From NCBI RefSeq assembly GCF_020037125.1, contig NZ_JAIQDG010000004.1, positions 186,001-250,000 on the forward strand: DNA of 64,000 nt, given 5' to 3'. Below, one piece after another: positions 1 through 64,000 of the stretch; position 1 is the first letter of the stretch, and every line of letters begins with the position of its first letter. The DNA is from Myxococcus sp. RHSTA-1-4 (GTDB taxonomy: Bacteria; Myxococcota; Myxococcia; Myxococcales; Myxococcaceae). Both the position numbers and the translations under genes were made by a program. A model generated the notes under the pieces. The model was not told the DNA's origin. It ran no database searches and saw nothing but the letters and a program-made list of their open reading frames with translations.

Positions 1-552
1 ACCACCGGCGTCCCCACTCCCCTCTCCCGGGGAGGTGCCCCCTCCACTCGCGGACGCCCCCTCCCCCGGAGGAACCTCCCGCTCCCGGGCGTGTCCGGTC
101 CCAGAGGCACCCTGGCCACGTTTTTCGGCCGGCGCTGCCCGCCCAGACACCTTCCTCCGAACGCGAGGCCCCCGCTGCTCCCGCAACTGCTGGAGCAACT
201 GGGCCTGCCACTCCGAGCGGGGAAGAATGCCCGTCGAAGCCGCCTCCAGCACATCCAGCAGCAGCGCCTCCACCAGGGACTTCTCGCCCTGACAGAAGTG
301 CGGGAGACGCAGCGCGGTAAGCTCGGCGCGAATCAGCTCCGCGCTCGAACGGTCCGGCCACTTCAGCCCGTCCAGCTCGGGCAGCGCCCCCTTCAGGAGC
401 GCGTCATGCCATTGCAGCAACCCGTCCACCCGCTCCCGCAGCGTGCCGTGCAGGTGCGTCGCGGCGGCGTGGAAGAGCGACTCCGGCAGCCGGTCCAGCA
501 GCGTGTAGCGCTGCTCCAAGGCGCCCGCGTCGAAGGCGCTGACGGCGCTCAC
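1..552 (-). CDS. ViaA-like VWA-domain protein, N-terminal part (cut by window edge)
   Basis: The frame is open from a GTG at 552 to the left edge, giving the first 184 residues only. The GTG overlaps the stop of the upstream MoxR ATPase (GTGA), so the two are translationally coupled. The visible part is helical and rich in Leu, Arg and Glu, with no signal peptide, and ends in a Gly/Pro/Ser-rich linker. The VWA metal-ion-adhesion domain itself would lie beyond the edge. The call therefore rests on context: RavA-type ATPases are followed by ViaA-type VWA proteins, which act as their partner in the cytoplasm. What else it could be: any protein coupled to a MoxR ATPase. GTG start chosen because the track-style ATG starts are absent and coupling is exact. 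Confidence 0.6.
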   Translation of the reverse strand, partial: MSAVSAFDAGALEQRYTLLDRLPESLFHAAATHLHGTLRERVDGLLQWHDALLKGALPELDGLKWPDRSSAELIRAELTALRLPHFCQGEKSLVEALLLDVLEAASTGILPRSEWQAQLLQQLREQRGPRVRRKVSGRAAPAEKRGQGASGTGHAREREVPPGEGASASGGGTSPGEGSGDAGG

Positions 553-2087
553 ACCTCACTCCGGGGCAGCCCGAGGAACCCCGCGTGGAGCGCTGTCAGC
601 CGGCCCTCGAGGCGCTTCACGTGCTCCCGGCGCAGCTCCAGGTTGGCGCGCGCGGGGCGGGAGAAGCCCGGGGCGATCCACAGATGACTCTCCACCACCG
701 AGGTCACCGATTGAATCTGCTCGTCGAGCCCGCGCGAATACGCCGCCAGCTCCGCGGACAGCTCGTACACCTGCCGCACACGGCCATCGATGTGGAGCTG
801 TGAATATCGGGTCGGCTCCATCAAGGGCGGCAGCGTCGTGGACTCGAAGTAGAAGTTGTTCTCGTTGGCGACATACTTCTGCCAGTCGGCATCCAGATGG
901 TAGTTGTTACTGAAATACGCGCGGATCTCCTGCCGCGTCATACCCTCACCGCCGACGGTCCGGTCCGCGTTCCGCCCCGGAGGCGCGAGGAACAACGGCT
1001 CCTGAGCCGAGTTGGCCTTCCGCTTCCAGCCCTGCGCCTCGGCGGTGGGCTTGCCCTTGTGGTCGACGTAGAGCGGATGTCCCTTCTCATCCCGTGCCTG
1101 GGAGCGGGTCTTCTTCTCGAACTCAAGCTGGTTCTCGAGGGCCGCAACCAGTCGAGTGAAGCGCTCGGGCTCCGAGGCGGAGGCCGTCCCCAGCCGGGAC
1201 TGGTACCAGTCGAAGATGGCGGCGCACTGCTCGGGCTTTTCCCAGACACAGTGTTGTAACAGCCAACCATCCCAGACAGACACCTCCATGCGGCCGTGGC
1301 TGAGGGCCGACACCTGCAAAAGATAGACAATCTTCCGCCACCGCCGGTCCGAAACGGCGATCTTCTGGGTCTCCAGGAAGGCACGCAGGGCCTTGATGAG
1401 GGCGCTGACGTCCGGGGGCAGCACCACCGCCCGAGCCGCCTCGCGGAACTGTTCCAGCTCGGCCCTCGTCAGACGCAGGGCCACGTCCGGCTCCATAGGC
1501 CGGGTGCTCCGCAGGTTCAGCAGCGCATCGAAGCCCTCGGCCGAGACCGGAGGAACGCGGCAGCGCAGCAGGAAGCGATCATAGAGCGCGCCCAACTCCT
1601 CGCCCTCGGGCAGTTCGTTGCTGGCGCCGATGACGCAGATGAGCGGCGTCGGAACCCGCTGCGTGCCGTTGTCGAACTCGCGCTCGTTCAGCAGCGTCAG
1701 CAGCGAGTTGAGGATGGCGCTGTTCGCCTTGAAGATTTCGTCGAGGAAGGCGAACGCCGCCGACGGCAGGTAGCCCTCCGTCTGCCGGTGGTAGCGATCC
1801 TCCTCCAGCGCCTTGATGGAGAGTGGGCCGAACAACTCCTCGGGCACCGTGAAGCGCGTCAGCAGGCGCTCGAAGAGAGGGGCATCCCGGAAGGCCAGGC
1901 GCAGGCGGCGAGCGAGCTCACTCTTCGCCGTGCCGGGAGGTCCGACCAGCAGCAGGTGCTCTCCGGCCAGCGCGGCTAACAGCGCGAGGCGGATGGGTGT
2001 CTCTCGCTCGATGAGGTCCGTGGAAAGACAGTCACGGAGCTGGGCGAGACGGGTCTTCAACGTGGCATCGGGCTGTGGTTGCAGCAT
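549..2087 (-). CDS. RavA-like MoxR-family AAA+ ATPase
   Basis: A 512-residue cytoplasmic ATPase of the MoxR group, RavA branch. Walker A is GPPGTAKSE (about residues 49-57) and Walker B is FAFLDEIFKAN (about 111-121), followed by the sensor region around GASNELPEG. The C-terminal third carries no second ATPase module, matching RavA, where a LARA-type insertion follows the AAA+ core. Family knowledge: RavA with ViaA acts as a chaperone-like pair that remodels membrane or metal-enzyme complexes; the substrate here is unknown. AGGAA lies just upstream of the ATG. Its stop overlaps the GTG of the next gene, so the pair forms one operon. Confidence is high for the ATPase and moderate for the RavA sub-family. 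Confidence 0.85.
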   Translation of the reverse strand: MLQPQPDATLKTRLAQLRDCLSTDLIERETPIRLALLAALAGEHLLLVGPPGTAKSELARRLRLAFRDAPLFERLLTRFTVPEELFGPLSIKALEEDRYHRQTEGYLPSAAFAFLDEIFKANSAILNSLLTLLNEREFDNGTQRVPTPLICVIGASNELPEGEELGALYDRFLLRCRVPPVSAEGFDALLNLRSTRPMEPDVALRLTRAELEQFREAARAVVLPPDVSALIKALRAFLETQKIAVSDRRWRKIVYLLQVSALSHGRMEVSVWDGWLLQHCVWEKPEQCAAIFDWYQSRLGTASASEPERFTRLVAALENQLEFEKKTRSQARDEKGHPLYVDHKGKPTAEAQGWKRKANSAQEPLFLAPPGRNADRTVGGEGMTRQEIRAYFSNNYHLDADWQKYVANENNFYFESTTLPPLMEPTRYSQLHIDGRVRQVYELSAELAAYSRGLDEQIQSVTSVVESHLWIAPGFSRPARANLELRREHVKRLEGRLTALHAGFLGLPRSEV

Positions 2088-2259
2088 GGTTCCTGGGGTT
2101 CCCCTGCCCTACGAGAAGATGCGAGCCCTCCGCGGAAATCAATGGCCGAACACGAGGTCAGCCTGTACCTGGTGGGCCGCAACGGGCCCCTCCACGGAAT
2201 GGCAGCCGTGGACTGTCGAAAGCAACCCGACTCCGGGCATCATCCCCCCTCGCCTGTGA

Positions 2260-2553
2260 GGTGGGACGCATGAATCCGGGCGTGTCATTCCCCCCGATGA
2301 CACCGAGGACTGGTACCTGCCCGTCGCGGGCCCGGGATTGTTGCTTCGCGCCGTGACGCACACACCGGGGCCCCCACCCTGGTGGGAAGCCTGGGCGCGG
2401 CGCACGGGCCGCGCGCTCGTGGAGTCCCCCGAGACGGTGCTGCGGCCCATCGAGGGAGGAGTGGAGGTGTGGCAGGCGGAGGTGCTCGCGTGGAGACGGT
2501 GGAGCGGCGTCACGGTGGATGAGGACGACTGGGAGTGGTTCGTGTGGGCATAG
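2260..2553 (+). pseudogene. Short Trp-rich coding remnant, no clear start
   Basis: This frame is open from just after a stop at 2257-2259 to a TAG ending at 2553. It has G/C-rich third positions like the neighbours and a non-random, Trp- and acid-rich C-terminal part (ends DDWEWFVWA). No ATG or GTG with a ribosome site fits; the only candidate start is TTG at 2338. It is either a small gene with a TTG start or the C-terminal end of a gene that lost its front. I do not recognise the family. The rest of the 680-bp gap between 2088 and 2767 shows no convincing gene; a minus-strand frame across 2560-2760 is open but has no features I can defend. Confidence 0.3.
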
Positions 2554-2767
2554 GCGTGATGCCACCAGCACGCTCCCGCGCTCCAGCCAGACCGCATCAT
2601 GCCGCATTCCTCGCAACGCATTCTTGGCGGCCGGCCCCGCATACGACACGCAGTGGGTGCCATAGCGAAGTTGCCGCGGGCAAGTCGCACGTGCACGTCG
2701 CGCCACGCCGATGCCTGAGCCCGCAGCCGTGAAGTGATCCAGGGTATGGGCCACATCGCGGATGGAC

Positions 2768-4213
2768 TCAGCGAAGCTCGGGCTCCTTCGAGGTTCCGCC
2801 CTGCCCTTCCCGCGCGGCCGTCGTCGGCGCACGGCCGGAGCCCTCGGCCTTGAGAACGTTCATCAGGGCCATCATCTGCGCGACCAGCGTGGTCACGCCC
2901 TGCCCATCCTGCGCACCGCCGCTGCCTCCGATGGAGACCGAACGCAGCTCCTGGGGCTTCGGCAGCTTCTCCGCGATGTCGGGCAGCAGTTCCACCAGCC
3001 GCGCCTGCACGTTGGCGGGAGTGAGCCCGTTGAGGATGTGCTGCCGCGCCTCCAGCAGCTCCAGCTCCACGCGTGCCTGGCGGTTGCTCGCCGCGCGCTG
3101 CACGTCACCGGCCTCCGTGGCGGCCAGCGCCTCGCGCTTGAGCCTCACGGCCTCGGCCTCCTGCTTCAGCCGCGTCAGCTCCGCCTCCACGGCGAGCCGG
3201 GCCTTCTCCAGCTCCGCGGCCTGGAGCGCGGACTGCTGCCGCTCCACCGCCAGCCTCCGCGCGTCCTCCTCCTCGCGCTGCTGGCGCCGCAGCCGCTCGG
3301 TCTGCTCGCGATCGTACGCCTCCGCGTCCTTGTGGGCCTTCAGCATGGCCAGCTCACCATCACTCTCCAGCCGCATCCGCTCCCGAGCCTGCTCCACCTC
3401 CAGCTCGCGCTGGGCCAGGGCCTCCTCGGTCCCCAGCGCCGCCAGCCGGGCAATCCGCTCGCGCTCGGCGCGGAACGGCGTCTGGAGGCTCTCCCAGAGG
3501 CGCGCGGAGCTCACCACCGCCTCCTTGATCTGCACCGTGACGATGCGCAGGCCCAGGCCCTTGTCTCCGCCGCCACCGCCCTCCGCCACGTGCCGGAGCC
3601 GCGCCGTGAGCTCCTCGATGATGGGCTGCTTGTCGGAGAGCACCGCGTCGATGCTCATCGTGGCCACCTTGTCCTTGATGGCCGCCTCCGCCTGCTCGCG
3701 GAGCTGCACGTTGACCACGCGCATCGGGTCCTCCGCGTCCGTGAAGTCCAGCTTCCGGTACGCGGTGCCGAAATCCTCGATGATCCACTGCACATAGCCC
3801 TGCACCAGCAGCCCCTGCAGCTCGCGGCAGATGCAGTGCGCGTTGATGATAATGGTCTGCATCGCCCCCGGTGCGACGATGAACGAGTCCTGCGCCGGGT
3901 CGAACCGGAACGACACCCCAAGACCGATGTGCAGCGGCTGCGAGTGGCCCCGCCGCGTGTGCACGACGTAGGCGTTCGGCGGGACGATGACCGTCTTCCA
4001 CCGCCAGAAGCCGGTGATACGCACGTCCACCGCGTTCCCCGTCCGCTCCGCCACGGCCGCCGGCCCCGCCGCGCGCCGCATGGGAAGCGCGTTGGCCTGC
4101 GCCTGCATGGGCGACATCACCTTGCGCGCCTTCAGGTCCACTTCGAGGCGCTGTTGCTGCTCGCGCACCTGGTCCAGGTACTCGTTGCGCACCGGTTCTT
4201 TCGAGCTCTGCAT
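2768..4213 (-). CDS. SPFH/Band 7 (flotillin-like) protein
   Basis: A 481-residue protein. Residues about 50-240 form an SPFH-like domain, with conserved-looking stretches such as VVHTRRG and DPMRVVNVQLREQ. About 245-400 is a long charged coiled coil of alternating Glu, Ala, Arg and Gln, the usual flotillin-type tail. The C-terminus holds a hydrophobic helix and a Gly/Ser-rich end. I see no signal peptide or clear membrane hairpin, so membrane association would be peripheral. The start at 4213 is preferred over the longer 4252 frame because AGAGGGG precedes it at proper spacing. Family knowledge: such proteins scaffold membrane microdomains or assemble large oligomeric rings. No partner gene (such as NfeD) is adjacent, so the role stays open. 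Confidence 0.75.
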   Translation of the reverse strand: MQSSKEPVRNEYLDQVREQQQRLEVDLKARKVMSPMQAQANALPMRRAAGPAAVAERTGNAVDVRITGFWRWKTVIVPPNAYVVHTRRGHSQPLHIGLGVSFRFDPAQDSFIVAPGAMQTIIINAHCICRELQGLLVQGYVQWIIEDFGTAYRKLDFTDAEDPMRVVNVQLREQAEAAIKDKVATMSIDAVLSDKQPIIEELTARLRHVAEGGGGGDKGLGLRIVTVQIKEAVVSSARLWESLQTPFRAERERIARLAALGTEEALAQRELEVEQARERMRLESDGELAMLKAHKDAEAYDREQTERLRRQQREEEDARRLAVERQQSALQAAELEKARLAVEAELTRLKQEAEAVRLKREALAATEAGDVQRAASNRQARVELELLEARQHILNGLTPANVQARLVELLPDIAEKLPKPQELRSVSIGGSGGAQDGQGVTTLVAQMMALMNVLKAEGSGRAPTTAAREGQGGTSKEPELR

Positions 4214-4413
4214 GGGCCCCCTCTTCCAGAGCGGCGCCGCCCATCGGCGCACGGCATCCGGGCTCTTCGGTGAGGCGGGAGTCTACCGGAAGAACTCGAC
4301 GATGCAGGCCCCCCCCGACGAGAACTCGAGAATGGCGGTCCCGGGCCTCGACTCATGCGTGGCGCGGCAGGAATTCGCACGAGGCAGGGCGCCGCCTGGC
4401 GGTGCCTGGGCCA

Positions 4414-4566
4414 TGGCGGTGCATCGGAGAAGGCGCGAACGGGGCGGCCCTCAATGACGGGTTCGACGTGCTCCGCTCCAGGCGCAAGCGTGCTGGAGCC
4501 CCACGGTGCCAGCACCGCCGCCGGGTCCCGCATGCGCATGAGGTACAACTGCTCCGCCGTCCACAT
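4414..4566 (-). pseudogene. Truncated ORF with a strong ribosome site
   Basis: An ATG at 4566 is preceded by GGGAGGGGAAGGGG, a very strong Shine-Dalgarno-like stretch. The first ~50 codons give a plausible protein start (MWTAEQLYLMRMRDPAAV) and then the reading decays into Pro/Arg/Ser-rich sequence that runs into the SPFH gene. This looks like a gene front whose remainder is lost or shifted. No family is recognised. It lies in the 1.3-kb gene-poor stretch between 4214 and 5551, next to the palindrome array. Confidence 0.3.
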
Positions 4567-4605
4567 ACCCCTTCCCCTCCCTCTCGCCCCTGGGGTGGCG
4601 CTCCG

Positions 4606-4931
4606 CAGAAAGGGGCACTCCTCCCGCGGCATGGTGTCTCCCCCAGGGGTCTGACATGGCGGGGAGGCTGGAGCCCGCCACCGGCGAGGACCCGGAGGGT
4701 CACGCGGAATGGACGCTCCATTCCGCGCATGGCGGCCAGGAACAGATGACAAGGTGGGGGAGGTCAGGCTGGTGAAGCGGTGAGGACTGCGCGCACCACG
4801 CGGAACGGACGCTCCATTCCGTGCATGGCGGCCCGGGGTTGACGTGCCGGACGGTGAGGCCGGGCCCATGAGCGATGAGCGCCTGACAGGACATGCGGAA
4901 TGGACGCTCCATTCCGCGCATGGCCGCTCGG
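4606..4931. repeat. Tandem array of a 19-bp palindrome, ~96-bp period
   Basis: The inverted repeat GGAATGGA-cgc-TCCATTCC occurs perfectly at 4706-4724 and 4897-4915, and with one base changed at 4802-4820. A degenerate fourth copy lies at about 4606-4636. Spacing is 98, 96 and 95 bp. Each copy is followed by a shared GCGCATGGCGGCC-like tail and a TGAC(A/G)TG block, so the whole unit is repeated, not just the palindrome. Two turns of the helix with 8-bp arms and a 3-bp centre fit a dimeric-regulator operator or a short hairpin element. The same arms recur at 12619-12637. Confidence 0.75.
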
Positions 4932-5207
4932 GGACTGACATGGCCAGAAGTCGTGGCATGGGAGACAGGGCCTGGAGCTTCGCGGGTCCTCGGTCTCCCG
5001 GCACTCCGAACATGCCCGAGTTACCGTTGCGGCTACCGCGTGGCCGAGGCGGCTCCATGGCAGGACCCATCCGCGTCCTGAATCAGGCCGCTTCTTGAAC
5101 TGCCCCGGGAAACCAGGCCAGGGGACGAATAGAAGTCTCACGCCATGGGTTCCCGGACTCATCGCGCGACGCGGACCTGCTCTCCCGAGCGCGGCACACC
5201 ACGAAGG

Positions 5208-5530
5208 CGGGTGGATCGTCCGGCTCACCGAAGCGCCGCTCGACCTCGACACGCGGGTGCGCGCCTACGAGCGCTTCCCGGAGATTGGCCAGCGCGCCAC
5301 CTCACGAAACACAAAGCCAGGCCGCTAACGCGAAGGTAGGCTGCCGCCATGGACTACGAGCCGTCGCCGAGGACGCGCCCCGGATGGTGCTCCTCGCCTC
5401 GTGCACGACCGGACACGTGTACGCTCCCTACGATGGCGGAGCCGGCCTCTTCTTCCGCAACCCCGAGGAGCGAAACGCCGCCCGCCAGCGCTACCGCGAC
5501 TGGCGCTCCCGGCTCCCGAGCGGCCTGTAG
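5208..5530 (+). pseudogene. Broken small gene(s), second part DUF3885-like
   Basis: Two coding-like pieces lie in different frames. Piece one ends at a TAA at 5328 and includes GGWIVRLTEAPLDLDTRV. Piece two, about 5360-5530, includes VYAPYDGGAGLFF followed by a charged helix and a terminal PSGL. Piece two resembles the C-terminal end of DUF3885 proteins, in which a YDGGAD-type motif precedes a similar helix; this is from memory of the family and not a search. Neither piece has a start with a ribosome site. They may be fragments of one frameshifted gene or two adjacent remnants. Confidence 0.35.
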
Positions 5531-5551
5531 CCCCAACGAGAAGCGGCGCGC

Positions 5552-6898
5552 CTACTTCCCGCGCAGCAGCACGAACTCCACGCGGCGGTTCAGCTCGCGG
5601 CCCTTGGGAATCAGGTTCGGCGCCTTGGGCCGGGTATCCCCCATGCCCCCGGTCTCGATGCGCGAAGCGTCCAGCCCCGAGTCCACCAGCAGCGCCGCCA
5701 CGGCCTTCGCACGGGCCTCGGAGAGCGCCTGCCGGGACGCGGCCGGGCCCTCGCGGTTGTCCGTGTGGCCCTCGATGCGCAGGCGCAGCGACTCGTCACG
5801 CACCAGCATGTCCACCAGCAGCGCCAGCCCCACCGTGGTGCCCTTGCGCGGCGCGGACTGCTTCTCCTCGAAGCGCGGCTCCTTTGGCAGCTCCACGCGC
5901 TCGTTCTTCACACGGGCCTGCTGCGTCTTCTTCGCCGGCGCCTTCGCCAGCGTGAAGGACACCGTGGGCTCCGTCTCCCGCGTCAGCTTCACCTTGCGCG
6001 TCTGCGCCAGGTAGCCCCGCGACAGCACGTCCACCGTGTACTCGCCCGGCGGCAGCAGCACCGGCGTGGGCTTGCGCGCCTTGGCGTCCACCAGCACCTG
6101 CTTCGGCGCGCCCTTCCCGCGCAGGTACACCGTGGCGGCCAGCGGCTTCTTCCCCGCGAGCACCTTCAGCAACAGCCGCGCGGGCGCCGCGGGGCCCTCC
6201 TCCGGGCGCTCCGCCGCCAGGACCACCGGCGCCTTCCCCGAGGCCGGCTGCGTCCCCGACACCGGCTGCACCGGCGAGGTGACGGGCGTCGTGGGCGTCT
6301 GCGCCACCTTCGAGGGTGTCCCCGCATCCGGCGCATCCGGAATGGCCACGTCCGCGAGCTGCGCGGTCATCTCCGCCGCTACATCATGCGACAGCTTCAG
6401 CTTCAGCCGCGGGTCCGGCGCCGTGGGGTTGATGCCGGGCATCACCTTCACCCGCACCCGCAGCCCCTTCTGCACCTGGAACGTCACCGACGCCGTCAGC
6501 TTCCACAGGAAGCCGCTCTCCTCGCTGAAGAGGTTCCACGCGTCGTTCGCATAGGTGACGCGCGACACGAGCGTGAAGGAGCCCTCCTCCACCTTCACCA
6601 CCGCCAGCCGGTGCACCCCCGGCGCGTTCAGCTTGTCCGGCCCGGGGACCGCCAGCGGCTGGCCGTTGAGGGAGAAATCCGCCTCCACCAGCTTGTAGCC
6701 ACGCGTCGTACCGGCGCCGGGGAGCCCCTCGTAGGAGATGACCACCTCTGGCGGCGGCGTCTGCACGAGCGCCTGGAGTTGCCTGTCGAGGTCTTCGCGC
6801 GCCCGCTGCTCCACGGACGAAGGCTCGGCCGCGCGCGCGTTGGCGGCGAGCAGTCCCACGATGACGAGAAGCGGTGCCTGATAGGAGAGAGAAGCCAC
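5552..6898 (-). CDS. Secreted OmpA-family protein with PEGA-like domain
   Basis: A 448-residue exported protein. Residues 1-23 form a signal peptide ending in ARA. About 30-200 is a beta-rich region of unknown family. About 235-310 resembles a PEGA or carboxypeptidase-regulatory-like fold (PPGEYTVDVLSRGYLAQTRKV). About 340-448 is an OmpA C-terminal peptidoglycan-binding domain, with GHTDNREG and a GRELNRRVEF end. Family knowledge: the OmpA domain anchors proteins to meso-diaminopimelate in the cell wall, so a periplasmic or outer-membrane-linked role follows. The GTG at 6898 is used because it gives a complete signal peptide, though no good ribosome site precedes it. It is not in an evident operon. 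Confidence 0.8.
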   Translation of the reverse strand: MASLSYQAPLLVIVGLLAANARAAEPSSVEQRAREDLDRQLQALVQTPPPEVVISYEGLPGAGTTRGYKLVEADFSLNGQPLAVPGPDKLNAPGVHRLAVVKVEEGSFTLVSRVTYANDAWNLFSEESGFLWKLTASVTFQVQKGLRVRVKVMPGINPTAPDPRLKLKLSHDVAAEMTAQLADVAIPDAPDAGTPSKVAQTPTTPVTSPVQPVSGTQPASGKAPVVLAAERPEEGPAAPARLLLKVLAGKKPLAATVYLRGKGAPKQVLVDAKARKPTPVLLPPGEYTVDVLSRGYLAQTRKVKLTRETEPTVSFTLAKAPAKKTQQARVKNERVELPKEPRFEEKQSAPRKGTTVGLALLVDMLVRDESLRLRIEGHTDNREGPAASRQALSEARAKAVAALLVDSGLDASRIETGGMGDTRPKAPNLIPKGRELNRRVEFVLLRGK

Positions 6899-7183
6899 GG
6901 GGGGCTACAGCATCTCACAACCCGGCCATATCGCGAGTTGTCGGCACGCGGGGCTGACGACCAGCCGACCCTTCGCCCTCCTCCCCGCCCCCCGGAGGGC
7001 GCCACCCAGGCCGGCTTCGAGCCCCTGGAAGACTGACACTCCCCCACCCCTGCTTGTAGCTCCCATGGGGAGAGGTTCTCGCCTCGCCCCGGCACGCCCT
7101 CCGGGCAGCCGCCTTCCAGCTACCCAACCGGGGGGCATCGGCGCTACGCCTACACCCCTCAGCACTCTCGCAGAGGCCACGCG

Positions 7184-8818
7184 ATGACCGACTTCCAGTT
7201 CCAGGAAATGCTGCCGCTGGGCAAGGACGAGACGCCCTTCCGGCTCCTCACGAAGGACTACGTCTCCACGTTCGAGGCCGGGGGGCGCACCTTCCTCCAG
7301 GTCGAGCCCGAGGGGCTCACCCTGCTGACCCGCCAGGCCATGCGCGACATCGCGCACCTGCTGCGTCCAGGCCACCTGGGCCAGCTCGCCCACATCCTCA
7401 AGGACCCCGAGGCGTCCTCCAATGACCGCTTCGTCGCCCTGGAGCTGCTGAAGAACGCCAACATCGCCGCCGGCGGCGTGCTGCCCTCCTGCCAGGACAC
7501 GGGCACCGCCATCGTCATGGGCAAGAAGGGCCAGTACGTCCTCACCACCGGCAACGACGAGGAGGCCATCTCCCGCGGCGTCTTCGACACGTACCAGACG
7601 TCCAACCTGCGCTACTCGCAGATGGCGCCGCTGGACATGTACCGGGAGGTCAACACCAACAACAACCTCCCCGCGCAGATCGAGCTCTACGCGACCGGGG
7701 GCGACGCCTACAAGTTCCTCTTCATGGCCAAGGGCGGTGGCTCCGCGAACAAGAGCTACCTCTACCAGGAGACCAAGGCGCTGCTGAATCCGCAGAGCCT
7801 GCTCAACTTCCTCGACCAGAAGATCCGCTCGCTGGGCACCGCCGCGTGCCCGCCGTACCACCTGGCCATCGTCATCGGCGGCACCTCCGCCGAGTTCGCC
7901 CTCAAGACGGCCAAGTACGCCTCCGCCCGCTACCTGGACACGCTGCCGCGCGAGGGCAACGCCCAGGGCCGCGGCTTCCGTGACGTGGAGCTGGAGCAGG
8001 AGGTGCTGAAGCTCACGCAGCGCATGGGCATCGGCGCGCAGTTCGGCGGCAAGTACTTCTGCCATGACGTGCGCGTCATCCGCCTGCCCCGCCACGGCGC
8101 GTCCTGCCCGGTGGCCATCGCCGTGTCGTGCTCGGCGGACCGGCAGGCGCTGGGGAAGATCACCCGCGACGGCATCTTCCTGGAGCAGCTCGAGGCCGAC
8201 CCGGCGAAGTACCTGCCGGAGACGACGGACTCGGACCTGGGCGGCGAGGTGGTGAAGATCGACCTCAACAAGCCCATGAGCGAGATTCGCGCCGAGCTGT
8301 CCCGCTACCCCATCAAGACGCGCCTGTCGCTCACCGGCCCCATGGTGGTGGCGCGCGACATCGCCCACGCGAAGCTCAAGGAGCGCCTGGACGCCGGCCA
8401 GGGCATGCCGCAGTACCTCAAGGACTACATGGTCTACTACGCCGGCCCGGCGAAGACGCCCGAGGGCTACGCCTCCGGCTCCTTCGGCCCGACGACGGCG
8501 GGACGCATGGACGCCTACGTGGACCAGTTCCAGGCCCAGGGCGGCAGCTTCGTGATGCTGGCCAAGGGCAACCGCTCGCCCGCCGTCACCGAGGCGTGCA
8601 AGAAGCACGGCGGCTTCTACCTCGGCTCCATCGGCGGCCCGGCGGCGCGGCTGGCCCAGGACTGCATCAAGAAGGTGGAGGTCCTGGAGTACCAGGAGCT
8701 GGGCATGGAGGCCGTCTGGAAGATCGACGTCGTCGACTTCCCCGCCTTCATCGTCGTGGACGACAAGGGCAACGACTTCTTCGCCAACATCAACAAGCCG
8801 TCCGCGAAGAAGGCCTGA
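7184..8818 (+). CDS. fumA: Class I fumarate hydratase
   Basis: A 544-residue cytoplasmic enzyme that interconverts fumarate and malate in the TCA cycle. The length is that of single-chain, [4Fe-4S] class I fumarases, with alpha- and beta-type regions fused. Cluster Cys candidates are in [10 protein letters not shown] (residue about 106) and in the [17 protein letters not shown] stretch (about 288 and 302). The C-terminal part contains the [11 protein letters not shown] motif typical of the beta part. It stands alone, followed by a terminator-like palindrome and a convergent small gene. Oxygen sensitivity is expected from the family. The ATG at 7184 starts a fully conserved N-terminus. Confidence 0.93.
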
Positions 8819-8849
8819 GCCCGGGAGCGGGGCGCGCGAGGCGCGCCAG

Positions 8850-8875
8850 TCCTCCGGAGTCAGACTCCGGGAGGA
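8850..8875. terminator. Terminator-like stem-loop between convergent genes
   Basis: TCCTCCGGAG (8850-8859) pairs with CTCCGGGAGGA (8865-8875) with one bulged base. It lies 32 bp after the fumarase stop and overlaps the stop of the convergent gene, so it could serve both. There is no U-tract on either side. Confidence 0.45.
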
Positions 8876-9084
8876 AGCTCCCCCGTGGGCACGGGGGCCG
8901 GAGCGCGCTTCTTCTTCGGGATGATGGAGCGCCGCGGCCCCTTGAGGGCGACGCTCAGCAGCATGGCCGCGGGCAGGAGCATTCCCAGGCCCTGCGTGAG
9001 GTTGTCGGGTGGCCGGACGACGGCTCCCAGCACAATCGCGGAGAACAGCAGGCCACAGACCAGCCGGATGACGAGGGAGCTCAC
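8860..9084 (-). CDS. Small two-helix membrane protein
   Basis: A 74-residue protein with two predicted membrane segments (about 5-23 and 30-47) separated by a short polar turn, then a basic tail with RRSIIPKKKR and a Pro-rich end. The basic tail should stay in the cytoplasm by the positive-inside rule. It converges on the fumarase gene and stands alone. I do not recognise the family. Codon use matches the neighbours, which supports a real gene. Confidence 0.5.
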   Translation of the reverse strand: MSSLVIRLVCGLLFSAIVLGAVVRPPDNLTQGLGMLLPAAMLLSVALKGPRRSIIPKKKRAPAPVPTGELPPGV

Positions 9085-9297
9085 ACAGGACCTCTATCAG
9101 GAGTGTCGCCCAGCCTAAGCACCCGCGAAGGACTGTCCACCCGGCCCCTCGCCTTCCTGGCGGCCTTCACCTCCCTCCCCGTCCCCACGCAAGGTGCGTC
9201 CCGGCCGAGGACTTCGTGCACGCTCGCGGCCGTACGCCGGCACCCGCGCGGAGCGGCGGCCCGGGCGGACAGCCCACCAGGCCGCCAGCGGACGCCC

Positions 9298-12200
9298 TCA
9301 CTGAATGAGCTGTCCCAGCTTGGGAGCCGGCGGTCCGGCGGGCGGGGCGGGCTGCGGGGCCGGAGTCGGCGCGGGGGCCGGCGCGGGCGTCACCGTGAGG
9401 TCCTGCGCCAGCGACTCCAGGTCGTGGAAGCCCTTGGCGCTCACGTCCGTGCCCTGGAAGCGAGCCCAGCCCTGGAGGTTGCGCTGGAAGGTACGCGTCA
9501 TCCGCCAGAGCTGGAGGGCGCTGTTCGCCGTGTACACGTAGAGCGTCCGCTTCGGGTTCCACGGGTTGGGCAGCGCCAGGGCCAGCCCGTCATCCGGACG
9601 GCCGTAGGTCTTCCCCTGCCATCGGAAGTAGCGCCGGCCCAGCTCCACCGGCAGCTTCTTCTCCTCGGCCAGCCGCGCCAGCAGCGCGTTGTCCTCCGCT
9701 CCGCCGAAGAGGATGAGGTCCCGGTCCGCCAGCTCCGCGTCCGTCACCTCGCCGTCCGGCTTGACGGGGGGCAGCAGCTCCGTGAAGGCATCCGCCAGCA
9801 CGTCGCGGTAGCCCAGCGCCAGCGTGCGCATGGACTCCGTCTGCCGCGCGGTGCCGTGCACCAGGAGCAGCCGCTCCCAGGCATCCGTCTGGTTGTAGAG
9901 CACCTGGAAGCGCTCGCGCGGCACGGGGATGTCGTTGGACGCGTTGAAGACCACGCGCACCGGCGCCTCCGCCGTGCGGGAGGTGAAGGTCTCATTCGGC
10001 CCCTTCACCTCCACGCGCTCGAAGGTGGAGCCCTTCGCGGTGCGCACCTCCACCATCGTGATGAAGTGCCACGGCCGGGCCCCCGGCTGCTCCACCTTCA
10101 GCGTCACCTCGTAGCCGTCCTTCCCCTGGGCGGCGGTGGCGCGGATGCGCGGCTGGGGCAGCCCCGTGCGCTCCAGCCACTGCGCGACGAAGGCCCCCAC
10201 GTCCTTGTTGGTGGCCTCCAGCACGGTGCGCTTGAAGTCCGCGGTGCTGATGTCCTTGTTCGCGTAGCGCGCATGCACGGCGCCCATCGCCTTGCCGAAC
10301 GCCTCGTTGCCCAGCAGCAGCCGGAGCTGGTGCAGCGCGACGGTGCCCTTGATGCGCGGCACCGAATAGGCGCCATAACGGCCGTAGTCCGTCTTCGCGT
10401 TCACCGGCGCCACGTCCGGCTCGCGCGAGGACATGAAGAGGAAGCGCGCGTTCAGCTCCGCCAGCGCGTCGCGCTGCTGCTCGAACGCCTTGTCCTCGCC
10501 CTCCGGCAGTTCCTTCAGCAGCTTCCAGTAGGCCGAGGTGCCGCTGGCCAGCCAGTTGTCCGCGTCCGAGGCGGGGAACACCGTGTTGGACCACAGCAGC
10601 TTCGAGTCGAAGCGGACGGCGTCCTTCACCTTCGACAGGTCGCGCTTCGGCGTGGCCGGCTCCTCCGGGGCCTTCCAGCCCTTGCGCGCCTCCTTCAGGC
10701 GGTCCGCGACGACGACGGGACTGAAGGCGGTGTAGCCCAGGGACAGGTGCGGCGTGGCGCCCGGCAGGTCCGGCATGAACCGGCTGCCAATCATCTTCTC
10801 GCGCAGCGTCGTCTTCCCGTAGTGGGCCAGGAACATCAGCTTCTCGGCCATCTCGGACGTGGTGATCTTCCCGTCACACGCGTGCGGCCGGTTGATGGGG
10901 CTGGAGGCCAGCATCCGGATGGACGTGTCCAGGTCGAAGCCCTTCTTGCCGTACTTCGCGTAGTACTCCCAGAAGGCGATGTCCCGGTTCCACGTGTTGA
11001 AGGCCAGGTCCACCGGGGCGTTGTCCGGGTTGGGCACGTACTCCTTGCGCACCTCCATGTCCCGGTTGTTGTTGTTGGCCCAGATGAAGTCCTTGAGGTT
11101 GCCCGGCGTGTCCGCGGCGTTGCCCTTGCTGCCCGTGCGCCACAGCCGCGTCTTCTTCGTGCCGAGCAGGAGGCAGGCGCCCTCGTCCGTCTTGGTGTCG
11201 GCCATCGTCCAGTCGTTGGTGTAGAGGCCGTTGTTCCCGTCCTTCATGATGCGCGCCACGTCGTCGATGCTGGACGCGTACTGCGCCGCCTTGCGGATGC
11301 GATTGCTCTGCGGCGAGCCGTTCATGTCGAAGGGCGTCTGGCCCACCGTCGTCTCTCCGATGACGATGCCCGCGGAGTTGACGTACCAGTCCGCGCCGCT
11401 GTGGATGCCGCCCGGGAAGGTCTGCATCACGAAGCGGTGCCCCTTGGTGGGCTGCACGTCCAGAATCACATCCCAGTGGACGCCGGTGTAGCCGTTCCAC
11501 ATGAAGATCTGCCCGATGATGGCGCGGCCATCCTTCGTGGCGGACTTCGTGGCCACGAACGAGGAGCAGTGGTCGCCCTTGCCGGCGCGCTCCGTCTCGT
11601 CCTCCGCCTTGAGGAAGGTGCGGCCGGACAGGGGCGTGGCCGTGGCGCGATTGGCCTCCTCCAGTTGGCCCGCGTCCACCGCGGAGTTGAGGGTGACGAT
11701 GTCCAGCAGGTCCAGCTCGCGGTCCTTGAACTTCACGCCGGCCTTGTTGGCGCCGTCGGCGATGCCCTTCATCTCCTCCAGGTACTCGGCGTCGTACTTG
11801 CGCAGGAAGAGCGCGTCCGCGAGCAGCCGCGCGTGGCCCCACCCCTTCGCCGCATCCGTCTTGTCCTTCTGGATGCCGAGCTTCTCCATGTAGCTGACGA
11901 TTTCGCGCGCCGTGAGCTCGCCGAGCTGATGGCCGCGCTCGTACGGCTCGCCCTCGATGTGGACGTAGATCCACCCGCCGTCGTCGTAGCGGAAGCCCTT
12001 GCCCGCCCAGCGCACGGACTCCAGCGGGACGTAGGCGGTGATGTCGTCCACCTTCTCCACGCGCACGTCGTCGAACCACGCGGTGCCGGTGGCCTTGCCG
12101 TTTCGGCCCAGGTGGAGCTGCACGCGGTCCGAGCCCTGGGTGGCGAAGAAGAGCGCCGACACACGGCCGCCCGCCTCGGTGGCCGGAGCGGGCGTGCAGT

Positions 12201-12618
12201 TGGTGAAGGGGAAGCTCTTCATGGAGAGGCAGGCGCCGTGGGCCGTGGGGTAGCGCGCCTGCGGGTCCGCCTGGACGCCGCGCGTGCGCACCCAGGCGCT
12301 GACCCGGTAGAGCTGGCCCACCTGGAGCTTCATGGCCTCGGACTCGACGGTGGTCTCCGCGCCGCCCTGCGGGCTTTCAATGGCCAGACCCCGGGCGCCT
12401 TCCACCTTCGCCTCTCCAGAGCCGGACACCTTGCCCTGCCCCTTCGACGTCCAGAACGCGGGGAGTCCCGACGTGCCGCCCGCCAGCTCGAAGCCGCCGT
12501 TGGGCACCGGAATGGGTGTGGCGGCGGGTGCCGCCAGGGAGGGCGTCGCGTGGAGCGCGCCCACGGACACGAGGAGCGCGCCGAGGAGCCTCGTCGACGT
12601 CTTGCGGGGGTCGGTCAT
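9298..12618 (-). CDS. Secreted C45-type hydrolase fused to an M1-peptidase-like region
   Basis: A 1106-residue exported protein. Residues 1-29 form a signal peptide ending in SLAA. About 35-190 is a jelly-roll-like binding domain (FELAGG, WFDDVRVE). About 215-560 resembles the C45 / phospholipase B-like autoproteolytic Ntn hydrolases; the candidate nucleophile Cys is in GDHCSSFVA (about 352), followed by the strand GRAIIGQIFMWNGY. About 660-840 resembles the post-catalytic part of M1 aminopeptidases, but I find no HExxH zinc motif. A Pro/Ala-rich tail ends the protein. Start at 12618: this ATG is directly preceded by a 19-bp palindrome, and the upstream extension to 12648 would read through it. 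Substrate is unknown; an exported acylamide or peptide amidase is possible. Confidence 0.7.
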   Translation of the reverse strand: MTDPRKTSTRLLGALLVSVGALHATPSLAAPAATPIPVPNGGFELAGGTSGLPAFWTSKGQGKVSGSGEAKVEGARGLAIESPQGGAETTVESEAMKLQVGQLYRVSAWVRTRGVQADPQARYPTAHGACLSMKSFPFTNCTPAPATEAGGRVSALFFATQGSDRVQLHLGRNGKATGTAWFDDVRVEKVDDITAYVPLESVRWAGKGFRYDDGGWIYVHIEGEPYERGHQLGELTAREIVSYMEKLGIQKDKTDAAKGWGHARLLADALFLRKYDAEYLEEMKGIADGANKAGVKFKDRELDLLDIVTLNSAVDAGQLEEANRATATPLSGRTFLKAEDETERAGKGDHCSSFVATKSATKDGRAIIGQIFMWNGYTGVHWDVILDVQPTKGHRFVMQTFPGGIHSGADWYVNSAGIVIGETTVGQTPFDMNGSPQSNRIRKAAQYASSIDDVARIMKDGNNGLYTNDWTMADTKTDEGACLLLGTKKTRLWRTGSKGNAADTPGNLKDFIWANNNNRDMEVRKEYVPNPDNAPVDLAFNTWNRDIAFWEYYAKYGKKGFDLDTSIRMLASSPINRPHACDGKITTSEMAEKLMFLAHYGKTTLREKMIGSRFMPDLPGATPHLSLGYTAFSPVVVADRLKEARKGWKAPEEPATPKRDLSKVKDAVRFDSKLLWSNTVFPASDADNWLASGTSAYWKLLKELPEGEDKAFEQQRDALAELNARFLFMSSREPDVAPVNAKTDYGRYGAYSVPRIKGTVALHQLRLLLGNEAFGKAMGAVHARYANKDISTADFKRTVLEATNKDVGAFVAQWLERTGLPQPRIRATAAQGKDGYEVTLKVEQPGARPWHFITMVEVRTAKGSTFERVEVKGPNETFTSRTAEAPVRVVFNASNDIPVPRERFQVLYNQTDAWERLLLVHGTARQTESMRTLALGYRDVLADAFTELLPPVKPDGEVTDAELADRDLILFGGAEDNALLARLAEEKKLPVELGRRYFRWQGKTYGRPDDGLALALPNPWNPKRTLYVYTANSALQLWRMTRTFQRNLQGWARFQGTDVSAKGFHDLESLAQDLTVTPAPAPAPTPAPQPAPPAGPPAPKLGQLIQ

Positions 12619-12637
12619 GGAATGGAGGTTCCATTCC
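12619..12637. promoter_or_regulatory. Perfect 19-bp palindrome abutting a start codon
   Basis: GGAATGGA-ggt-TCCATTCC is immediately upstream of the ATG at 12618. The arms are identical to those of the array at 4.7 kb and only the 3-bp centre differs. It could be a repressor operator, or a hairpin that hides the ribosome site, since the G-rich candidate site lies just beyond it. Confidence 0.6.
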
Positions 12638-12731
12638 CCCTCCCCCAAGCGTCAACCTTCACCGTCTCCGCGAGCGTACCTGGGAGGACATGACGCGCAG
12701 CGCCTTGCCCCCTCGGCTGGTTGGAGGGGTG

Positions 12732-13679
12732 TCAGCGGAGCACGTGGGCGCTCGCGCGGAGCACGGCGCGCGCCATCCGGCGGACCGCGTCCACCCGTCG
12801 CGCCGGGAGTGCGGGCGGGTCCACCGGAGCGTCCCAGTCGAACGTGCGCAGCCGCGACAGGAAGCCCTGCCGCACGCAGCCCTCCAGGCTGAAGACATGG
12901 AGGTCGTGCGTCCACCGCACCGCCAGCCGCAGGTCACGCGACAGCTCCGTCCAGTCCAGCGGCGGAGGCAGCTTCGCGCCCGGGAACTCGATGCCGCCTC
13001 CCGTGATGCCCACCGCGATGGAGGCGGCGCCGGGACCGTAGCTCCACAGCACCGCCGCCCCATGGGGGCGCGCGAAGCTGGTGTAGAGCATCAGCACCTC
13101 GCGGTCCGCCGGCAGGTCCAGCACTCCGGACACACGTTGAAGCAGCGTGGAGCGGGACTGCCGCTCGTCCACGATGAAGGGGAACTGGTACGTATCCACC
13201 TTGTAGCCGTCCGCCCGGATGCGCTCCACCAGCGCGGAGTAGCCGGCGCGGCCCCTCCGCAGGCGCGAGCCGAGCAGCAGCCTGGGGAGCAGCCGCGGCA
13301 GCCGCCGCCACCTGCCCTCCATGAAGCCTCGCAGCTCCTGGATGTCGGGCTCGAGGTCCAGACCCACTCCAGCCCACTTCAGCCCGTGCTCCGCCGTCCA
13401 TGCGAGGAAGGCGTCGTAGCGCGCCGAGGCCTGGGCCAGGTTTCCCACGTGGAAGAAGTAGCCCTGTTCCTCCGGCAGCAGCAGCCACGCCGTGACGGGG
13501 ATGCCCTCCCGGTTCAGGTGCCGGACCACCTCCGCGCGCTCCGGCCCCAGGTCGAGCAGGCCGAGGCTCACCCCGGATTGCAGCGCCACCAGGTCCTCGA
13601 CGACGCCCGGAGTGGCGAACAGCTCACACAGCGGACGGGACTCCAGCTCACAAAAGAAGGTCAGCAGGCGGGGCTTCAT
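12732..13679 (-). CDS. Uncharacterised protein, possibly a TIM-barrel hydrolase
   Basis: A 315-residue protein with no signal peptide or membrane segment. An alternating beta/alpha pattern and the strand end WAGVGLDLEPDI (about 125-136) recall glycoside-hydrolase-type barrels, where an acidic pair ends a strand, but I cannot assign a family. Other strands are IPVTAWLLLP and KVDTYQFPFIVDE. The start at 13679 is chosen because the protein begins well there (MKPRLLTFF); an in-frame ATG at 13724 lies inside a palindrome and has no ribosome site. It lies 113 bp upstream of the C45 fusion gene on the same strand and may be co-transcribed with it. Function unknown. Confidence 0.5.
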   Translation of the reverse strand: MKPRLLTFFCELESRPLCELFATPGVVEDLVALQSGVSLGLLDLGPERAEVVRHLNREGIPVTAWLLLPEEQGYFFHVGNLAQASARYDAFLAWTAEHGLKWAGVGLDLEPDIQELRGFMEGRWRRLPRLLPRLLLGSRLRRGRAGYSALVERIRADGYKVDTYQFPFIVDERQSRSTLLQRVSGVLDLPADREVLMLYTSFARPHGAAVLWSYGPGAASIAVGITGGGIEFPGAKLPPPLDWTELSRDLRLAVRWTHDLHVFSLEGCVRQGFLSRLRTFDWDAPVDPPALPARRVDAVRRMARAVLRASAHVLR

Positions 13680-13711
13680 GTCCGCTTCGCCATACCACCG
13701 AGGAGGAACCC

Positions 13712-13725
13712 CATGGAATTCCATG
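13712..13725. promoter_or_regulatory. 14-bp perfect palindrome upstream of the 12732-13679 gene
   Basis: CATGGAATTCCATG is self-complementary and lies 33 bp before the chosen start. It could be an operator. By chance alone such palindromes are rare but not excluded. Confidence 0.3.
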
Positions 13726-13821
13726 TGAAGAGGTCGACGCTCCGGCACGGCGTGCGTCCAGCCGTGGACGCACGGCCCACTCGCTGACGCCTCCGTGACC
13801 TGGAGTGCATACGTCCAGGTC

Positions 13822-14496
13822 ATGGCGCCCCGAGAAGCCCTCCACCCCTTCTTCATCGATGAAAGCGTGAAGCCCCGGCTGCGGGGCCTGTCGCACCTGC
13901 TCGCGGCGGTGGCGGCGCTCGCCGGCTGCATCCAGCTCGCGCTGGCCCCCGCCCAGGGTGCTCAGTACCTGGCGGCCCTGGTGTTCGGCGTCAGCCTGGT
14001 GCTGATGTTCGGTGTCAGCGGGACGTACCACTGGCCTACCTGGGGCCCCGCCGCCTACCGGCGCCTCCAGCGGTGTGACCACGCCGCCATCTACCTCCTC
14101 ATCGCCGGCAGCTTCACGCCCATGGCCACGCTGGAGACGAAGAGCGGCTGGAGCGGGACACTCCTCGCGGTGATGTGGGGTGGCGCCCTCCTCGGCGCGT
14201 CACTCACCCTGCTCGGCATCTCCACGTCACGGGGGCTGCGCTCCGCGCTCTACGTCGCCCTGGGCACGGTGGCGGCGCCGGTGATGCTGCTGCTGCCGGA
14301 CGTCATCGGCCCGGGGCGCGTCGCCTGGCTCGTCACCGGCGGCGTCCTCTATGCGCTGGGCGCGGGCGTCTACGCGCGCCGGTGGCCCGACCCGAAGCCC
14401 ACGGTGTTCGGCTACCACGAGGTGTTCCACCTCATGGTCATCGCCGCCGCCGGCGTGCACTACGGCGTGCTCATCGACGTCCTGTGGAGCCGGTGA
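13822..14496 (+). CDS. Haemolysin III / PAQR-family membrane protein
   Basis: A 224-residue inner-membrane protein with seven predicted helices. Family marks are GVSGTYHW (residues about 63-70), DHAAIYLLIAGSFTP (about 85-99) and HEVFHLMVIAAAGVHYG near the C-terminus; the Ser/His set resembles the zinc-binding site of PAQR-type hydrolases. Family knowledge: members are named for haemolytic activity of one Bacillus protein, and recent work links bacterial homologues to membrane-energetics control. Start at 13822 (MAPREALHP) leaves the N-terminus short and cytoplasmic. It converges with the RiPP operon with only one base between stops. No operon partner. Confidence 0.85.
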   Translation: MAPREALHPFFIDESVKPRLRGLSHLLAAVAALAGCIQLALAPAQGAQYLAALVFGVSLVLMFGVSGTYHWPTWGPAAYRRLQRCDHAAIYLLIAGSFTPMATLETKSGWSGTLLAVMWGGALLGASLTLLGISTSRGLRSALYVALGTVAAPVMLLLPDVIGPGRVAWLVTGGVLYALGAGVYARRWPDPKPTVFGYHEVFHLMVIAAAGVHYGVLIDVLWSR

Positions 14497-14497
14497 G

Positions 14498-15076
14498 CTA
14501 CGCGCGCACCAGCACCGCGGGCAGGCCCGGCACCTTGAGGAACTCCACGCGCGTGGGGCGCACCGGCACCTCCGGCCAGCCCGGCTGCGCCAGCGCGGCC
14601 AGCAGCTCCGTCACCGGGTACTGGAAGTCCTCGAAGTGGCTCGGCCCGGACATGGGATGCAGGCCCCACGCGAGCGCGATGCGCAGCCGCTCACAGCGGG
14701 CCAGGTCCGCCATGTACGCCGGCAGCGTCCCGCGCGGGGCCGCCTCCAGGTAGCGGCAGAAGGCGATGGCCTCCTCGCGGTTGAGCAGCTCCGGCAGCGC
14801 GTCCTGGAGGAAGCCGCGCAGCACCGGCAGCAGGCCGGGCCGAACGGCGGGGTCCGCCCACGGCAGGTGCTCGTGCACGCGCGACAGGCGGTGTCCGTCC
14901 AGCATCCGCCCCGCCCGCTCCACCACGATGGCGTCCGTGGCGGCCAGGCCCTCGCGCTCACGCGGCGTCAGCGCGTACGGCGCCAGGGCGGCGTTCGCGT
15001 CCCTCAGCCAGGCCTCGCGGAAGCGCGCATCCACGTGAAGCCGCGCCAGCACCTCCAGCGTCTCCGAGTAACCCAT
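14498..15076 (-). CDS. DUF2063/HvfC-type partner protein of the MNIO enzyme
   Basis: A 192-residue, mostly helical protein with no signal peptide. Its layout, an N-terminal helical DNA-binding-like fold of the DUF2063 type, and its place directly after a DUF692 gene match the BufC/HvfC partner proteins, which bind the precursor's leader and are needed for DUF692 activity. The similarity is judged by eye and context, so the family call is moderate. It is the last gene of the RiPP operon, 12 bp after the MNIO stop, and converges on the haemolysin-III gene. A role in delivering the CSCGG peptides to the MNIO is inferred. Confidence 0.65.
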   Translation of the reverse strand: MGYSETLEVLARLHVDARFREAWLRDANAALAPYALTPREREGLAATDAIVVERAGRMLDGHRLSRVHEHLPWADPAVRPGLLPVLRGFLQDALPELLNREEAIAFCRYLEAAPRGTLPAYMADLARCERLRIALAWGLHPMSGPSHFEDFQYPVTELLAALAQPGWPEVPVRPTRVEFLKVPGLPAVLVRA

Positions 15077-15088
15077 GGTGTCGTCCCC

Positions 15089-15922
15089 TCAGGCCGCGCT
15101 CGCGCCGCAGCGCTCGAGGATGGCCCGCGCACGGGCCAGCTCCTCCACCAGCCGCGGGAAGGGCGGGAAGCCGCTGTCCATCTCGAAGTTCACCCCGCGC
15201 ACCGGGCAGCGCGGCGCCACGTACTCCAAGAGCCGCCACACCTCGTCCGGCGATACCGAGGAGTGGCTGTCCACGTACACGCCCTCCATCGTCACCCCAC
15301 CCGCCAGGTGAATCTGCACCACCCTGTCCAGCGGGAGCCGGTCCACGAAGCGGTACGGGTCGAACTTGTGGTTCACCGCGTTGGCGTAGACGTTGTGCAG
15401 GTCCAGGAGCAGGCCGCAGTCCGCGCCCGTCACCACGCGGGTGAGGAAGTCCGCCTCGTCCAGCGTGCTCAGCGGCGTGTCGAACAACCAGGCGATGTTC
15501 TCCACGATGAAGGGCTGCGCCAGCTCCGCCTGGACACGGCGGATGTTGCGCACGCACGTCTCCAGCGCCTCCTCGGTGAAGGGCACCGGAGTGAGCGAGC
15601 GCACCGGCAGCTCGCCCGCCCGCGTGAAGCACAGGTGGTCCGAGTGCCACGCCGCCCGGGTGAGGCCCAGGAGCCGCTTGAGGCTCTCCCGGTAGTCCGG
15701 CCCGTCCACGCCGTCCGAGCCCACGGACAGCTCCAGTCCGTGGCCGGCCAGCGGGTAACGCTTCGCCAGCACCTCCAGCCGCCGCACCGTGTCTTCCGTC
15801 AGCGGGAAGAAGTGCTCCGGCATCACCTCCAGCCAGTCCACGCCCGGGTTGCCCCGGCCGAGGTGCGGTTGGAAGTCCCAGCGGTAGCTGAGCCCCACTC
15901 CGAGGTATGGAATCGCCGCCAC
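15089..15922 (-). CDS. DUF692 multinuclear non-haem iron oxidase (MNIO), RiPP-modifying
   Basis: A 277-residue TIM-barrel enzyme of the DUF692 family. Candidate metal ligands and strand motifs in order: GHGLELSVG (about 60-68), WHSDHLCFT (about 91-99), FIVENIAWLF (about 138-147), LLLDLHNVYANAVN (about 170-183), VVQIHLAGG (about 200-208), VDSHSSV and VNFEMDSG near the end. These His, Asp, Asn and Glu sets match the three-iron site of MbnB/TglH-type enzymes. Family knowledge: such enzymes oxidise Cys in precursor peptides to oxazolone/thioamide, thiooxazole or related groups. GTG start at 15922 is chosen because AGGAGG lies 7 bp upstream and overlaps the preceding stop region. The CSCGG precursors upstream are the expected substrate. 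Confidence 0.85.
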   Translation of the reverse strand: MAAIPYLGVGLSYRWDFQPHLGRGNPGVDWLEVMPEHFFPLTEDTVRRLEVLAKRYPLAGHGLELSVGSDGVDGPDYRESLKRLLGLTRAAWHSDHLCFTRAGELPVRSLTPVPFTEEALETCVRNIRRVQAELAQPFIVENIAWLFDTPLSTLDEADFLTRVVTGADCGLLLDLHNVYANAVNHKFDPYRFVDRLPLDRVVQIHLAGGVTMEGVYVDSHSSVSPDEVWRLLEYVAPRCPVRGVNFEMDSGFPPFPRLVEELARARAILERCGASAA

Positions 15923-15932
15923 GACGGACCTC

Positions 15933-16769
15933 CTACTTCCTGCGCGCCATCACCTGGAAGTGCTGCCCCTGCAACGCGAAGCCCTCGTGCGCGAACTTCT
16001 CCTGCAGCGCGATGATTTCGTCGCGCGCCGCCCACACGTCGAAGTCCGGCCCGCGCTCGGCCTGCATCGCCTCCAGCATCTCGAAGTACATGACGGGCTT
16101 GCCGAAGATTTCCTCCACCTCCGCGCCCGCGGCCGTCACGCCGTCATGCAGCTCCTTGAGGGTGAAGAGGTGCACCGGCAACCCGTACGGGCACTTGCCG
16201 CGCCCCGTCAGCAGCATCTTCAGGGCCTCGGCCTTCTTGCCGTGCTTCAGCTCGAACATGAAGTGCTCGTGCCGGTTGTCCACGCCCATGATGACCGGCC
16301 CGCGCGGCTTCACCACGCGCACCAGCTCGCTCATGGCCTTGGGGTACTGGTCCAGGCAGTAGGACACCGGGTCGCCCTCGCTGAAGACCAGGTCGAACGA
16401 CGCGTCCTCGAAGGGCAGTTCCGCCACCGTGCCCTCGATGAAGGTGGCCCGCTCCAGGAGCCCCTTGGAGGACAGGTGCGCCTTCGCCGCGTCCAGCATG
16501 CCCGCGGAGATGTCCAGCACGGTGACCTGGTGGCCGGCCTCCGCGAAGCGCGCGCTGAACTTGCCGCCGCCGCCGCCCGCGTCCAGCACGCGCCAGACGG
16601 TGCCGGCCGGGGGCAGCACCTTCTCCACCGCCTTCCAGGTGAGGTGCTCGTAGACCACCCAGAACAGCTTGTGGGCCGCCTTGGTGTAGTTGCTGGCGTT
16701 GTACGTGGACGACACCTGGTCGTAGCGGCTGGAGATGGACTGGGGCTGGGGAACGGTGGCGGTGCTCAT
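15933..16769 (-). CDS. Class I SAM-dependent methyltransferase of the RiPP operon
   Basis: A 278-residue cytoplasmic enzyme. SAM motif I is VLDAGGGGGKFSARFAEAG (about 67-85), followed by the acidic strand TVLDIS (about 88-93); FDLVFSEGDPVSYC is the motif IV-like strand. Motif order fits the ubiquinone/methyltransferase-11-like group. GGAGAG precedes the ATG at 16769. It lies 20 bp after the outer-membrane gene and 10 bp before the MNIO gene. A tailoring methylation (for example on a thiol, as seen in some MNIO clusters) is inferred from context only; a substrate cannot be read from the sequence. No signal for another pathway is nearby. Confidence 0.75.
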   Translation of the reverse strand: MSTATVPQPQSISSRYDQVSSTYNASNYTKAAHKLFWVVYEHLTWKAVEKVLPPAGTVWRVLDAGGGGGKFSARFAEAGHQVTVLDISAGMLDAAKAHLSSKGLLERATFIEGTVAELPFEDASFDLVFSEGDPVSYCLDQYPKAMSELVRVVKPRGPVIMGVDNRHEHFMFELKHGKKAEALKMLLTGRGKCPYGLPVHLFTLKELHDGVTAAGAEVEEIFGKPVMYFEMLEAMQAERGPDFDVWAARDEIIALQEKFAHEGFALQGQHFQVMARRK

Positions 16770-16789
16770 GTCGGGGCTCTCCGGCGGCT

Positions 16790-18910
16790 TCAGTACGTGA
16801 AGGAGACTTTCGAGAGGATGCGGCGCTCCTGCGCGCCGTTGAAGGGCTGGTCCGAGTAGACGAGGAAGATGTCGCTCCACTGGCGGTAGTGCCAGCCGAA
16901 GACGGCGTCCACCAGCGTGCCCTTCACGTTGCTGTAGTCGGCCAGCTCGTGCACCTTGCCGTGCTGCAGGGTGAGGCGGGTGTAGAGGTTGGGGTTGAAC
17001 TGGTAGCGGAGCTGGGCGTAGCCGCTCCACGAGTATCCGGTGCCGGAGTCGCCATACAGCTCGCTGTTCTCCGGGACGTCCTCGCTGCGGCTGTAGAAGC
17101 CGCTGAGGCGGGCCTGGAAGCGAGGTCCAACCTTGAGGTTGAGCGCGCCGTTGACGCCGCGCACCGGGCCGCCCAGGAAGCGGCCGCCGAAGGCCGTGAG
17201 CGTCAGGCTCTGCCAGTCGTTGGGGAAGAGGATGAAGCCGCCCGTGGCCACCCGGTCCTCGAAGCCCTCGTTGTCGTCGTGCACGTAGTCCGCGTAGAGG
17301 GCGAAGTTGTGGTGCAGGTAGGGCTGGAGGTTGAAGCGCTGCCGGTAGCGGGTGCGCACGTGCTCGTGGTTGCGCCGCCAGAGGGTGTCCCAGGTGATGT
17401 TCACCTGCGGCAGGAAGCGCAGCTTGGGGAACGGCGTCAGGTACAGGTGCGTGTTCCAGCCCTGCTTGTCGAGCACCGGCGTGTAGCCCAGCGGGTTGGC
17501 GTACCGCGCGCCGATGTCCTCCAGGTGGATCCAGAACTCGGAGTTGGTGTCGAAGCGGTGGATGGCGAACTTGTACGCGTCCGAGTCCTTCGAGCCCGCC
17601 ACGTCGCTCCAGCTCTTCAGCGCCTGGGCCTGGATGAAGATCTCCTCCCAGATGTGGATGTTGGCGTCGACGCCCGTGGTGCGGAACCAGCCGTACTTGT
17701 CGCCGTAGCGGCTGACACCGATGAGGTTGATGGCCGAGCGCTTCCCGATGTCCTGCTGGAGGCGGATGATGCCGGAGTTGAGGTTCTCCTTGATGTTGGT
17801 GCCGTCCCCCGGGTCGTCCTTGTGCTGCACGTCGAGGAGCGCGAAGCCCAGGCCGCCCACCTTGCCGGTGAGCTGCGCGCCGCCGAGCACCTGGTCATGC
17901 GGCTTCATGGCGATGCGGCGGGACGTGAAGATCTTGATGGGCGCCAGGAAGAGGTGCTCGCTCTCCACGAAGAAGGGCCGGCGCTCGGGCAGCAGCGGCT
18001 CCTCGGTGTCCAGCAGCAGCCGGTCCTGGTCCGCCTCCACGTCGGAGAAGTCCGGGTTGACGGTCAGCTTCAGCGCCGCCCAGGGCACCGGGTCCAGGCG
18101 CGCGTCGAAGCCGGCCTTGGGCCGGAACATCTTCCGGTCCTCGGTGGTCTGGAGCGCCAGGTCCGTGGCCACGTACGGGGTGACGCTCCACTTGCGGCGC
18201 CCCTCGATTCCCTTGAGGCCCGTCAGGTGCGGGAAGCGGCTCACCTTGGCGCTGTTGACGCCGTCGGGCGTCCAGTTGCTCCACTCCTGGGTGCGGGCCT
18301 GCTCGCGGTCCAGCATCAGGCCGAACGTCATCTCCTCCTTCTCCGGGAACTGGAAGTTGGCGAAGGGGATGCGCACCTCGGCAATCCATCCGTCATCGAC
18401 GATGGTGGACTTGGACTCCCACTCGCCCGCCCAGGAGGTGGTGAAGGCCTCGCCGTCCGCGACGATGCGCCCGTCGGTGCGCACGCCCAGCGGGTTGGTC
18501 CAGAAGTAGTACGCGTTGCGGTGGTCCTGGAAGGTGTCCAGCATCACCGTGATGTTGTCCTCCTGGTGGAGGAAGCTCTCGTTCTGGACGCTGTAGGCCG
18601 TGATTTTCGACGGGTCCTTGTCCAGGCAGTGGAAGAGCACGTACAGGTTGTGCTTGTCGTAGAGGATGCGGACCCGGGTGTCGTCACGCGCGGGCTGCCC
18701 GTAGTCGATGCGCGTGAGGTGCCAGCCGTCGACCTCCGGGGCCGTCTGCCACACGGCCTCGTCCGGCTTGCCGTCGATGGTGATGGGGTCGGGCGTGAAG
18801 GTGGCCTTGTAGTTGTAGTGCTGCTTGTCCGCGGGTGAGTCGGCGAGGGCCAGGGTGGGCAGACACGCGCCGAGCAGCGCGGCGCCCCAGACTCGGGTTG
18901 AGGTTTTCAT
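16790..18910 (-). CDS. DUF5916 outer-membrane barrel with CBM9-like domain
   Basis: A 706-residue exported protein. Residues 1-23 form a signal peptide (ends LALA). About 35-210 is a carbohydrate-binding-family-9-like domain (DPITIDGKPDEAVWQTAP, then DDGWIAEVRIPFANF). About 230-706 is a beta-barrel with many alternating Tyr/Leu/Arg strands, and the chain ends in SFTY, a terminal aromatic typical of outer-membrane barrels. DUF5916 is common in myxobacteria and Bacteroidetes. Its ATG overlaps the exporter's stop (ATGA), so it belongs to the RiPP operon. A surface receptor or export pore for the peptide is inferred. An unrelated carbohydrate role is possible but does not explain the coupling. 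Confidence 0.8.
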   Translation of the reverse strand: MKTSTRVWGAALLGACLPTLALADSPADKQHYNYKATFTPDPITIDGKPDEAVWQTAPEVDGWHLTRIDYGQPARDDTRVRILYDKHNLYVLFHCLDKDPSKITAYSVQNESFLHQEDNITVMLDTFQDHRNAYYFWTNPLGVRTDGRIVADGEAFTTSWAGEWESKSTIVDDGWIAEVRIPFANFQFPEKEEMTFGLMLDREQARTQEWSNWTPDGVNSAKVSRFPHLTGLKGIEGRRKWSVTPYVATDLALQTTEDRKMFRPKAGFDARLDPVPWAALKLTVNPDFSDVEADQDRLLLDTEEPLLPERRPFFVESEHLFLAPIKIFTSRRIAMKPHDQVLGGAQLTGKVGGLGFALLDVQHKDDPGDGTNIKENLNSGIIRLQQDIGKRSAINLIGVSRYGDKYGWFRTTGVDANIHIWEEIFIQAQALKSWSDVAGSKDSDAYKFAIHRFDTNSEFWIHLEDIGARYANPLGYTPVLDKQGWNTHLYLTPFPKLRFLPQVNITWDTLWRRNHEHVRTRYRQRFNLQPYLHHNFALYADYVHDDNEGFEDRVATGGFILFPNDWQSLTLTAFGGRFLGGPVRGVNGALNLKVGPRFQARLSGFYSRSEDVPENSELYGDSGTGYSWSGYAQLRYQFNPNLYTRLTLQHGKVHELADYSNVKGTLVDAVFGWHYRQWSDIFLVYSDQPFNGAQERRILSKVSFTY

Positions 18911-20205
18911 CCGGGCTCCTGGGATGGGGTGAGGACGGGGGTGTGGGGCACTGCGGCCGGCGCGGTTCGGTCCGGTGCCCAGGCCATGGCGACCAGGGAC
19001 AGGAGCAACGCGCCGGAGGACAACAGGAAGGCACTGGACAGCCCGGCGTTCCGGGCGACGAAGCCGTAGCTGAGCGGGGCCAGGACCTGGGCGAGCGCCG
19101 CGCACGCGCCCAGCGCGCCCAGGAAGCGGCCGCGCTCCGGGGCCGGGGCCACCTCCACCACCACCGCCTGCGCGGAAGGACGGTGCAGGCCGTCCGGCAC
19201 CGCCAGCAGCGCCCAGGCGGCCACCATGACGGCGAGGCCGTACGGCGCCGGCAGCCACCCGGCCAGCCCGAGGACGGTGCTCATCAGCACCATGCCCGCG
19301 AGCCCCGCGAGGATGAGCCCGTTGCGCCGGGGCAGCGCGTCCGACAGCCGCCCGCCGAAGGGCTGGGCGAAGGCGTAGACGAGCCAGGAGACGGAGACCA
19401 GCGGCCCCACGGCCTCGGGCGGCGCGCCCAGCTGCTGCGCGTAGAGCGGGATGTAGATGGGGAAGAGGTTGAGGGAGAAGGCGAAGAAGAACTGCCAGGC
19501 GAACAGCCCCACCAGCCGCGGCGAGCTCCGCATGTAGTCCAGCGGGGCGCGCACCGCCTCCAGCGCCGTGCGCAGGTGGCCGCCGGACGCGCGCGCCTTC
19601 GGGGCCTCGCGCGCCGGCTCCTGGAGGCGCAGCAGGAGCAGGCTGCTGACGAGGAAGAGCGCGCCGGCGAGGAAGAAGGTGTAGCGCGTGGACAGCCAGC
19701 GGATGACGGGCGCGGAGGCCCACAGCGCCACCACGAAGGTGAGGCTGCTGGTGGCGTCCAGGAGGGAGAAGATGGTGGCGCGCTTCTTCGACGGCGCGAA
19801 GTCCGCCACCAGCGCGCCGTTCACCGGCTGCGCGCTGCGCGCCAGCAGCAGCTTGAGCGACAGCGCCGCGGCCAGCGGCAGCGGGTGAGAGAACAGCGCC
19901 ATCAGCGGCACCAGCAGCGAGGTGACCAGCGACAGGCCCACCACGAACGCCTTGCGGTTGTAGCGGTCCGACAGCGCCCCCATCACCGGCTGCAGGAAGA
20001 TGGGCACCAGCGAGCCCGCCGTGTACACCAGCCCGATGCCTTGCAGGTCCAGCCCGCGAGACTGGAGATAGAGCGGCATCACCGGGTTGAGCAGGCCCCC
20101 GGCCACCGTGCCCACCAGGCCGGACACGAGCAGCACGCGGAGGTTGCCCAGCCCGCGCGACAGCTCGTACATCTCGCGCACCGCGCGGACGCCCCGGGCA
20201 ATCAT
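18907..20205 (-). CDS. MFS exporter of the RiPP operon
   Basis: A 432-residue inner-membrane transporter with about 12 predicted helices in two halves, split by a cytoplasmic loop near residues 200-215. The MFS motif A analogue is GALSDRYNRKAF (about 66-77), and a second copy GGRLSDALPRRNG begins the other half (about 270-282). The fold suits an efflux-type drug/peptide exporter. Its ATG overlaps the S16-like gene stop (ATGA), and its own stop overlaps the next ATG, so three genes are coupled. An export role for the modified peptide across the inner membrane is inferred. Uptake is an alternative. Confidence 0.8.
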   Translation of the reverse strand: MIARGVRAVREMYELSRGLGNLRVLLVSGLVGTVAGGLLNPVMPLYLQSRGLDLQGIGLVYTAGSLVPIFLQPVMGALSDRYNRKAFVVGLSLVTSLLVPLMALFSHPLPLAAALSLKLLLARSAQPVNGALVADFAPSKKRATIFSLLDATSSLTFVVALWASAPVIRWLSTRYTFFLAGALFLVSSLLLLRLQEPAREAPKARASGGHLRTALEAVRAPLDYMRSSPRLVGLFAWQFFFAFSLNLFPIYIPLYAQQLGAPPEAVGPLVSVSWLVYAFAQPFGGRLSDALPRRNGLILAGLAGMVLMSTVLGLAGWLPAPYGLAVMVAAWALLAVPDGLHRPSAQAVVVEVAPAPERGRFLGALGACAALAQVLAPLSYGFVARNAGLSSAFLLSSGALLLSLVAMAWAPDRTAPAAVPHTPVLTPSQEPG

Positions 20206-20831
20206 GCCGCCCCCCCTCCGGCTCCCCTGGTGGCCGCGGCATCCTGACGGAGCGGCAGCGCGCCCAGCACGGCCTCGGCGCCCGCGGTGAGGCTGGGGAC
20301 GGGGCGGACATCCAGCGACACGAGCGGCGCGGCGTCCCACTGGCTGCCGGCGGGGACCCACACCGGCACGCGCCCGGCGGCCGGGTGGACCTGGCGCACA
20401 TAACCATCCGCCACCACCAGCTTGCCCTGGAGCTTCTCGAGCGGCGCGGCGAGGAGTGCGTCCCCCGCGTCCAGCGCCACGCCGGTGGCCAGGAAGGGCG
20501 AGGGCAGCTCGCGCCCGGCCAGCAGCGCCACCCACGCGACGAACAGCGGGAGGGACGCGCTGCGCCCGTCGAGCAGCACCCTGCGGCCCCGCACCGACAC
20601 GAACAGGTCCGTCTCGTCCCAGGGCAGCGCGTAGCGCCCGCGGCCCACGGCCGCCAGGTGGCGCAGGTGCTGCTGCCAGACCGGCGCGTAGCCGGTGTCC
20701 CGGGACAGGTCCACCCAGAGCCGCCCTTCCCCCGGGCGCACGGACACGTCGACGGACACGGCGCGGAACAGCGGGGCGCCCTGGAGGTCCGCCTGGGTGA
20801 GCAGCAGGAGTGGCGTGGAAGAAGAAGTCAC
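20202..20831 (-). CDS. S16 (Lon C-terminal fold)-like protein, candidate leader peptidase
   Basis: A 209-residue soluble protein. The stretch DGRSASLPLFVAWVAL (about 106-121) and the following LLAGRELPSPFLATGVAL resemble the Ser-containing strand-helix and the TGE-type strand of the Lon protease S16 domain; APLEKLQGKLVVA (about 150-162) resembles the region with the catalytic Lys. The dyad residue cannot be fixed by eye, so it may be active or a degenerate relative. It has no ATPase part, unlike Lon. The GTG at 20831 is the only fitting start but lacks a clear ribosome site. It is coupled to the MFS gene. A leader-removing peptidase for the precursors is inferred. Confidence 0.55.
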   Translation of the reverse strand: MTSSSTPLLLLTQADLQGAPLFRAVSVDVSVRPGEGRLWVDLSRDTGYAPVWQQHLRHLAAVGRGRYALPWDETDLFVSVRGRRVLLDGRSASLPLFVAWVALLAGRELPSPFLATGVALDAGDALLAAPLEKLQGKLVVADGYVRQVHPAAGRVPVWVPAGSQWDAAPLVSLDVRPVPSLTAGAEAVLGALPLRQDAAATRGAGGGAA

Positions 20832-20868
20832 GGGACGGGAAGGAAGAAAGGAAGGGATTGGGAAACCA

Positions 20869-20904
20869 CGGGCGGGCCGCGCCGCTGAGGGTGCCGCCCG
20901 CCCG
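20869..20904 (-). terminator. Strong GC stem-loop between precursor array and S16-like gene
   Basis: CGGGCGGGC (20869-20877) pairs perfectly with GCCCGCCCG (20896-20904); the loop is 18 nt. It follows the last precursor and precedes a T/C-rich stretch on the minus strand. It may partly stop transcription, leaving more precursor than enzyme message. Confidence 0.5.
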
Positions 20905-20914
20905 CGAGCCGCGA

Positions 20915-21016
20915 CTACTCCACGGTGCGCGTGTCGGTGGACACGGTCATGGTGCCGCCGCAGGAGCACTTGTCGGACGACGCGGCAACGCGAACGACCT
21001 GAGCCTTCACGTACAT
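20915..21016 (-). CDS. RiPP precursor peptide 5 (last in transcript)
   Basis: A 33-residue peptide. It starts MYVKAQVVRV, has ASSDKCSCGGTM, and ends with a tail that is rich in Thr and Val (TVSTDTRTVE). The first ~22 residues match the four sister copies at nearly all positions, and the tail is the longest of the five. AAAGAGG precedes the ATG. Two Cys separated by one Ser are the likely sites for DUF692 chemistry. There is no Gly-Gly or other classic cleavage site, so the leader boundary cannot be read. Too short for standard gene calls. Confidence 0.8.
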   Translation of the reverse strand: MYVKAQVVRVAASSDKCSCGGTMTVSTDTRTVE

Positions 21017-21060
21017 GGCGAACCTCTTTCGGGTGTGGGGTTGAGGGTTCCGCGAACGAC

Positions 21061-21090
21061 ACGGGCGGGGAGGAAGCCCTCCCCGCCCGT
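21061..21090 (-). terminator. 12-bp perfect stem-loop between precursors 4 and 5
   Basis: ACGGGCGGGGAG (21061-21072) pairs with CTCCCCGCCCGT (21079-21090) around a 6-nt loop. It lies 8 bp after the stop of the copy at 21099. It could block transcription, stabilise the upstream message against 3' decay, or both. Confidence 0.55.
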
Positions 21091-21098
21091 GGTGAGAA

Positions 21099-21194
21099 CT
21101 ACTCCGCGACCTGCACCGTCGCGGTCATGGTGCCGCCGCAGGAGCACTTGTCGGAGGAGGCGGAAACGCGAACGATCTGGGCCTTGACGTACAT
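21099..21194 (-). CDS. RiPP precursor peptide 4
   Basis: A 31-residue peptide. It starts MYVKAQIVRVSA, shares SSDKCSCGGTM, and ends TATVQVAE. GAAAGAGG precedes the ATG, and this upstream block (GAAAGAGGTCCACAC) is the same as that of copy 3, so the two arose by a recent duplication that included the ribosome site. A stem-loop follows it directly. Cys at about positions 17 and 19 are the candidate modification sites. Confidence 0.85.
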   Translation of the reverse strand: MYVKAQIVRVSASSDKCSCGGTMTATVQVAE

Positions 21195-21271
21195 GTGTGG
21201 ACCTCTTTCGGTGTTGCGGGTTGAGGGCTTTCGCCCGGCACGACGACTGCGGAACTGCAACCGCGTGGCGA

Positions 21272-21370
21272 CTACTGGATGACCGTGGCGGTATCGACGG
21301 ACATGGTGCCGCCGCAGGAGCACTTGTCGGACGACGCGGAGACGCGGACGATCTGGGCCTTGACGTACAT
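21272..21370 (-). CDS. RiPP precursor peptide 3
   Basis: A 32-residue peptide starting MYVKAQIVRVSA, with the shared SSDKCSCGGTM and the tail SVDTATVIQ. Unlike the others it has Ser after the core and ends in Gln instead of Glu. Its own GAAAGAGG ribosome site is shared with copy 4. The downstream spacer is less structured than those of copies 2 and 4 but contains a GGGC-GAAA-GCCC tetraloop hairpin at 21223-21234. Confidence 0.85.
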   Translation of the reverse strand: MYVKAQIVRVSASSDKCSCGGTMSVDTATVIQ

Positions 21371-21451
21371 GTGTGGACCTCTTTCGGTGTTGGGGTTGAA
21401 CCCGCACGCGCGCCGATGAGCCGGAGCGCGCACGGGGCACTACGGGCGACA

Positions 21452-21476
21452 CGGCGCGAAGGATTTCTTCGCGCCG
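21452..21476 (-). terminator. 10-bp perfect stem-loop after precursor 2
   Basis: CGGCGCGAAG (21452-21461) pairs with CTTCGCGCCG (21467-21476) around GATTT. It lies 11 bp beyond the stop of the copy at 21488. No U-tract follows on the minus strand. Confidence 0.5.
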
Positions 21477-21487
21477 CACCGTCACTA

Positions 21488-21580
21488 CTACTCGAGCACC
21501 CTGACAGTGGTCATGGTGCCGCCGCAGGAGCACTTGTCGGACGACGCGGCAACGCGGACGATCTCGGCCTTCACGTACAT
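21488..21580 (-). CDS. RiPP precursor peptide 2
   Basis: A 30-residue peptide. It starts MYVKAEIVRVAA, the only copy with Glu at residue 6, has SSDKCSCGGTM, and ends TTVRVLE. The tail carries an Arg. The reading frame ends in a double stop, TAGTAG. GAAGAGG precedes the ATG. Confidence 0.85.
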   Translation of the reverse strand: MYVKAEIVRVAASSDKCSCGGTMTTVRVLE

Positions 21581-21721
21581 GGTGGACCTCTTCGATTTCG
21601 GGTGTGGAGACACACCTCTCCCGTTCCGGCGAGCCGGCTGATGCGGACGAGGTGCTGAGAGGGATTGGAGCGAAGAGGAAATCCTCCCCGCCCGGTAGTG
21701 ATTCGGGTTACCGCGCGGAGA

Positions 21722-21814
21722 CTACTCAGCGACGGTGAGCACCGTCATGGTGCCGCCGCAGGAGCACTTGTCGGACGACGCGGAGACGCGGACGATCTGG
21801 GCCTTGACGTACAT
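21722..21814 (-). CDS. RiPP precursor peptide 1 (first in transcript)
   Basis: A 30-residue peptide starting MYVKAQIVRVSA, with SSDKCSCGGTM and the tail TVLTVAE. GATGAGG precedes the ATG. It lies 180 bp downstream of the PqqD-like gene, with the mutually exclusive hairpins in that gap. Among the five copies it is one of the two shortest. Confidence 0.85.
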   Translation of the reverse strand: MYVKAQIVRVSASSDKCSCGGTMTVLTVAE

Positions 21815-21840
21815 GGTGAACCTCATCGGTGTTGGGTTGG

Positions 21841-21909
21841 GCCTGTGCAGTGAAACACCTCGTTCCGCGTCACAGGCTTCGTGTGTGTTTCACAAGGCGA
21901 AACACACAC
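21841..21909 (-). promoter_or_regulatory. Alternative stem-loops between pqqD-like gene and precursor 1
   Basis: Three perfect inverted repeats overlap. A: GTGTGTGTTTC (21881-21891) with GAAACACACAC (21899-21909). B: GTGAAACAC (21850-21858) with GTGTTTCAC (21885-21893). C: GCCTGTG (21841-21847) with CACAGGC (21871-21877). A and C can form together, while B uses part of A and interlocks with C. That is the layout of an attenuator or switch just ahead of the precursor message. No ligand or leader peptide is visible. Confidence 0.5.
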
Positions 21910-21994
21910 AGCTGGCGGTTCTTCGCGCAAGGCGCGGCCATGGCCAGACAGGCCAGGGAAGAACCTGATGCGTTACATTGGGTGGGGGGACGTC

Positions 21995-22300
21995 TCAGGA
22001 AACTCCGGACGCCTCGCAGAGTCCGAGCTCCAGGAACTGAGCTACAGTACTCTGAACGTCCTCGGCGATTTCATGTCGCGGAGCAGATGCGCCCAGATTG
22101 CTGGCGAGCGCATCCACCGCGGCCTCGAGCGTGCTCCCGCTACGGCACAGCTCGAAGATGCGAGCGGCGGTTTCGTTTACCCGGAAGACTTCGCCACCTT
22201 CGGTGTCCAGGAGGAAGTACGCGTCCTGCTGCTGCTGGACCATGACACCGGCCACTGCTCGTGGAAGGACCAAGGTGCGTTCTCCTGGTGATCGCGGCAC
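21995..22300 (-). CDS. PqqD-like RiPP recognition protein
   Basis: A 101-residue protein of the PqqD (RRE) fold: a three-stranded start with the typical FLLDTEGGEVFRVNETAARIF (split here: FLLDTEGGEV, then FRVNETAARIFELC; about residues 28-53) followed by three helices that end in FLELGLCE. Family knowledge: this domain binds the leader peptide of RiPP precursors and presents it to the modifying enzyme. It is first in the operon. GTG at 22300 is chosen because AAGGAG lies 7 bp upstream. It is a stand-alone protein, not fused to an enzyme. Finding it beside five tiny homologous ORFs is the strongest support that these are RiPP precursors. Confidence 0.8.
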   Translation of the reverse strand: MPRSPGERTLVLPRAVAGVMVQQQQDAYFLLDTEGGEVFRVNETAARIFELCRSGSTLEAAVDALASNLGASAPRHEIAEDVQSTVAQFLELGLCEASGVS

Positions 22301-22359
22301 GCCCGGACTCCTTCTTGAGCCCCCTGAGTCCGTTTTGCACCGCGCTCTGTATTTCCGTG

Positions 22360-22388
22360 TTTCTAAATCCTTCCATTCACATAGTCAA
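22360..22388 (-). promoter_or_regulatory. Candidate sigma-70-type promoter of the RiPP operon
   Basis: On the minus strand TTGACT (22388-22383) and TAGAAA (22365-22360) are separated by 17 bp. This AT-rich patch stands out in GC-rich DNA and lies 60 bp before the GTG of the PqqD-like gene. Position and spacing fit the housekeeping factor; the start site is not shown. Confidence 0.5.
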
Positions 22389-22392
22389 TACC

Positions 22393-22431
22393 TCACGGAC
22401 TCGAGGTTCAGAAATGACCTCAAGTCCGTGA
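22393..22431. promoter_or_regulatory. Long inverted repeat directly upstream of the promoter
   Basis: TCACGGACTCGAGGT (22393-22407) and ACCTCAAGTCCGTGA (22417-22431) form 15-bp arms with one mismatch around a 9-bp centre. It begins 4 bp beyond the -35 box, a usual place for an activator or repressor site. It also lies between the menB stop and the promoter, so it could instead be a terminator stem, but no U-tract follows. Confidence 0.5.
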
Positions 22432-22440
22432 AATCACAGG

Positions 22441-22483
22441 CTGAAACAAAGAGGCGTTTCAGGTGACGCGCCGCATGAAACGC
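22441..22483. promoter_or_regulatory. Overlapping inverted repeats after menB
   Basis: CTGAAAC (22441-22447) pairs with GTTTCAG (22456-22462), and GCGTTTCA (22454-22461) pairs with TGAAACGC (22476-22483); the two share an arm. It could be the menB terminator. The TGAAAC/GTTTCA word also makes up the hairpins at 21850-21909. Confidence 0.35.
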
Positions 22484-22505
22484 GATGAGCCAACGCGCGG
22501 ACGCG

Positions 22506-23399
<894 letters not shown>

Positions 23400-23549
23400 G
23401 GCTGTGTCACTCTGGGAAAGAGGTTGAACGGCCGCGGACGGTAGGCCCGGTGCCAGCGTCCGTCCAGGGAAGCGCGCGCTGCCGGCACTCCGGGTGATGG
23501 CCAGCTTCCGCCGTGGCGGGGCGTGCGGCCGCGCAGGGGGTGGCAGCGG

Positions 23550-23975
23550 ATGAAGCGCAAGAGCGTGGGGTTGCTCGCCGGGCTCCTGCTGGGCGCCCAG
23601 GCGGTGGCGTGGGGCTCCCCTGCCCTGCCGGCCCAGGAGCGACCACCGGCCGCGCAGGGCGAAAGCTCCACTCCGGCACTCCCCGCCGGGTCCGACACCG
23701 AGACTCCCGAGGGTGAGCAGAAGGAGCTTCGCGGCCGGGTGCTCGGGGCGAGCCCGGGCGTCCTCTATATCGAGAGCGAGCGCGGGCCGGCCGTCCCCCT
23801 GCGCGTCACGCACGCGACGCGCCTGGACGGCAGGCGCATCCCGAGGGAGCAGTCCGTCGAGGCGTTCCTCCGCCGGTCGCTCCCACCCGGCACGACGGTC
23901 CGCGCCACCTTCGACGTGCGCACGCACCCGGACGGAATGCCGGAGAACGTCGCCAGCGCCGTGGACACGCCGTAA
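23550..23975 (+). CDS. Secreted small protein, function unknown
   Basis: A 141-residue exported protein. Residues 1-22 form a signal peptide with KRKSV and a hydrophobic run (MKRKSVGLLAGLLLGAQAVA). A Pro/Gly/Glu-rich spacer of about 30 residues follows, then a ~75-residue beta-rich domain (LRGRVLGASPGVLYIES through VRATFDVRTHPDG) that resembles an OB-type barrel. The start at 23550 gives a clean signal peptide; the longer frame at 23523 does not. It lies 150 bp divergent from menB with no operon partner. I cannot assign a role. Confidence 0.55.
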   Translation: MKRKSVGLLAGLLLGAQAVAWGSPALPAQERPPAAQGESSTPALPAGSDTETPEGEQKELRGRVLGASPGVLYIESERGPAVPLRVTHATRLDGRRIPREQSVEAFLRRSLPPGTTVRATFDVRTHPDGMPENVASAVDTP

Positions 23976-24237
23976 CCACCGGCCGCGAGGCCCCCGGAGG
24001 GCCGCCACTCGCACCGCGAGGTCCGCGTCCGCCCGGAATCCGACAGGGAGGTACGAGACGCACTGTCCGGCGCTCGCGGCCCGGCTCCGCCCGCCGGGCC
24101 TGTAGGCGTCAGCTGCACGTCATTGTCCCTGGATGCCGGGTTGTCGGTGCTTGCTGGATGCACGGAGCATGTCCGGATGACGCGCGGGGGAAGGGAGGCC
24201 GGAGCCTCCTGGAGCGCGTCACAAGCGAGGACAGGAC

Positions 24238-26589
24238 ATGGCTTCGGGACCTCGGTTCCTTTTGCACCGGCGCACCGTGCTGGCCGCGATGTTGGGCGGC
24301 ACGGCGGCGTCCCTGCTGGGCTGCGGCAAGGACTCCGCCGTGGTCCGCCCACCTCCGGGCCCGCCGCCCGAAGGAGTGCTCATTCCCGAGGTGCGTCCCG
24401 GCGAGGACGTCTTCGGCTACGTCCAGCGCGTGAAGGGCGCCTTCGACGAGACGCTCTACAAACAGGTGCTGGGCGCCGCCAACGCCTTCAAGGAGGGCGA
24501 CGCGCTGGTGGGCGTGGCCGCGGCGGACGACGCCTCGCGTGAGAATGCGCGGCGGCTCCTGGAGAACACGCGCCTGGTGGACCTGGAGGGCCACCCGGTG
24601 CGGAAGGACCAGCTCCACGCGCTGCTGCTGGAGACGGAGGACCGCGTGGCGGCCGCCGCCGCGGAGGGCTGGACGCTGGGCCGGCTGAAGCAGTTCCTGC
24701 TGGAGAGCGACGAGGCCGCCATCAAGTCCCTCATGCCGGGCCTGGGCAGCGACGTCATCGCCTGCGTCGTCAAGCTGATGAGCGACGAGGAGCTCATCGC
24801 CGTGGCCCGGAAGGTGTTCAACCCGCTGCCGGGCAGCAACCTCGGCGCGCGGGGCTACCTGGGCGCGCGCATCCAGCCCAACTCGCCCACGGACAACGTG
24901 GACGACATCCGCTGGCAGGTGTTCGACGGCTTCGCGTACGCGGTGGGCGACGTGGTGCTCGGCTGCAACCCGGTGTCCTCCGCGCCGGAGTCGGTGGGCG
25001 CCATCGAGTCCGCCCTGCACGAGTTGCTGGTGACGTTCGGCCTGGAGGACGTGCTGCCCCACTGCGTGCTGGCCCACATCGACGTGCAGGCGGAGGTGGA
25101 GCGCCAGCAGCCCGGCAGCACCGGCATCTGGTTCCAGAGCATCGCCGGCAGCGACACCGCCAATGGCACCTTCGACATCTCCGTGGAGAAGATGCTCGGG
25201 TACGCGGACGGCCGCACCGGGAAGTACGGCCTCTACTTCGAGACGGGCCAGGGCGCGGACTTCACCAACGGCCATGCGCACGGCTACGACATGGTGCTGC
25301 ACGAGTCGCGAAAGTACGGCTTCGCGCGGGCGCTGACCCGGCGCGTGGCCCGGGCCCAGGAGCGCGCGGGCCGCGCCGCCGCGCCGTGGGTCCACCTCAA
25401 CGACGTGGCGGGCTTCATCGGTCCGGAGGTGTTCCGCACCCGGGAGCAGCTCGTGCGCTGCTGCCTGGAGGACATCGTCATGGGCAAGCTGCACGGGCTC
25501 ACCATCGGCCTGGACGTCTGCTCCACGCTCCACATGGACGTGTCGCTGGACGACCTGGACTGGTGCCTGGAGCGCATCATGCCGGCCAACCCGGCGTACC
25601 TCATGGGGCTGCCCACCAAGAACGACCCGATGCTGGGCTACCTCACCACCGGCTTCCAGGACCACGTCCGGCTGCGAGAGCGCTTCGGCTACAAGGTGGA
25701 GGACCGGATGTGGGCCTTCTTCCAGCGCCTGGGCGTCATCGACTCGGAAGGCCGGCCCACCGAGCACTTCGGAGACCCGCTCTGGGTCTACCTGCAGTAC
25801 CTGCGCGCGAAGGGCGACACACGGCCCGAGGCGGACATCCGCGCCGAGGGCACCCTGAGGCTCGAGGAGATTCGCGCCCGGGGCGTGGCCATCGCCCGGG
25901 GGCATGGCGCGAACCCGTGGGACCTGGAGCCCGCGCTGGAGACGGAGTTGCGCCGCGTCTACGCGGACTCCAAGAAGAGCCTGTGGACGGAGCTGACGCA
26001 GTCCTTCATCACCACGGTGCCGGATGGCGTGCGGCTGGTGACGAAGTCGAAGGACCGCACGGAGTACATCCTCCACCCGGACACGGGTGAGCAGCTCGAC
26101 GCCGCGTCGCTGGACGCGCTGCGCTCGCTGCGCGCGCGGCACGGTGGCCGGTACGACGTGCAGCTCATGGTGTCCGACGGGCTCAACGCGCTGGCCATCA
26201 TGGACGACGGGCAGCTGCTGCCCTACCTGGACGCGCTGCGCTCCGCGCTCACCACCGCCGGCTACACCGTGGCCCCGGAGCACCTGCTGCTCACCTCCGG
26301 CCGCGTGCGCGCCGGCTACCGCGTGGGCGAGGCGCTCTACAGCGGCCTGGGAGACCCCGCCACGCACCGCGCCATCATCCACGTCATCGGCGAGCGTCCC
26401 GGCACGGGCCACCACACCTTCTCCGCGTACATCACCGCCCCCACCGCCGAGGTCTGGTCCCAGGCGGGCCGGGTGGACCACAACATCACCCGCGTGGTGT
26501 CCGGCGTCGCGCTCACCGCGTACGCGCCGGCGCTGGCCGCGCCAGAGACGGTCCGCCTGCTCCAGCAGCTCGCGCCCCGGGGCGGCTGA
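24238..26589 (+). CDS. Ethanolamine ammonia-lyase, EutB-EutC fusion with Tat lipoprotein signal
   Basis: A 783-residue protein. Residues about 50-480 match the EutB heavy chain: CNPVSSAPESVGAIES, IWFQSIAGSDTANGTF and HAHGYDMVLHESRKYG line the substrate and B12 site. About 600-783 match the EutC light chain (VQLMVSDGLNALAI, then TSGRVRAGYRVGEALY). In most bacteria the two chains are separate. The N-terminus is odd: LLHRRTVLAAMLGGTAASLLGC has an RR pair, a hydrophobic run and a lipobox Cys (split: LLHRRTVLAAMLGG, TAASLLGC), suggesting Tat export as a lipoprotein. Cobalamin would have to be loaded before export. No other eut genes are near. AGGACAGGAC precedes the ATG. Confidence 0.82.
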   Translation: MASGPRFLLHRRTVLAAMLGGTAASLLGCGKDSAVVRPPPGPPPEGVLIPEVRPGEDVFGYVQRVKGAFDETLYKQVLGAANAFKEGDALVGVAAADDASRENARRLLENTRLVDLEGHPVRKDQLHALLLETEDRVAAAAAEGWTLGRLKQFLLESDEAAIKSLMPGLGSDVIACVVKLMSDEELIAVARKVFNPLPGSNLGARGYLGARIQPNSPTDNVDDIRWQVFDGFAYAVGDVVLGCNPVSSAPESVGAIESALHELLVTFGLEDVLPHCVLAHIDVQAEVERQQPGSTGIWFQSIAGSDTANGTFDISVEKMLGYADGRTGKYGLYFETGQGADFTNGHAHGYDMVLHESRKYGFARALTRRVARAQERAGRAAAPWVHLNDVAGFIGPEVFRTREQLVRCCLEDIVMGKLHGLTIGLDVCSTLHMDVSLDDLDWCLERIMPANPAYLMGLPTKNDPMLGYLTTGFQDHVRLRERFGYKVEDRMWAFFQRLGVIDSEGRPTEHFGDPLWVYLQYLRAKGDTRPEADIRAEGTLRLEEIRARGVAIARGHGANPWDLEPALETELRRVYADSKKSLWTELTQSFITTVPDGVRLVTKSKDRTEYILHPDTGEQLDAASLDALRSLRARHGGRYDVQLMVSDGLNALAIMDDGQLLPYLDALRSALTTAGYTVAPEHLLLTSGRVRAGYRVGEALYSGLGDPATHRAIIHVIGERPGTGHHTFSAYITAPTAEVWSQAGRVDHNITRVVSGVALTAYAPALAAPETVRLLQQLAPRGG

Positions 26590-26699
26590 CCCCGCCCACA
26601 CACGAGGAGGACGGAGGCTCCACGGGGTGCCGGCGCGGCGCGCGGAATGCGTGACGCGTGTCAGACACCCCAGGTAGGTTTCTGGACAAGCGAGCCACC

Positions 26700-27332
26700 A
26701 TGAAACCCGCCGAGAAAATCCCCGTCCTCCTCGAGCGCCTCCGCGAAGCCCACCCGGACGCGCGCTACGAGCTCAACTGGTCCACCCCCTTCGAGCTGCT
26801 CGTCGCCACCATCCTGGCGGCGCAGTGCACGGACGAGCGCGTCAACCGCGTGACGGCCACCCTCTTTCCGAAGTACCCGGGCCCGAAGGCGCTCGCGGAA
26901 GCGGACACGGCGGAGCTGGAGGAGGACCTCAAGCCCACGGGCTTCTACAAGCAGAAGACGAAGTCCGTGCAGGCCATGAGCCGCGCGCTGCTGGAGGACT
27001 TCGGCGGCGAGGTGCCGCGCACCGTGGAGGAGCTGGTGACGCTGCCCGGCGTGGCGCGGAAGACGGCGAACGTCGTCCTCAACACCGCCTTCAACCTGCC
27101 CTCCGGCATCATCGTCGACACCCACGTCGCCCGCGTCAGCCAGCGCATGGGGCTGACGAAGCACGACAAGCCGGACGTCATCGAGCAGGACCTGATGAAG
27201 CTGGTGCCCCAGGAGCAGTGGACCTTCTTCGGTCCCGCCACCGTGCTCCATGGCCGGTACACCTGCACGGCGAAGAAGCCGAAGTGCGAGGAGTGCATCT
27301 TCAAGGACCTCTGTCCGCGCATCGGCGTGTGA
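26700..27332 (+). CDS. nth: Endonuclease III (DNA N-glycosylase/AP lyase)
   Basis: A 210-residue base-excision repair enzyme that removes oxidised pyrimidines and cuts the strand at AP sites. The helix-hairpin-helix VEELVTLPGVARKTANVVL (about 110-128) carries the catalytic Lys, and the Asp is in IIVDTHVARVS (about 138-148). The [4Fe-4S] cluster motif is complete at the C-terminus: Cys-X6-Cys-X2-Cys-X5-Cys, within CTAKKPKCEECIFKDLC. Length is usual. The start at 26700 is preferred over 26658, which would add a non-conserved 14 residues. Single gene, no operon seen. Confidence 0.95.
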   Translation: MKPAEKIPVLLERLREAHPDARYELNWSTPFELLVATILAAQCTDERVNRVTATLFPKYPGPKALAEADTAELEEDLKPTGFYKQKTKSVQAMSRALLEDFGGEVPRTVEELVTLPGVARKTANVVLNTAFNLPSGIIVDTHVARVSQRMGLTKHDKPDVIEQDLMKLVPQEQWTFFGPATVLHGRYTCTAKKPKCEECIFKDLCPRIGV

Positions 27333-27417
27333 CCGGTTGCGGGACATGATTGTCCGCTCATGGGACGCATGAGCGCAGGGAATACAGGCAGCCGGGCTCG
27401 GGTTCGGCCGCGCTGAC

Positions 27418-28722
27418 ATGAACCCAGCTCCTTCCGCCGGTCCCATCGAGTCCAGCGAGCGTCTGGCGCTGCTCGACACGCTGCGGGGCTTCGCGCTCTG
27501 CGGCGTGTTCGTCTCCAACGTCATGATGTGGTTCAGCGGCAGGACCTTCCTGCCGCGGCCCCAGATGGAGGCGGCGTTCGCGAACGCCTCGCTCCCGGAC
27601 ACCGTCACCCTGCAAGCCTTCATGCTGCTGGTGTCCGGGAAGTTCATCACCCTCTTCTCGTTCCTCTTCGGCCTGGGCTTCGCGGTGCAGCTCGGGCGCG
27701 CGGAGGACCGGGGCGCCTCCATCGTCCCGGTGTACTCGCGGCGGCTGGTGGTGATGCTGGTGATGGGCCTCGCCCACCTGTTCCTGCTCTGGTACGGCGA
27801 CATCCTCAGCACGTACGCGGTGCTGGGCCTCGGGCTGCTGCTGCTCCGGAAGCGCTCGGACCGGACGCTGCTCATCCTCACGGCGGTGCTGGTCCTCGTC
27901 TGGCCCATCATCGGCATGGCCATCCTGCGGCTGCCGCAGCTCCTCGCGGAGACGCCCGAAGCCGGCGCGGCCATCGCGAAGGCGGCCGCGGAGCGCTCGG
28001 CGGCCATCAAGGCGGAGGCTTTGGCGGCATTCTCGGGAGGAAGCTGGTGGGACGTGGTGAGGTCAGGCGGCAACTTCTATGTGCGCGACTTCCTGCCGAT
28101 GATTGCCGCCACCATGCTCGCCACCTTCGGCCGGTTCCTGCTGGGCCTGGTGGCGGGGCGCCGCCGCATCTTCCATGACGCGCACCAGCACCTGCGCCTC
28201 TTCCGCCGGCTGCTCGTCTGGGGGCTGGTGGCCGGAATCATTGGCAGTAGCACCGGGCTGGTCTTCCAGCAGCTCATGATGCGGAAGATTCTCACCCCGG
28301 AGACCCTGCCCGTGTGGCTGCCCCTCGCCATGGCGCCGCTGCGGCACGTGGGCGAGCTGGGCTTCGCGGCCGTCTACGTGTCGGGCCTCACCCTGCTCTT
28401 CCAGCGCGCCACGTGGCAGCGCCTCCTGGGAGTGCTGGCGCCCGTGGGCCGCATGGCGCTGACGAACTACCTGTCGCAGACCGTCATCAGCCTCTTCATC
28501 TTCTACGGGTACGGCCTGGGGCAGATAACGAAGCTCGGCCCCGCCGCCTGCGCGGCGCTCTGCCTGCCCATCTTCGCGGTGCAGGTGGTGTGGAGCCACC
28601 TGTGGCTGTCGCGCTTCCGCTTCGGCCCCGTGGAGTGGGTGTGGCGCTCCCTGACGTACGGGAAGGCCCAACCGATGCGCCGCGACACCTACACGGCACA
28701 CCGGGCGCCCACCGCCGTCTGA
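27418..28722 (+). CDS. DUF418 (YeiB-type) membrane protein
   Basis: A 434-residue inner-membrane protein with about 9-10 predicted helices. The N-terminal LLDTLRGFALCGVFVSN (about 20-36) and the C-terminal GPVEWVWRSLTYGK (about 401-414) match DUF418 marks. The family is related to acyltransferase-3-like proteins, and its substrates are unknown. Helical segments such as LVVMLVMGLAHLFLLWYGDIL and MALTNYLSQTVISLFIFYGYG fit. No operon partner is evident; nth lies 85 bp upstream. The ATG at 27418 has no good ribosome site, so the start may be slightly off. Confidence 0.8.
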   Translation: MNPAPSAGPIESSERLALLDTLRGFALCGVFVSNVMMWFSGRTFLPRPQMEAAFANASLPDTVTLQAFMLLVSGKFITLFSFLFGLGFAVQLGRAEDRGASIVPVYSRRLVVMLVMGLAHLFLLWYGDILSTYAVLGLGLLLLRKRSDRTLLILTAVLVLVWPIIGMAILRLPQLLAETPEAGAAIAKAAAERSAAIKAEALAAFSGGSWWDVVRSGGNFYVRDFLPMIAATMLATFGRFLLGLVAGRRRIFHDAHQHLRLFRRLLVWGLVAGIIGSSTGLVFQQLMMRKILTPETLPVWLPLAMAPLRHVGELGFAAVYVSGLTLLFQRATWQRLLGVLAPVGRMALTNYLSQTVISLFIFYGYGLGQITKLGPAACAALCLPIFAVQVVWSHLWLSRFRFGPVEWVWRSLTYGKAQPMRRDTYTAHRAPTAV

Positions 28723-28858
28723 GAGGGAGAGCTCCCTCCCGGCGGCGCATGACCTGCGTGACCTTCCGGCGGGCCGCAGGTTCTGCGCTCGAGGGACGTG
28801 CCCCGCGCTCGTACCCGGGGCTGGCGCCCGCGTTGCAGGACACGGAGCTGGAGACGCC

Positions 28859-29428
28859 ATGCACATCCAGCTTCGCTTCAAGCCCGCCGAAGCCGCACCC
28901 GAGGACGCCTTCCAGCTCCTCCTCGAGTGTCATGTGCGGATCCGCGAGTTCTGCCTCGTCGCGCTGAGGCTCGCCCGCCAGGTGGAGGCGCCACCGCACG
29001 AGCGTTCAGAGGCCGCCGGACGTCTGACGCGCTACTTCACCGAGGCGCTTCCCCGGCATGTAGCGGATGAGGACGAATCCCTGGCGCCGCGGCTGCTCCA
29101 GGCCGGCCTCTCTCCAGCGGGCCGGGAGGCGCTCGCGGAGATGTCCCGGCAACACGCGGACATCGAAGCCCTGCTGGCGGCGCTGCTCCCCGTCTGGAGC
29201 GAGCTGGCCGCCGCGCCCGGGCGACACCCGGCGCTGGCGCCGGAGCTGGCCGGGGACAGCGAGCGGCTCGCGGCACGGCTCGAGGCGCACCTGTACCTGG
29301 AGGAGCAGTCCCTCTTCCCCGAGGCCCGGAAGCTGCTCCCGCCCGAGGAAGCACGCGCGGTGCTGGCCGAGATGCGCGCGCGGCGGGCCCCGGGGACGAG
29401 TCCCCGAGGCAAAGGAGGAGAGCCATGA
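28859..29428 (+). CDS. Hemerythrin-like (HHE) domain protein
   Basis: A 189-residue soluble protein. Candidate iron-site residues lie in LECHVRIREFC (about 23-33), ALPRHVADEDES (about 61-72), SRQHADIEALL (about 94-104) and EAHLYLEEQSLFPE (about 142-155), the His/Glu spacing of HHE cation-binding domains. A short basic, disordered tail ends the chain. Its stop overlaps the next ATG (ATGA), coupling it to an NnrS gene. Family knowledge: HHE proteins bind O2 or NO, or repair Fe-S clusters (RIC/YtfE). With NnrS next to it, a role in NO stress is likely. Confidence 0.8.
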   Translation: MHIQLRFKPAEAAPEDAFQLLLECHVRIREFCLVALRLARQVEAPPHERSEAAGRLTRYFTEALPRHVADEDESLAPRLLQAGLSPAGREALAEMSRQHADIEALLAALLPVWSELAAAPGRHPALAPELAGDSERLAARLEAHLYLEEQSLFPEARKLLPPEEARAVLAEMRARRAPGTSPRGKGGEP

Positions 29429-30606
29429 TGATGCCCCCGTCCTCGTCCAAGCCCGAGCCCGTGTGGCGCCGGGAGCCGTACCGGTTGTTCTTCCCGCTGG
29501 GCGTGGTGCTGGGCCAGGTGGGCGTGGTGCACTGGCTGCTGTACGCCCTGGGCGTCGACTCCACGTGGCGCTCCACGTCGCACGCGCTGACCCTGGTGCA
29601 GGGCTTCATGCTCTGCTTCGCGCTGGGCTTCCTCTACACCTTCATCCCCCGCCGCACGGGGACGGAGGGCCCGTCGGCCGCGCGGGTGGGCGTCTCCCTG
29701 TTCCTGCCGGTGGCCGTCACCGCGAGCGCGTGGTGGGAGGCCTGGTGGCTGACGGAGGCCTTCTTCCTGGCGCAGCTCGGCGTGCTGCTGTCCTTCATCG
29801 TGCCGCGCCTGCGCGCACCGGGGCCGGGCCGCACGGTACCGGAGGGCATGGTGTGGGTGCCCATCGCCCTGGGCCTGGGCGCGGCCGGCGCGGTGCTGAC
29901 GGCCGTGCCTCCGGGAATGGGGCCGCCCTGGCTGCACGCCCTGGGCACGGGGCTGCTGCTCCAGGGCCTGTTCGCGGGGCTGGTGCTGGGCGTCGGCGGC
30001 ATGTTGCTGCCCATGTTCCTCCACGGCGAGCCCCCGGGCGTGGCCACCGGAGCGCGGCGGCGCGTGAGGCAGGGCCTCCACGTGGCCGCGGCGCTCTGCT
30101 TCGTGGCGAGCTTCCTCGTCGAGCCGCTGGTGTCCTCGCGGTGGGGCCATGGCCTGCGGGCCGTGGTGGTGGCGGCGGCCCTGGTGGGGCCGACGCGGCT
30201 GTGGCGCGCGCCGTCGCAGTCCGGGCTCCACCGCTGGCTCATCTGGGCCTCCGCGTGGCTGCTGCCGCTGGGCTACTCCGCGGTGGCGCTGCGGCCCGAG
30301 CTGCGCACGGCGGGGCTGCACGTCGTCTTCCTCGGCTGCTTCGCGCTGATGGCGCTCGCGGTCTCCACGCACGTGGTGCTCGCGCACGGCGGGCACGGCA
30401 GGCTGCTCATGGGCCACCCGTGGCAGGTGGGGACCGTGGGCGCGCTGATGGGGGTGGCCATGGTGGCGCGGCTGCTCGTGCCCTTCACCGCCGGACACTT
30501 CACGCTCTGGCTGGGCATCGCGGCGGCGGCCTTCCTCGCCGCGACGGCGCTGTGGGCCTTCTTCCTCGTCCCCCTCTCTCTCGGTGAGCCCACGCCCCAC
30601 GCGTGA
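29425..30606 (+). CDS. nnrS: NnrS-family membrane protein
   Basis: A 393-residue, 12-helix inner-membrane protein. NnrS marks include EPYRLFFPLGVVLGQVG (about 15-31), a His-rich set (HALTLVQGFMLCFALGFLYT, about 53-72) and THVVLAHGGHGRLL (about 315-328). Family knowledge: NnrS is a haem- and copper-containing protein that protects against NO. It overlaps the hemerythrin gene upstream by ATGA and is followed 15 bp later by the barrel gene, so the three form an operon. No FNR- or NnrR-type site is obvious upstream of the first gene. Confidence 0.85.
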   Translation: MMMPPSSSKPEPVWRREPYRLFFPLGVVLGQVGVVHWLLYALGVDSTWRSTSHALTLVQGFMLCFALGFLYTFIPRRTGTEGPSAARVGVSLFLPVAVTASAWWEAWWLTEAFFLAQLGVLLSFIVPRLRAPGPGRTVPEGMVWVPIALGLGAAGAVLTAVPPGMGPPWLHALGTGLLLQGLFAGLVLGVGGMLLPMFLHGEPPGVATGARRRVRQGLHVAAALCFVASFLVEPLVSSRWGHGLRAVVVAAALVGPTRLWRAPSQSGLHRWLIWASAWLLPLGYSAVALRPELRTAGLHVVFLGCFALMALAVSTHVVLAHGGHGRLLMGHPWQVGTVGALMGVAMVARLLVPFTAGHFTLWLGIAAAAFLAATALWAFFLVPLSLGEPTPHA

Positions 30607-30620
30607 GCTGGAGGATTCCC

Positions 30621-31520
30621 ATGCGTTCGAACATCTCCCGGGCCCTCGCTTCACTCTCCCTCCTCGCCGCGCTCGGGCCGCTGTCCGCCCGGGCCGCGCC
30701 CCGGGCGCCCTACTCACTGCCCTGGCAGCTGCGCCCGACGGCGGCGGTGAGTGTGGTGCGCTCGGACACGTCGCTCGCCCTGTCCTCGGCGGATGCGACG
30801 GGTGACAGCGTCACCACGGCCACCCTGCTGCTGGTGAGCTACAAGGTCACCCCGAGCCTGGCGCCGCTGGTGCGCGTGGGCTACGTGGACCATGCGCCGG
30901 GGACGGGCAGCCCGGGCGCGGCGCTGGTGAATCCCGTGCTCGGCGCAATCTATTCGCACGACCTGAGCGAGACGCTGCGGCTGGGCTTCTTCCTCGGCTT
31001 CACCCTGCCCGTGGGCATGGGGGGCGGCAACACGCCCAGGGCCGCGACGGCGGCGGCGGCGCGCTCGGGTGTGCTGACGCGCTCGGCGATGGACAACGCC
31101 ATGTTCGCGGTGAACGACTTCACCGTCTTCCCGGGCGTGGGCCTGTCGTACGTGGCGGGAGGCTTCACGGCCCAGGTGGAGGCCACGGTGCTGCAGCTCA
31201 CGCGCGTGCGCGGCGAGGCGGTGCAGCAGGACAAGGCGAGGACCAACTTCACCTCGGGCCTGCACCTGGGCTACTTCGTCCACCCCGCCGTGTCGCTGGG
31301 CGGGGAGCTGCGCTACCAGCGCTGGCTGTCCACTCCGTCGACGGTGACGTCGGAGGAGCTGCGAGACAACCTCACGGTCGCCGCGGGCCCGCGCCTCCAC
31401 TTCAAGCTGAGCGACAGCCTGGTGCTCCGCCCCGGGCTGTCCTACGCCTTCGCGCTCGACGCCCCCATGAAGACGGCGAGCTACTCCGTCTTCCAGCTCG
31501 ACGTCCCCCTGGTCTTCTGA
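30621..31520 (+). CDS. Outer-membrane beta-barrel-like protein of the NnrS unit
   Basis: A 299-residue exported protein. Residues 1-27 form a signal peptide (ends SARAAP). The rest shows repeated amphipathic strands and ends in QLDVPLVF, a terminal Phe typical of outer-membrane barrels. GGAGG lies 6 bp before the ATG at 30621, so this start is preferred over the GTG at 30603 that overlaps the nnrS stop. I do not recognise the family; it may be a transport or porin-like protein tied to the hemerythrin and NnrS genes. Confidence 0.6.
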   Translation: MRSNISRALASLSLLAALGPLSARAAPRAPYSLPWQLRPTAAVSVVRSDTSLALSSADATGDSVTTATLLLVSYKVTPSLAPLVRVGYVDHAPGTGSPGAALVNPVLGAIYSHDLSETLRLGFFLGFTLPVGMGGGNTPRAATAAAARSGVLTRSAMDNAMFAVNDFTVFPGVGLSYVAGGFTAQVEATVLQLTRVRGEAVQQDKARTNFTSGLHLGYFVHPAVSLGGELRYQRWLSTPSTVTSEELRDNLTVAAGPRLHFKLSDSLVLRPGLSYAFALDAPMKTASYSVFQLDVPLVF

Positions 31521-31521
31521 G

Positions 31522-31647
31522 CTACGGCTCGCCGGCCGCCACGTCCTCGGAGCCGGCGGCGGCCTCGGGGACGAGGTCCCCGGCCTCGTCCTCGTGCTCG
31601 TCGCCAAGGGTGGGCTCGTCCCGGGTGGGACATGCTCTCCGACCCAC
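31522..31647 (-). CDS. Possible small acidic ORF
   Basis: A 41-codon minus-strand frame from a GTG at 31647 to a TAG ending at 31522. The last 30 residues are strikingly acidic (DEPTLGDEHEDEAGDLVPEA). It could be the C-terminal end of a lost gene, or chance in GC-rich DNA. No ribosome site is evident. Confidence 0.2.
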   Translation of the reverse strand: MGRRACPTRDEPTLGDEHEDEAGDLVPEAAAGSEDVAAGEP

Positions 31648-31704
31648 ACCACCCGTGAGAGTCATGACGGTGGGGGCCCGGGCTGTGGCAGACTCGCTCG
31701 GACC

Positions 31705-32538
31705 ATGTGGGATTGGGTCCGCAAGCTCGCGGAGTGGTCACAAGCCGATGAGCCCTTCGCCGTCGCCACCGTGACGGGCCATCAGGGCAGCACGCCCGCC
31801 GAGCCCGGCGCGAAGCTGCTCGTCCGCGCGGATGGGGCATTCCACGGCACCGTCGGAGGCGGACACCTGGAGCAGCTGGTGCTCGCGGACGCGCGGGCCT
31901 GCCTGGAGAAGGGCGAGGCGCGCGGCTTCCGCTACCCCCTGGGCGCGAAGCTGGGCCAGTGCTGCGGCGGCGTGGTGGACGTCTTCGTGGAGCCCGTCAA
32001 CCACGGCCCCCGCCTGTACCTCTTCGGCGCCGGGCACGTGGGCCAGGCGCTGTGCCGCACGCTGGAGGACACCCCCTTCCGCATCCACCTGGTGGATGAG
32101 CGACCCGAGTGGCTCCACGGGGAGCGCATCCCCGCCTCCGTGGTGCGCCACGAGGAGCCCTGGGACGTGTTCGCCTCCCGCGCCCGCTGGGACGCGCGCC
32201 GCACCTACGTCGCGGTGATGACGCACCGGCACGACCTGGACCAGGACATCATCGCCTTCGCCGTGGAGAAGCCCGCGCGCTACCTGGGGCTCATCGGCAG
32301 CCGGACGAAGTGGGCCCGCTTCCGCCAGCGGCTGGAGGCCCGGGGCATGACGGCGCGGCAGATGGACCGGGTCCAGTGCCCCATGGGAGTGCAGATTGGC
32401 GGCAAGTCGCCGCAGGAGGTCGCGGTGAGCATCGCCGCGGGCCTGCTCCAGGTGCACCACGGGCAGAGCGCCCAGACACACTCCGATACCGCGGCGTCCG
32501 AGCCGCCCCGCTTGCGAGAGGTATCCTCGGGAGAATGA
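31705..32538 (+). CDS. xdhC: XdhC-type maturation factor for xanthine dehydrogenase
   Basis: A 277-residue protein. The N-terminal XdhC domain has VTGHQGSTPAEPGAKLLV (about 21-38) and the Cys-containing GAKLGQCCGGVVDVF (about 79-93). The C-terminal half is a Rossmann-like domain starting YLFGAGHVGQALC (about 103-115), and ends with the conserved IGLKSP-type motif (QIGGKSPQEVAVSIAAG). Family knowledge: XdhC binds the molybdenum cofactor, adds or guards its sulfur and hands it to xanthine dehydrogenase. Its stop overlaps the xdh ATG (ATGA), matching this role. Start at 31705 trims a non-conserved leader. Confidence 0.9.
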   Translation: MWDWVRKLAEWSQADEPFAVATVTGHQGSTPAEPGAKLLVRADGAFHGTVGGGHLEQLVLADARACLEKGEARGFRYPLGAKLGQCCGGVVDVFVEPVNHGPRLYLFGAGHVGQALCRTLEDTPFRIHLVDERPEWLHGERIPASVVRHEEPWDVFASRARWDARRTYVAVMTHRHDLDQDIIAFAVEKPARYLGLIGSRTKWARFRQRLEARGMTARQMDRVQCPMGVQIGGKSPQEVAVSIAAGLLQVHHGQSAQTHSDTAASEPPRLREVSSGE

Positions 32539-35500
32539 GCGACATGTTCGAGTTCCTGCTCAACGGCACGCCCGTCTGCGTCGACGGCGTGTCCCCCAAC
32601 ACCACCCTGCTGGAGTTCCTGCGCTCGCGCGGGCACACCGGCACGAAGCAGGGCTGCGCCGAGGGCGACTGCGGCGCGTGCACCGTGGCCATGGTGGACC
32701 GGGACGCCCAGGGCCAGCGCGTCCTCCGCGCCTTCAATAGCTGCATTGCCCTGCTGCCCATGGTCGCCGGCCGGGAGGTGGTGACGGTGGAGGGCGTGGG
32801 CCGCCGCGAGCAGCCCCACCCCGTGCAGCAGGCGATGGTGAAGCACTACGGCTCGCAGTGCGGCTTCTGCACGCCGGGCTTCATCGTCTCCATGGCGGAG
32901 GCGTACTCGCGCAAGGAGGTCTGCACGCCCGAGGCCGTGGCGGACCAGCTCTGCGGAAACCTCTGCCGCTGCACCGGCTACCGCCCCATCCGCGACGCGA
33001 TGATGGAGGCGCTCGCGGGGCGTGACGCCGCCGCCACGCGCGAGCCTCTCCCGGGCCTTCCGCTGGGCGGCCCCGCCACCTCGCTGCCGTCCCTGCGCTA
33101 CGAGGCGCGTGGGCAGACCTTCCTCCGTCCCACGTCCTACGAGGAGCTGCTCGCGCTGCGGGCCGCGCACCCCGAGGCGCACCTCGTGGCCGGCGCCACC
33201 GAGCTGGGCGTGGACATCACCAAGAAGGCCCGCCGCTACCCGTTCCTCATCTCCACCGAGGGCGTGGAGTCCCTGCGCGCCATCCGCCGCGAGGCGGACG
33301 GGTGGTACGTGGGCGGCGCGGCCTCGCTCGTGGAGCTGGAGGACGCGCTCGGCGCCGGCTTCCCGGAGGTGGCGAAGATGCTCAACGTCTTCGCCTCGCG
33401 GCAGATCCGCCAGCGCGCCACGCTGGCTGGGAATCTGGTGACGGCCTCGCCCATCGGCGACATGGCGCCCGTGCTGCTCGCGCTGGACGCGAAGCTCGTG
33501 CTCGCCTCGGTGAAGGGCGAGCGCGTGGTGCCCCTGGCGGACTTCTTCCTCGCGTACCGCAAGACGGCGCTGCGGCCGGACGAGCTGGTGCGCCACATCG
33601 TCATTCCCCACGCCTCCGCTCCGGCCGGCGGCCAGCGGCTGTCCGACTCCTTCAAGGTGTCCAAGCGGCGCGAGCTGGACATCAGCATCGTCGCCGCGGG
33701 CTTCCGCGTGGAGCTGGACGCGGACGGCGTGGTGCGGCTGGCGCGGCTGGCCTACGGCGGCGTGGCGGCCACCCCGGTGCGCGCGCGCCGTGCCGAGGAG
33801 CTGCTCACCGGGCAGCCGTGGACCCGGGAGACGGTGGCGCGGGTGCTGCCCGTGCTGTCGGAGGAAATCACCCCCATCAGTGATTTGCGCGGCAGCGCGG
33901 AGTACCGGCGCGGGCTGGTGGCGGGCCTCTTCGAGAAGTTCTTCTCCGGCGAGCGCAGCCCGTCCATCGATGCCGCGCCCCGCTTCACCCTGGGCGAGCC
34001 GGGGGCCCCGGCCGACGCCGGGCGAGAGCTGCGGCACGAGAGCGCGCTGGGCCACGTGACGGGCGCCGCGCGGTACGTGGATGACCTGGCGCAGCAACGG
34101 CCCATGCTGGAGGTGTGGCCCGTGTGCTCGCCGCACGCGCGTGCCCGCATCCTCCGGAGGGACCCCATCGCGGCGCGGAAGCTGCCGGGCGTGGTGGCGG
34201 TGCTGATGGCCGAGGACATCCCCGGCATGAACGACACCGGCCCCATCCGCCACGACGAGCCGCTGCTCGCGGACCGGGAGGTGCTCTTCCACGGACAGGT
34301 GGTGGCGCTGGTGGTGGGCGAGTCCGTGGACGCCTGCCGCGCCGCCGCTCGCGCGGTGGTGGTGGAGTACGAGCCGCTGCCCGCCGTCCTCACCGTGGAG
34401 GACGCCATCGCCCAGGGCAGCTACCACACGGAGCCGCACGTCATCCGCCGGGGTGACGTGGACGCGGCGCTCGCGAGCAGCCCCCATCGCCTGTCCGGCA
34501 CGCTCTCCATCGGCGGCCAGGAGCACTTCTACCTGGAGACGCACGCCGCCTTCGCCGAGCGCGGCGACGACGGCGACCTCACGGTGACGTCCTCCACCCA
34601 GCACCCGTCCGAGGTGCAGGCCGTGGTGTCGCACGTGCTGGACCTGCCGCGCAGCCGGGTGGTGGTGCAGGCCCCGCGCATGGGTGGCGGCTTCGGTGGC
34701 AAGGAGACGCAGGGCAATGCCCCCGCCGCGCTGGTGTCGCTGGCCGCGTGGCACACGGGCCGGCCGGTGCGGTGGATGCTCGACCGCGACGTGGACATGA
34801 TGCTCACCGGCAAGCGCCACCCCTTCCATGCCACCTTCGAGGCCGGCTTCGACGGGCAGGGACGGCTGCTCGCGCTGCGCGCGCGACTGGTGTCCAACGG
34901 CGGCTGGTCCCTGGACCTGTCCGAGTCCATCCTCGACCGCGCCCTCTTCCACCTGGACAACGCCTACTACGTACCGGCCGTGGAGTTCTCGGGCCGGGTG
35001 GCGAAGACGCACCTGGTGTCCAACACGGCCTTCCGGGGCTTCGGCGGCCCCCAGGGCATGCTGGTGTGCGAGGAGATTCTCGGCCGCGTGGCCCGCGCCG
35101 TGGGCCTGCCTCCGGACGAGGTGCGCGAGCGCAACTTCTATTCGGGCTCGGGTGAGACGAACACCACGCACTACGGGCAGGAGCTGGAGGACGAGCGCCT
35201 GCCGAAGCTGTGGCGCGAGCTGAAGGAGTCCTCGGACTTCGCGCGGCGGCGTCAGGAGGTGGAGGCCTTCAACGCCCGGTCGCCCCGCATCAAGCGGGGC
35301 CTGGCGCTCACGCCGATGAAGTTCGGCATCTCCTTCACCGCCACCTTCCTCAACCAGGCCGGCGCGCTGGTGCACGTGTACCGCGACGGCTCGGTGATGG
35401 TGTCCCACGGCGGCACGGAGATGGGCCAGGGCCTGCACACCAAGGTGCAGGGCGTGGCCATGCGCGAGCTGGGCCTGCCCGCCAGCGCCGTGCGGATGGC

Positions 35501-36353
35501 GAAGACGGCGACGGACAAGGTGCCCAACACGTCCGCGACCGCGGCCTCCAGCGGCTCGGACCTGAATGGCGCCGCCGTGCGCGACGCGTGCGTCCCCCTG
35601 CGGGAGCGGCTGGCCCCCGTGGCGGCGCGGCTCCTCGCGGAGAAGCACGGGCGCTCCGTGGCCCCGGAGGCGCTGGTGTTCCAGGACGGACGCGTGGGGC
35701 CGCCGGGTGAGCCCGAGGCCGCCCTGCCCTTCGCGGCCGTGGCCGAGGCCGCGTACCTGGCCCGCGTGGGCCTGTCCGTGACGGGCTACTACCAGACGCC
35801 GGGCATCGGCTACGACAAGGCCCGCGGCCGGGGCCGGCCGTTCCTCTACTTCGCCTACGGCGCCGCGGTGTGCGAGGTGGAGGTGGACGGCTACACCGGC
35901 ATGAAGCGCGTGCTGCGCGTGGACGTGCTGGAGGACGTGGGCGACTCGCTCAACCCGGGCGTGGACCGCGGGCAGATTGAAGGCGGCTTCGTGCAGGGGC
36001 TCGGGTGGCTCACCGGCGAGGACCTGCGCTGGGACGCCAACGGCCGGCTGCTGACGCACTCGGCCAGCACGTACGCGGTGCCGGCCTTCAGCGACGCGCC
36101 CATCGACTTCCGCGTGCGGCTGCTGGAGAACGCGCGCCAGCACAACACGATTCATGGCAGCAAGGCCGTGGGGGAGCCGCCGCTGATGCTCGCGCTGGCC
36201 GCCCGCGAGGCGCTGCGGGACGCGGTGGCCGCGTTCGGCAAGCCCGGCGGTGAGGTGGACCTGGCCTCGCCCGCCACGCACGAGGCGCTGTTCCTCGCCA
36301 TCCAGAAGCGGCTGGCTCGCGGCGCGAAGGAGGACGGGCGCGAGGCGGCGTGA
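32535..36353 (+). CDS. xdh: Single-chain xanthine dehydrogenase (2Fe-2S, FAD, Mo domains)
   Basis: A 1272-residue cytoplasmic enzyme for purine catabolism (hypoxanthine to xanthine to urate). Domains in order: [2Fe-2S] ferredoxin (GCAEGDCGACTV, about 37-48), second cluster (CGFCTPGFIVS and CGNLCRCTGYRP, about 112-150), FAD domain (LVAGATELGVDITKK, about 218-232), then the Mo domain from about 500. Mo-site motifs are PRMGGGFGGKE, AFRGFGGPQGM and the catalytic Glu in SKAVGEPPLM (about 1210). In bacteria these are usually split as XdhA and XdhB, or separate small subunits; one chain is the animal-type layout. A long antisense ORF across it is a base-composition shadow. Confidence 0.92.
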   Translation: MSDMFEFLLNGTPVCVDGVSPNTTLLEFLRSRGHTGTKQGCAEGDCGACTVAMVDRDAQGQRVLRAFNSCIALLPMVAGREVVTVEGVGRREQPHPVQQAMVKHYGSQCGFCTPGFIVSMAEAYSRKEVCTPEAVADQLCGNLCRCTGYRPIRDAMMEALAGRDAAATREPLPGLPLGGPATSLPSLRYEARGQTFLRPTSYEELLALRAAHPEAHLVAGATELGVDITKKARRYPFLISTEGVESLRAIRREADGWYVGGAASLVELEDALGAGFPEVAKMLNVFASRQIRQRATLAGNLVTASPIGDMAPVLLALDAKLVLASVKGERVVPLADFFLAYRKTALRPDELVRHIVIPHASAPAGGQRLSDSFKVSKRRELDISIVAAGFRVELDADGVVRLARLAYGGVAATPVRARRAEELLTGQPWTRETVARVLPVLSEEITPISDLRGSAEYRRGLVAGLFEKFFSGERSPSIDAAPRFTLGEPGAPADAGRELRHESALGHVTGAARYVDDLAQQRPMLEVWPVCSPHARARILRRDPIAARKLPGVVAVLMAEDIPGMNDTGPIRHDEPLLADREVLFHGQVVALVVGESVDACRAAARAVVVEYEPLPAVLTVEDAIAQGSYHTEPHVIRRGDVDAALASSPHRLSGTLSIGGQEHFYLETHAAFAERGDDGDLTVTSSTQHPSEVQAVVSHVLDLPRSRVVVQAPRMGGGFGGKETQGNAPAALVSLAAWHTGRPVRWMLDRDVDMMLTGKRHPFHATFEAGFDGQGRLLALRARLVSNGGWSLDLSESILDRALFHLDNAYYVPAVEFSGRVAKTHLVSNTAFRGFGGPQGMLVCEEILGRVARAVGLPPDEVRERNFYSGSGETNTTHYGQELEDERLPKLWRELKESSDFARRRQEVEAFNARSPRIKRGLALTPMKFGISFTATFLNQAGALVHVYRDGSVMVSHGGTEMGQGLHTKVQGVAMRELGLPASAVRMAKTATDKVPNTSATAASSGSDLNGAAVRDACVPLRERLAPVAARLLAEKHGRSVAPEALVFQDGRVGPPGEPEAALPFAAVAEAAYLARVGLSVTGYYQTPGIGYDKARGRGRPFLYFAYGAAVCEVEVDGYTGMKRVLRVDVLEDVGDSLNPGVDRGQIEGGFVQGLGWLTGEDLRWDANGRLLTHSASTYAVPAFSDAPIDFRVRLLENARQHNTIHGSKAVGEPPLMLALAAREALRDAVAAFGKPGGEVDLASPATHEALFLAIQKRLARGAKEDGREAA

Positions 36354-36372
36354 AGCCCGGCGCCCCGCGCGC

Positions 36373-38052
36373 TCAATCCCCCTGGAAGCACTCCGGGGCC
36401 GGCTCCCGCGCGGGGCCCTCCAGCGGGAGGATGACGGTGAAGGCCGCTCCCTGGCCCGGAGCGCTCTCGGCCACGACCGTCCCGCCGTGGGCCTCGACAA
36501 TCTGCCGGGTGATGTAGAGCCCCAGGCCCAGGCCCCCATAGTGCCTGTCCGACACGGCGCGCTCGAAGCGCTGGAAGATGCGGGTGAGCGACTGCGGCTC
36601 GATGCCGATTCCCTCGTCGCGAACGATGAGCCGGGCCATCCCGTCGCTGGCCTCCACCCTGAGGTGCACCGGCCTCCCGGCGCCGTACTTGAGGGAATTG
36701 GAGATCAGGTTGGAGACCACCTGCTCCAGCCGGGAGCGGTCCCACCGCCCCACCACGGGGTGGCCGGCCCGGACGTACAGGCGGCACCCGGCGCGCTGCG
36801 CCTGGGGCTCGTAGCGCGCCGCCATCTCCCGGAGGAGCACGGCCAGGTCCACCTCCTCCAGCAGGAGATGGAGCCCCCCCTCGCAGATGCGCGACACGTC
36901 GAGGAGCCCGTCGATGAGCTCCGCCAGCCGGCGGACCTGCCGCTGGGCCATCTCCAGGTCCGCGCGCAGGCGCTCCGCCGCGTTCCCCAGCTCCTCCACC
37001 GAGAGCGAGCGGACCATGCCCTGCAGCTTGAGCGCGAGCGGCGTGAGGGGCGTCTTCAGCTCATGGCTGGCGATGGACAGGAACTCGTCGCGGAGCCGGA
37101 TGGCGCGCTGGGCCTGCGCCTCGCTCTCCCGGAGGGCCTGCTCGCGCTCCCGCTCCTCCGTGATGTCCACCAGCCAGCCCACCCATTCCCGCACGCGCCC
37201 GTCCGGGCCCAGCACCGGGACGCCGCGCGACCGCACCTGCCGCCAGCGCCCATCGTGGCGCAGCAGCCGGTACTCGGAGACGTAGGGAGTGCTCTTCCCC
37301 ATGACCCGGGCCCAGTCCCTCCGGACGCGCTCGCGGTCCTCGGGATGGATGAGGTTCATGTAGCCGTAGCCCTGGTAGTCCTCGAAGCGCTTGCCCGTGA
37401 AGGACTCCCACGACTGGCTCCGCTCGACGGCGGCGCCCGTGAGCGTCAGCGTCCACATCACGCTCGTCGTCGCTTCCAGCAAGGCGTGCAGGCGCTTCTC
37501 GGTTCGCAGCAGCTCCCGCAGCCGGACTTCCACGGCCGCCCGGGCCCGCCGCTCGCGGCGCAGCTCCGCCTTCCACTCCGAGGCCAGCAGGTTCACCGCT
37601 TCGCCCCGCTGCTCACGGAGTGCCGCATCCCCCTCCAGCAACGAGCGCAGGGCGTGGGCCACCGCATCGGGGGAGAGGGGCCGCACCGCATACGCCAGGG
37701 CACCCGCCAGGACCGCCGACAGGAACGCGCCCTCGGGGCGCGCGGAGGAGACGAGCAGCAGCAGCGCCATCCCCTCCCGCGCTCGCATGGCCCCCTGGAT
37801 GCTCCGCGCCCAGGCGCTCCAGTCCTCCGCCTCGGCATCGAGCACCAGCAGCTCGATGCTCCCGTCCCGCAGGAGCTCCGACGCCCGCTCGGCCGTCTCG
37901 GCTTCCACGGGCTCGCATCCCAGGGAGCTGAGCGCCGACCGCAGGCACGCATGTTCCTCCACGCCGAGCCGGGGCAGGAGGACCTTCTCGCACACCTGCG
38001 TCGCCGCCGCCCCCTGCGTGGGCCCTGGAACCGAGCGGGGAACACGGTGCAT
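36373..38052 (-). CDS. Receiver-PAS hybrid sensor histidine kinase
   Basis: A 559-residue soluble kinase. About 20-140: a receiver-like domain with LLVLDAE (Asp about 67) but Arg instead of the conserved Lys (AYAVRPLS), so phosphorylation may be lost. About 195-315: a PAS/PAC domain (RSQSWESFTGKRFEDYQG, WLVDITEEREREQ). About 330-400: HisKA with phosphorylation site SIASHELKTPLTPLALK. About 440-545: the ATPase with NLISNSLKYG, DEGIGI and GGLGLGLYITRQIVEAHGG. The start at 38052 is a choice among nearby ATGs; a GTG at 38094 would add 14 residues. No cognate regulator gene is adjacent. Orphan kinases of this kind are typical for myxobacteria. Confidence 0.85.
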   Translation of the reverse strand: MHRVPRSVPGPTQGAAATQVCEKVLLPRLGVEEHACLRSALSSLGCEPVEAETAERASELLRDGSIELLVLDAEAEDWSAWARSIQGAMRAREGMALLLLVSSARPEGAFLSAVLAGALAYAVRPLSPDAVAHALRSLLEGDAALREQRGEAVNLLASEWKAELRRERRARAAVEVRLRELLRTEKRLHALLEATTSVMWTLTLTGAAVERSQSWESFTGKRFEDYQGYGYMNLIHPEDRERVRRDWARVMGKSTPYVSEYRLLRHDGRWRQVRSRGVPVLGPDGRVREWVGWLVDITEEREREQALRESEAQAQRAIRLRDEFLSIASHELKTPLTPLALKLQGMVRSLSVEELGNAAERLRADLEMAQRQVRRLAELIDGLLDVSRICEGGLHLLLEEVDLAVLLREMAARYEPQAQRAGCRLYVRAGHPVVGRWDRSRLEQVVSNLISNSLKYGAGRPVHLRVEASDGMARLIVRDEGIGIEPQSLTRIFQRFERAVSDRHYGGLGLGLYITRQIVEAHGGTVVAESAPGQGAAFTVILPLEGPAREPAPECFQGD

Positions 38053-38148
38053 GACTGCATCATGGGGACGCTCCCGCGCCACCGGCAGGGGCACCTGCCG
38101 GGCTCGCGTCCCGGCCCGCCCTCCTCGCGGTTGCCCGCCAGGAGGGGC

Positions 38149-38589
38149 TCAGTAGGCCTGGCTGTGCTCGACCTTCACGTCCCCGGCGTGGAGCGGGAAG
38201 TTCTTGCCCAGGTTCTTCCGGGCATCCTTGCGCGCGGTGGCCTCGTCGGTGCCGAACCCCACGCCCATGGCGCGTCCGGTGCAGCCCGGCTTGCCCACCC
38301 CGGCGGACACCACCACCATGTACCGCCCCAGGCTCTTGCCCTTCTTGTCGTTGTCCTTGTGGTGGAGGCGCTTCAGCGCCGGGTACCGCGCCCGGGCCTT
38401 CTCCTCCGCCGCCTTCGCCACCTTGTCGGCGTCCCCCACTTCCACCACGTAGCCGAGCGCGCTCGTGCAGTCGCCCTCGTACGTCACGGCGACGATGCTG
38501 TGGATGACGTCCTCGGCGCGGGCGGCGGCGGCGCCGAGCAGTACCGAGGCGAAGAGGACGGAGCGAAGGACCGGCTTCAGCGTGGACAT
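38149..38589 (-). CDS. Secreted small protein, DUF4189-like
   Basis: A 146-residue exported protein. Residues 1-25 form a signal peptide (ends ARA). The mature part has two Cys (in YEGDCTSALGY and KPGCTGRAMGVG) that could form a disulfide, and the strand-helix pattern GYVVEVGDADKVAKAAEE and GFGTDEATARKDARKNL recalls DUF4189. The family call is by eye and weak. It stands alone between the kinase and the AraC gene. Role unknown; a periplasmic or secreted stress protein is possible. Confidence 0.55.
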   Translation of the reverse strand: MSTLKPVLRSVLFASVLLGAAAARAEDVIHSIVAVTYEGDCTSALGYVVEVGDADKVAKAAEEKARARYPALKRLHHKDNDKKGKSLGRYMVVVSAGVGKPGCTGRAMGVGFGTDEATARKDARKNLGKNFPLHAGDVKVEHSQAY

Positions 38590-38655
38590 ATGGGAACCTC
38601 CGTGGGCGGACCGCCGATGCTACCGCGACGCCGCCACGGTGGAGCTTCCCTATTC

Positions 38656-39732
38656 TCAGGGAGCGTTCAGCCCGCGCCGGAAGGACTCCGGGCTGGTGCC
38701 CCACCAGCGCTTGAAGGCGCGGTGGAACGCCGCCGGCTCCGCATAACCGAGGAGGAAGGACACCTCGGCGATGGACATGCGGCGCCGGAGATAGGCCTCG
38801 GCCAGCTCGCGGCGCAGCGACTCGACGATGGAGGCGTAGGATTGCCCCTCGTCCGCGAGGCGCCGCTGGAGCGTGCGCGGCGGCAGGCGCAGGGCCCGGG
38901 CCACCGCGGCGAAGGAGAAGTCTCCTCCGGACAGCGTACGCCGCACCTCCTCGCGCACCCGCTCGCTGGCGGTGGTGGGCTGGGGCAGGCGCTCCAGCGC
39001 GTGGCGGGCCTGGCGCTCGAACATCGCGTTCAGCAGCGCGTCGGCGTGGACGAAGGGCCGCCGCGCGTCCTCCTGGGAGAACTCGATGTCGTTGGCGGGC
39101 GCGCCGAACTCCAGAGGGCCGCCGAAGACGGCCTCGTGCTCGCGGGTGTCCTCCGGGGCGGGGTGGACGAAGCGCACGCGCAGGGGCCGCACGTCCTCAC
39201 CGGTGAGGAAGCGCACGCCGGTGGCGAACTGCGCGAGCGCGACCTCGGCGAGGTGCCGGTGGGCGGGGCGCCAGACGCCGATGGGCGTGAAGCGCATGCG
39301 CACCCCGCGCTCCGTGTCCTCCAGGCGGAAGCGCTCCCCGTCCCCCCACACGCGCTGGTACCGGAAGCCCCGCTCCATGGAGTCGCGCAGCGTGGCGCTG
39401 GTGAGGACGACGAAGGTGGCCGGGTCGTCCAGGTCCGCCATGTCCATGCGGGACAGGTGCAGGCCCAGGTTGGCGTCCCCGGACAGCGCCACCATCCGCT
39501 CCGTCAGGTGGTCCAGGACGCTGTAGGGGATGCGCAGCTCGGGGTCATCCAGGTCCTCCATGCGCAGGCCGGCCTCGCGGCAGAGGGACTCCACCGGCAG
39601 CCCGAGCTGGACGGCCAGCCGGAGCGCCTGGCGCGCCATCCGGGCGGAGAGGGAGGGCTCGGACACGGACGATGTGGGCACCTTCGCCACGCGGGCCACC
39701 GTAGCGGCGGGCTGGCGCGCGCGGCAAGCCAT
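38656..39732 (-). CDS. AraC-family transcription regulator (OruR/ToxT-like N-domain)
   Basis: A 358-residue regulator. The N-terminal ~200 residues match the arabinose-binding-like domain of the group that includes OruR-type regulators. The C-terminal two helix-turn-helix motifs start SFAAVARALRLPPRTLQRRL (about 274-293) and end MSIAEVSFLLGYAEPAAFHRAFKRW (split: MSIAEVSFLLGYAEP, AAFHRAFKRW; about 322-346). The start at 39732 leaves a divergent gap of 52 bp to the methyltransferase-like gene at 39785, which is the likely target. Effector is unknown. Confidence 0.85.
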   Translation of the reverse strand: MACRARQPAATVARVAKVPTSSVSEPSLSARMARQALRLAVQLGLPVESLCREAGLRMEDLDDPELRIPYSVLDHLTERMVALSGDANLGLHLSRMDMADLDDPATFVVLTSATLRDSMERGFRYQRVWGDGERFRLEDTERGVRMRFTPIGVWRPAHRHLAEVALAQFATGVRFLTGEDVRPLRVRFVHPAPEDTREHEAVFGGPLEFGAPANDIEFSQEDARRPFVHADALLNAMFERQARHALERLPQPTTASERVREEVRRTLSGGDFSFAAVARALRLPPRTLQRRLADEGQSYASIVESLRRELAEAYLRRRMSIAEVSFLLGYAEPAAFHRAFKRWWGTSPESFRRGLNAP

Positions 39733-39784
39733 TCTGTCGTCAGCGGACAGTGCGAGGACGCTCCCGGGCCGGCACCCTTGCCCC

Positions 39785-40582
39785 ATGAACGAGACTCCTT
39801 CCATGGCCCTGGTTCCCCGCATCCATCTCTTCGAGTTCACGGACCAGGATTGGTGGCCCTCCGCGCTGAGGGATTTGACGACCGACTACCTCCACACCGT
39901 CAGCGCCCGCCTGGGCCTCTTCGACGCCGCGGCGGAGGTGCTGGCGCGAGGCCTGCGCGCCTCGGGCGGAAATCAGTTGCTGGACCTGGCCTCCGGCGGC
40001 CGGGGGCCCCTGCCCCGCCTGCGGCGGCTGCTGGCGGAGCAGTACGGCCTGGAAGCGGACGCCGTGCTCACGGACAAGTACCCCAACGCCCAGGCCGCGG
40101 AGCGGGCCCGCGCGGAGGGTGCCACCTACCTGGAGCGCTCCGTGGACGCCCTGCGCGTCCCGGCGGACCTGCGCGGCATGCGCACCCTCTTCAACGCCCT
40201 GCACCACTTCCGGCCGGAGGACGCCCGCGCGGTGCTGGCGGACGCGCAGGCCCGGAGTGTCCCCTTCGCCGCCTTCGAGACGGTGCGGCGCACGCCCTCG
40301 GGCATCCTGTCCATGCTGCTGGTGCCGCTGCTGGTGCTGCTCTTCACGCCCATGGTGCGTCCGGTGACGCCGCTGCGCCTGCTGCTCACGTATGTGATTC
40401 CGGTGGCGCCGCTCATCATCTTCTGGGACGGGCTGGTGTCCGCGCTGCGGGTCCACCGTCCGGAGGAGCTGCGCGCGCTGACGGCGTCGCTGGCGCGCGA
40501 GGGCTACACCTGGGAGGTGGGCGAGGCGCGGGCGCCCGGCAAGCCCCTCATCAGCTACGTGCTGGGCATGCCCACGCGCTGA
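39785..40582 (+). CDS. Methyltransferase-like protein with two membrane segments
   Basis: A 265-residue protein. The SAM-site analogue LLDLASGGRGPLPRLRRLL (about 64-82) is followed by the acidic strand end VLTDKYPNA (about 96-104), and a motif IV-like stretch LFNALHHFRPEDA (about 138-150). Near residues 176-225 two hydrophobic segments (LLVPLLVLLFTPMV and LLLTYVIPVAPLIIFW) are unusual for a class I methyltransferase and suggest membrane attachment, perhaps acting on lipids. It is divergent from the AraC regulator and convergent with the next lipoprotein gene. No ribosome site is prominent. Confidence 0.65.
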   Translation: MNETPSMALVPRIHLFEFTDQDWWPSALRDLTTDYLHTVSARLGLFDAAAEVLARGLRASGGNQLLDLASGGRGPLPRLRRLLAEQYGLEADAVLTDKYPNAQAAERARAEGATYLERSVDALRVPADLRGMRTLFNALHHFRPEDARAVLADAQARSVPFAAFETVRRTPSGILSMLLVPLLVLLFTPMVRPVTPLRLLLTYVIPVAPLIIFWDGLVSALRVHRPEELRALTASLAREGYTWEVGEARAPGKPLISYVLGMPTR

Positions 40583-40583
40583 G

Positions 40584-41399
40584 TCAGCGCGCGTGCGCCG
40601 CGATGATGAGGACGAGGATGCCGTCGAGACCGAATCCCATCGACACGTAGCCGGGGTTGACCCGCGAGCTGCCCGCGGCCAGGTTCAGGTGGCCGATGGA
40701 GCCCAGGCACAGCTTGGCGCCCACCTCGGCCCCGACATTGGGCCCCTGGCCGGGAGCGGCGTGCAGGGCGGCGCCCATCATGAACCGCGCGTAGGTCACC
40801 AGCCAGGACGACAGGAAGTGCTGGTAGCCCACGAAGCCGTTGAGCTCCCCCGCCCCGGAGTGGGTGAAGGCGGTCTGGGCGCCGAAGGACAGCCGCCGCT
40901 CGAACAGGCCCATGGGCTGGATGTTGAGGGCGATGTCGGGCCCCACGCCGTTCGACACGTCCACCCGGTACGCGAAGACGAACTCGAAGGCAGGCTTGTC
41001 GAGCGCGGGGGCCTCCCGCCGCAGCCGCGCCGCGGCCTCCAGGTCTCCCGCTCCGCCCCGGGCCTCGCGCAGGTCCGCCAGCGCCTCGGCGCCCTGCTCC
41101 CAGTCGGCCTCGTACGCCCTGACGAGGGGAGGCTCGGCGCCGGCCAGGTCGCCGTCCTCCATCCGCAACTGCCCCTGGGCCAGGCAGGACTCCAGGTCCC
41201 CCCGCTCGCACGCCGCGCCGAATGCCGTGTCCGCTTCGCTCCGCGCGCCCTGGCGGAGGAGCTCGTCGCCCCACTCGCCGCAGGCGGAGGCCACGCCCTT
41301 CTGGCAGGCCGTGACAGGAGATACCGGCCCCTTCGTGGCACATGCCACCAGCAGGGGAGCCATCACCGCCATGAGCCACATGTGCCGCATGGCGGCCAT
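40584..41399 (-). CDS. Lipoprotein with repeat region and barrel-like C-terminal part
   Basis: A 271-residue exported protein. A lipobox ends at LLVAC (Cys about 20), so it is a lipoprotein. About 30-125 is rich in Ala, Cys and Glu and reads like TPR or Sel1-type helices (ACGEWGDELLRQG, ACERGDLESCLAQG). From about 140 on, beta-like strands appear (FEFVFAYRVDV, LSFGAQTAFTH, GYVSMGFGLDG). The start could be a later Met of the run in MAAMRHMWLMAVM. Its 3' end is next to the methyltransferase-like gene (1 bp gap, convergent). Function unknown. Confidence 0.6.
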   Translation of the reverse strand: MAAMRHMWLMAVMAPLLVACATKGPVSPVTACQKGVASACGEWGDELLRQGARSEADTAFGAACERGDLESCLAQGQLRMEDGDLAGAEPPLVRAYEADWEQGAEALADLREARGGAGDLEAAARLRREAPALDKPAFEFVFAYRVDVSNGVGPDIALNIQPMGLFERRLSFGAQTAFTHSGAGELNGFVGYQHFLSSWLVTYARFMMGAALHAAPGQGPNVGAEVGAKLCLGSIGHLNLAAGSSRVNPGYVSMGFGLDGILVLIIAAHAR

Positions 41400-41641
41400 T
41401 CAACCACGGGCGCCCCGAGGCCGCCTGCCCGTCCTCCTGCCGTGCCCGGCATAGCGGACGTCCTGCCCTGGCGTGGTCCCCCGGTCCCCACCGAGCGCCG
41501 CATGGAGGGAGCGATGACCTCCGGTCGGCTGCCCGCTCGCCCCTCTTGCTGACAAGGCGGACCGGCCGGCCCTCAAAGGCCCGTGTGCCCCCTGGCCGCC
41601 GTGCGGATCAGCACAGAACTTGAGGCCACACAGGAGGACCG

Positions 41642-41719
41642 GTGTCCCACGTCGACATCCAGCATGACTGTTCTGTCTTCGCTCCGCACGCGCGGCTCCC
41701 GGAGGGGGAGCGTGTATGA
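41642..41719 (+). CDS. 25-residue ORF coupled to the EEP-family gene
   Basis: GTG at 41642 follows AGGAGG by 4 bp, the strongest ribosome site nearby. The frame (starts VSHVDIQHDCSVF) ends in a TGA that overlaps the ATG of the next gene. It may be a leader peptide that feeds ribosomes to the next start. In the rest of the 316-bp gap from 41400 to 41641 I see nothing else. Confidence 0.4.
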   Translation: MSHVDIQHDCSVFAPHARLPEGERV

Positions 41720-42957
41720 AGGTGCCCGAGCTGCTGGAGCATCTGCCGGGGGTGGGCCCCCTGCTCACCCGCATGCCGGCCGGGCATGAGGAGCCCCCCA
41801 TCCGTCGCGAGCCCACCGTCACGTTCCCTGACTTCGACGCCGTTCCCCAGCCGAACTCGGAACGGGAGCTGGGGGATGGCCGTACCTTCATCGTCCGGAG
41901 CCCGTCTCCCCGGCCGCCACGGGGGCCCGGGCTGACGGTGATGTCCTACAACATCCTGCTCGGCGGGCAGCGCCGCGAAGCGCTGCTGGCGTACTTCGAC
42001 CACCTGGAGGAACAGGGCCGGATGCCGGACGTCATCGGCCTGCAGGAAGCCAACGTGCCCATCACCGTGCTGCTGGCGCGGCGCTATGGGTTCCACATGG
42101 CCTACCAGGGCCATGACGGCGGCGCCAGCGGGCGGCTCGTCAACGGCAAGGCCTTCCTCAGCCGCCACCCGCTGGTGGACGCGGCCCACTTCACCTACTC
42201 CATTCCGGACGGGGAGCGGGAGGCCGCCATCGCCCGCCGGAACGGAGACCCGTGCGAGATTCCGGAGGACCGCGGCGCGCTCTACGTCCGCCTGGAGGCG
42301 GAGGGCCACCCGGTGGTCCTCTACAACGTGCACCACACGCTGGGGGACTCTGGAATCAACGCGCGAAACCTCCGCCAGCTCAACGCGCTGCTGCGCCACC
42401 GTGAGGTCGCGCACGCCGTGGTGCTGGGGGACTTCAACGCGAACACCGCCATCAAGCGCGGCGGCTCATGGCTGATGGCGCATTTGAAGACGTACGACGA
42501 CACCGACACGGTGGAGGAGTACGCGCTGCGCTACGGCGACCCGCACGCCAGCGTCGGTGACAGGGGCGTAGGCAACATCGCCGACCCGCGCCTGCGGCAC
42601 GAGCTGCACCTGCTGGAGCTGGAGCTTCCGGAGACCATCACCCACGCCACCGTCGCGCAGGTGCGGCTGGCGGACGGCACGGTGATGACACCAGCGCAGG
42701 CCTGCACCGAGCTGCGCTCCGGGAAGGTGCCGCGCGGCAGCATCCACTGGCTGCGGCTGCAGGACATCGCCGACAGCGCCACCCTCACGTCCCTACCGGA
42801 CGAGCAGGGCGTGGTGCCCGCCACGGGCAAGCGCTTCGACAACCTCTACGCCAGCCCCAGCCTGGTGCCCGTCCTCTTCGAGGTGGACCGCAGCACCGAG
42901 TCCTCCGACCACCAGCCCGTGCTGGCGCACTACACGTTGCGCGGCCCCGTCAGATGA
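41716..42957 (+). CDS. Endonuclease/exonuclease/phosphatase (EEP) superfamily protein
   Basis: A 413-residue protein with a Mg-dependent EEP fold. Motifs in order: TVMSYNILLGG (about 73-83, Asn), VIGLQEAN (about 104-111, Glu), VVLGDFNANT (about 234-243, Asp/Asn) and SSDHQPVLAHY near the end (Asp-His pair). The first ~65 residues are Pro-rich and variable. I see no signal peptide. Substrate may be DNA, a phosphodiester or a phospholipid head group; motifs alone cannot tell. The GGAGGGGGAG before the ATG gives it its own ribosome site besides coupling to the 25-residue ORF. Its 3' end overlaps the convergent gene by 8 bp. Confidence 0.82.
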   Translation: MKVPELLEHLPGVGPLLTRMPAGHEEPPIRREPTVTFPDFDAVPQPNSERELGDGRTFIVRSPSPRPPRGPGLTVMSYNILLGGQRREALLAYFDHLEEQGRMPDVIGLQEANVPITVLLARRYGFHMAYQGHDGGASGRLVNGKAFLSRHPLVDAAHFTYSIPDGEREAAIARRNGDPCEIPEDRGALYVRLEAEGHPVVLYNVHHTLGDSGINARNLRQLNALLRHREVAHAVVLGDFNANTAIKRGGSWLMAHLKTYDDTDTVEEYALRYGDPHASVGDRGVGNIADPRLRHELHLLELELPETITHATVAQVRLADGTVMTPAQACTELRSGKVPRGSIHWLRLQDIADSATLTSLPDEQGVVPATGKRFDNLYASPSLVPVLFEVDRSTESSDHQPVLAHYTLRGPVR

Positions 42958-43690
42958 GCACGAAGTCCATGTTCCTGAAGCCCCGCGTGCGCGCGCAGAC
43001 CTCGTAACCCTCGCGGCCGCCCGCGTCGTGGGTGTTGCCCTCGATGGTCTGGAAGGTCTCCTCGTCGACCTCGGTGACGATGCCGGTGTGCGCCCAGTCG
43101 TTGGCGGTGCGGCGGCGCAGGAAGAGGCTGCCGGGGCGGATCTGCGTCCGGTCTGGCGGCGCGGTGAGGGTGGAGAGGAAGCGGCCCTTCTCGCGGCCAA
43201 AGGCGGCCAGCAGGTCGCAGGAGAACGTGCGCTCCACCGGCATGGGAACGCCGAGCGTCTTCGCCGCCTGCAGGAGACAGAAGGTGGCGAAGCCCGCGGA
43301 CCAGGGCCACGCCGCGCCCTCGTTGCCGTCCATGTAGAGGCGCACCCACGGGCCCCGGTTCTCACCGCCGATTTCGCGAGGCCGCTGCTTCAGGTGCTGC
43401 GAGGCATAGGCCACCACCAGCGCGCCTGGAGAGCGCCCCTGGGCGGGAATCGACGCGATGGCGGCCTTCATGGGGGCAATCAGCCGGTCGAAGGTGACCG
43501 CGTCGGCGACACCCGACACGGGCAGGCCCGCCTTCGCCTGGAAGCGCTTCAGCGCCGCTTCCGTCGCGGGGCCGAAGTCCCCGTCGATGGCGACCGCGAA
43601 GCCCTGGAGCGTCAGCCATTCCTGGATGCGCCTCACGCCGTGGCCCTGCTCGCCGCGGCGGTACACCTTGTCCAGCTCGAGTTCACTCAT
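42950..43690 (-). CDS. Peptidoglycan-binding protein with amidase-like domain
   Basis: A 246-residue protein. About 10-70 is a peptidoglycan-binding-1 domain (VRRIQEWLTLQG, GDFGPATEAALKRFQ). About 110-240 resembles a Cys/His amidase (CHAP or NlpC-like): candidate nucleophile Cys in GFATFCLLQA, His in WAHTGIVTEV, and Glu/Asn in TIEGNTHDA. There is no signal peptide, which is odd for a wall enzyme; delivery by a secretion system (type VI or contact-dependent) or lysis would be one explanation. The start at 43690 trims a 4-residue extension. No immunity-like gene is adjacent. Confidence 0.7.
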   Translation of the reverse strand: MSELELDKVYRRGEQGHGVRRIQEWLTLQGFAVAIDGDFGPATEAALKRFQAKAGLPVSGVADAVTFDRLIAPMKAAIASIPAQGRSPGALVVAYASQHLKQRPREIGGENRGPWVRLYMDGNEGAAWPWSAGFATFCLLQAAKTLGVPMPVERTFSCDLLAAFGREKGRFLSTLTAPPDRTQIRPGSLFLRRRTANDWAHTGIVTEVDEETFQTIEGNTHDAGGREGYEVCARTRGFRNMDFVLI

Positions 43691-43778
43691 GGAACCCCCC
43701 ACCCGGCCTCCGGGAAGCCGGCCTCAATCATCCTGGCACCAGCGCGAAGGAGGCGCCAAGAGGGCCCGGCGGCGGCGC

Positions 43779-46088
43779 TCAGAGGCCCTCCGGGCAGCGG
43801 GCCAGGGAGGTAATCCACGCGTCCACCAGCGCGGTGCCCTCGGTGTCCACCACCCGCGTGGCGAGCGGCGGCATCCGCACGGCCTCCAGCGCGTGCATGC
43901 GCAAGGACAGGAGCGACTTCCCGGGATGGCCCGGCGTCACCAGCCGCGCGCCGGGGACACCCAGCTCGCCCAGCTCGGGTAGCACGTCGCACACCCCGGC
44001 CCTCGCCAGCGGCGTGGAGAAGCGCAGGTCCGCGGTTCCTCGGCCCAGTCCACCCGGCCGGTGGCATACGGCGCAGTTGGCGTGCAGGTACGCGCGCGCC
44101 CGCGCTTCCAGGGGCTCCGGGCCGTCATAGGCGGGCAGCCGCGGAAGCAACGCGGGCTCGGACGGCAGCGCCAGCAGGCCGATGTGCTCCAGCGTGACGA
44201 GCTGGTGGGCACGCCGGCCTCCCGGGTAGATGAAGTCTCCGTTGAGCTGCGCCACCTCCAGGCCCAGCACATACCCCGAGGCGGCGTTGTGGCACTGCAT
44301 GCACTCGCCGCGGCTGGGGAACGTCCACGTCCGGCCGGCCACGTCCTTCACCTTGCCCGCGTCCAGCAGCACCGCGTCCGTGCCCTCGTCGTTCCACTCA
44401 TAGGTGTAGCCGGCCCAGCTCCCGTCCGGGTGGCGCATGAAGAGGCGCGTCTCCACGCGCCGGCCCCCGAGGAGGAAGCTCTTCACCGTCACGCTGCCCG
44501 GGGGAAAGTCCAGCGTCCCTTCCGCGCCCACCGACACCTTCTTCCCGTCCGGCACCGCGAGGAAGCGCTCCTTGTCCGCGCCGTCCGACCAGAGCGAGGC
44601 ATTCACGTCGTACGGGATGAGCCCGGCCGCCGGCCGCGTGGGGTCCGCCGGATTCACGCACCCCGTCGCCGACAGCCGCGTGGGGAACGTGTCTTTCGGA
44701 GCTGGCTGAGCCGGGACGATGCGATGCAGCCCGCCTCCCCCAAAGTCCACCACCAGCAGCTCGCCGTCATTCAGCTCCGCGAAGGAGGAGATGTTGAGCG
44801 ACGTGGAGAGGATGAGCTTCGGCTTCGCCCCACCGCCGGGCATGGCGTCCCCGGGAAGCGTCCAGATGCGGCCTGAACCGAAATCCCCATACACATACTG
44901 GCCCGCGAGCGACGGCACCGCGCCTCCGCGATACACATAGCCGCCGGTGATGGACACACCCTCGCCGCGCCCGTAGGACACCACCGGCGGCGTCAGCCCC
45001 CCCGTGTCACACGTGTTACCCCGCAGGCACGCCGTGCCCTCCAGGACGCTCCAGCCGTGGTTGCTCCCGAGCACCACGCGATTGACCTCCTCGTAGCGCT
45101 TCTCCCCCACGTCTCCCATCCACAGCGCGCCGGTGCGCCGGTCGAAGCTCCAGCGCCAGGGATTCCGGAAGCCGAGCGCGTAGATTTCCTTCCGCCCGCC
45201 TCCACTCGCATACGGATTCCCTGGAGGAATGGCGTAGGGCCGCGCGCCGTCCACGTCGATGCGCAGCAGCTTGCCCAGCCACACCTCCTTGTTCTGCGCG
45301 GTGCGGTTCGGGTCCTCGCGGCCGCCGCCGTCTCCGAAGCCGATGTACAGGTAGCCGTCCGGGCCGAACGCGAGGTGGCCGCCGTTGTGGTACGACCACG
45401 GCTGGTAGAGCTGGAGGACGGGCTCCGCGCTCTTCGGGTCCAGCGTGGCGCCGCCGTCCAGGCTGCGGTAGCGGACGATGTACGAGTTCAGCTTCCCCTC
45501 GCTGTCGTCGCCGATGTAGCTGAGGAACACCTCTCCATTGGTGGCGAAGCGCGGGTGGAAGGCCATGCCGAGCAGCCCGGTCTCATCATGCGAGGCATTC
45601 ACCCGGCCGGAGAGGTCGATGAACAGCGAGCTGCTGGCGGGGTCCGCCTCGTTGGCGAAGACGCGGACCCGCCCGCCCTTCTCCACCACGTAGATGCGGC
45701 GGCTGTCGCCCGGGGACTGGAGCGCGAACAGGGGCTGGGTGAACGTCAGCCTCGGGAAGGCCCGCTGGAGGGCCACGCCGGTGGCCTCCGCGGGCCGCGC
45801 GGGTGCCACGCAGGTGGGATTGGCCGGCCGCGACTCCAGCCCATGGGAGACGCTCGAGATGGGACCGGAGTCGGGCCCCCCGTCCGCCGGGCCGGCGTCG
45901 GGCGCTTCTCCCGGGCCGCCATCCGCCGCGGCGTCCCTCGGCTGCACCGAGTCGAGAGGGGGCGCCTCGTCGGAGGGCTTCACTCCCCCGTCGGGCGAGC
46001 TCGGGCAGGCCGCGGGCGACAGGAGCAGACCGGTCGCGAAGGCCGTGAGGCCGAGCAGGACGAGCAGGGGTGAACGTCGTCGGTGCAT
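43779..46088 (-). CDS. Sugar dehydrogenase (PQQ type) fused to a dihaem cytochrome module
   Basis: A 769-residue exported protein. A hydrophobic start ends at LSPAAC, a likely lipobox, then an Asp/Pro/Gly-rich linker. About 100-440 is a glucose/sorbosone dehydrogenase-type six-bladed propeller (HDETGLLGMAFHPRF, SYHNGGHLAFGPDGYLYIGF, GFRNPWRWSFD, GSNHGWSVLEG). About 470-769 matches the SO_2930-type cytochrome (WSDGADKERFLAVPDG) with CMQCH and CAVCH haem sites. The fusion suggests direct electron transfer from sugar oxidation to haem. PQQ need is inferred; pqq genes are not in the window. The start at 46088 is chosen from two Met; a second ATG 15 bp upstream has no ribosome site. Confidence 0.8.
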   Translation of the reverse strand: MHRRRSPLLVLLGLTAFATGLLLSPAACPSSPDGGVKPSDEAPPLDSVQPRDAAADGGPGEAPDAGPADGGPDSGPISSVSHGLESRPANPTCVAPARPAEATGVALQRAFPRLTFTQPLFALQSPGDSRRIYVVEKGGRVRVFANEADPASSSLFIDLSGRVNASHDETGLLGMAFHPRFATNGEVFLSYIGDDSEGKLNSYIVRYRSLDGGATLDPKSAEPVLQLYQPWSYHNGGHLAFGPDGYLYIGFGDGGGREDPNRTAQNKEVWLGKLLRIDVDGARPYAIPPGNPYASGGGRKEIYALGFRNPWRWSFDRRTGALWMGDVGEKRYEEVNRVVLGSNHGWSVLEGTACLRGNTCDTGGLTPPVVSYGRGEGVSITGGYVYRGGAVPSLAGQYVYGDFGSGRIWTLPGDAMPGGGAKPKLILSTSLNISSFAELNDGELLVVDFGGGGLHRIVPAQPAPKDTFPTRLSATGCVNPADPTRPAAGLIPYDVNASLWSDGADKERFLAVPDGKKVSVGAEGTLDFPPGSVTVKSFLLGGRRVETRLFMRHPDGSWAGYTYEWNDEGTDAVLLDAGKVKDVAGRTWTFPSRGECMQCHNAASGYVLGLEVAQLNGDFIYPGGRRAHQLVTLEHIGLLALPSEPALLPRLPAYDGPEPLEARARAYLHANCAVCHRPGGLGRGTADLRFSTPLARAGVCDVLPELGELGVPGARLVTPGHPGKSLLSLRMHALEAVRMPPLATRVVDTEGTALVDAWITSLARCPEGL

Positions 46089-46331
46089 GGGGCCATCTGC
46101 CATCGGAGTGCTCACGAGAGGGAGTGCCCCCTGGACAGTCTGCCCGATGGTGGACGTACCCGCGTTGGCCACCGCACGGAGGGGCCCGCGTGGCACCCGT
46201 GAAGTCGCACGCTGGACAGGGCTGGCCCGCGGGTGAGGCCCTACAACGAGGTCAAAGAAGTGGTGCGCCGAGCGGAACGCACCCGCTCCCCGAGTGGAAG
46301 CAGAGCCCCCTACGGACGTAGGCTTTCCAAC

Positions 46332-48074
46332 ATGGACCTCATCGTCGAGAACGGGCTGGTGTTCGATGGACTGGGCAGTCCGCCGCGCCGCTGCCATGTG
46401 GGCATCCGCGAAGGCACCGTCGCCGCGCTGTCCGAGGCTCCCCTCCCCCGCGCGCCACACACACGCGTCATCGACGCCACCGGGCACTGGGTGACGCCCG
46501 GCTTCATCGACTTCCATACACACTACGACGCGGAGGTGGAGCTGGCTCCGTCCCTCTCCGAGTCCGTCCGCCACGGTGTCACCACCGTGGTGGTGGGGAG
46601 CTGCTCGCTGAGCCTCGCGCTGGGCACGCCGGAGGACCTGGCGGACATGTTCTGCCGCGTGGAGGCCATCCCCTACGCCACCGTCCGCACGCTGCTGGAG
46701 GAGCGCAAGCAGTGGGACTCGCTGGGCGGCTACCTGGAGCACCTGGACGGACTGCCGCTCGGGCCCCATGTCGCGTCCTTCCTGGGGCACTCGGCGCTGC
46801 GCGCACACGTCATGGGCCTGCACCGCAGCCTGGACAAGGGCGTCCGGCCCGGCGAGGACGAGCTACGCCGCATGGAGGCCCTGGTCCGCGAGGGGTTGGA
46901 CCTGGGCTACCTGGGCCTGTCGGTGCAGACGCTCAAGTGGGACAAGATGGGCGGCACGCGCGACATCCGCAGCCGGCCCCTGCCCTCCACCTACGCCCGC
47001 TGGAGCGAGTACCGCCGCCTCACGCGGCTGCTGCGCGAGCGCGGCCGCGTCTTCCAGGGCGTCCCCAACATCAGCACCAAGGTGAACGTGCTGCTCTTCC
47101 TCCTGGAGAGCATGGGCCTGGGGCGGCGGGCGCTGAAGACGACCGTCATCTCGATGATGGACCCGCGCGCCAGCCGCGGCATCCACCGCCTCATCGGAGC
47201 CCTGTCGCGGCTGGCCAACCGGGTGCTGGGCGCGGACTTCCGCTGGCAGGCCCTGCCCGAGGTGTTCGACCTGTGGGCGGACGGCATCGACCTGGTCGTC
47301 TTCGAGGAGTTCGGCGCGGGCGCGGCGGCCCTGCACCTCCAGGACGCGGCGTCGCGCACGGAGCTGCTGAAGGACCCGGCGTACCGCGCCCGCTTCCGGA
47401 GCCAGTGGACCAACCGCTTCCTCCCGCGCGCCTTCCACCGCGACTTCAACGAGTCCCTCATCCTCCAGTGCCCGGACGCCAGCGTGGTGGGCAAGTCCTT
47501 CGCCCAGGTGGCGCGCGAGCAGGACCGGCACGCGGTGGACGTCTTCCTGGACCTGGCCGCCACGCACGGGGACGCGCTGCGCTGGTACACGGTGATGGCC
47601 AATGACCGGCGCGAGGAGCTGGAGCGCATCTGCCAGCACCCGGACATCCTCGTGGGCTTCTCCGACGCGGGCGCGCACCTGCGCAACATGGCCCACTACA
47701 ACTTCCCGCTGCGGCTCTTGCGGCTGGTGCGTGAAGCGGAGAAGCGCGGCGAGCCCTTCATGTCCGTGGAGCGCGCCGTGCACCGGCTCACCGGGGAGAT
47801 TGGCGAGTGGATGGGGCTGGACGCCGGAGTGCTCGCGGAGGGCCGCCGGGCGGACCTGGCCCTCATCAACCCCGAGGGCCTGGACGGGAAGCTGGATGAA
47901 ATCGCCGAGGCGCCCATGGAGAACTTCGGGGGCTTCGTCCGGCTGGTGCGCCGCAATGATGCCGCGGTGAAGAGCGTGCTCATCTCCGGCCGCGAGGCGG
48001 TGCGGGAGGGCGCCGTGTCACCCTCGCTGGGGCGCGAGCGCGGCTTCGGAAAGGTGCTCCGGGCGCGGGCGTGA
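46332..48074 (+). CDS. N-acyl-D-amino-acid deacylase
   Basis: A 580-residue amidohydrolase-fold enzyme that frees D-amino acids from N-acyl forms. Zinc-site marks: DFHTHYDAEVE (about 60-70, HxH), VVGSCSLSLA (about 91-100, the Cys that bridges metal in D-aminoacylases), and GFSDAGAHLRNMAHYN (about 443-458, Asp). The C-terminal LAEGRRADLALINPEGLD is the usual amidohydrolase end. No signal peptide. It diverges from the dehydrogenase gene with a 243-bp gap that should hold both promoters. The start at 46332 trims a 33-residue unconserved leader. Turnover of peptidoglycan-derived D-amino acids is one possible role. Confidence 0.88.
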   Translation: MDLIVENGLVFDGLGSPPRRCHVGIREGTVAALSEAPLPRAPHTRVIDATGHWVTPGFIDFHTHYDAEVELAPSLSESVRHGVTTVVVGSCSLSLALGTPEDLADMFCRVEAIPYATVRTLLEERKQWDSLGGYLEHLDGLPLGPHVASFLGHSALRAHVMGLHRSLDKGVRPGEDELRRMEALVREGLDLGYLGLSVQTLKWDKMGGTRDIRSRPLPSTYARWSEYRRLTRLLRERGRVFQGVPNISTKVNVLLFLLESMGLGRRALKTTVISMMDPRASRGIHRLIGALSRLANRVLGADFRWQALPEVFDLWADGIDLVVFEEFGAGAAALHLQDAASRTELLKDPAYRARFRSQWTNRFLPRAFHRDFNESLILQCPDASVVGKSFAQVAREQDRHAVDVFLDLAATHGDALRWYTVMANDRREELERICQHPDILVGFSDAGAHLRNMAHYNFPLRLLRLVREAEKRGEPFMSVERAVHRLTGEIGEWMGLDAGVLAEGRRADLALINPEGLDGKLDEIAEAPMENFGGFVRLVRRNDAAVKSVLISGREAVREGAVSPSLGRERGFGKVLRARA

Positions 48075-48107
48075 GCGCGCGCGCTCCATTCAGCCCGCCG
48101 TCCGGCG

Positions 48108-49019
48108 TCAGGTCTCCTTCGAACCCTCCGGGCGAGGCGGCACCACCAGGACGTCGCACGGCACCTCGCGCAGCACGTCTCCGGCCACGGTTCCCAGGAA
48201 GGCATGAGCCAGGCCGGAGTAACCATGCGTCCCGAGCACCAGGAGATCCGTGCTGAGCTTCTTGACGGTCTGGGCGATGAGCGACCTCGGAGAGCCGTTT
48301 CGAACGTAGAGCTTCCAGGCCGGCGCGTCCCCGGGCGGAACTCCCGCCCGGGTGAGGGAAGCAGCCAGGAGCCGCGAGAGCCCGCGGAGTGCCTTCCGCT
48401 CATAGTGCGCCTGATGGTCCCTTGCCTCGTCCGTCGGAAAACTCGGATAGAGGTACCCGTGGAGCGGAGCATCGTAGGCGTGGATGATCGCCACCCGCGG
48501 GAGCGGCGGAGGAATCACCCTCAGCAGCGAGGCGAGGACGTCATGAGCGGCCTGGTCGAGCGCCATGGCGACCGCCGGCTTCCGATAGGGAGCGTGCGGC
48601 GGCAGCCGGACCACCAGCACCGGGAACTGTCCCTGCCGGATGACGCGCTCGGCGGTTGACCCGAGGAAGATGTCCTTGAACGCACGGCCTCCGCCGCGCC
48701 CCATGACGGTCAGCTCGGCCCGGGCCGCTCGCGCCTGCCCGGCAATCACGTCAGCGGGCACTCCCACCTTGACGACCTGCTTGACGGCGCAACTCGCGGG
48801 GAGCGCCCTCGACAGGCGCTTCGCCATGGCCTCGAGCGCATTGCGCGCATCGCCCTCCGCTCGCTTCGTGGCCTCCCTCGAGAAGCCCCTCGGAACGACG
48901 TGCAACAAGGTGAGCCGCGCGCCCTCGGCCAGCGGCAGCAGCGCGGCCCGGTCGATGACGCGCGTAGAGCCTGTCGAGAGGTCGATGGGAATGAGGAGGG
49001 AGCGAAGCTTTTCAGGCAT
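48108..49019 (-). CDS. Tandem universal stress protein
   Basis: A 303-residue cytoplasmic protein with two UspA domains. Domain one (about 5-150) ends with GRGGGRAFKDIFLGSTAERV (about 117-136), and domain two (about 155-300) with GTHGYSGLAHAFLGTVAGDV (about 262-281). The G-2X-G-9X-G(S/T) nucleotide-binding pattern is visible in both. The start at 49019 is chosen because the longer frame to 49670 runs antisense into the transporter gene. It is divergent from the SLC13 gene with an 18-bp gap, so they likely share a regulatory site. Stress or starvation control is expected. Confidence 0.88.
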   Translation of the reverse strand: MPEKLRSLLIPIDLSTGSTRVIDRAALLPLAEGARLTLLHVVPRGFSREATKRAEGDARNALEAMAKRLSRALPASCAVKQVVKVGVPADVIAGQARAARAELTVMGRGGGRAFKDIFLGSTAERVIRQGQFPVLVVRLPPHAPYRKPAVAMALDQAAHDVLASLLRVIPPPLPRVAIIHAYDAPLHGYLYPSFPTDEARDHQAHYERKALRGLSRLLAASLTRAGVPPGDAPAWKLYVRNGSPRSLIAQTVKKLSTDLLVLGTHGYSGLAHAFLGTVAGDVLREVPCDVLVVPPRPEGSKET

Positions 49020-49037
49020 GATCTCACCGGCAAAAGT

Positions 49038-50867
49038 ATGAGCTCCAACCTTATCACCACCCTGACACTGCTCGCCGCCGCCATCTTCATGTTCGCCGTC
49101 AACAGGCCGCGGATGGACGCCGTGGCCCTGCTCATGGTGACCGCGATGCCCTTCACCGGCGTCATCTCCATGAACGAGGCGCTGGCGGGCTTCAGCGACC
49201 CCAACATCGTGTTGATCGCCGCGCTGTTCGTCATCGGTGAAGGGCTGGTGCGCACCGGTGTCGCGAAACGGATTGGCGACTGGCTGATCTCGCGCGCCGG
49301 CCGCAGCGAGACGCGCCTGATGGCCCTGTTGATGCTGAGCGTCGCCGGCATCGGCTCGGTGATGAGCTCGACCGGGGTCGTCGCCATCTTCATCCCGGTG
49401 GTCCTGCGCATCACCCAGAACGCCGGCCTCGCGCCGGGACGGATGATGATGTCCCTGAGCGTGGCGGCGCTCCTGAGCGGCATGATGACGCTCGTCGGCA
49501 CGGCGCCCAATCTGGTGGTCAACAGCGAGCTCGTGCGCCACGGCTTCGAGGGCTTCCGCTTCTTCAGCATCACGCCCTTCGGCCTGCCGCTGCTCGTACT
49601 GAGCATCATCTACATGAGCTTCGCGCGCCGGTGGCTGACGGCGGAGAAGAGAGACCCCATCGCGAGCCACAAGCGGCCGCGGCTCGCCGACTGGATCGAG
49701 GAGTACGGCCTGTCCGAGCGCGAGTATCGGCTGCGCGTCGTCCCAGGCTCACCGCTCGACGGAAAGACGCTGGAGGAGCTCGACCTGCGCGGCACCTCGG
49801 GCGTGAGCATCATCGCGGTCGAGAGCCCCGGCCGCTTCGGCAGCCGTCTTGTCCGCCCGACGGCACGGACCCGGCTGCACGTCGGCGACATCCTGCTCAT
49901 CGACCTGTTCGCCCCCGCCATCGACATCGAGGAGGTCTCCCAGCGCCTCCACCTCCAGAGGCTGCCGCTCACGGGCACCTATTTCTCGGACCAATCGCAG
50001 GAGCTGGGCATGGTCGAGGTCATGCTTCCGGCGACCTCGAAGCTCATCGGGAAGACGGTGGTCCGCTCCCGGTTCCGCTCGGAGTACGAGCTGCACGTCA
50101 TCGGCCTGCGGCGCGGCACCACCCCCCTCAAGAAGAGCCTGCTGGATGAGGCCCTGAAGCTGGGCGACACCCTGCTGCTGATCGGCCCCTGGAAGGCCAT
50201 CCACCGGCTGCGGGCACACCCGAAGGAGCTGATCATCCTCAACCTCCCGGTGGAGATGGACGAGGTCGTTCCGGCGGCGGGCCGCGCGCCGCATGCGCTG
50301 TTTGCCCTGGCGCTCATCGTTGCCCTGATGATCACCGGCGTGGTCCCCAACGTGCACGCGGCGCTGATCGGCTGCCTGCTGCTGGGGCTGCTCGGCTGCA
50401 TCGACCTCGACAGCTCCTACCGCGCCATCCACTGGCAGAGCCTGGTGCTGATCGTCGGCATGCTCCCCTCCTCGCTCGCGCTGCAGAGGACGGGCGGCGT
50501 CGAGCTCGCGGCTCGCGCCCTGCTGGACGTAGCGGGGGGGGCGAGCCCCCATTTCATCCTCGCCGGCCTGTTCGCCATCACCGCCGTGTTCGGCCTGTTC
50601 ATCTCCAACACGGCGACCGCGGTGCTGATGGCCCCGGTCGCCCTGGCCGTCGCGGACAAGTTGCAGGCCTCGCCCTACCCCTTCGCGATGATTGTCGCCC
50701 TTGCCGCGTCCTCGGCCTTCATGACGCCGGTGTCGTCACCGGTGAACACCCTGGTGGTGGGGCCGGGCGACTACACCTTCGCTGATTTCGTCCGGGTCGG
50801 CGTGCCCCTCACCTTCGTCGTGATGGTCGTCAGCGTGGTGCTGGTGCCCTGGCTGCTGCCCTTCTGA
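49038..50867 (+). CDS. SLC13/DASS-family transporter with two TrkA-C domains
   Basis: A 609-residue inner-membrane transporter with about 11-13 helices. Two TrkA-C (RCK-C) type domains (about 220-300 and 310-395; PGSPLDGKTLEELDLRG and MLPATSKLIGKTVVRS) split the membrane parts, as in SLC13 sulfate or dicarboxylate carriers. The family signature is near the end (TPVSSPVNTLVVGPGDYTF). Codon choice looks a little less GC-biased at third positions than neighbours (more ATC/GTC mix), which might reflect transfer; I did not compute it. It lies 18 bp from the divergent Usp gene, so there is little room for a promoter; some control must overlap. Confidence 0.85.
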   Translation: MSSNLITTLTLLAAAIFMFAVNRPRMDAVALLMVTAMPFTGVISMNEALAGFSDPNIVLIAALFVIGEGLVRTGVAKRIGDWLISRAGRSETRLMALLMLSVAGIGSVMSSTGVVAIFIPVVLRITQNAGLAPGRMMMSLSVAALLSGMMTLVGTAPNLVVNSELVRHGFEGFRFFSITPFGLPLLVLSIIYMSFARRWLTAEKRDPIASHKRPRLADWIEEYGLSEREYRLRVVPGSPLDGKTLEELDLRGTSGVSIIAVESPGRFGSRLVRPTARTRLHVGDILLIDLFAPAIDIEEVSQRLHLQRLPLTGTYFSDQSQELGMVEVMLPATSKLIGKTVVRSRFRSEYELHVIGLRRGTTPLKKSLLDEALKLGDTLLLIGPWKAIHRLRAHPKELIILNLPVEMDEVVPAAGRAPHALFALALIVALMITGVVPNVHAALIGCLLLGLLGCIDLDSSYRAIHWQSLVLIVGMLPSSLALQRTGGVELAARALLDVAGGASPHFILAGLFAITAVFGLFISNTATAVLMAPVALAVADKLQASPYPFAMIVALAASSAFMTPVSSPVNTLVVGPGDYTFADFVRVGVPLTFVVMVVSVVLVPWLLPF

Positions 50868-51060
50868 GCCCCCGGCCCCCGGGGCTCCAGGGCCAACCGG
50901 CGGGGGGGCCGTGCTCGGCCATCCCCGCTACGCCGCCTATTTCCTCTGGGGCTCGCTGCGCGGCGGCTTCGACTGCGGTAGAGCGCGAGACGCCAGAGGA
51001 ACACACTGCCCCGTCCAGGTCCGTCCGGCGCCCATCAAGCCCGGCGGGACGGCGCCACGC

Positions 51061-51861
51061 TCAATACCTCTCGGGGATGAAGTTCCTCCCCGCGAGCGAA
51101 GCCTCGTCGTCATAGCCCCCCCGATTGGAACGACGGGGCAACTCCACCTTGGGACGCTTCACCCTCTTGTGAGGAATCTTCTCCAGCAGGAAGCGGATGC
51201 AGTTGAGCCGCGCCTTCTTCTTGTTGTCGGAGCGCAAGATGAACCAGGGCGCATGCTGCGTATCCGTCGCGGCAAACATCTTGTCACGCGCCTGGGAGTA
51301 ATCGTTCCAGCGTGTCCATGACTTGATGTCCATCGGGCTCAGCTTCCACTGCCGGAGAGGGTCGTCAATCCGTGCTTCGAACCTCCGCTGTTGCTCCTCC
51401 TTGCCGACCTCGAGCCAGATCTTCAGCAGGAGGATTCCACTTTCGACCATGTACTTCTCGAAGACAGGACAGCCTTCCAGGAAGCGATCGTGCTCCTCGG
51501 GAGTGCAGAAGCCCATCACGTACTCCACCCCGGCCCGGTTGTACCAACTGCGGTCGAAGAGCACGATCTCGCCCGCGGCGGGGAAATGCGGCACGTACCG
51601 CTGGAGGTACATCTGGCTCTTCTCCCGGTCCGAGGGGGCCGGGAGGGCCACCACCCGGAACACCCGGGGGCTCACCCGCTCCGTGATGGCGCGAATCGTA
51701 CCGCCCTTGCCCGCCGCGTCCCTCCCTTCGAAGACCACGACGACGCGCGTCCCCTCCTGCTTGACCCAATCCTGAAGGATGCAGAGCTGGGCCTGGAGCC
51801 TGCGAAGCTCCTTTTCGTAGGCCTTGCGCTTCATGGGTTCCGTCTGGGTGTCTGGAGCCAT
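51061..51861 (-). CDS. ppk2: Polyphosphate kinase 2
   Basis: A 266-residue cytoplasmic enzyme that moves phosphate between polyphosphate and nucleotides. Walker A is FEGRDAAGKGGTI (about 44-56); the lid/catalytic motif is DRSWYNRAGVEYVMGF (about 104-119); GILLLKIWLEVGKEEQ and SPMDIKSWTRWNDY are further family strands. Length fits class I PPK2 proteins. The start at 51861 (MAPDTQTEP) is preferred over 51897 and follows GGAG. It is 5 bp downstream of the lipoprotein gene stop, so co-transcription is likely. Direction (synthesis of ATP/GTP or polyP) cannot be read from the motifs. Confidence 0.9.
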   Translation of the reverse strand: MAPDTQTEPMKRKAYEKELRRLQAQLCILQDWVKQEGTRVVVVFEGRDAAGKGGTIRAITERVSPRVFRVVALPAPSDREKSQMYLQRYVPHFPAAGEIVLFDRSWYNRAGVEYVMGFCTPEEHDRFLEGCPVFEKYMVESGILLLKIWLEVGKEEQQRRFEARIDDPLRQWKLSPMDIKSWTRWNDYSQARDKMFAATDTQHAPWFILRSDNKKKARLNCIRFLLEKIPHKRVKRPKVELPRRSNRGGYDDEASLAGRNFIPERY

Positions 51862-51866
51862 GACCT

Positions 51867-52442
51867 TCACTCCACGGGGGGAGCCATGCCCGGGCACTGG
51901 CCCGGCGTCAGCTTTCCGGCGGTCTCGTGAATCTCCGCGCGCAGCCTCTCCTGATCCGAGGGGTCCACGGCTTTGTAGGCGATGGTGACGCCCTGGGGAG
52001 TGTCCTCCACGCGGGCGTAGGTTGGCACGCTCGGCGCCCCCGCCGAGCCCGGGAGCCCGCTACCGCCCATGGCCTCGTAGTCGATGCCGGGAGGCTGCTC
52101 GAGGCCACGGCGTCCCGAGACGCCGTGCTCCGCCTGCCGCTGCATCATGTTGCGGCCACGCTGCCGGAGGTTCTCCACCTGGTCCATCTCGGAGGTGGTG
52201 AAGACGAGGGCCACGCCGTCGGGCGTGTCCTCCGCCCGCGCCAGGGCGCCGGGGACCGTCATGGGACAGTCCCGCTCCATCTCGGCCCGTGGCGGCGGCT
52301 GTTCGCCCGCCTGCTCCGGCGGTGCCTGCTGGGGCGTGGACGTCCCTTCCCCCTGTGACGTCGTCGCGCTCTTCGAGCAGCCAACCACGGCCGCCAGCGA
52401 CACGAGGGCGGCGAGCACGAGCGGCAGTCTGGATGGGAACAT
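51867..52442 (-). CDS. Lipoprotein of unknown function
   Basis: A 191-residue exported protein. The signal peptide ends in LAAVVGCSKS, a lipobox with Cys about 22. A Gln/Pro/Glu-rich spacer follows. Two related segments are visible: ARAEDTPDGVALVFTT (about 68-83) and ARVEDTPQGVTIAYKA (about 143-158), so the protein seems to hold two copies of a short beta-rich unit. Cys in ERDCPMTVP and GQCPGMAPP might pair. It precedes ppk2 by 5 bp. I do not recognise the family. Confidence 0.6.
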   Translation of the reverse strand: MFPSRLPLVLAALVSLAAVVGCSKSATTSQGEGTSTPQQAPPEQAGEQPPPRAEMERDCPMTVPGALARAEDTPDGVALVFTTSEMDQVENLRQRGRNMMQRQAEHGVSGRRGLEQPPGIDYEAMGGSGLPGSAGAPSVPTYARVEDTPQGVTIAYKAVDPSDQERLRAEIHETAGKLTPGQCPGMAPPVE

Positions 52443-52558
52443 GGTGGGCCTCCCCCGTCGTGAGTCCTGCACCGGACAAACTGGTGGGCGGCTCACGTCC
52501 CGCGCAATCCGCCCCCCCGCGCCAGCCCCTCCCCCGCGTCGGACCGAGCGGGCTGGCA

Positions 52559-52720
52559 CGGAAGCACCACCTCGGCGGCTGCACGGTCTATGCGAGCGGC
52601 CACCCCTGCCCGATGTGCCTCGCGGCCATGCGCATGGCCGGCATCGAGCGGGTAGCGAACCGGCCGTCGAATGCGGTTCCCGGGTGTAGCGATGGCACAC
52701 GGGCCGCGAGGGTGGCTTGA
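52559..52720 (+). pseudogene. Fragment of a nucleoside/guanine deaminase
   Basis: Coding-like piece with GGCTVYASGHPCPMCLAAM (split from RMAGIERVA), the second zinc motif (PCxxC) of the CMP/guanine deaminase fold. The first motif (HAE) and the N-terminal half are missing, and the frame after it is not conserved. It lies in the 311-bp gap from 52443 to 52753 just before the amidohydrolase gene, which otherwise holds nothing I can name. It reads as a truncated relic. Confidence 0.55.
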
Positions 52721-52753
52721 CTCGGGGAGCGCGCGGGCGGCAATGGGGTCATC

Positions 52754-54076
52754 ATGCGACGCGCCCTCCTCCTTGGCACCCTCCTGCTGTCCCTGTCCGC
52801 CCCCGCCGCCGAGCCCTCCCGGGCCCAGGTCCTCAAGGCCGCGCGCCTCTTCGACGCGAAGACGGGGAAGCTCGTCACCCCGGGCGTGGTGGTGGTGTCG
52901 GAGGGAAAGGTGGTGGGAGTGGGACCGAAGGCGCCCGTGCCGGAGGGCGCGAGGGTGGTGGAGCTGGGCGACGCCACGCTGCTGCCGGGCTTCATGGACG
53001 CGCACACGCACCTGACCGTGGAGCCCGGGCCGGACTGGCGCAAGGACGTCATCGACAGCTTCCAGCGCACGATTCCCGAGCTCACGCTGGACACGCTGCC
53101 ATGGGCACGCACCACGCTGATGGCGGGCTTCACCACGGTGCGGAACCTGGGCGCGGAGGACTTCATCGACGTGGGGCTGCGCAACGCCATCGCGCGCGGC
53201 AACGTGGTGGGGCCGCGCATCCTCGCGGCGGCGTCCAGCCTGAGCTCCACGGGCGGGCACTGTGACTACGGCAACTCGTGGCGCAAGGGGCTGCTGGCCC
53301 GGGATGCCAGCCCGGGCGTGGCGGATGGCCCGGACGCGCTGCGCGCCCGCGTGCGCGAGAACCTCAAGTACGGCGCCGACCTCATCAAGGTGTGCGCCAC
53401 GGGGGGCGTGATGAGCTTCAACGCGGAAGCCGATGCGCCGCAGCTCACCCAGGCGGAGCTGGACGCGGTGGTGGACGAGGCCCACGCGCACCGGCGCAAG
53501 GTGGCCGCGCACGCCCACGGCGCGGAAGGGGCGAAGCGCGCCATCCGCGCGGGCGTGGACTCCCTCGAGCATGGCACCCTGCTGGACGACGAGGCCCTGG
53601 AGCTGATGAAGCGCAAGGGCACCTGGTACGTGCCCACGGCCTTCGCCTTCCACGGGGTGAAGGAGCTGGCGGACAAGGGCAACCTGCCGCCCGACAACGT
53701 CCTGAAACTCCGAGCCGTCGACCAGCGGCGGGAGCAGGTGCTGCGCAAGGCGATTGCCCTCGGGGTGCGCATCGCCTTCGGCACGGACGCGGGCGTCTTC
53801 GTCCACGGACGCAACGCGGAGGAGTTCGCGCTGCTGGTGGAGGCCGGCCTGCCGCCCGCCGAGGCGCTGCGCGCCGCCACGGTGAACGCGGCGGAGCTGC
53901 TCGGCGTGTCGGACAGGCTGGGGACGCTGGAGCCGGGGAAGCTGGCGGACGTCGTCGCCGTGCCCGGCAACCCCCTCCAGGACATCCGCGCCACCCGGAA
54001 GGTCTTCTTCGTGATGAAGGAAGGCGTCATCCACCGCAACGACGCGGCGCCGCCCTCCCCCACCGCCACGCGCTGA
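52754..54076 (+). CDS. Secreted amidohydrolase (imidazolonepropionase-like)
   Basis: A 440-residue exported enzyme. Residues 1-19 form a signal peptide (ends APAAEP region). Metal-site motifs: MDAHTHLTVE (about 76-85, HxH), a Lys in DLIKVCATGG (about 212-221, likely carbamylated), HAHGAEG (about 255-261), SLEHGTLL (about 272-279) and GTDAGVFVHGRN (about 341-352, Asp). This is the order of binuclear-zinc amidohydrolases of the Xaa-Pro/imidazolonepropionase-like group. Substrate could be an N-acyl amino acid, dipeptide or organophosphate-like compound; the motifs do not decide. It converges on the ACAD gene with a 9-bp gap. Confidence 0.85.
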   Translation: MRRALLLGTLLLSLSAPAAEPSRAQVLKAARLFDAKTGKLVTPGVVVVSEGKVVGVGPKAPVPEGARVVELGDATLLPGFMDAHTHLTVEPGPDWRKDVIDSFQRTIPELTLDTLPWARTTLMAGFTTVRNLGAEDFIDVGLRNAIARGNVVGPRILAAASSLSSTGGHCDYGNSWRKGLLARDASPGVADGPDALRARVRENLKYGADLIKVCATGGVMSFNAEADAPQLTQAELDAVVDEAHAHRRKVAAHAHGAEGAKRAIRAGVDSLEHGTLLDDEALELMKRKGTWYVPTAFAFHGVKELADKGNLPPDNVLKLRAVDQRREQVLRKAIALGVRIAFGTDAGVFVHGRNAEEFALLVEAGLPPAEALRAATVNAAELLGVSDRLGTLEPGKLADVVAVPGNPLQDIRATRKVFFVMKEGVIHRNDAAPPSPTATR

Positions 54077-54085
54077 GCGCCGGCC

Positions 54086-55828
54086 TCACGGCCGGGTGAG
54101 CACATCGCACAGCAGGAAGTCGAGCTCGCCCCCGGACAACCAGCGGGCGCTCACCCCCGCGAAGTCCGGCTCCGCCTCGGCGTCCGCCTGCCGCCAGAGG
54201 TCGTCCAGGCGGTAACGCGCGGCGGTGCAGTAGATGTCCGCCAGTTCGCCGGCGTGCGGCTGGCCTCGCGAGGCCAGGGCCGAGGCGTGGGCCAGCGTGA
54301 CGGACATGGTGAACAGCTCGTTGCTGAGCTGGTTGAGCAGGATGAGCGTCCGCTCGCGCGCGTACAGCACGCCCGCGTCCGGGTAGCGGCGCGACAGCTC
54401 CAGGCACCCGCGGGCGAGCCGGTGCACCTCCCGGGCCGTGAGCTGGAGGTGCTCGCGGTTGCGGGCCGACAGGTGCTCCTCCACCGGAAGCGGCGAGGGG
54501 GGAGCCTCGAGCTCCGCGGCATGCGAGGGCGACGGGTAGTAGAGGGAGAAGAGCCCCTCCCGCGCGGCCTTGTGGTCCACGAGGAAGTCCACGCCACCCG
54601 CCACGCGGAAGGCCCGGGCGTCGCGCAGGGCGCGCTCCAGCGGCACCGGCGCCACGCCCCGGGCCGCCTTGCTCTCCGCCGTCTCGTAACCCTCGGCGGC
54701 GAGCAGCGACACGGTCCGGTCCACGATGCGCGCGCACGCCAGGGAGGCGATGTTCTTGGCCGCCACCTGCTCGAACCAGCGCACGGGCAGGTTGTCCGCC
54801 GTCACACCCGTGAGGCTCCACCGGGCCACGCTCTCCATGGCGAAGACCTCGGCCGCGGTGGTGGACACCAACCGCTGGATTTCATCGAAGTCGCCGAGCG
54901 CGCGCCCCTGGGCCAGACGCCGGTGGAGGAACTCGCGAGACCACTGGAGGCACTTCTTGGAGAGCGCCAGGGACGCCGCCACGATGATGTACATGCGGCC
55001 CAGGGCGCTGAGCGGCTCCAGCAGCGGCGTGTTCCGCCAGTGCTCCTGCGTCATCGCCAGCATGCGCTCCCTCGGAACCCGCACGTTGTCGAGGCTCAGC
55101 GCGGCGATGGGCAGCCCGCGCAGGCCCATCAGCCCGTGCTCGGCCCGGACGCGGAAGCCGGGGCTCGCCGTCTCCACGAAGAAGAGGCTGATCTGCTCCC
55201 TGCCGCCTTCACAGAGCGTGGCGGTGACGTTCAGCAGGTCCGCGATGGACCCGTTCCCGATGTAGACCTTCTCTCCATTCAGGACATAGGCCGCCCCATC
55301 TTCCGTGGGCGTGGCGGTGGTGGACGCGCGCCGCACGGAGGCGCCGGTGGGCTCGGTGTCGGCCCAGCCGGAGATGGCCCCCTCGGCCATCCGGCCGCGG
55401 ACGTAGTCCCGGAGCGGACCGGCCTGGACCGCCTCGATGATGGCGCCCGCGCCCAGGCCGCTGTGGATGGCCAGCGTGTAGCCCACCGGGAGGCACCAGC
55501 TCATCACCGCCTCGATGACGCGGAAGGTGTTCAGCATGGAGAGCCCCCGGCCGCCCAGCTCCCGCTCCATCTGCAGCTTGTAGTAGCCCCGCGCGCGCAG
55601 GGCCTCGCGCAGCTCCGGGGAAATCCTCCCCGTGCGCTCCACCTCGTCCGGGTCCACATGCTCCTTCAGGAACCGCTCGACCTCGGCGATGACGGCATCT
55701 CCCTGCCGCCGCTCCTCCGGGTCCTGCTCGGGGAACGCGCGGACGAGGTCCCAGCGGAGCTTCCCCGCGAAGAGCTGGCCCAGGAAGCCCTCGCGGCTTC
55801 GGGTGGCGGGATGCAGAGGCTGGCTCAT
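54086..55828 (-). CDS. Acyl-CoA dehydrogenase of the NRPS-PKS cluster
   Basis: A 580-residue flavoenzyme. The N-terminal helical domain, the FAD/substrate strands (ISGWADTEPTGAS, about 145-157; YVLNGEKVYIGNGSIADLL, about 174-192) and the C-terminal helical part are in the usual ACAD order, with an extended ~150-residue C-terminal region. It is longer than typical ACADs (about 380-400), which fits the larger very-long-chain/AidB-like types. Its ATG overlaps the thioesterase stop (ATGA). In such clusters ACADs introduce alpha,beta double bonds on carrier-bound or CoA acyl chains; this role is inferred. Confidence 0.82.
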   Translation of the reverse strand: MSQPLHPATRSREGFLGQLFAGKLRWDLVRAFPEQDPEERRQGDAVIAEVERFLKEHVDPDEVERTGRISPELREALRARGYYKLQMERELGGRGLSMLNTFRVIEAVMSWCLPVGYTLAIHSGLGAGAIIEAVQAGPLRDYVRGRMAEGAISGWADTEPTGASVRRASTTATPTEDGAAYVLNGEKVYIGNGSIADLLNVTATLCEGGREQISLFFVETASPGFRVRAEHGLMGLRGLPIAALSLDNVRVPRERMLAMTQEHWRNTPLLEPLSALGRMYIIVAASLALSKKCLQWSREFLHRRLAQGRALGDFDEIQRLVSTTAAEVFAMESVARWSLTGVTADNLPVRWFEQVAAKNIASLACARIVDRTVSLLAAEGYETAESKAARGVAPVPLERALRDARAFRVAGGVDFLVDHKAAREGLFSLYYPSPSHAAELEAPPSPLPVEEHLSARNREHLQLTAREVHRLARGCLELSRRYPDAGVLYARERTLILLNQLSNELFTMSVTLAHASALASRGQPHAGELADIYCTAARYRLDDLWRQADAEAEPDFAGVSARWLSGGELDFLLCDVLTRP

Positions 55829-56574
55829 GGCTTCAGGTCCTTTCTGGAAACGGTGTGGGCCAGGAGGCGCAGGAGCGCGTCCTTCTGCTCCCTCAGGTAG
55901 AAGTGGCCGCCGGGCAGCAGGTGAAGCTCGAAGGGGCCGGTGGTGTGGGCGCGCCACGGCTCCAGCTCCTCGCGAGTCAGGTCGTCCCCGGTGCCGCCCG
56001 TGACGACCATCGCGCAATCCAGGGGCGCGCCGGCCTCGTGCCGGTAGGACTCCACGAGCGCCAGGTCCGCGCGCAGGCCCGGCAGGATGAGCTCGCGCAG
56101 CTCGGCGTCTTCCCGGAGCTCCAGGGCCAGCTCGCCGTAGATGGGCTCGAGCGCGGTGAGCAGCCCGTCCTCGTCCAGGTGGCTCGCGGGGATGCCCCGC
56201 GGAGGGAGCTGCGGGGCGGGGGCCGCGGAGAGGAACAGCCAGTCCGGCGGCGCCCGGCCCAGGCCGCGCAGGCGCCGGGCCGTCTCGAAGGCGACGAGCG
56301 CCCCCAGGCTGTGCCCGAAGAAGGCGAAGGACGTCCCGAAGTCCACCGCGCCCACCAGGGTGTCCACCAGCTCGCGCAGCCGGGTGAGGGGCGCCTCCTC
56401 CGCCCGAGCGCCACGGCCGGGGAGCTGCACGCCCCACACCTCGACTCCGGGGAGAGGGTCCGCCCAGCGCACGTACTCGCCCACGGAGCCGCCGCTGTGG
56501 GGGAAGCAGAAGAGGCGCACGGGGGCGTCCGGACGCCGCAGGCGGCATGCAAGCCAGGGAGAAGGCAGGGTCAT
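55825..56574 (-). CDS. Type II thioesterase
   Basis: A 249-residue alpha/beta hydrolase of the GrsT/TEII type. The start motif is VRLFCFPHSGGSVGEYV (about 19-35), the nucleophile lies in FFGHSLGALVAFE (about 82-94), an Asp lies in TGGTGDDLTREEL (about 195-207), and His in LLPGGHFYLREQ (about 222-233). It is soluble. Its ATG overlaps the NRPS-PKS stop, and its stop overlaps the ACAD ATG. Family knowledge: TEII enzymes clear misprimed carrier proteins; here it could also release the product because no integral TE domain is visible in the adjacent synthase. Confidence 0.9.
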   Translation of the reverse strand: MTLPSPWLACRLRRPDAPVRLFCFPHSGGSVGEYVRWADPLPGVEVWGVQLPGRGARAEEAPLTRLRELVDTLVGAVDFGTSFAFFGHSLGALVAFETARRLRGLGRAPPDWLFLSAAPAPQLPPRGIPASHLDEDGLLTALEPIYGELALELREDAELRELILPGLRADLALVESYRHEAGAPLDCAMVVTGGTGDDLTREELEPWRAHTTGPFELHLLPGGHFYLREQKDALLRLLAHTVSRKDLKP

Positions 56575-59500
56575 CGGCAGCTCGAGGAGGGACGTACGGG
56601 TGGGGACGCGGGCGCATCCGGCCGTGAGGACGGGCTGGCGGAGGATGACGCCTCCTCGACGAGGCGGGCCAGCCGGGCCACGGTGGGGGCGCGGAAGATG
56701 GCCTTCACCCGCAGGGGCGTGGAGACATGCGGGCGCAGCCGCGTGATGAGCTGCGCCGCCATCAGCGAGTCGCCCCCCAGCTCGAAGAAGTTGTCGTGGA
56801 GACCGACCCGGGGCAGCCCCAGGACCTCCGCGAAGGCGGCGGCGATGCGGCGCACCGGCAGGTCCTCGTCCCCGGGCAACTCCGTCCCGGCGGCTGGGGA
56901 CACGGAGGCCGCGTCGCTCCGGAGCGCGCCGGGCAGGCTCCCCTCCCCCGCCGGCCCCGCCACGGGAGCGGGCGTGTCCGGCGCCTCGACGAGGTAGCGC
57001 TGGCGCTCGAAGGAGTACGCCGGCAGGGGCACCCGCCGGCACCTCGCGTCCGCGTGCAGCTCCCGCCAGGAGAGCGGCACTCCCGCGGCCCACAGGCGGC
57101 CGGCGGCGGTGAGCGCGCTGACCGCGTCGGACGTGTCATCCGCGGGGTGAGGGAGGGTGGCCACCATGAGGTGTGCGCCCGCACCGGGGTGCTGGCGCGC
57201 CAGCGTCGCCAGGGTCCGCCCGGGGCCCACCTCCAGGAAGATGCTGGCCGGGCCGGCGAGCAGCGTGCTCAGCGCCTCGCCAAAGCGGACGGTGTGGCGC
57301 AGGTGCGCGGCCCAGTACGCCGGGTCCACGGCCTGTTCCGCGGAGACGGCGGCGCCGGTGAGGTCGGAGACCCACGGGAGCTGGGGAGGACGCCGCTCGA
57401 TGCGCTGGACGCAGGCGGTGAACGCGGCCAGTGACGGCTCGACGAGGTGCGAGTGCCCCGCGCCCGGGATGCGCAGCAGGCGCGACTCCACGCCGCGCGC
57501 CGTCAGCCGTGCCTGGAGGGCTTCGATGTCCACCACCGGGCCGGACAGCGTGCACTGCGCGGGCCCATTCACCGCCGCCACGGAGAGCCCGGCCTGGAGC
57601 AGCGGCGCCAGCTCGGCCTCGGGCAGCCGCACGGCCAGCATGGCGCCCGCGGGCAGGCTCGCGAGGATGCGCGAGCGCTCCAGGACCAGGTGCAGGGCAT
57701 CCGCCAGGGAGAACACGCCGGCCACCGTGGCCGCGGCATAGGCCCCCAGGCTGTGCCCCACCACCGCGGCGGGCTTCACGCCCCAGTGCATCCACAACCG
57801 CGCCACCGCGTATTCGATGACGAAGACGGAGAGCTGGCCGGTGACGAAGTCCCCCATCCGGACAGAGGCCTGCTCGAGCGCGGCGGCGTCCGAGGGCTCG
57901 GGGTGGAGCACCGTCCGGAGGTCGAATCCCAGGAGGGAGGTCAGGTGCGCGCGGCACGCGTCCACGGCCTCGCGGAAGGCCGGCTGCGTGGCGTACAGCT
58001 CCCGGCCCATGCCCACGTGCTGGCCACCGTGGCCGGGGAACATGAACACCACCGGGCGTTCCCCAGGCTCCGGCCGCGCGCCGTCCGGGGCGCCCTCCTG
58101 TTCCGCCAGCGCACGGAGGACCTCGGCGGTGTCCTGCCCCACGGTGAACCAGCGGTGCGCGAGCGCGGGGCGCCCCACCTGGAGCGTCCAGGCGACGTCG
58201 CCGAGGGGAACCTCCGGGTGCTTTCGCAGGTGGCCACCGAGCCGGTCCCTGGCCCGGGACAGCGCGCCGGGGCCATGGGCGGACAGCACCAGCAACCGCG
58301 AGGTGCGCGAGCGCTCGGGGGCGGGCGGCGCGGGCGCCTCCTCCAGCACGGCGTGGGCATTGGTGCCGCCAATCCCCAGCGAGCTGACGCCGGCCCGCCT
58401 TGGAAGGCCGCCGGTGTCCCAGTCCCGCAGCTCCGTATTCACCCGGAAGGGACTGTGCTCGAAGTCGATCTCCGGGTTGGGCTGCTCGAAGTTCAGGCTG
58501 GGGGGCAGCTTCCGGTGCTCCAGCGCGAGGACCACCTTGATGAAGCCAGCCACGCCCGCGGCCGCGTCCGTGTGGCCGATGTTCGTCTTCACCGAGCCAA
58601 TCCAGCAGAAGTGCCGCCGAGGGGTGCCGAACGCCTTCGTCAGCGCGGCGATCTCGATGGGGTCTCCCAGCCTCGTGCCGGTGCCGTGAGCCTCGAGATA
58701 GGTGATGCTCTCGGGCTCCACCCCGGCGGCGCGCCGGGCCGTCTCGATGACGTGGGCCTGTCCTTCCACGCTCGGCGCGGTGAAGCCCATCTTCCCGGCG
58801 GCGTCGTTGTTGACGGCGGAGCCCCGGAGGACGGCGCGGATGGTGTCCCCGTCCGCGAGGGCGTCCGCGAGCCGCTTGAGCACCACGAGCCCTGCGCCGT
58901 TGCTGCCCACGGTGCCCTGCGCGCGCGCATCGAACGCACGGCAGCGGCCGTCCGGGGACAGCGGCCCTCCCTCGCTGTAGTGGCCGAACCGTGGCGGCAC
59001 GTGCACCGACGCGCCTCCGGCCAGGGCGATGTCGCAGTCCCCCGCGAGCAGCGCCTGGGCGGCCAGGTGGATGGCCACCAGGGACGTGGAGCAGGCCGTC
59101 TGCACGGTGACGGCGGGGCCGCGCAGCCCGAGCTTGTACGCCACCCGGCTGGTGAGGAAGTCCACGCCCGTGGCCAGCCGCAGCTGCCAGTCGCTGGCGC
59201 CCGCGAGCAGCTCCCTCCGGGCGCGGAGCGCGGACAGATAGGAGGTCTCGCTCCCCCCGGCGTAGAGCCCGATGGCGCCGCGGTAGCGCGCGGGGTCATA
59301 CCCGGCGTCCTCCAGGGCCTCCCGCGCGCACTCCAGGAACACCCGGTGCTGCGGGTCCAGCATGAGGGCTTCCAGGGGCGTACAGCCGAAGGCCGCCGCG
59401 TCGAACCTGTCGGCGTCCGCCACCAGGCCGAAGGCGGGCACCTCCTCGCCCACGGCGCGCTCCCCGGGCGGCTGCTCGCAGGGGCGCCCGTCCGGGCCGA

Positions 59501-62500
59501 AGAAGGTGATGGACTCGACGCCGCCGGCCAGGTTGGCCCAGAACTCCTCGGCGTTGGCCGCACCGGGAAACCGGCACGCCAGGCCCACCACCGCGACGTG
59601 CGCGGAGCGTGCCCCTTCCTCCAGCTCCAGGGATGCATCCTCCTCGAGGCCGTCCGGCGCCACCCCTCCCCGGCGCTCCCGCAGGCGCACGTGCCCGCTC
59701 CGCCGCTGCTCCTGGCGCTGCTCCCGCGCGGCGGCCGCCGCTCCGCCATCGTCCTGGCCCTGGAGATACCCGGCGAGTGCCCGGACGGTGGGGAACTCGA
59801 ACAGCTTCACCATGGGCACGTCGTGGCCCAGGCGGCTCATCAGGAGATGTTGCACCTGCGCCAGCAGCAGGGAGTGTCCGCCGAGGTCGAAGAAGTTGTC
59901 CTCCGCGCCCACCCGCTCCAGGCGCAGCGTCTCGCACCAGAGTCTGGCGAGCTGGCGCTCCAGCTCGCTCGCGAGCGGGGCCTGGGGTGCTTGCGTCACG
60001 ATGGCGGGCTCGGGCAGCGCCCGTTCATCCACCTTGCCGCCGTGGGTGAGCGGCAGCGCGTCCAGCTCCACGTAGGCGGAGGGAATCATGTAGGCCGGCA
60101 GCTCGCGGGCGAGGTGCTCGCGCAGCCGCGCCGGGGATGGCATGGCCAGGCCGGCCCGGGGGACGAGATAGCCGACCAGCCGCGGCTCCCCGCCCGGGGC
60201 GCTCCAGGCGCGGACGTGGGCCTCGGCGAGTCCCGGACACGCGCGCAGCAGCGCGGAGACCTCCGCCGGCTCCACCCGGAAGCCGCGAATCTTGACCTGC
60301 GCGTCCATGCGGCCCAGGAACTCGAGCGCACCGTCCGGCCGGTAGCGGACGCGGTCTCCCGTGCGGTACAGGCGCGCGCCAGGGCGCGAGGAGAACGGGT
60401 CGGGGATGAAGCACCCGGCGGTGAGGTCCGGGCGGTTCAGGTAGCCCCGCGCCACCCCGGCGCCGCCGACGTACAGCTCTCCCGCGACGCCCGGAGGCAC
60501 CGGCTGCAGCCCGGCATCCAGGACGTACGCCGTGGCTCCGTCGATGGGCCCGCCGATGGTGGGCAGTGCCTCGTCCGGGCCGGCGGGGAGGACCTCGCCG
60601 GAGGTGGCCGTCACGGTGGTCTCGGTGGGGCCGTACTGGTTGAACAGCCGCCAGGGCAGCCCGGGCGCCGGACGCGCGTGGAGCCGGTCTCCGCCCGCGA
60701 GCACCGTCCGCAGCTCACACGAAGCGGGCCATGGAAGGGCCAGCAGACGCTCGGCGAGCGCCGTGGGCAGGTCCGTGAAGGTGATGCGCTCGGAGAGGAG
60801 CCAGGCCTGGAGCCGCTCCGGGGACAGGCGCACGTCCTGTCCGGGGACGTGCAGCGTGGCGCCGGCCGCCAGCGCCGGCCAGATTTCCGCGGCGGACGGG
60901 TCGAAGGCGGGAGAGTAGAGAAGCGTGGTGCGGCTGTCCGCATCCAGGCCGAAGGCGCGCCGGTGCCACCCGGCGAGGTGGGCCAGCGAGCGGTGCTCCA
61001 CCATCACCCCCTTGGGCCGGCCGGTGGAGCCGGAGGTGTACATGACGTACGCCAGCTGGCCGGGCCGCACGCCGATGGGGAGGTGGCCGCGCGGCGGCGT
61101 GCCGGGGGCGTGGAAGTCCTCGACGTACACCCGCTCCAGCGTGGCGGGGAGCCGCTCGGAGAGCTTTCCGGTGGTGACCACCTGGCGGGCGCCGGCATCG
61201 GCGAGGATGAGCGCGAGCCGCTCGGCGGGGTGCTCCGGGTCCAGGGGCAGGAAGGCGGCTCCGGCCAGCAGCACGCCCAGCTCCGCCGTCACCAGGCCGG
61301 CGCCGCGGGGCACGCAGACGCCGACGACCGGCTCCACGTCCGCGCCCTGCTGGCGGAGGTGCCCGGCCAGCAGCGTCGCGCGCCGGACCAACTCCGCGTA
61401 GGTGAGGCTCCCCGCCTCGTCGCGCACGGCCACCGCATCGGGCGTCCGCAGGGCCTGCGCCAGGACCTGCTCATGCACCGGGGGCTCGGAAACCGGTGCG
61501 GCGGAATGGACGTTCCGTTCCACCAGGAGGGCGTGGCGCTCCGCATCGGCGAGCATCGGCAGGCGCGACACCGGGGTGCCGGGGCTGGCCACCGCGGCCT
61601 CGAGCAGCCGCAGGAAGTGGGCGGACATCCGCTCCATCGTCGCGCGGTCGAAGAGGTCCCGGTTGTATTCCCAGATGAGCGAGACGCGGGCATCCCCGCG
61701 CTCCGGGTCCCCCAGGTGCCGCCCGGCATGCGGAATGGCGACGACGTCCAGGTCCACCTTCGAGGAGCCGTTGCCACGCTCGAAGATGGTGCAGGCGGCA
61801 CCGCCGAGCTGCGGGCTTGGCACGGCCGAGTCGTGGAAGCTGAACATGGCCTGCACGAGCGGGTTGCGACTCGGGTCGCGCTTCACGCCCAGGGCCTCGA
61901 CCAGCTTGAGGAAGGGGTACGTCTGATTCTCCGCCGCAGCGGCGGTGAGGTCTCTCACCTGGCGGACCAGCGCCCGGAACGACGACGCGCCGGAGACGTC
62001 ACAGCGCAGGACGACGGCATTGACGAACATGCCGATGAGGTTCTCGACGTTGCGGATGCCGGCCCTGGCGGCGAAGGCCGAGCCGATGCACAAATCCCGC
62101 TCCCCGGTGTAGCGGTGCAGCAGCACGGCGAAGGCGGCGAAGAGGGCGTTGAAGAGGGTGACACCCTCCTGCTGGCAGAAGGTGCGCAGGGCGCCGGGCA
62201 GGGCGGGCGGCAGCTCCAGCCGGAGGAGGTCGCCGTTGAAGCTCTGCACACGCGGCCGTGGGTGGTCGGTGCGCAGCGGCAGCACCTCGGGCGCGCCGGC
62301 CAGCCGCTCGCGCCAGAAGGCGAGCTGGGCCTTCATGGCCGGGGAGTCGAGCGTCGCGCGCTGCCAGGCGGCGAAGTCGCGGTACTGCACCGGAGGCTCC
62401 GGCAGCGGCGATGCTTCTCCCCGCAGGTAGGCGTTGTAGAGCGCGTCCAGCTCCCGCATCAGCACGGAGAAGGACGCGCCGTCGTGGACGACGTGGTGCT

Positions 62501-64000
62501 CGACGAGGACGAGCTCGTGCTCGTCCGGAGCCAGGCGGATGGCGCTCCAGCGGGCCAGCGGCGGCTCGAAGAGGGAGATGGGCCGCCGCAGCTCCTGGCG
62601 GATGGCCTCCTCCCGCCGGCGTTCCCGCTCGTCCCCGGGCAGCCCGCTCAGGTCGAGCAGGGGAACGCGCACCGGCGTCACCGGCCGGACGACCTGCCAC
62701 GGCCGGCCATCGACCTCCTCGTAGGCCGTCCGCAGCAGCTCGTGGCGCCGGGAAATCTCCGTCAGGGCGCGCTCGAGCACCGCCAGGTCCAGCCCGCCCA
62801 GCACGCGGAGGGTCGTCTGTGCCTGGTAGGAGATGCTGCCGGGGGACAGCTTCTGGAGGAACCAGACCTGCTCCTGCTGCACGGAGAGCGGCGCCCGCTC
62901 GCGGCCGGTGGCGGGGACCACGGGCGGTAGCACGTCCCTGGCGGGAGCGGCTCGCCGCGCCTCCAGCACCTCCGCGAGCTGGATGATGCGTGGGTGGGCG
63001 AAGAGCTCCCGCAGTGACAGGGGGAGGCTCAGCTCGTCCTCGATCCGCGTGGTCATCCGCGTGGCGAGCAGGGAGTGGCCTCCGAGCTCGAAGAAGTCGT
63101 CCTGGATGCCGACCTGCTCCAGGCACAGCACCTCCTGCCACACCCGCGCGAGCCCGCGCTCCAGCTCCGTGCGGGGCGCGACGTACGCACTGCTCCGGGA
63201 CGCGTGGGCGGCCGGAACGGGGAGCGCCTGGGGGTCCACCTTGCCGATGGGGCCGAGCGGAAGCGCGTCCATCACGACGAATGTCCGCGGAATCATGGCC
63301 TCGGGAAGCCAGGCCCGGAGGTGCTCGCGGAGCTGTGCCGTCCCGGGGACGGCGCGCGCGTCCCTCGGCGCGAACCACGCCACGAAGGAGACGTCCCGGC
63401 CGGACTCCTCGGCCCCGGTGCTCCACGCCATGACATGCGCGGCTCCCACGTGCGGATGGGTCAGCAGCGCGGCGGTGATCTCCGCGGGCTCGACGCGGAT
63501 GCCGCGCACCTTCACCTGCCGGTCCGAGCGGCCGTGGAACTCGAGCGAGCCATCCGGCAACCAGCGGCCAAGGTCACCCGTGCGATACAGGCGCGCTCCG
63601 CCGGTGCGCGAGAAGGGGTTGGGGATGAAGCGCTCGGCGGTGAGGTCCGGCGAGCCCACGTACCCGCGCGCCACGCCCGGACCTCCGATGAAGAGCTCCC
63701 CCGTCTCACCGGCGCCCACCGGCCGCAGCTCCGGGTCGAGGAGGTGGACCTCCGCTCCGTCGATGGGGCGGCCGATGGAGGGCAGGCGCTCCTCGCGCGG
63801 CTCCCCGCCGGGAGGGACGACGCCCGAGGTGCAGTAGATGGTGCACTCGGCGGGGCCATAGCCATTCACGAGCTGGAATGGCAGCCCGGGCCCGGGGCGC
63901 ACATGCAGCCGGTCTCCCCCGGTGAGTAGCAGGCGGAGGGCAGAGTCCTCGGGCCAGGGAAGCGGGAGCACGCGCTCGGCGATCGGGGTGGGCAGGAAGA
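56571..64000 (-). CDS. Hybrid NRPS-PKS (C-terminal part; front cut by window edge)
   Basis: The frame runs from beyond 64000 to the TGA at 56571 (about 2476 codons seen). Domains in order: end of an A domain (to about 63220), T (GGHSLL about 63085-63060), C with HHVVHDG (about 62500-62480), A2 with YTSGSTGRPKG (about 61046-61014), T (59890-59866), KS with TACSTS (59106-59074) and later EAHGTGT and GSVKTNIGHTDA, AT with GHSLGA (57760-57742), and ACP with GGDSLM (about 56780-56760). There is no KR, DH, ER or TE. All catalytic residues of C and KS are present. The A2 pocket read by hand is D-P-A-D-L-G-Q-V-T-K, which I cannot match to a known substrate. It likely adds one amino acid and one extender unit, then passes the chain on. 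Confidence 0.93.
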   Translation of the reverse strand, partial: FLPTPIAERVLPLPWPEDSALRLLLTGGDRLHVRPGPGLPFQLVNGYGPAECTIYCTSGVVPPGGEPREERLPSIGRPIDGAEVHLLDPELRPVGAGETGELFIGGPGVARGYVGSPDLTAERFIPNPFSRTGGARLYRTGDLGRWLPDGSLEFHGRSDRQVKVRGIRVEPAEITAALLTHPHVGAAHVMAWSTGAEESGRDVSFVAWFAPRDARAVPGTAQLREHLRAWLPEAMIPRTFVVMDALPLGPIGKVDPQALPVPAAHASRSSAYVAPRTELERGLARVWQEVLCLEQVGIQDDFFELGGHSLLATRMTTRIEDELSLPLSLRELFAHPRIIQLAEVLEARRAAPARDVLPPVVPATGRERAPLSVQQEQVWFLQKLSPGSISYQAQTTLRVLGGLDLAVLERALTEISRRHELLRTAYEEVDGRPWQVVRPVTPVRVPLLDLSGLPGDERERRREEAIRQELRRPISLFEPPLARWSAIRLAPDEHELVLVEHHVVHDGASFSVLMRELDALYNAYLRGEASPLPEPPVQYRDFAAWQRATLDSPAMKAQLAFWRERLAGAPEVLPLRTDHPRPRVQSFNGDLLRLELPPALPGALRTFCQQEGVTLFNALFAAFAVLLHRYTGERDLCIGSAFAARAGIRNVENLIGMFVNAVVLRCDVSGASSFRALVRQVRDLTAAAAENQTYPFLKLVEALGVKRDPSRNPLVQAMFSFHDSAVPSPQLGGAACTIFERGNGSSKVDLDVVAIPHAGRHLGDPERGDARVSLIWEYNRDLFDRATMERMSAHFLRLLEAAVASPGTPVSRLPMLADAERHALLVERNVHSAAPVSEPPVHEQVLAQALRTPDAVAVRDEAGSLTYAELVRRATLLAGHLRQQGADVEPVVGVCVPRGAGLVTAELGVLLAGAAFLPLDPEHPAERLALILADAGARQVVTTGKLSERLPATLERVYVEDFHAPGTPPRGHLPIGVRPGQLAYVMYTSGSTGRPKGVMVEHRSLAHLAGWHRRAFGLDADSRTTLLYSPAFDPSAAEIWPALAAGATLHVPGQDVRLSPERLQAWLLSERITFTDLPTALAERLLALPWPASCELRTVLAGGDRLHARPAPGLPWRLFNQYGPTETTVTATSGEVLPAGPDEALPTIGGPIDGATAYVLDAGLQPVPPGVAGELYVGGAGVARGYLNRPDLTAGCFIPDPFSSRPGARLYRTGDRVRYRPDGALEFLGRMDAQVKIRGFRVEPAEVSALLRACPGLAEAHVRAWSAPGGEPRLVGYLVPRAGLAMPSPARLREHLARELPAYMIPSAYVELDALPLTHGGKVDERALPEPAIVTQAPQAPLASELERQLARLWCETLRLERVGAEDNFFDLGGHSLLLAQVQHLLMSRLGHDVPMVKLFEFPTVRALAGYLQGQDDGGAAAAAREQRQEQRRSGHVRLRERRGGVAPDGLEEDASLELEEGARSAHVAVVGLACRFPGAANAEEFWANLAGGVESITFFGPDGRPCEQPPGERAVGEEVPAFGLVADADRFDAAAFGCTPLEALMLDPQHRVFLECAREALEDAGYDPARYRGAIGLYAGGSETSYLSALRARRELLAGASDWQLRLATGVDFLTSRVAYKLGLRGPAVTVQTACSTSLVAIHLAAQALLAGDCDIALAGGASVHVPPRFGHYSEGGPLSPDGRCRAFDARAQGTVGSNGAGLVVLKRLADALADGDTIRAVLRGSAVNNDAAGKMGFTAPSVEGQAHVIETARRAAGVEPESITYLEAHGTGTRLGDPIEIAALTKAFGTPRRHFCWIGSVKTNIGHTDAAAGVAGFIKVVLALEHRKLPPSLNFEQPNPEIDFEHSPFRVNTELRDWDTGGLPRRAGVSSLGIGGTNAHAVLEEAPAPPAPERSRTSRLLVLSAHGPGALSRARDRLGGHLRKHPEVPLGDVAWTLQVGRPALAHRWFTVGQDTAEVLRALAEQEGAPDGARPEPGERPVVFMFPGHGGQHVGMGRELYATQPAFREAVDACRAHLTSLLGFDLRTVLHPEPSDAAALEQASVRMGDFVTGQLSVFVIEYAVARLWMHWGVKPAAVVGHSLGAYAAATVAGVFSLADALHLVLERSRILASLPAGAMLAVRLPEAELAPLLQAGLSVAAVNGPAQCTLSGPVVDIEALQARLTARGVESRLLRIPGAGHSHLVEPSLAAFTACVQRIERRPPQLPWVSDLTGAAVSAEQAVDPAYWAAHLRHTVRFGEALSTLLAGPASIFLEVGPGRTLATLARQHPGAGAHLMVATLPHPADDTSDAVSALTAAGRLWAAGVPLSWRELHADARCRRVPLPAYSFERQRYLVEAPDTPAPVAGPAGEGSLPGALRSDAASVSPAAGTELPGDEDLPVRRIAAAFAEVLGLPRVGLHDNFFELGGDSLMAAQLITRLRPHVSTPLRVKAIFRAPTVARLARLVEEASSSASPSSRPDAPASPPVRPSSSCR

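What the first reader, a model, noticed from the sequence alone, without database searches (positions are those of the whole stretch)
14498..22300. Candidate new MNIO RiPP operon with five tandem precursor peptides
A PqqD-like recognition protein, five tiny homologous ORFs, an S16-like protein, an MFS exporter, a DUF5916 barrel, a methyltransferase, a DUF692 iron oxidase and a DUF2063/HvfC-type partner lie in one direction, with ATGA overlaps or 10-20 bp gaps among the core genes. Seen directly: gene order, overlaps, precursor repeats. Known: DUF692 enzymes modify Cys in RiPP precursors with a partner protein, and PqqD folds bind leaders. Inferred: the peptides are the substrate, and the product is exported. 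I know of no described cluster with this exact set; that needs a search.
Basis: partly seen in the sequence, partly recalled or inferred. Interest (0 to 1): 0.97.

Follow-up and report, generated by a model that had tools for sequence, protein, structure and literature searches.

The report
Myxobacterial peptide-modifying operon with Lon-like protease
A myxobacterial operon, conserved in the same gene order across several genera, encodes a row of small two-cysteine peptides next to an iron oxidase, a methyltransferase, a predicted free-standing Lon-type protease and two membrane proteins that would modify, cut and export them, so it is probably a new class of modified-peptide natural product.

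The parts
21995..22300 (-). PqqD-like RiPP recognition element (101 aa, GTG start)
   Evidence: Pfam PF05402 E 2.1e-13, 50.8 bits, cut-off 23.4; first of the operon genes in 22 of 22 loci
21722..21814 (-). precursor peptide 1 (30 aa; the ORF can also start at 21826)
21488..21580 (-). precursor peptide 2 (30 aa)
21272..21370 (-). precursor peptide 3 (32 aa)
21099..21194 (-). precursor peptide 4 (31 aa)
20915..21016 (-). precursor peptide 5 (33 aa)
20832..20914 (-). GC-rich stem-loop after the last peptide, before the enzyme genes
   Evidence: MFE -35.8 kcal/mol, z -1.8 here (10 of 200 shuffles as good); z -2.8 to -5.9 at the same place in the 7 other loci folded
21017..21098 (-). stem-loop between peptides 4 and 5
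   Evidence: z -4.3
21371..21487 (-). stem-loops between peptides 2 and 3
   Evidence: z -4.1
21581..21721 (-). stem-loops between peptides 1 and 2
   Evidence: z -3.2
20202..20831 (-). free-standing Lon proteolytic-domain protein (209 aa, GTG start), predicted maturation protease
18907..20205 (-). MFS transporter (432 aa), ATGA overlap with the preceding gene
   Evidence: PF07690 E 9.1e-50
16790..18910 (-). CBM9/DUF5916 protein (706 aa) with a signal-peptide-like N-terminus, predicted outer-membrane barrel
   Evidence: PF06452 E 1.8e-9; PF19313 E 2.1e-7, positions 6-102 of 572 only; N-terminus read by eye
15933..16769 (-). class I SAM methyltransferase (278 aa)
   Evidence: PF13649 E 4.6e-22
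15089..15922 (-). MNIO (DUF692) oxidase (277 aa)
   Evidence: PF05114 E 2.8e-79; 9 H/D/E/N positions shared with 3bww, TglH and MbnB, invariant in 19 of 19 copies
14498..15076 (-). MNIO partner protein (192 aa), TglI-like fold (PME-type 2)

Best explanation
This operon likely makes and exports a family of MNIO-modified peptides: the PqqD-like protein would hold the conserved [AS][QE]I[VA]RV strand of each precursor, the MNIO with its TglI-like partner would oxidise the Lys-Cys of DKC[ST]Cxx[GT]M (probably to a thiooxazole-type ring), the methyltransferase would cap the product, the predicted free-standing Lon-type protease would cut at the [AS][QE]|I boundary, and the MFS and DUF5916 proteins would carry the products across the two membranes. 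Shown by the sequences: the peptide arrays, their constraint and free tails, the fixed gene order, the co-occurrence, the seven-unit fusion and the conserved Ser-Lys pair. Predicted by models: the Lon fold and the TglI-like partner fold. Inferred: that the peptides are the substrate, the ring chemistry, what is methylated, the cut site and the export route. Each genome would thus make a small set of products (2 to 9 peptide genes per locus, 5 in the window) sharing one modified CxC head and differing in a V/T/I-rich tail of 7-13 residues.
For: Gene order identical in 19 of 19 complete loci across 4 genus groups. Motif sites and Lon-like gene coincide in the same 22 genomes, and none of the other 74 family genomes searched has either. 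The partner profile finds the same 22 of 195 plus G120 (contig starts inside MFS) and G130, a relic with only pieces of methyltransferase, MNIO and partner in the 14 kb fetched. pN/pS 0.12 for codons 2-23 in 36 congeneric peptides, pN 0 in the CxCxxxM block, 1.15 in equal-length tails. K16-C17 in 81 of 82, C17 and C19 in 82 of 82. MNIO residues; partner fold; Lon fold and dyad. Polyprotein units joined at PQ|I, AE|I, PE|I. Lys-Cys to 5-thiooxazole with -4 Da per motif is published for MNIOs with PME1 partners (PMC13097082, passages and sections 7 and 13).
Against: No expression, mass or activity data. The Lon match is weak by sequence alone (PDB profile search E 0.053; hhalign probability 38%, E 3.4e-4; a PF05362 search of the own genome does not ring at this gene at E<=1). 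The start of the polyprotein's seventh unit reads VAA|ITRL, without E/Q. The DUF5916 match is partial and the direction of transport is not known. pN/pS over all 82 peptides from all genera is 0.62. FonB favours Cys-Gly, whereas here the first Cys is followed by Ser/Thr. The co-occurrence is nested in one bacterial family, so the 22 genomes are not independent.
Confidence: 0.68

Rival explanations
1. The peptides are MNIO substrates, but the product is a metal buffer that is kept or merely secreted (captophorin-like), and the conserved MYxxAQIVRVxAxxDK part is an ordinary leader cut off just before the first Cys.
For: Known MNIO peptides with Lys-Cys motifs bind copper (PMC13097082, passages). 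A conserved N-terminal part plus a variable C-terminal part is the usual leader/core layout.
Against: In the seven-unit polyprotein the IxRVSATTDK stretch recurs in nearly every unit and the AE ends run straight into the next I, which fits a unit boundary there better than a single N-terminal leader, although repeated recognition sequences would look the same. None of the operon's genes is a metal-response regulator by the family scans.
Confidence: 0.3
2. The Lon-like protein is not a protease but a scaffold or peptide-binding pseudo-enzyme, and host proteases finish the peptides.
Against: Ser91 and Lys137 are invariant in 33 of 33 aligned sequences and in 22 of 22 operon copies, while neighbouring Lys133 is K, F or Y; the two align with the Lon catalytic Ser and Lys.
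Confidence: 0.3
3. The small ORFs are small Cys-pair metal or redox proteins that act unmodified, and the MNIO modifies something else.
For: CxC is a common metal-binding motif; the peptides have no signal sequence by reading.
Against: Array position, co-occurrence with the MNIO operon in 22 of 22 genomes, loss of the array and most of the operon together in G130, and a PqqD-like RRE at the head.
Confidence: 0.06

Closest known systems
Captophorins / bufferins (FonABC, HvfABC, BufABC)
   Same: MNIO next to a partner protein; Lys-Cys motif in the precursor; closest NCBIfam MNIO models (BufB 210 bits, HvfB 193 bits)
   Different: Below both cut-offs (310, 360); partner not DUF2063; precursors lack a Sec signal and are 30-36 aa; extra RRE, methyltransferase, Lon-like protease, MFS and DUF5916 genes; four genes lie between the precursors and the MNIO
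Bulbicupramide / mmr clusters (PMC12538549, passages)
   Same: MNIO-modified Lys-Cys-Gly cassettes, repeated within one precursor as in our polyprotein locus
   Different: DUF2063 partner; the authors found no protease gene nearby; other motif
Pearlin / 3-thiaglutamate TglHI
   Different: No LanB-like PEARL gene among the window's operon genes; many short precursors with a CxC motif
Methanobactin (MbnABC)
   Same: MNIO acting on short Cys peptides; PCSCM in one MbnA (recalled) resembles KCSC..M here
Chryseobasin / ChrH clusters, including myxobacterial ones (PMC12636315, passages)
   Same: MNIO clusters also found in Myxococcota
   Different: CPxCGxG-type motif and an extra ChrH C-terminal bundle there; ChrH model 63.6 bits against 600 here
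Lon protease, S16 (proteolytic domain)
   Different: Free-standing 209-aa protein without ATPase, in a RiPP operon; the words Lon and S16 do not occur in a review of RiPP leader proteases (PMC10885120, term search of the main text)
Prochlorosin-type combinatorial RiPPs (recalled)
   Same: Many precursors with a constant and a variable part served by one enzyme set
   Different: Lanthipeptide chemistry there; here the likely modified motif is constant and the tail varies

Membership tests
MNIO-modified RiPP cluster (general) | MNIO (PF05114) with conserved metal residues | tested here: met
   E 2.8e-79; H61, H96, E141, D174, N177, H205, D218, H220, E247 line up in 3bww, TglH and MbnB and are invariant in 19 of 19 copies; H176, shared with TglH only, is invariant too. 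Their role as ligands is recalled
MNIO-modified RiPP cluster (general) | partner protein beside the MNIO | tested here: met
MNIO-modified RiPP cluster (general) | small Cys-containing precursor in the cluster | tested here: met
   82 monomers in 21 loci and one seven-unit polyprotein
MNIO-modified RiPP cluster (general) | oxidative change of the precursor by the MNIO | not testable with these tools
   needs co-expression and mass spectrometry
Captophorin / bufferin | DUF2063 (PME-type 1) partner | tested here: not met
   no DUF2063 hit at E<=5 for the window's protein and the L084 one
Captophorin / bufferin | Sec signal peptide on the precursor (bufferins) | tested here: not met
   30-36 aa peptides with no hydrophobic N-terminal stretch, by reading only
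Captophorin / bufferin | MNIO over the BufB or HvfB model cut-off | tested here: not met
   210 of 310 and 193 of 360 bits
Captophorin / bufferin | Lys-Cys motif | tested here: met
   K16-C17 in 81 of 82 monomers
Methanobactin | MbnB over cut-off | tested here: not met
   17.6 of 325 bits
Methanobactin | MbnC-type partner | tested here: inconclusive
Pearlin (TglHI) | TglI-like partner fold | tested here: met
Pearlin (TglHI) | PEARL (LanB-like) gene and scaffold peptide | tested here: not met
   none among the window's operon genes
Chryseobasin | ChrH over cut-off and CPxCGxG precursor motif | tested here: not met
   63.6 of 600 bits; motif is DKC[ST]Cxx[GT]M
Aminopyruvatide | ApyH over cut-off | tested here: not met
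   114.7 of 400 bits
Lon peptidase family S16 | Lon proteolytic fold | tested here: met
Lon peptidase family S16 | catalytic Ser-Lys pair | tested here: met
   aligned, invariant in 22 of 22 operon copies and 33 of 33 aligned sequences; geometry in the model not measured
Lon peptidase family S16 | AAA+ ATPase domain (classical Lon) | tested here: not met
   209 aa, Lon domain only
Lon peptidase family S16 | peptidase activity | not testable with these tools
   needs assay
RiPP recognition element (PqqD type) | PF05402 domain | tested here: met
   E 2.1e-13, over cut-off

The most novel reading that the evidence does not exclude
A new RiPP class in which an ATP-independent, free-standing Lon-type Ser-Lys protease, a kind not known to me from RiPP maturation, cuts uniform repeat units at A[EQ]|I and so releases a genome-encoded library of CxC thiooxazole peptides with one constant modified head and rapidly diversifying tails, dispatched through a dedicated MFS plus DUF5916 outer-membrane route.
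Probability: 0.4. Interest if true: 0.9.

Novelty: new variant of a known kind. Interest (0 to 1): 0.8.

Why it matters
MNIO enzymes do unusual oxidative chemistry on peptides, and precursor searches built on the ORF just before the MNIO (as described in PMC12452194, section 13) would likely miss this class, because four genes lie between the 30-36-aa peptides and the MNIO. The operon offers a built-in structure-activity series (2 to 9 peptide genes per locus), a natural polyprotein that points to the cut site, and a candidate protease type that is, to my knowledge, new to RiPP maturation. If true it adds a product class to a well-known group of soil predators and gives a portable tool for releasing modified peptides.

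Tried and rejected
My first coordinates for the S16-like gene (20206-20784) were in the wrong frame; the 'S16' rows are void and were replaced by 20831-20202, rescanned (again no family hit). One search gave nothing because my script read the wrong record.

A homology search with the peptide alignment was not accepted (too short). The polyprotein search found nothing, not even itself, so such ORFs are probably not called as genes. The PADLOC library gave only one methyltransferase match, Mad2, over residues 43-169. PDB sequence searches gave nothing for the RRE and class I methyltransferases of many kinds for the methyltransferase, best 2avn_A E 1.6e-13, among them LahSB. Six MNIO loci of 39-45% identity (L046-L051, of many more) show none of the other operon proteins nearby (Lon-like protein) and other Cys ORFs or none by a rough scan, so those looked at do not share this precursor.

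Considered and dropped: attenuator-only small ORFs (pN/pS within the genus); phage defence; assignment to captophorins, methanobactins, pearlins, chryseobasins or aminopyruvatides (membership test). Beyond TglI and Os1348 the partner's fold list held only short or weak matches.

Dropped rows: two decayed third copies (L113 at 3885, L116 at 3615) are not among the 82 monomers; the 82 were gathered with two regular expressions, which leave out such copies and the polyprotein. Alignment A1 holds 34 of the 36 congeneric peptides. Twelve stretches in 8 loci were folded against shuffles; 2 of the 5 window stretches are not clearly beyond them (z -1.8 and -0.6). The stretch between the RRE and peptide 1 was folded without shuffles. 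The protein searches scored only the 7998 candidates sharing most words. Alignments A5 and A6, used for the models, hold 32 of 48 and 31 of 48 of those hits plus the window's protein.
Full report
What is there. On the - strand of the window, 22300 down to 14498, eight kinds of gene follow one another: a PqqD-like protein, five ORFs of 30-33 aa, a 209-aa protein, an MFS transporter, a CBM9/DUF5916 protein, a class I methyltransferase, an MNIO and a 192-aa partner. The enzyme genes are tightly coupled: ATGA overlaps at Lon-like>MFS and MFS>DUF5916, gaps of 20, 10 and 12 bp after that. The window lies in an 11.2-Mb genome.

The peptides are real genes. The five share MYVKA[QE][IV]VRV[SA]ASSDKCSCGGTM and then differ. 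Four of 26 congeneric genomes searched carry an orthologous MNIO at 91-93% identity, and all four carry the operon with 9, 7, 8 and 7 peptides. Over the 36 congeneric peptides, codons 2-23 give pN/pS 0.12 (0.15 for the window's five), the CxCxxxM block shows pN 0, third positions vary most, and the reading frame is better conserved than the other five; equal-length tails, compared without gaps, give 1.15. Over all 82 peptides of all genera the ratio is 0.62, which weakens the figure outside the genus.

How widespread. A DNA pattern for SDKC[ST]CGG hit 8 of 195 Myxococcota genomes, three of them in another genus of the family; these three carry the whole operon with protein identities of 59-76%. 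A profile of the 209-aa protein hits 22 of 96 family genomes: 5 of 27 in the window's genus, 2 of 2 in g30, 14 of 16 in g31 and 1 of 7 in g33. The wider pattern for DKC[ST]Cxx[GT]M hits 23 of 195 genomes: the same 22, with 88 sites all in the locus, and one hit in G068 that spells DKCWCRYTM and so lacks the motif; the control (pattern read backwards) gives none. The partner profile hits 24 of 195: the 22, plus G120, whose contig begins inside the MFS gene, and G130, a one-contig genome where the 14 kb fetched hold only the end of the methyltransferase, 58 aa of the MNIO and a broken half of the partner; G130 has no motif site and no Lon-like match anywhere. So the operon appears to be lost as a unit. 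Order is the same in 19 of 19 loci that are complete; three others run off contig ends. Pairwise distances of the seven protein families correlate at r 0.80-0.98 over the 19 loci. Among 48 homologues each of the Lon-like and partner proteins, every row with an organism name is from the Pyxidicoccus/Myxococcus, Corallococcus, Citreicoccus, Archangium or Myxococcaceae group; many rows, mostly metagenomic, have no name.

Anatomy of the precursors. Of 82 monomers in 21 loci, M1, Y2, R9, A12, D15, C17, C19 and M23 are invariant, K16 is kept in 81, position 6 is Q or E in 82, and the last residue is E or Q in 82 (AE 56, AQ 11, IQ 6, LE 3, IE 3, VQ 2, VE 1); tails of 7-13 residues are rich in V, T, S, I, A and L. 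In the 22nd locus (L119, a metagenome-assembled Myxococcaceae genome) one 181-aa ORF holds seven units joined as ..LAAE|IKRVSATTDKCTCSNGM..; the residues before the units are KPQ, AAE, AAE, NAE, APE, NAE and, irregularly, VAA. A similar [A/S/P][Q/E]|I stands at residues 5-7 of the monomers (V7 once). I take this as the unit boundary. It makes the conserved IxRVxAxxDKCxCxx[GT]M block part of each unit; whether it is kept in the product or is a repeated recognition sequence is open. In L118 eight peptide genes in a row are spaced by exactly 128 bp and seven of them share one identical tail, so arrays can grow by tandem duplication.

How it most likely works. RRE binds the [AS][QE]I[VA]RV strand; MNIO and partner oxidise the Cys after Lys16, by analogy with the -4 Da Lys-Cys to 5-thiooxazole change shown for fontiphorin (PMC13097082; passages, sections 7 and 13); the methyltransferase caps the product; the Lon-like protease frees the unit at [AS][QE]|I; MFS and the DUF5916 protein move it out. 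Only the anatomy is shown; each catalytic step is inferred. Of the five stretches that follow the window's peptides, four fold with z of -1.8 or lower; the stretch after the last peptide forms a strong stem-loop in all eight loci folded, seven of them with z of -2.7 or lower. These stem-loops may keep peptide mRNA in excess over enzyme mRNA (inference).

Against known kinds. It is a member of the broad MNIO-RiPP kind on the features I could test. It fails tested features of bufferins/captophorins, methanobactins, pearlins, chryseobasins and aminopyruvatides (see membership rows). In the landscape study of MNIO clusters (PMC12452194; abstract and sections 13, 17, 18 read, terms searched; figures and supplements not seen) 'myxo', 'methyltransferase', 'DUF5916', 'PqqD', 'MFS' and 'CxC' do not occur in the main text; its precursor search took ORFs preceding the MNIO gene, which here is the methyltransferase. 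Of the other MNIO papers I saw passages only (PMC12257519, PMC12636315, PMC12538549, PMC12710340). Searches of the held library listed no paper that describes this cluster; subscription papers are mostly not held, so 'not in print' is not claimed.

Noticed in passing
L046 (G005:C22), ORF starting 160 bp upstream of an MNIO 45-46% identical to the window's: A 38-aa ORF with seven Cys precedes this MNIO in a congener that lacks the operon; another candidate MNIO precursor.
   Followed up: partly
G000:C73:37548-38348 (L047) and G000:C40:226510-227181 (L048): Two other MNIOs of the same genome: one follows a signal-peptide-like protein with EGSCG motifs (captophorin-like), the other a 126-aa Tat-like protein with CPNCG (signals read by eye).
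   Followed up: partly
G000:C65:30803-31255 (L004) and frames of about 550-720 aa in relatives: A long open frame holding an MNIO-like segment, 32-41% identical, in 27 of 27 genomes of the genus searched; possibly a fusion protein.
   Followed up: no
L113 at 3885 and L116 at 3615 (oriented loci): Decayed or diverged third peptide copies with DRCMCCG / GRCMCCG and an AA end in place of AE.
   Followed up: no
L118 2406-3302 (oriented): Eight peptide genes spaced by exactly 128 bp, seven with an identical tail: recent array expansion.
   Followed up: no
window 13822-14496 (+): A haemolysin-III family gene (PF03006, E 9.9e-38) converges on the operon's 3' end and does so in all five congeneric loci.
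   Followed up: no
window about 23400-22506 (-): Upstream ORF that reads like a MenB/crotonase protein, by eye only; not part of the operon.
   Followed up: no
window 21815-21994 (-): A long inverted repeat (GTGTGTGTTTC..GAAACACACAC) lies between the RRE and the first peptide gene; possible regulatory or partial-termination site.
   Followed up: no
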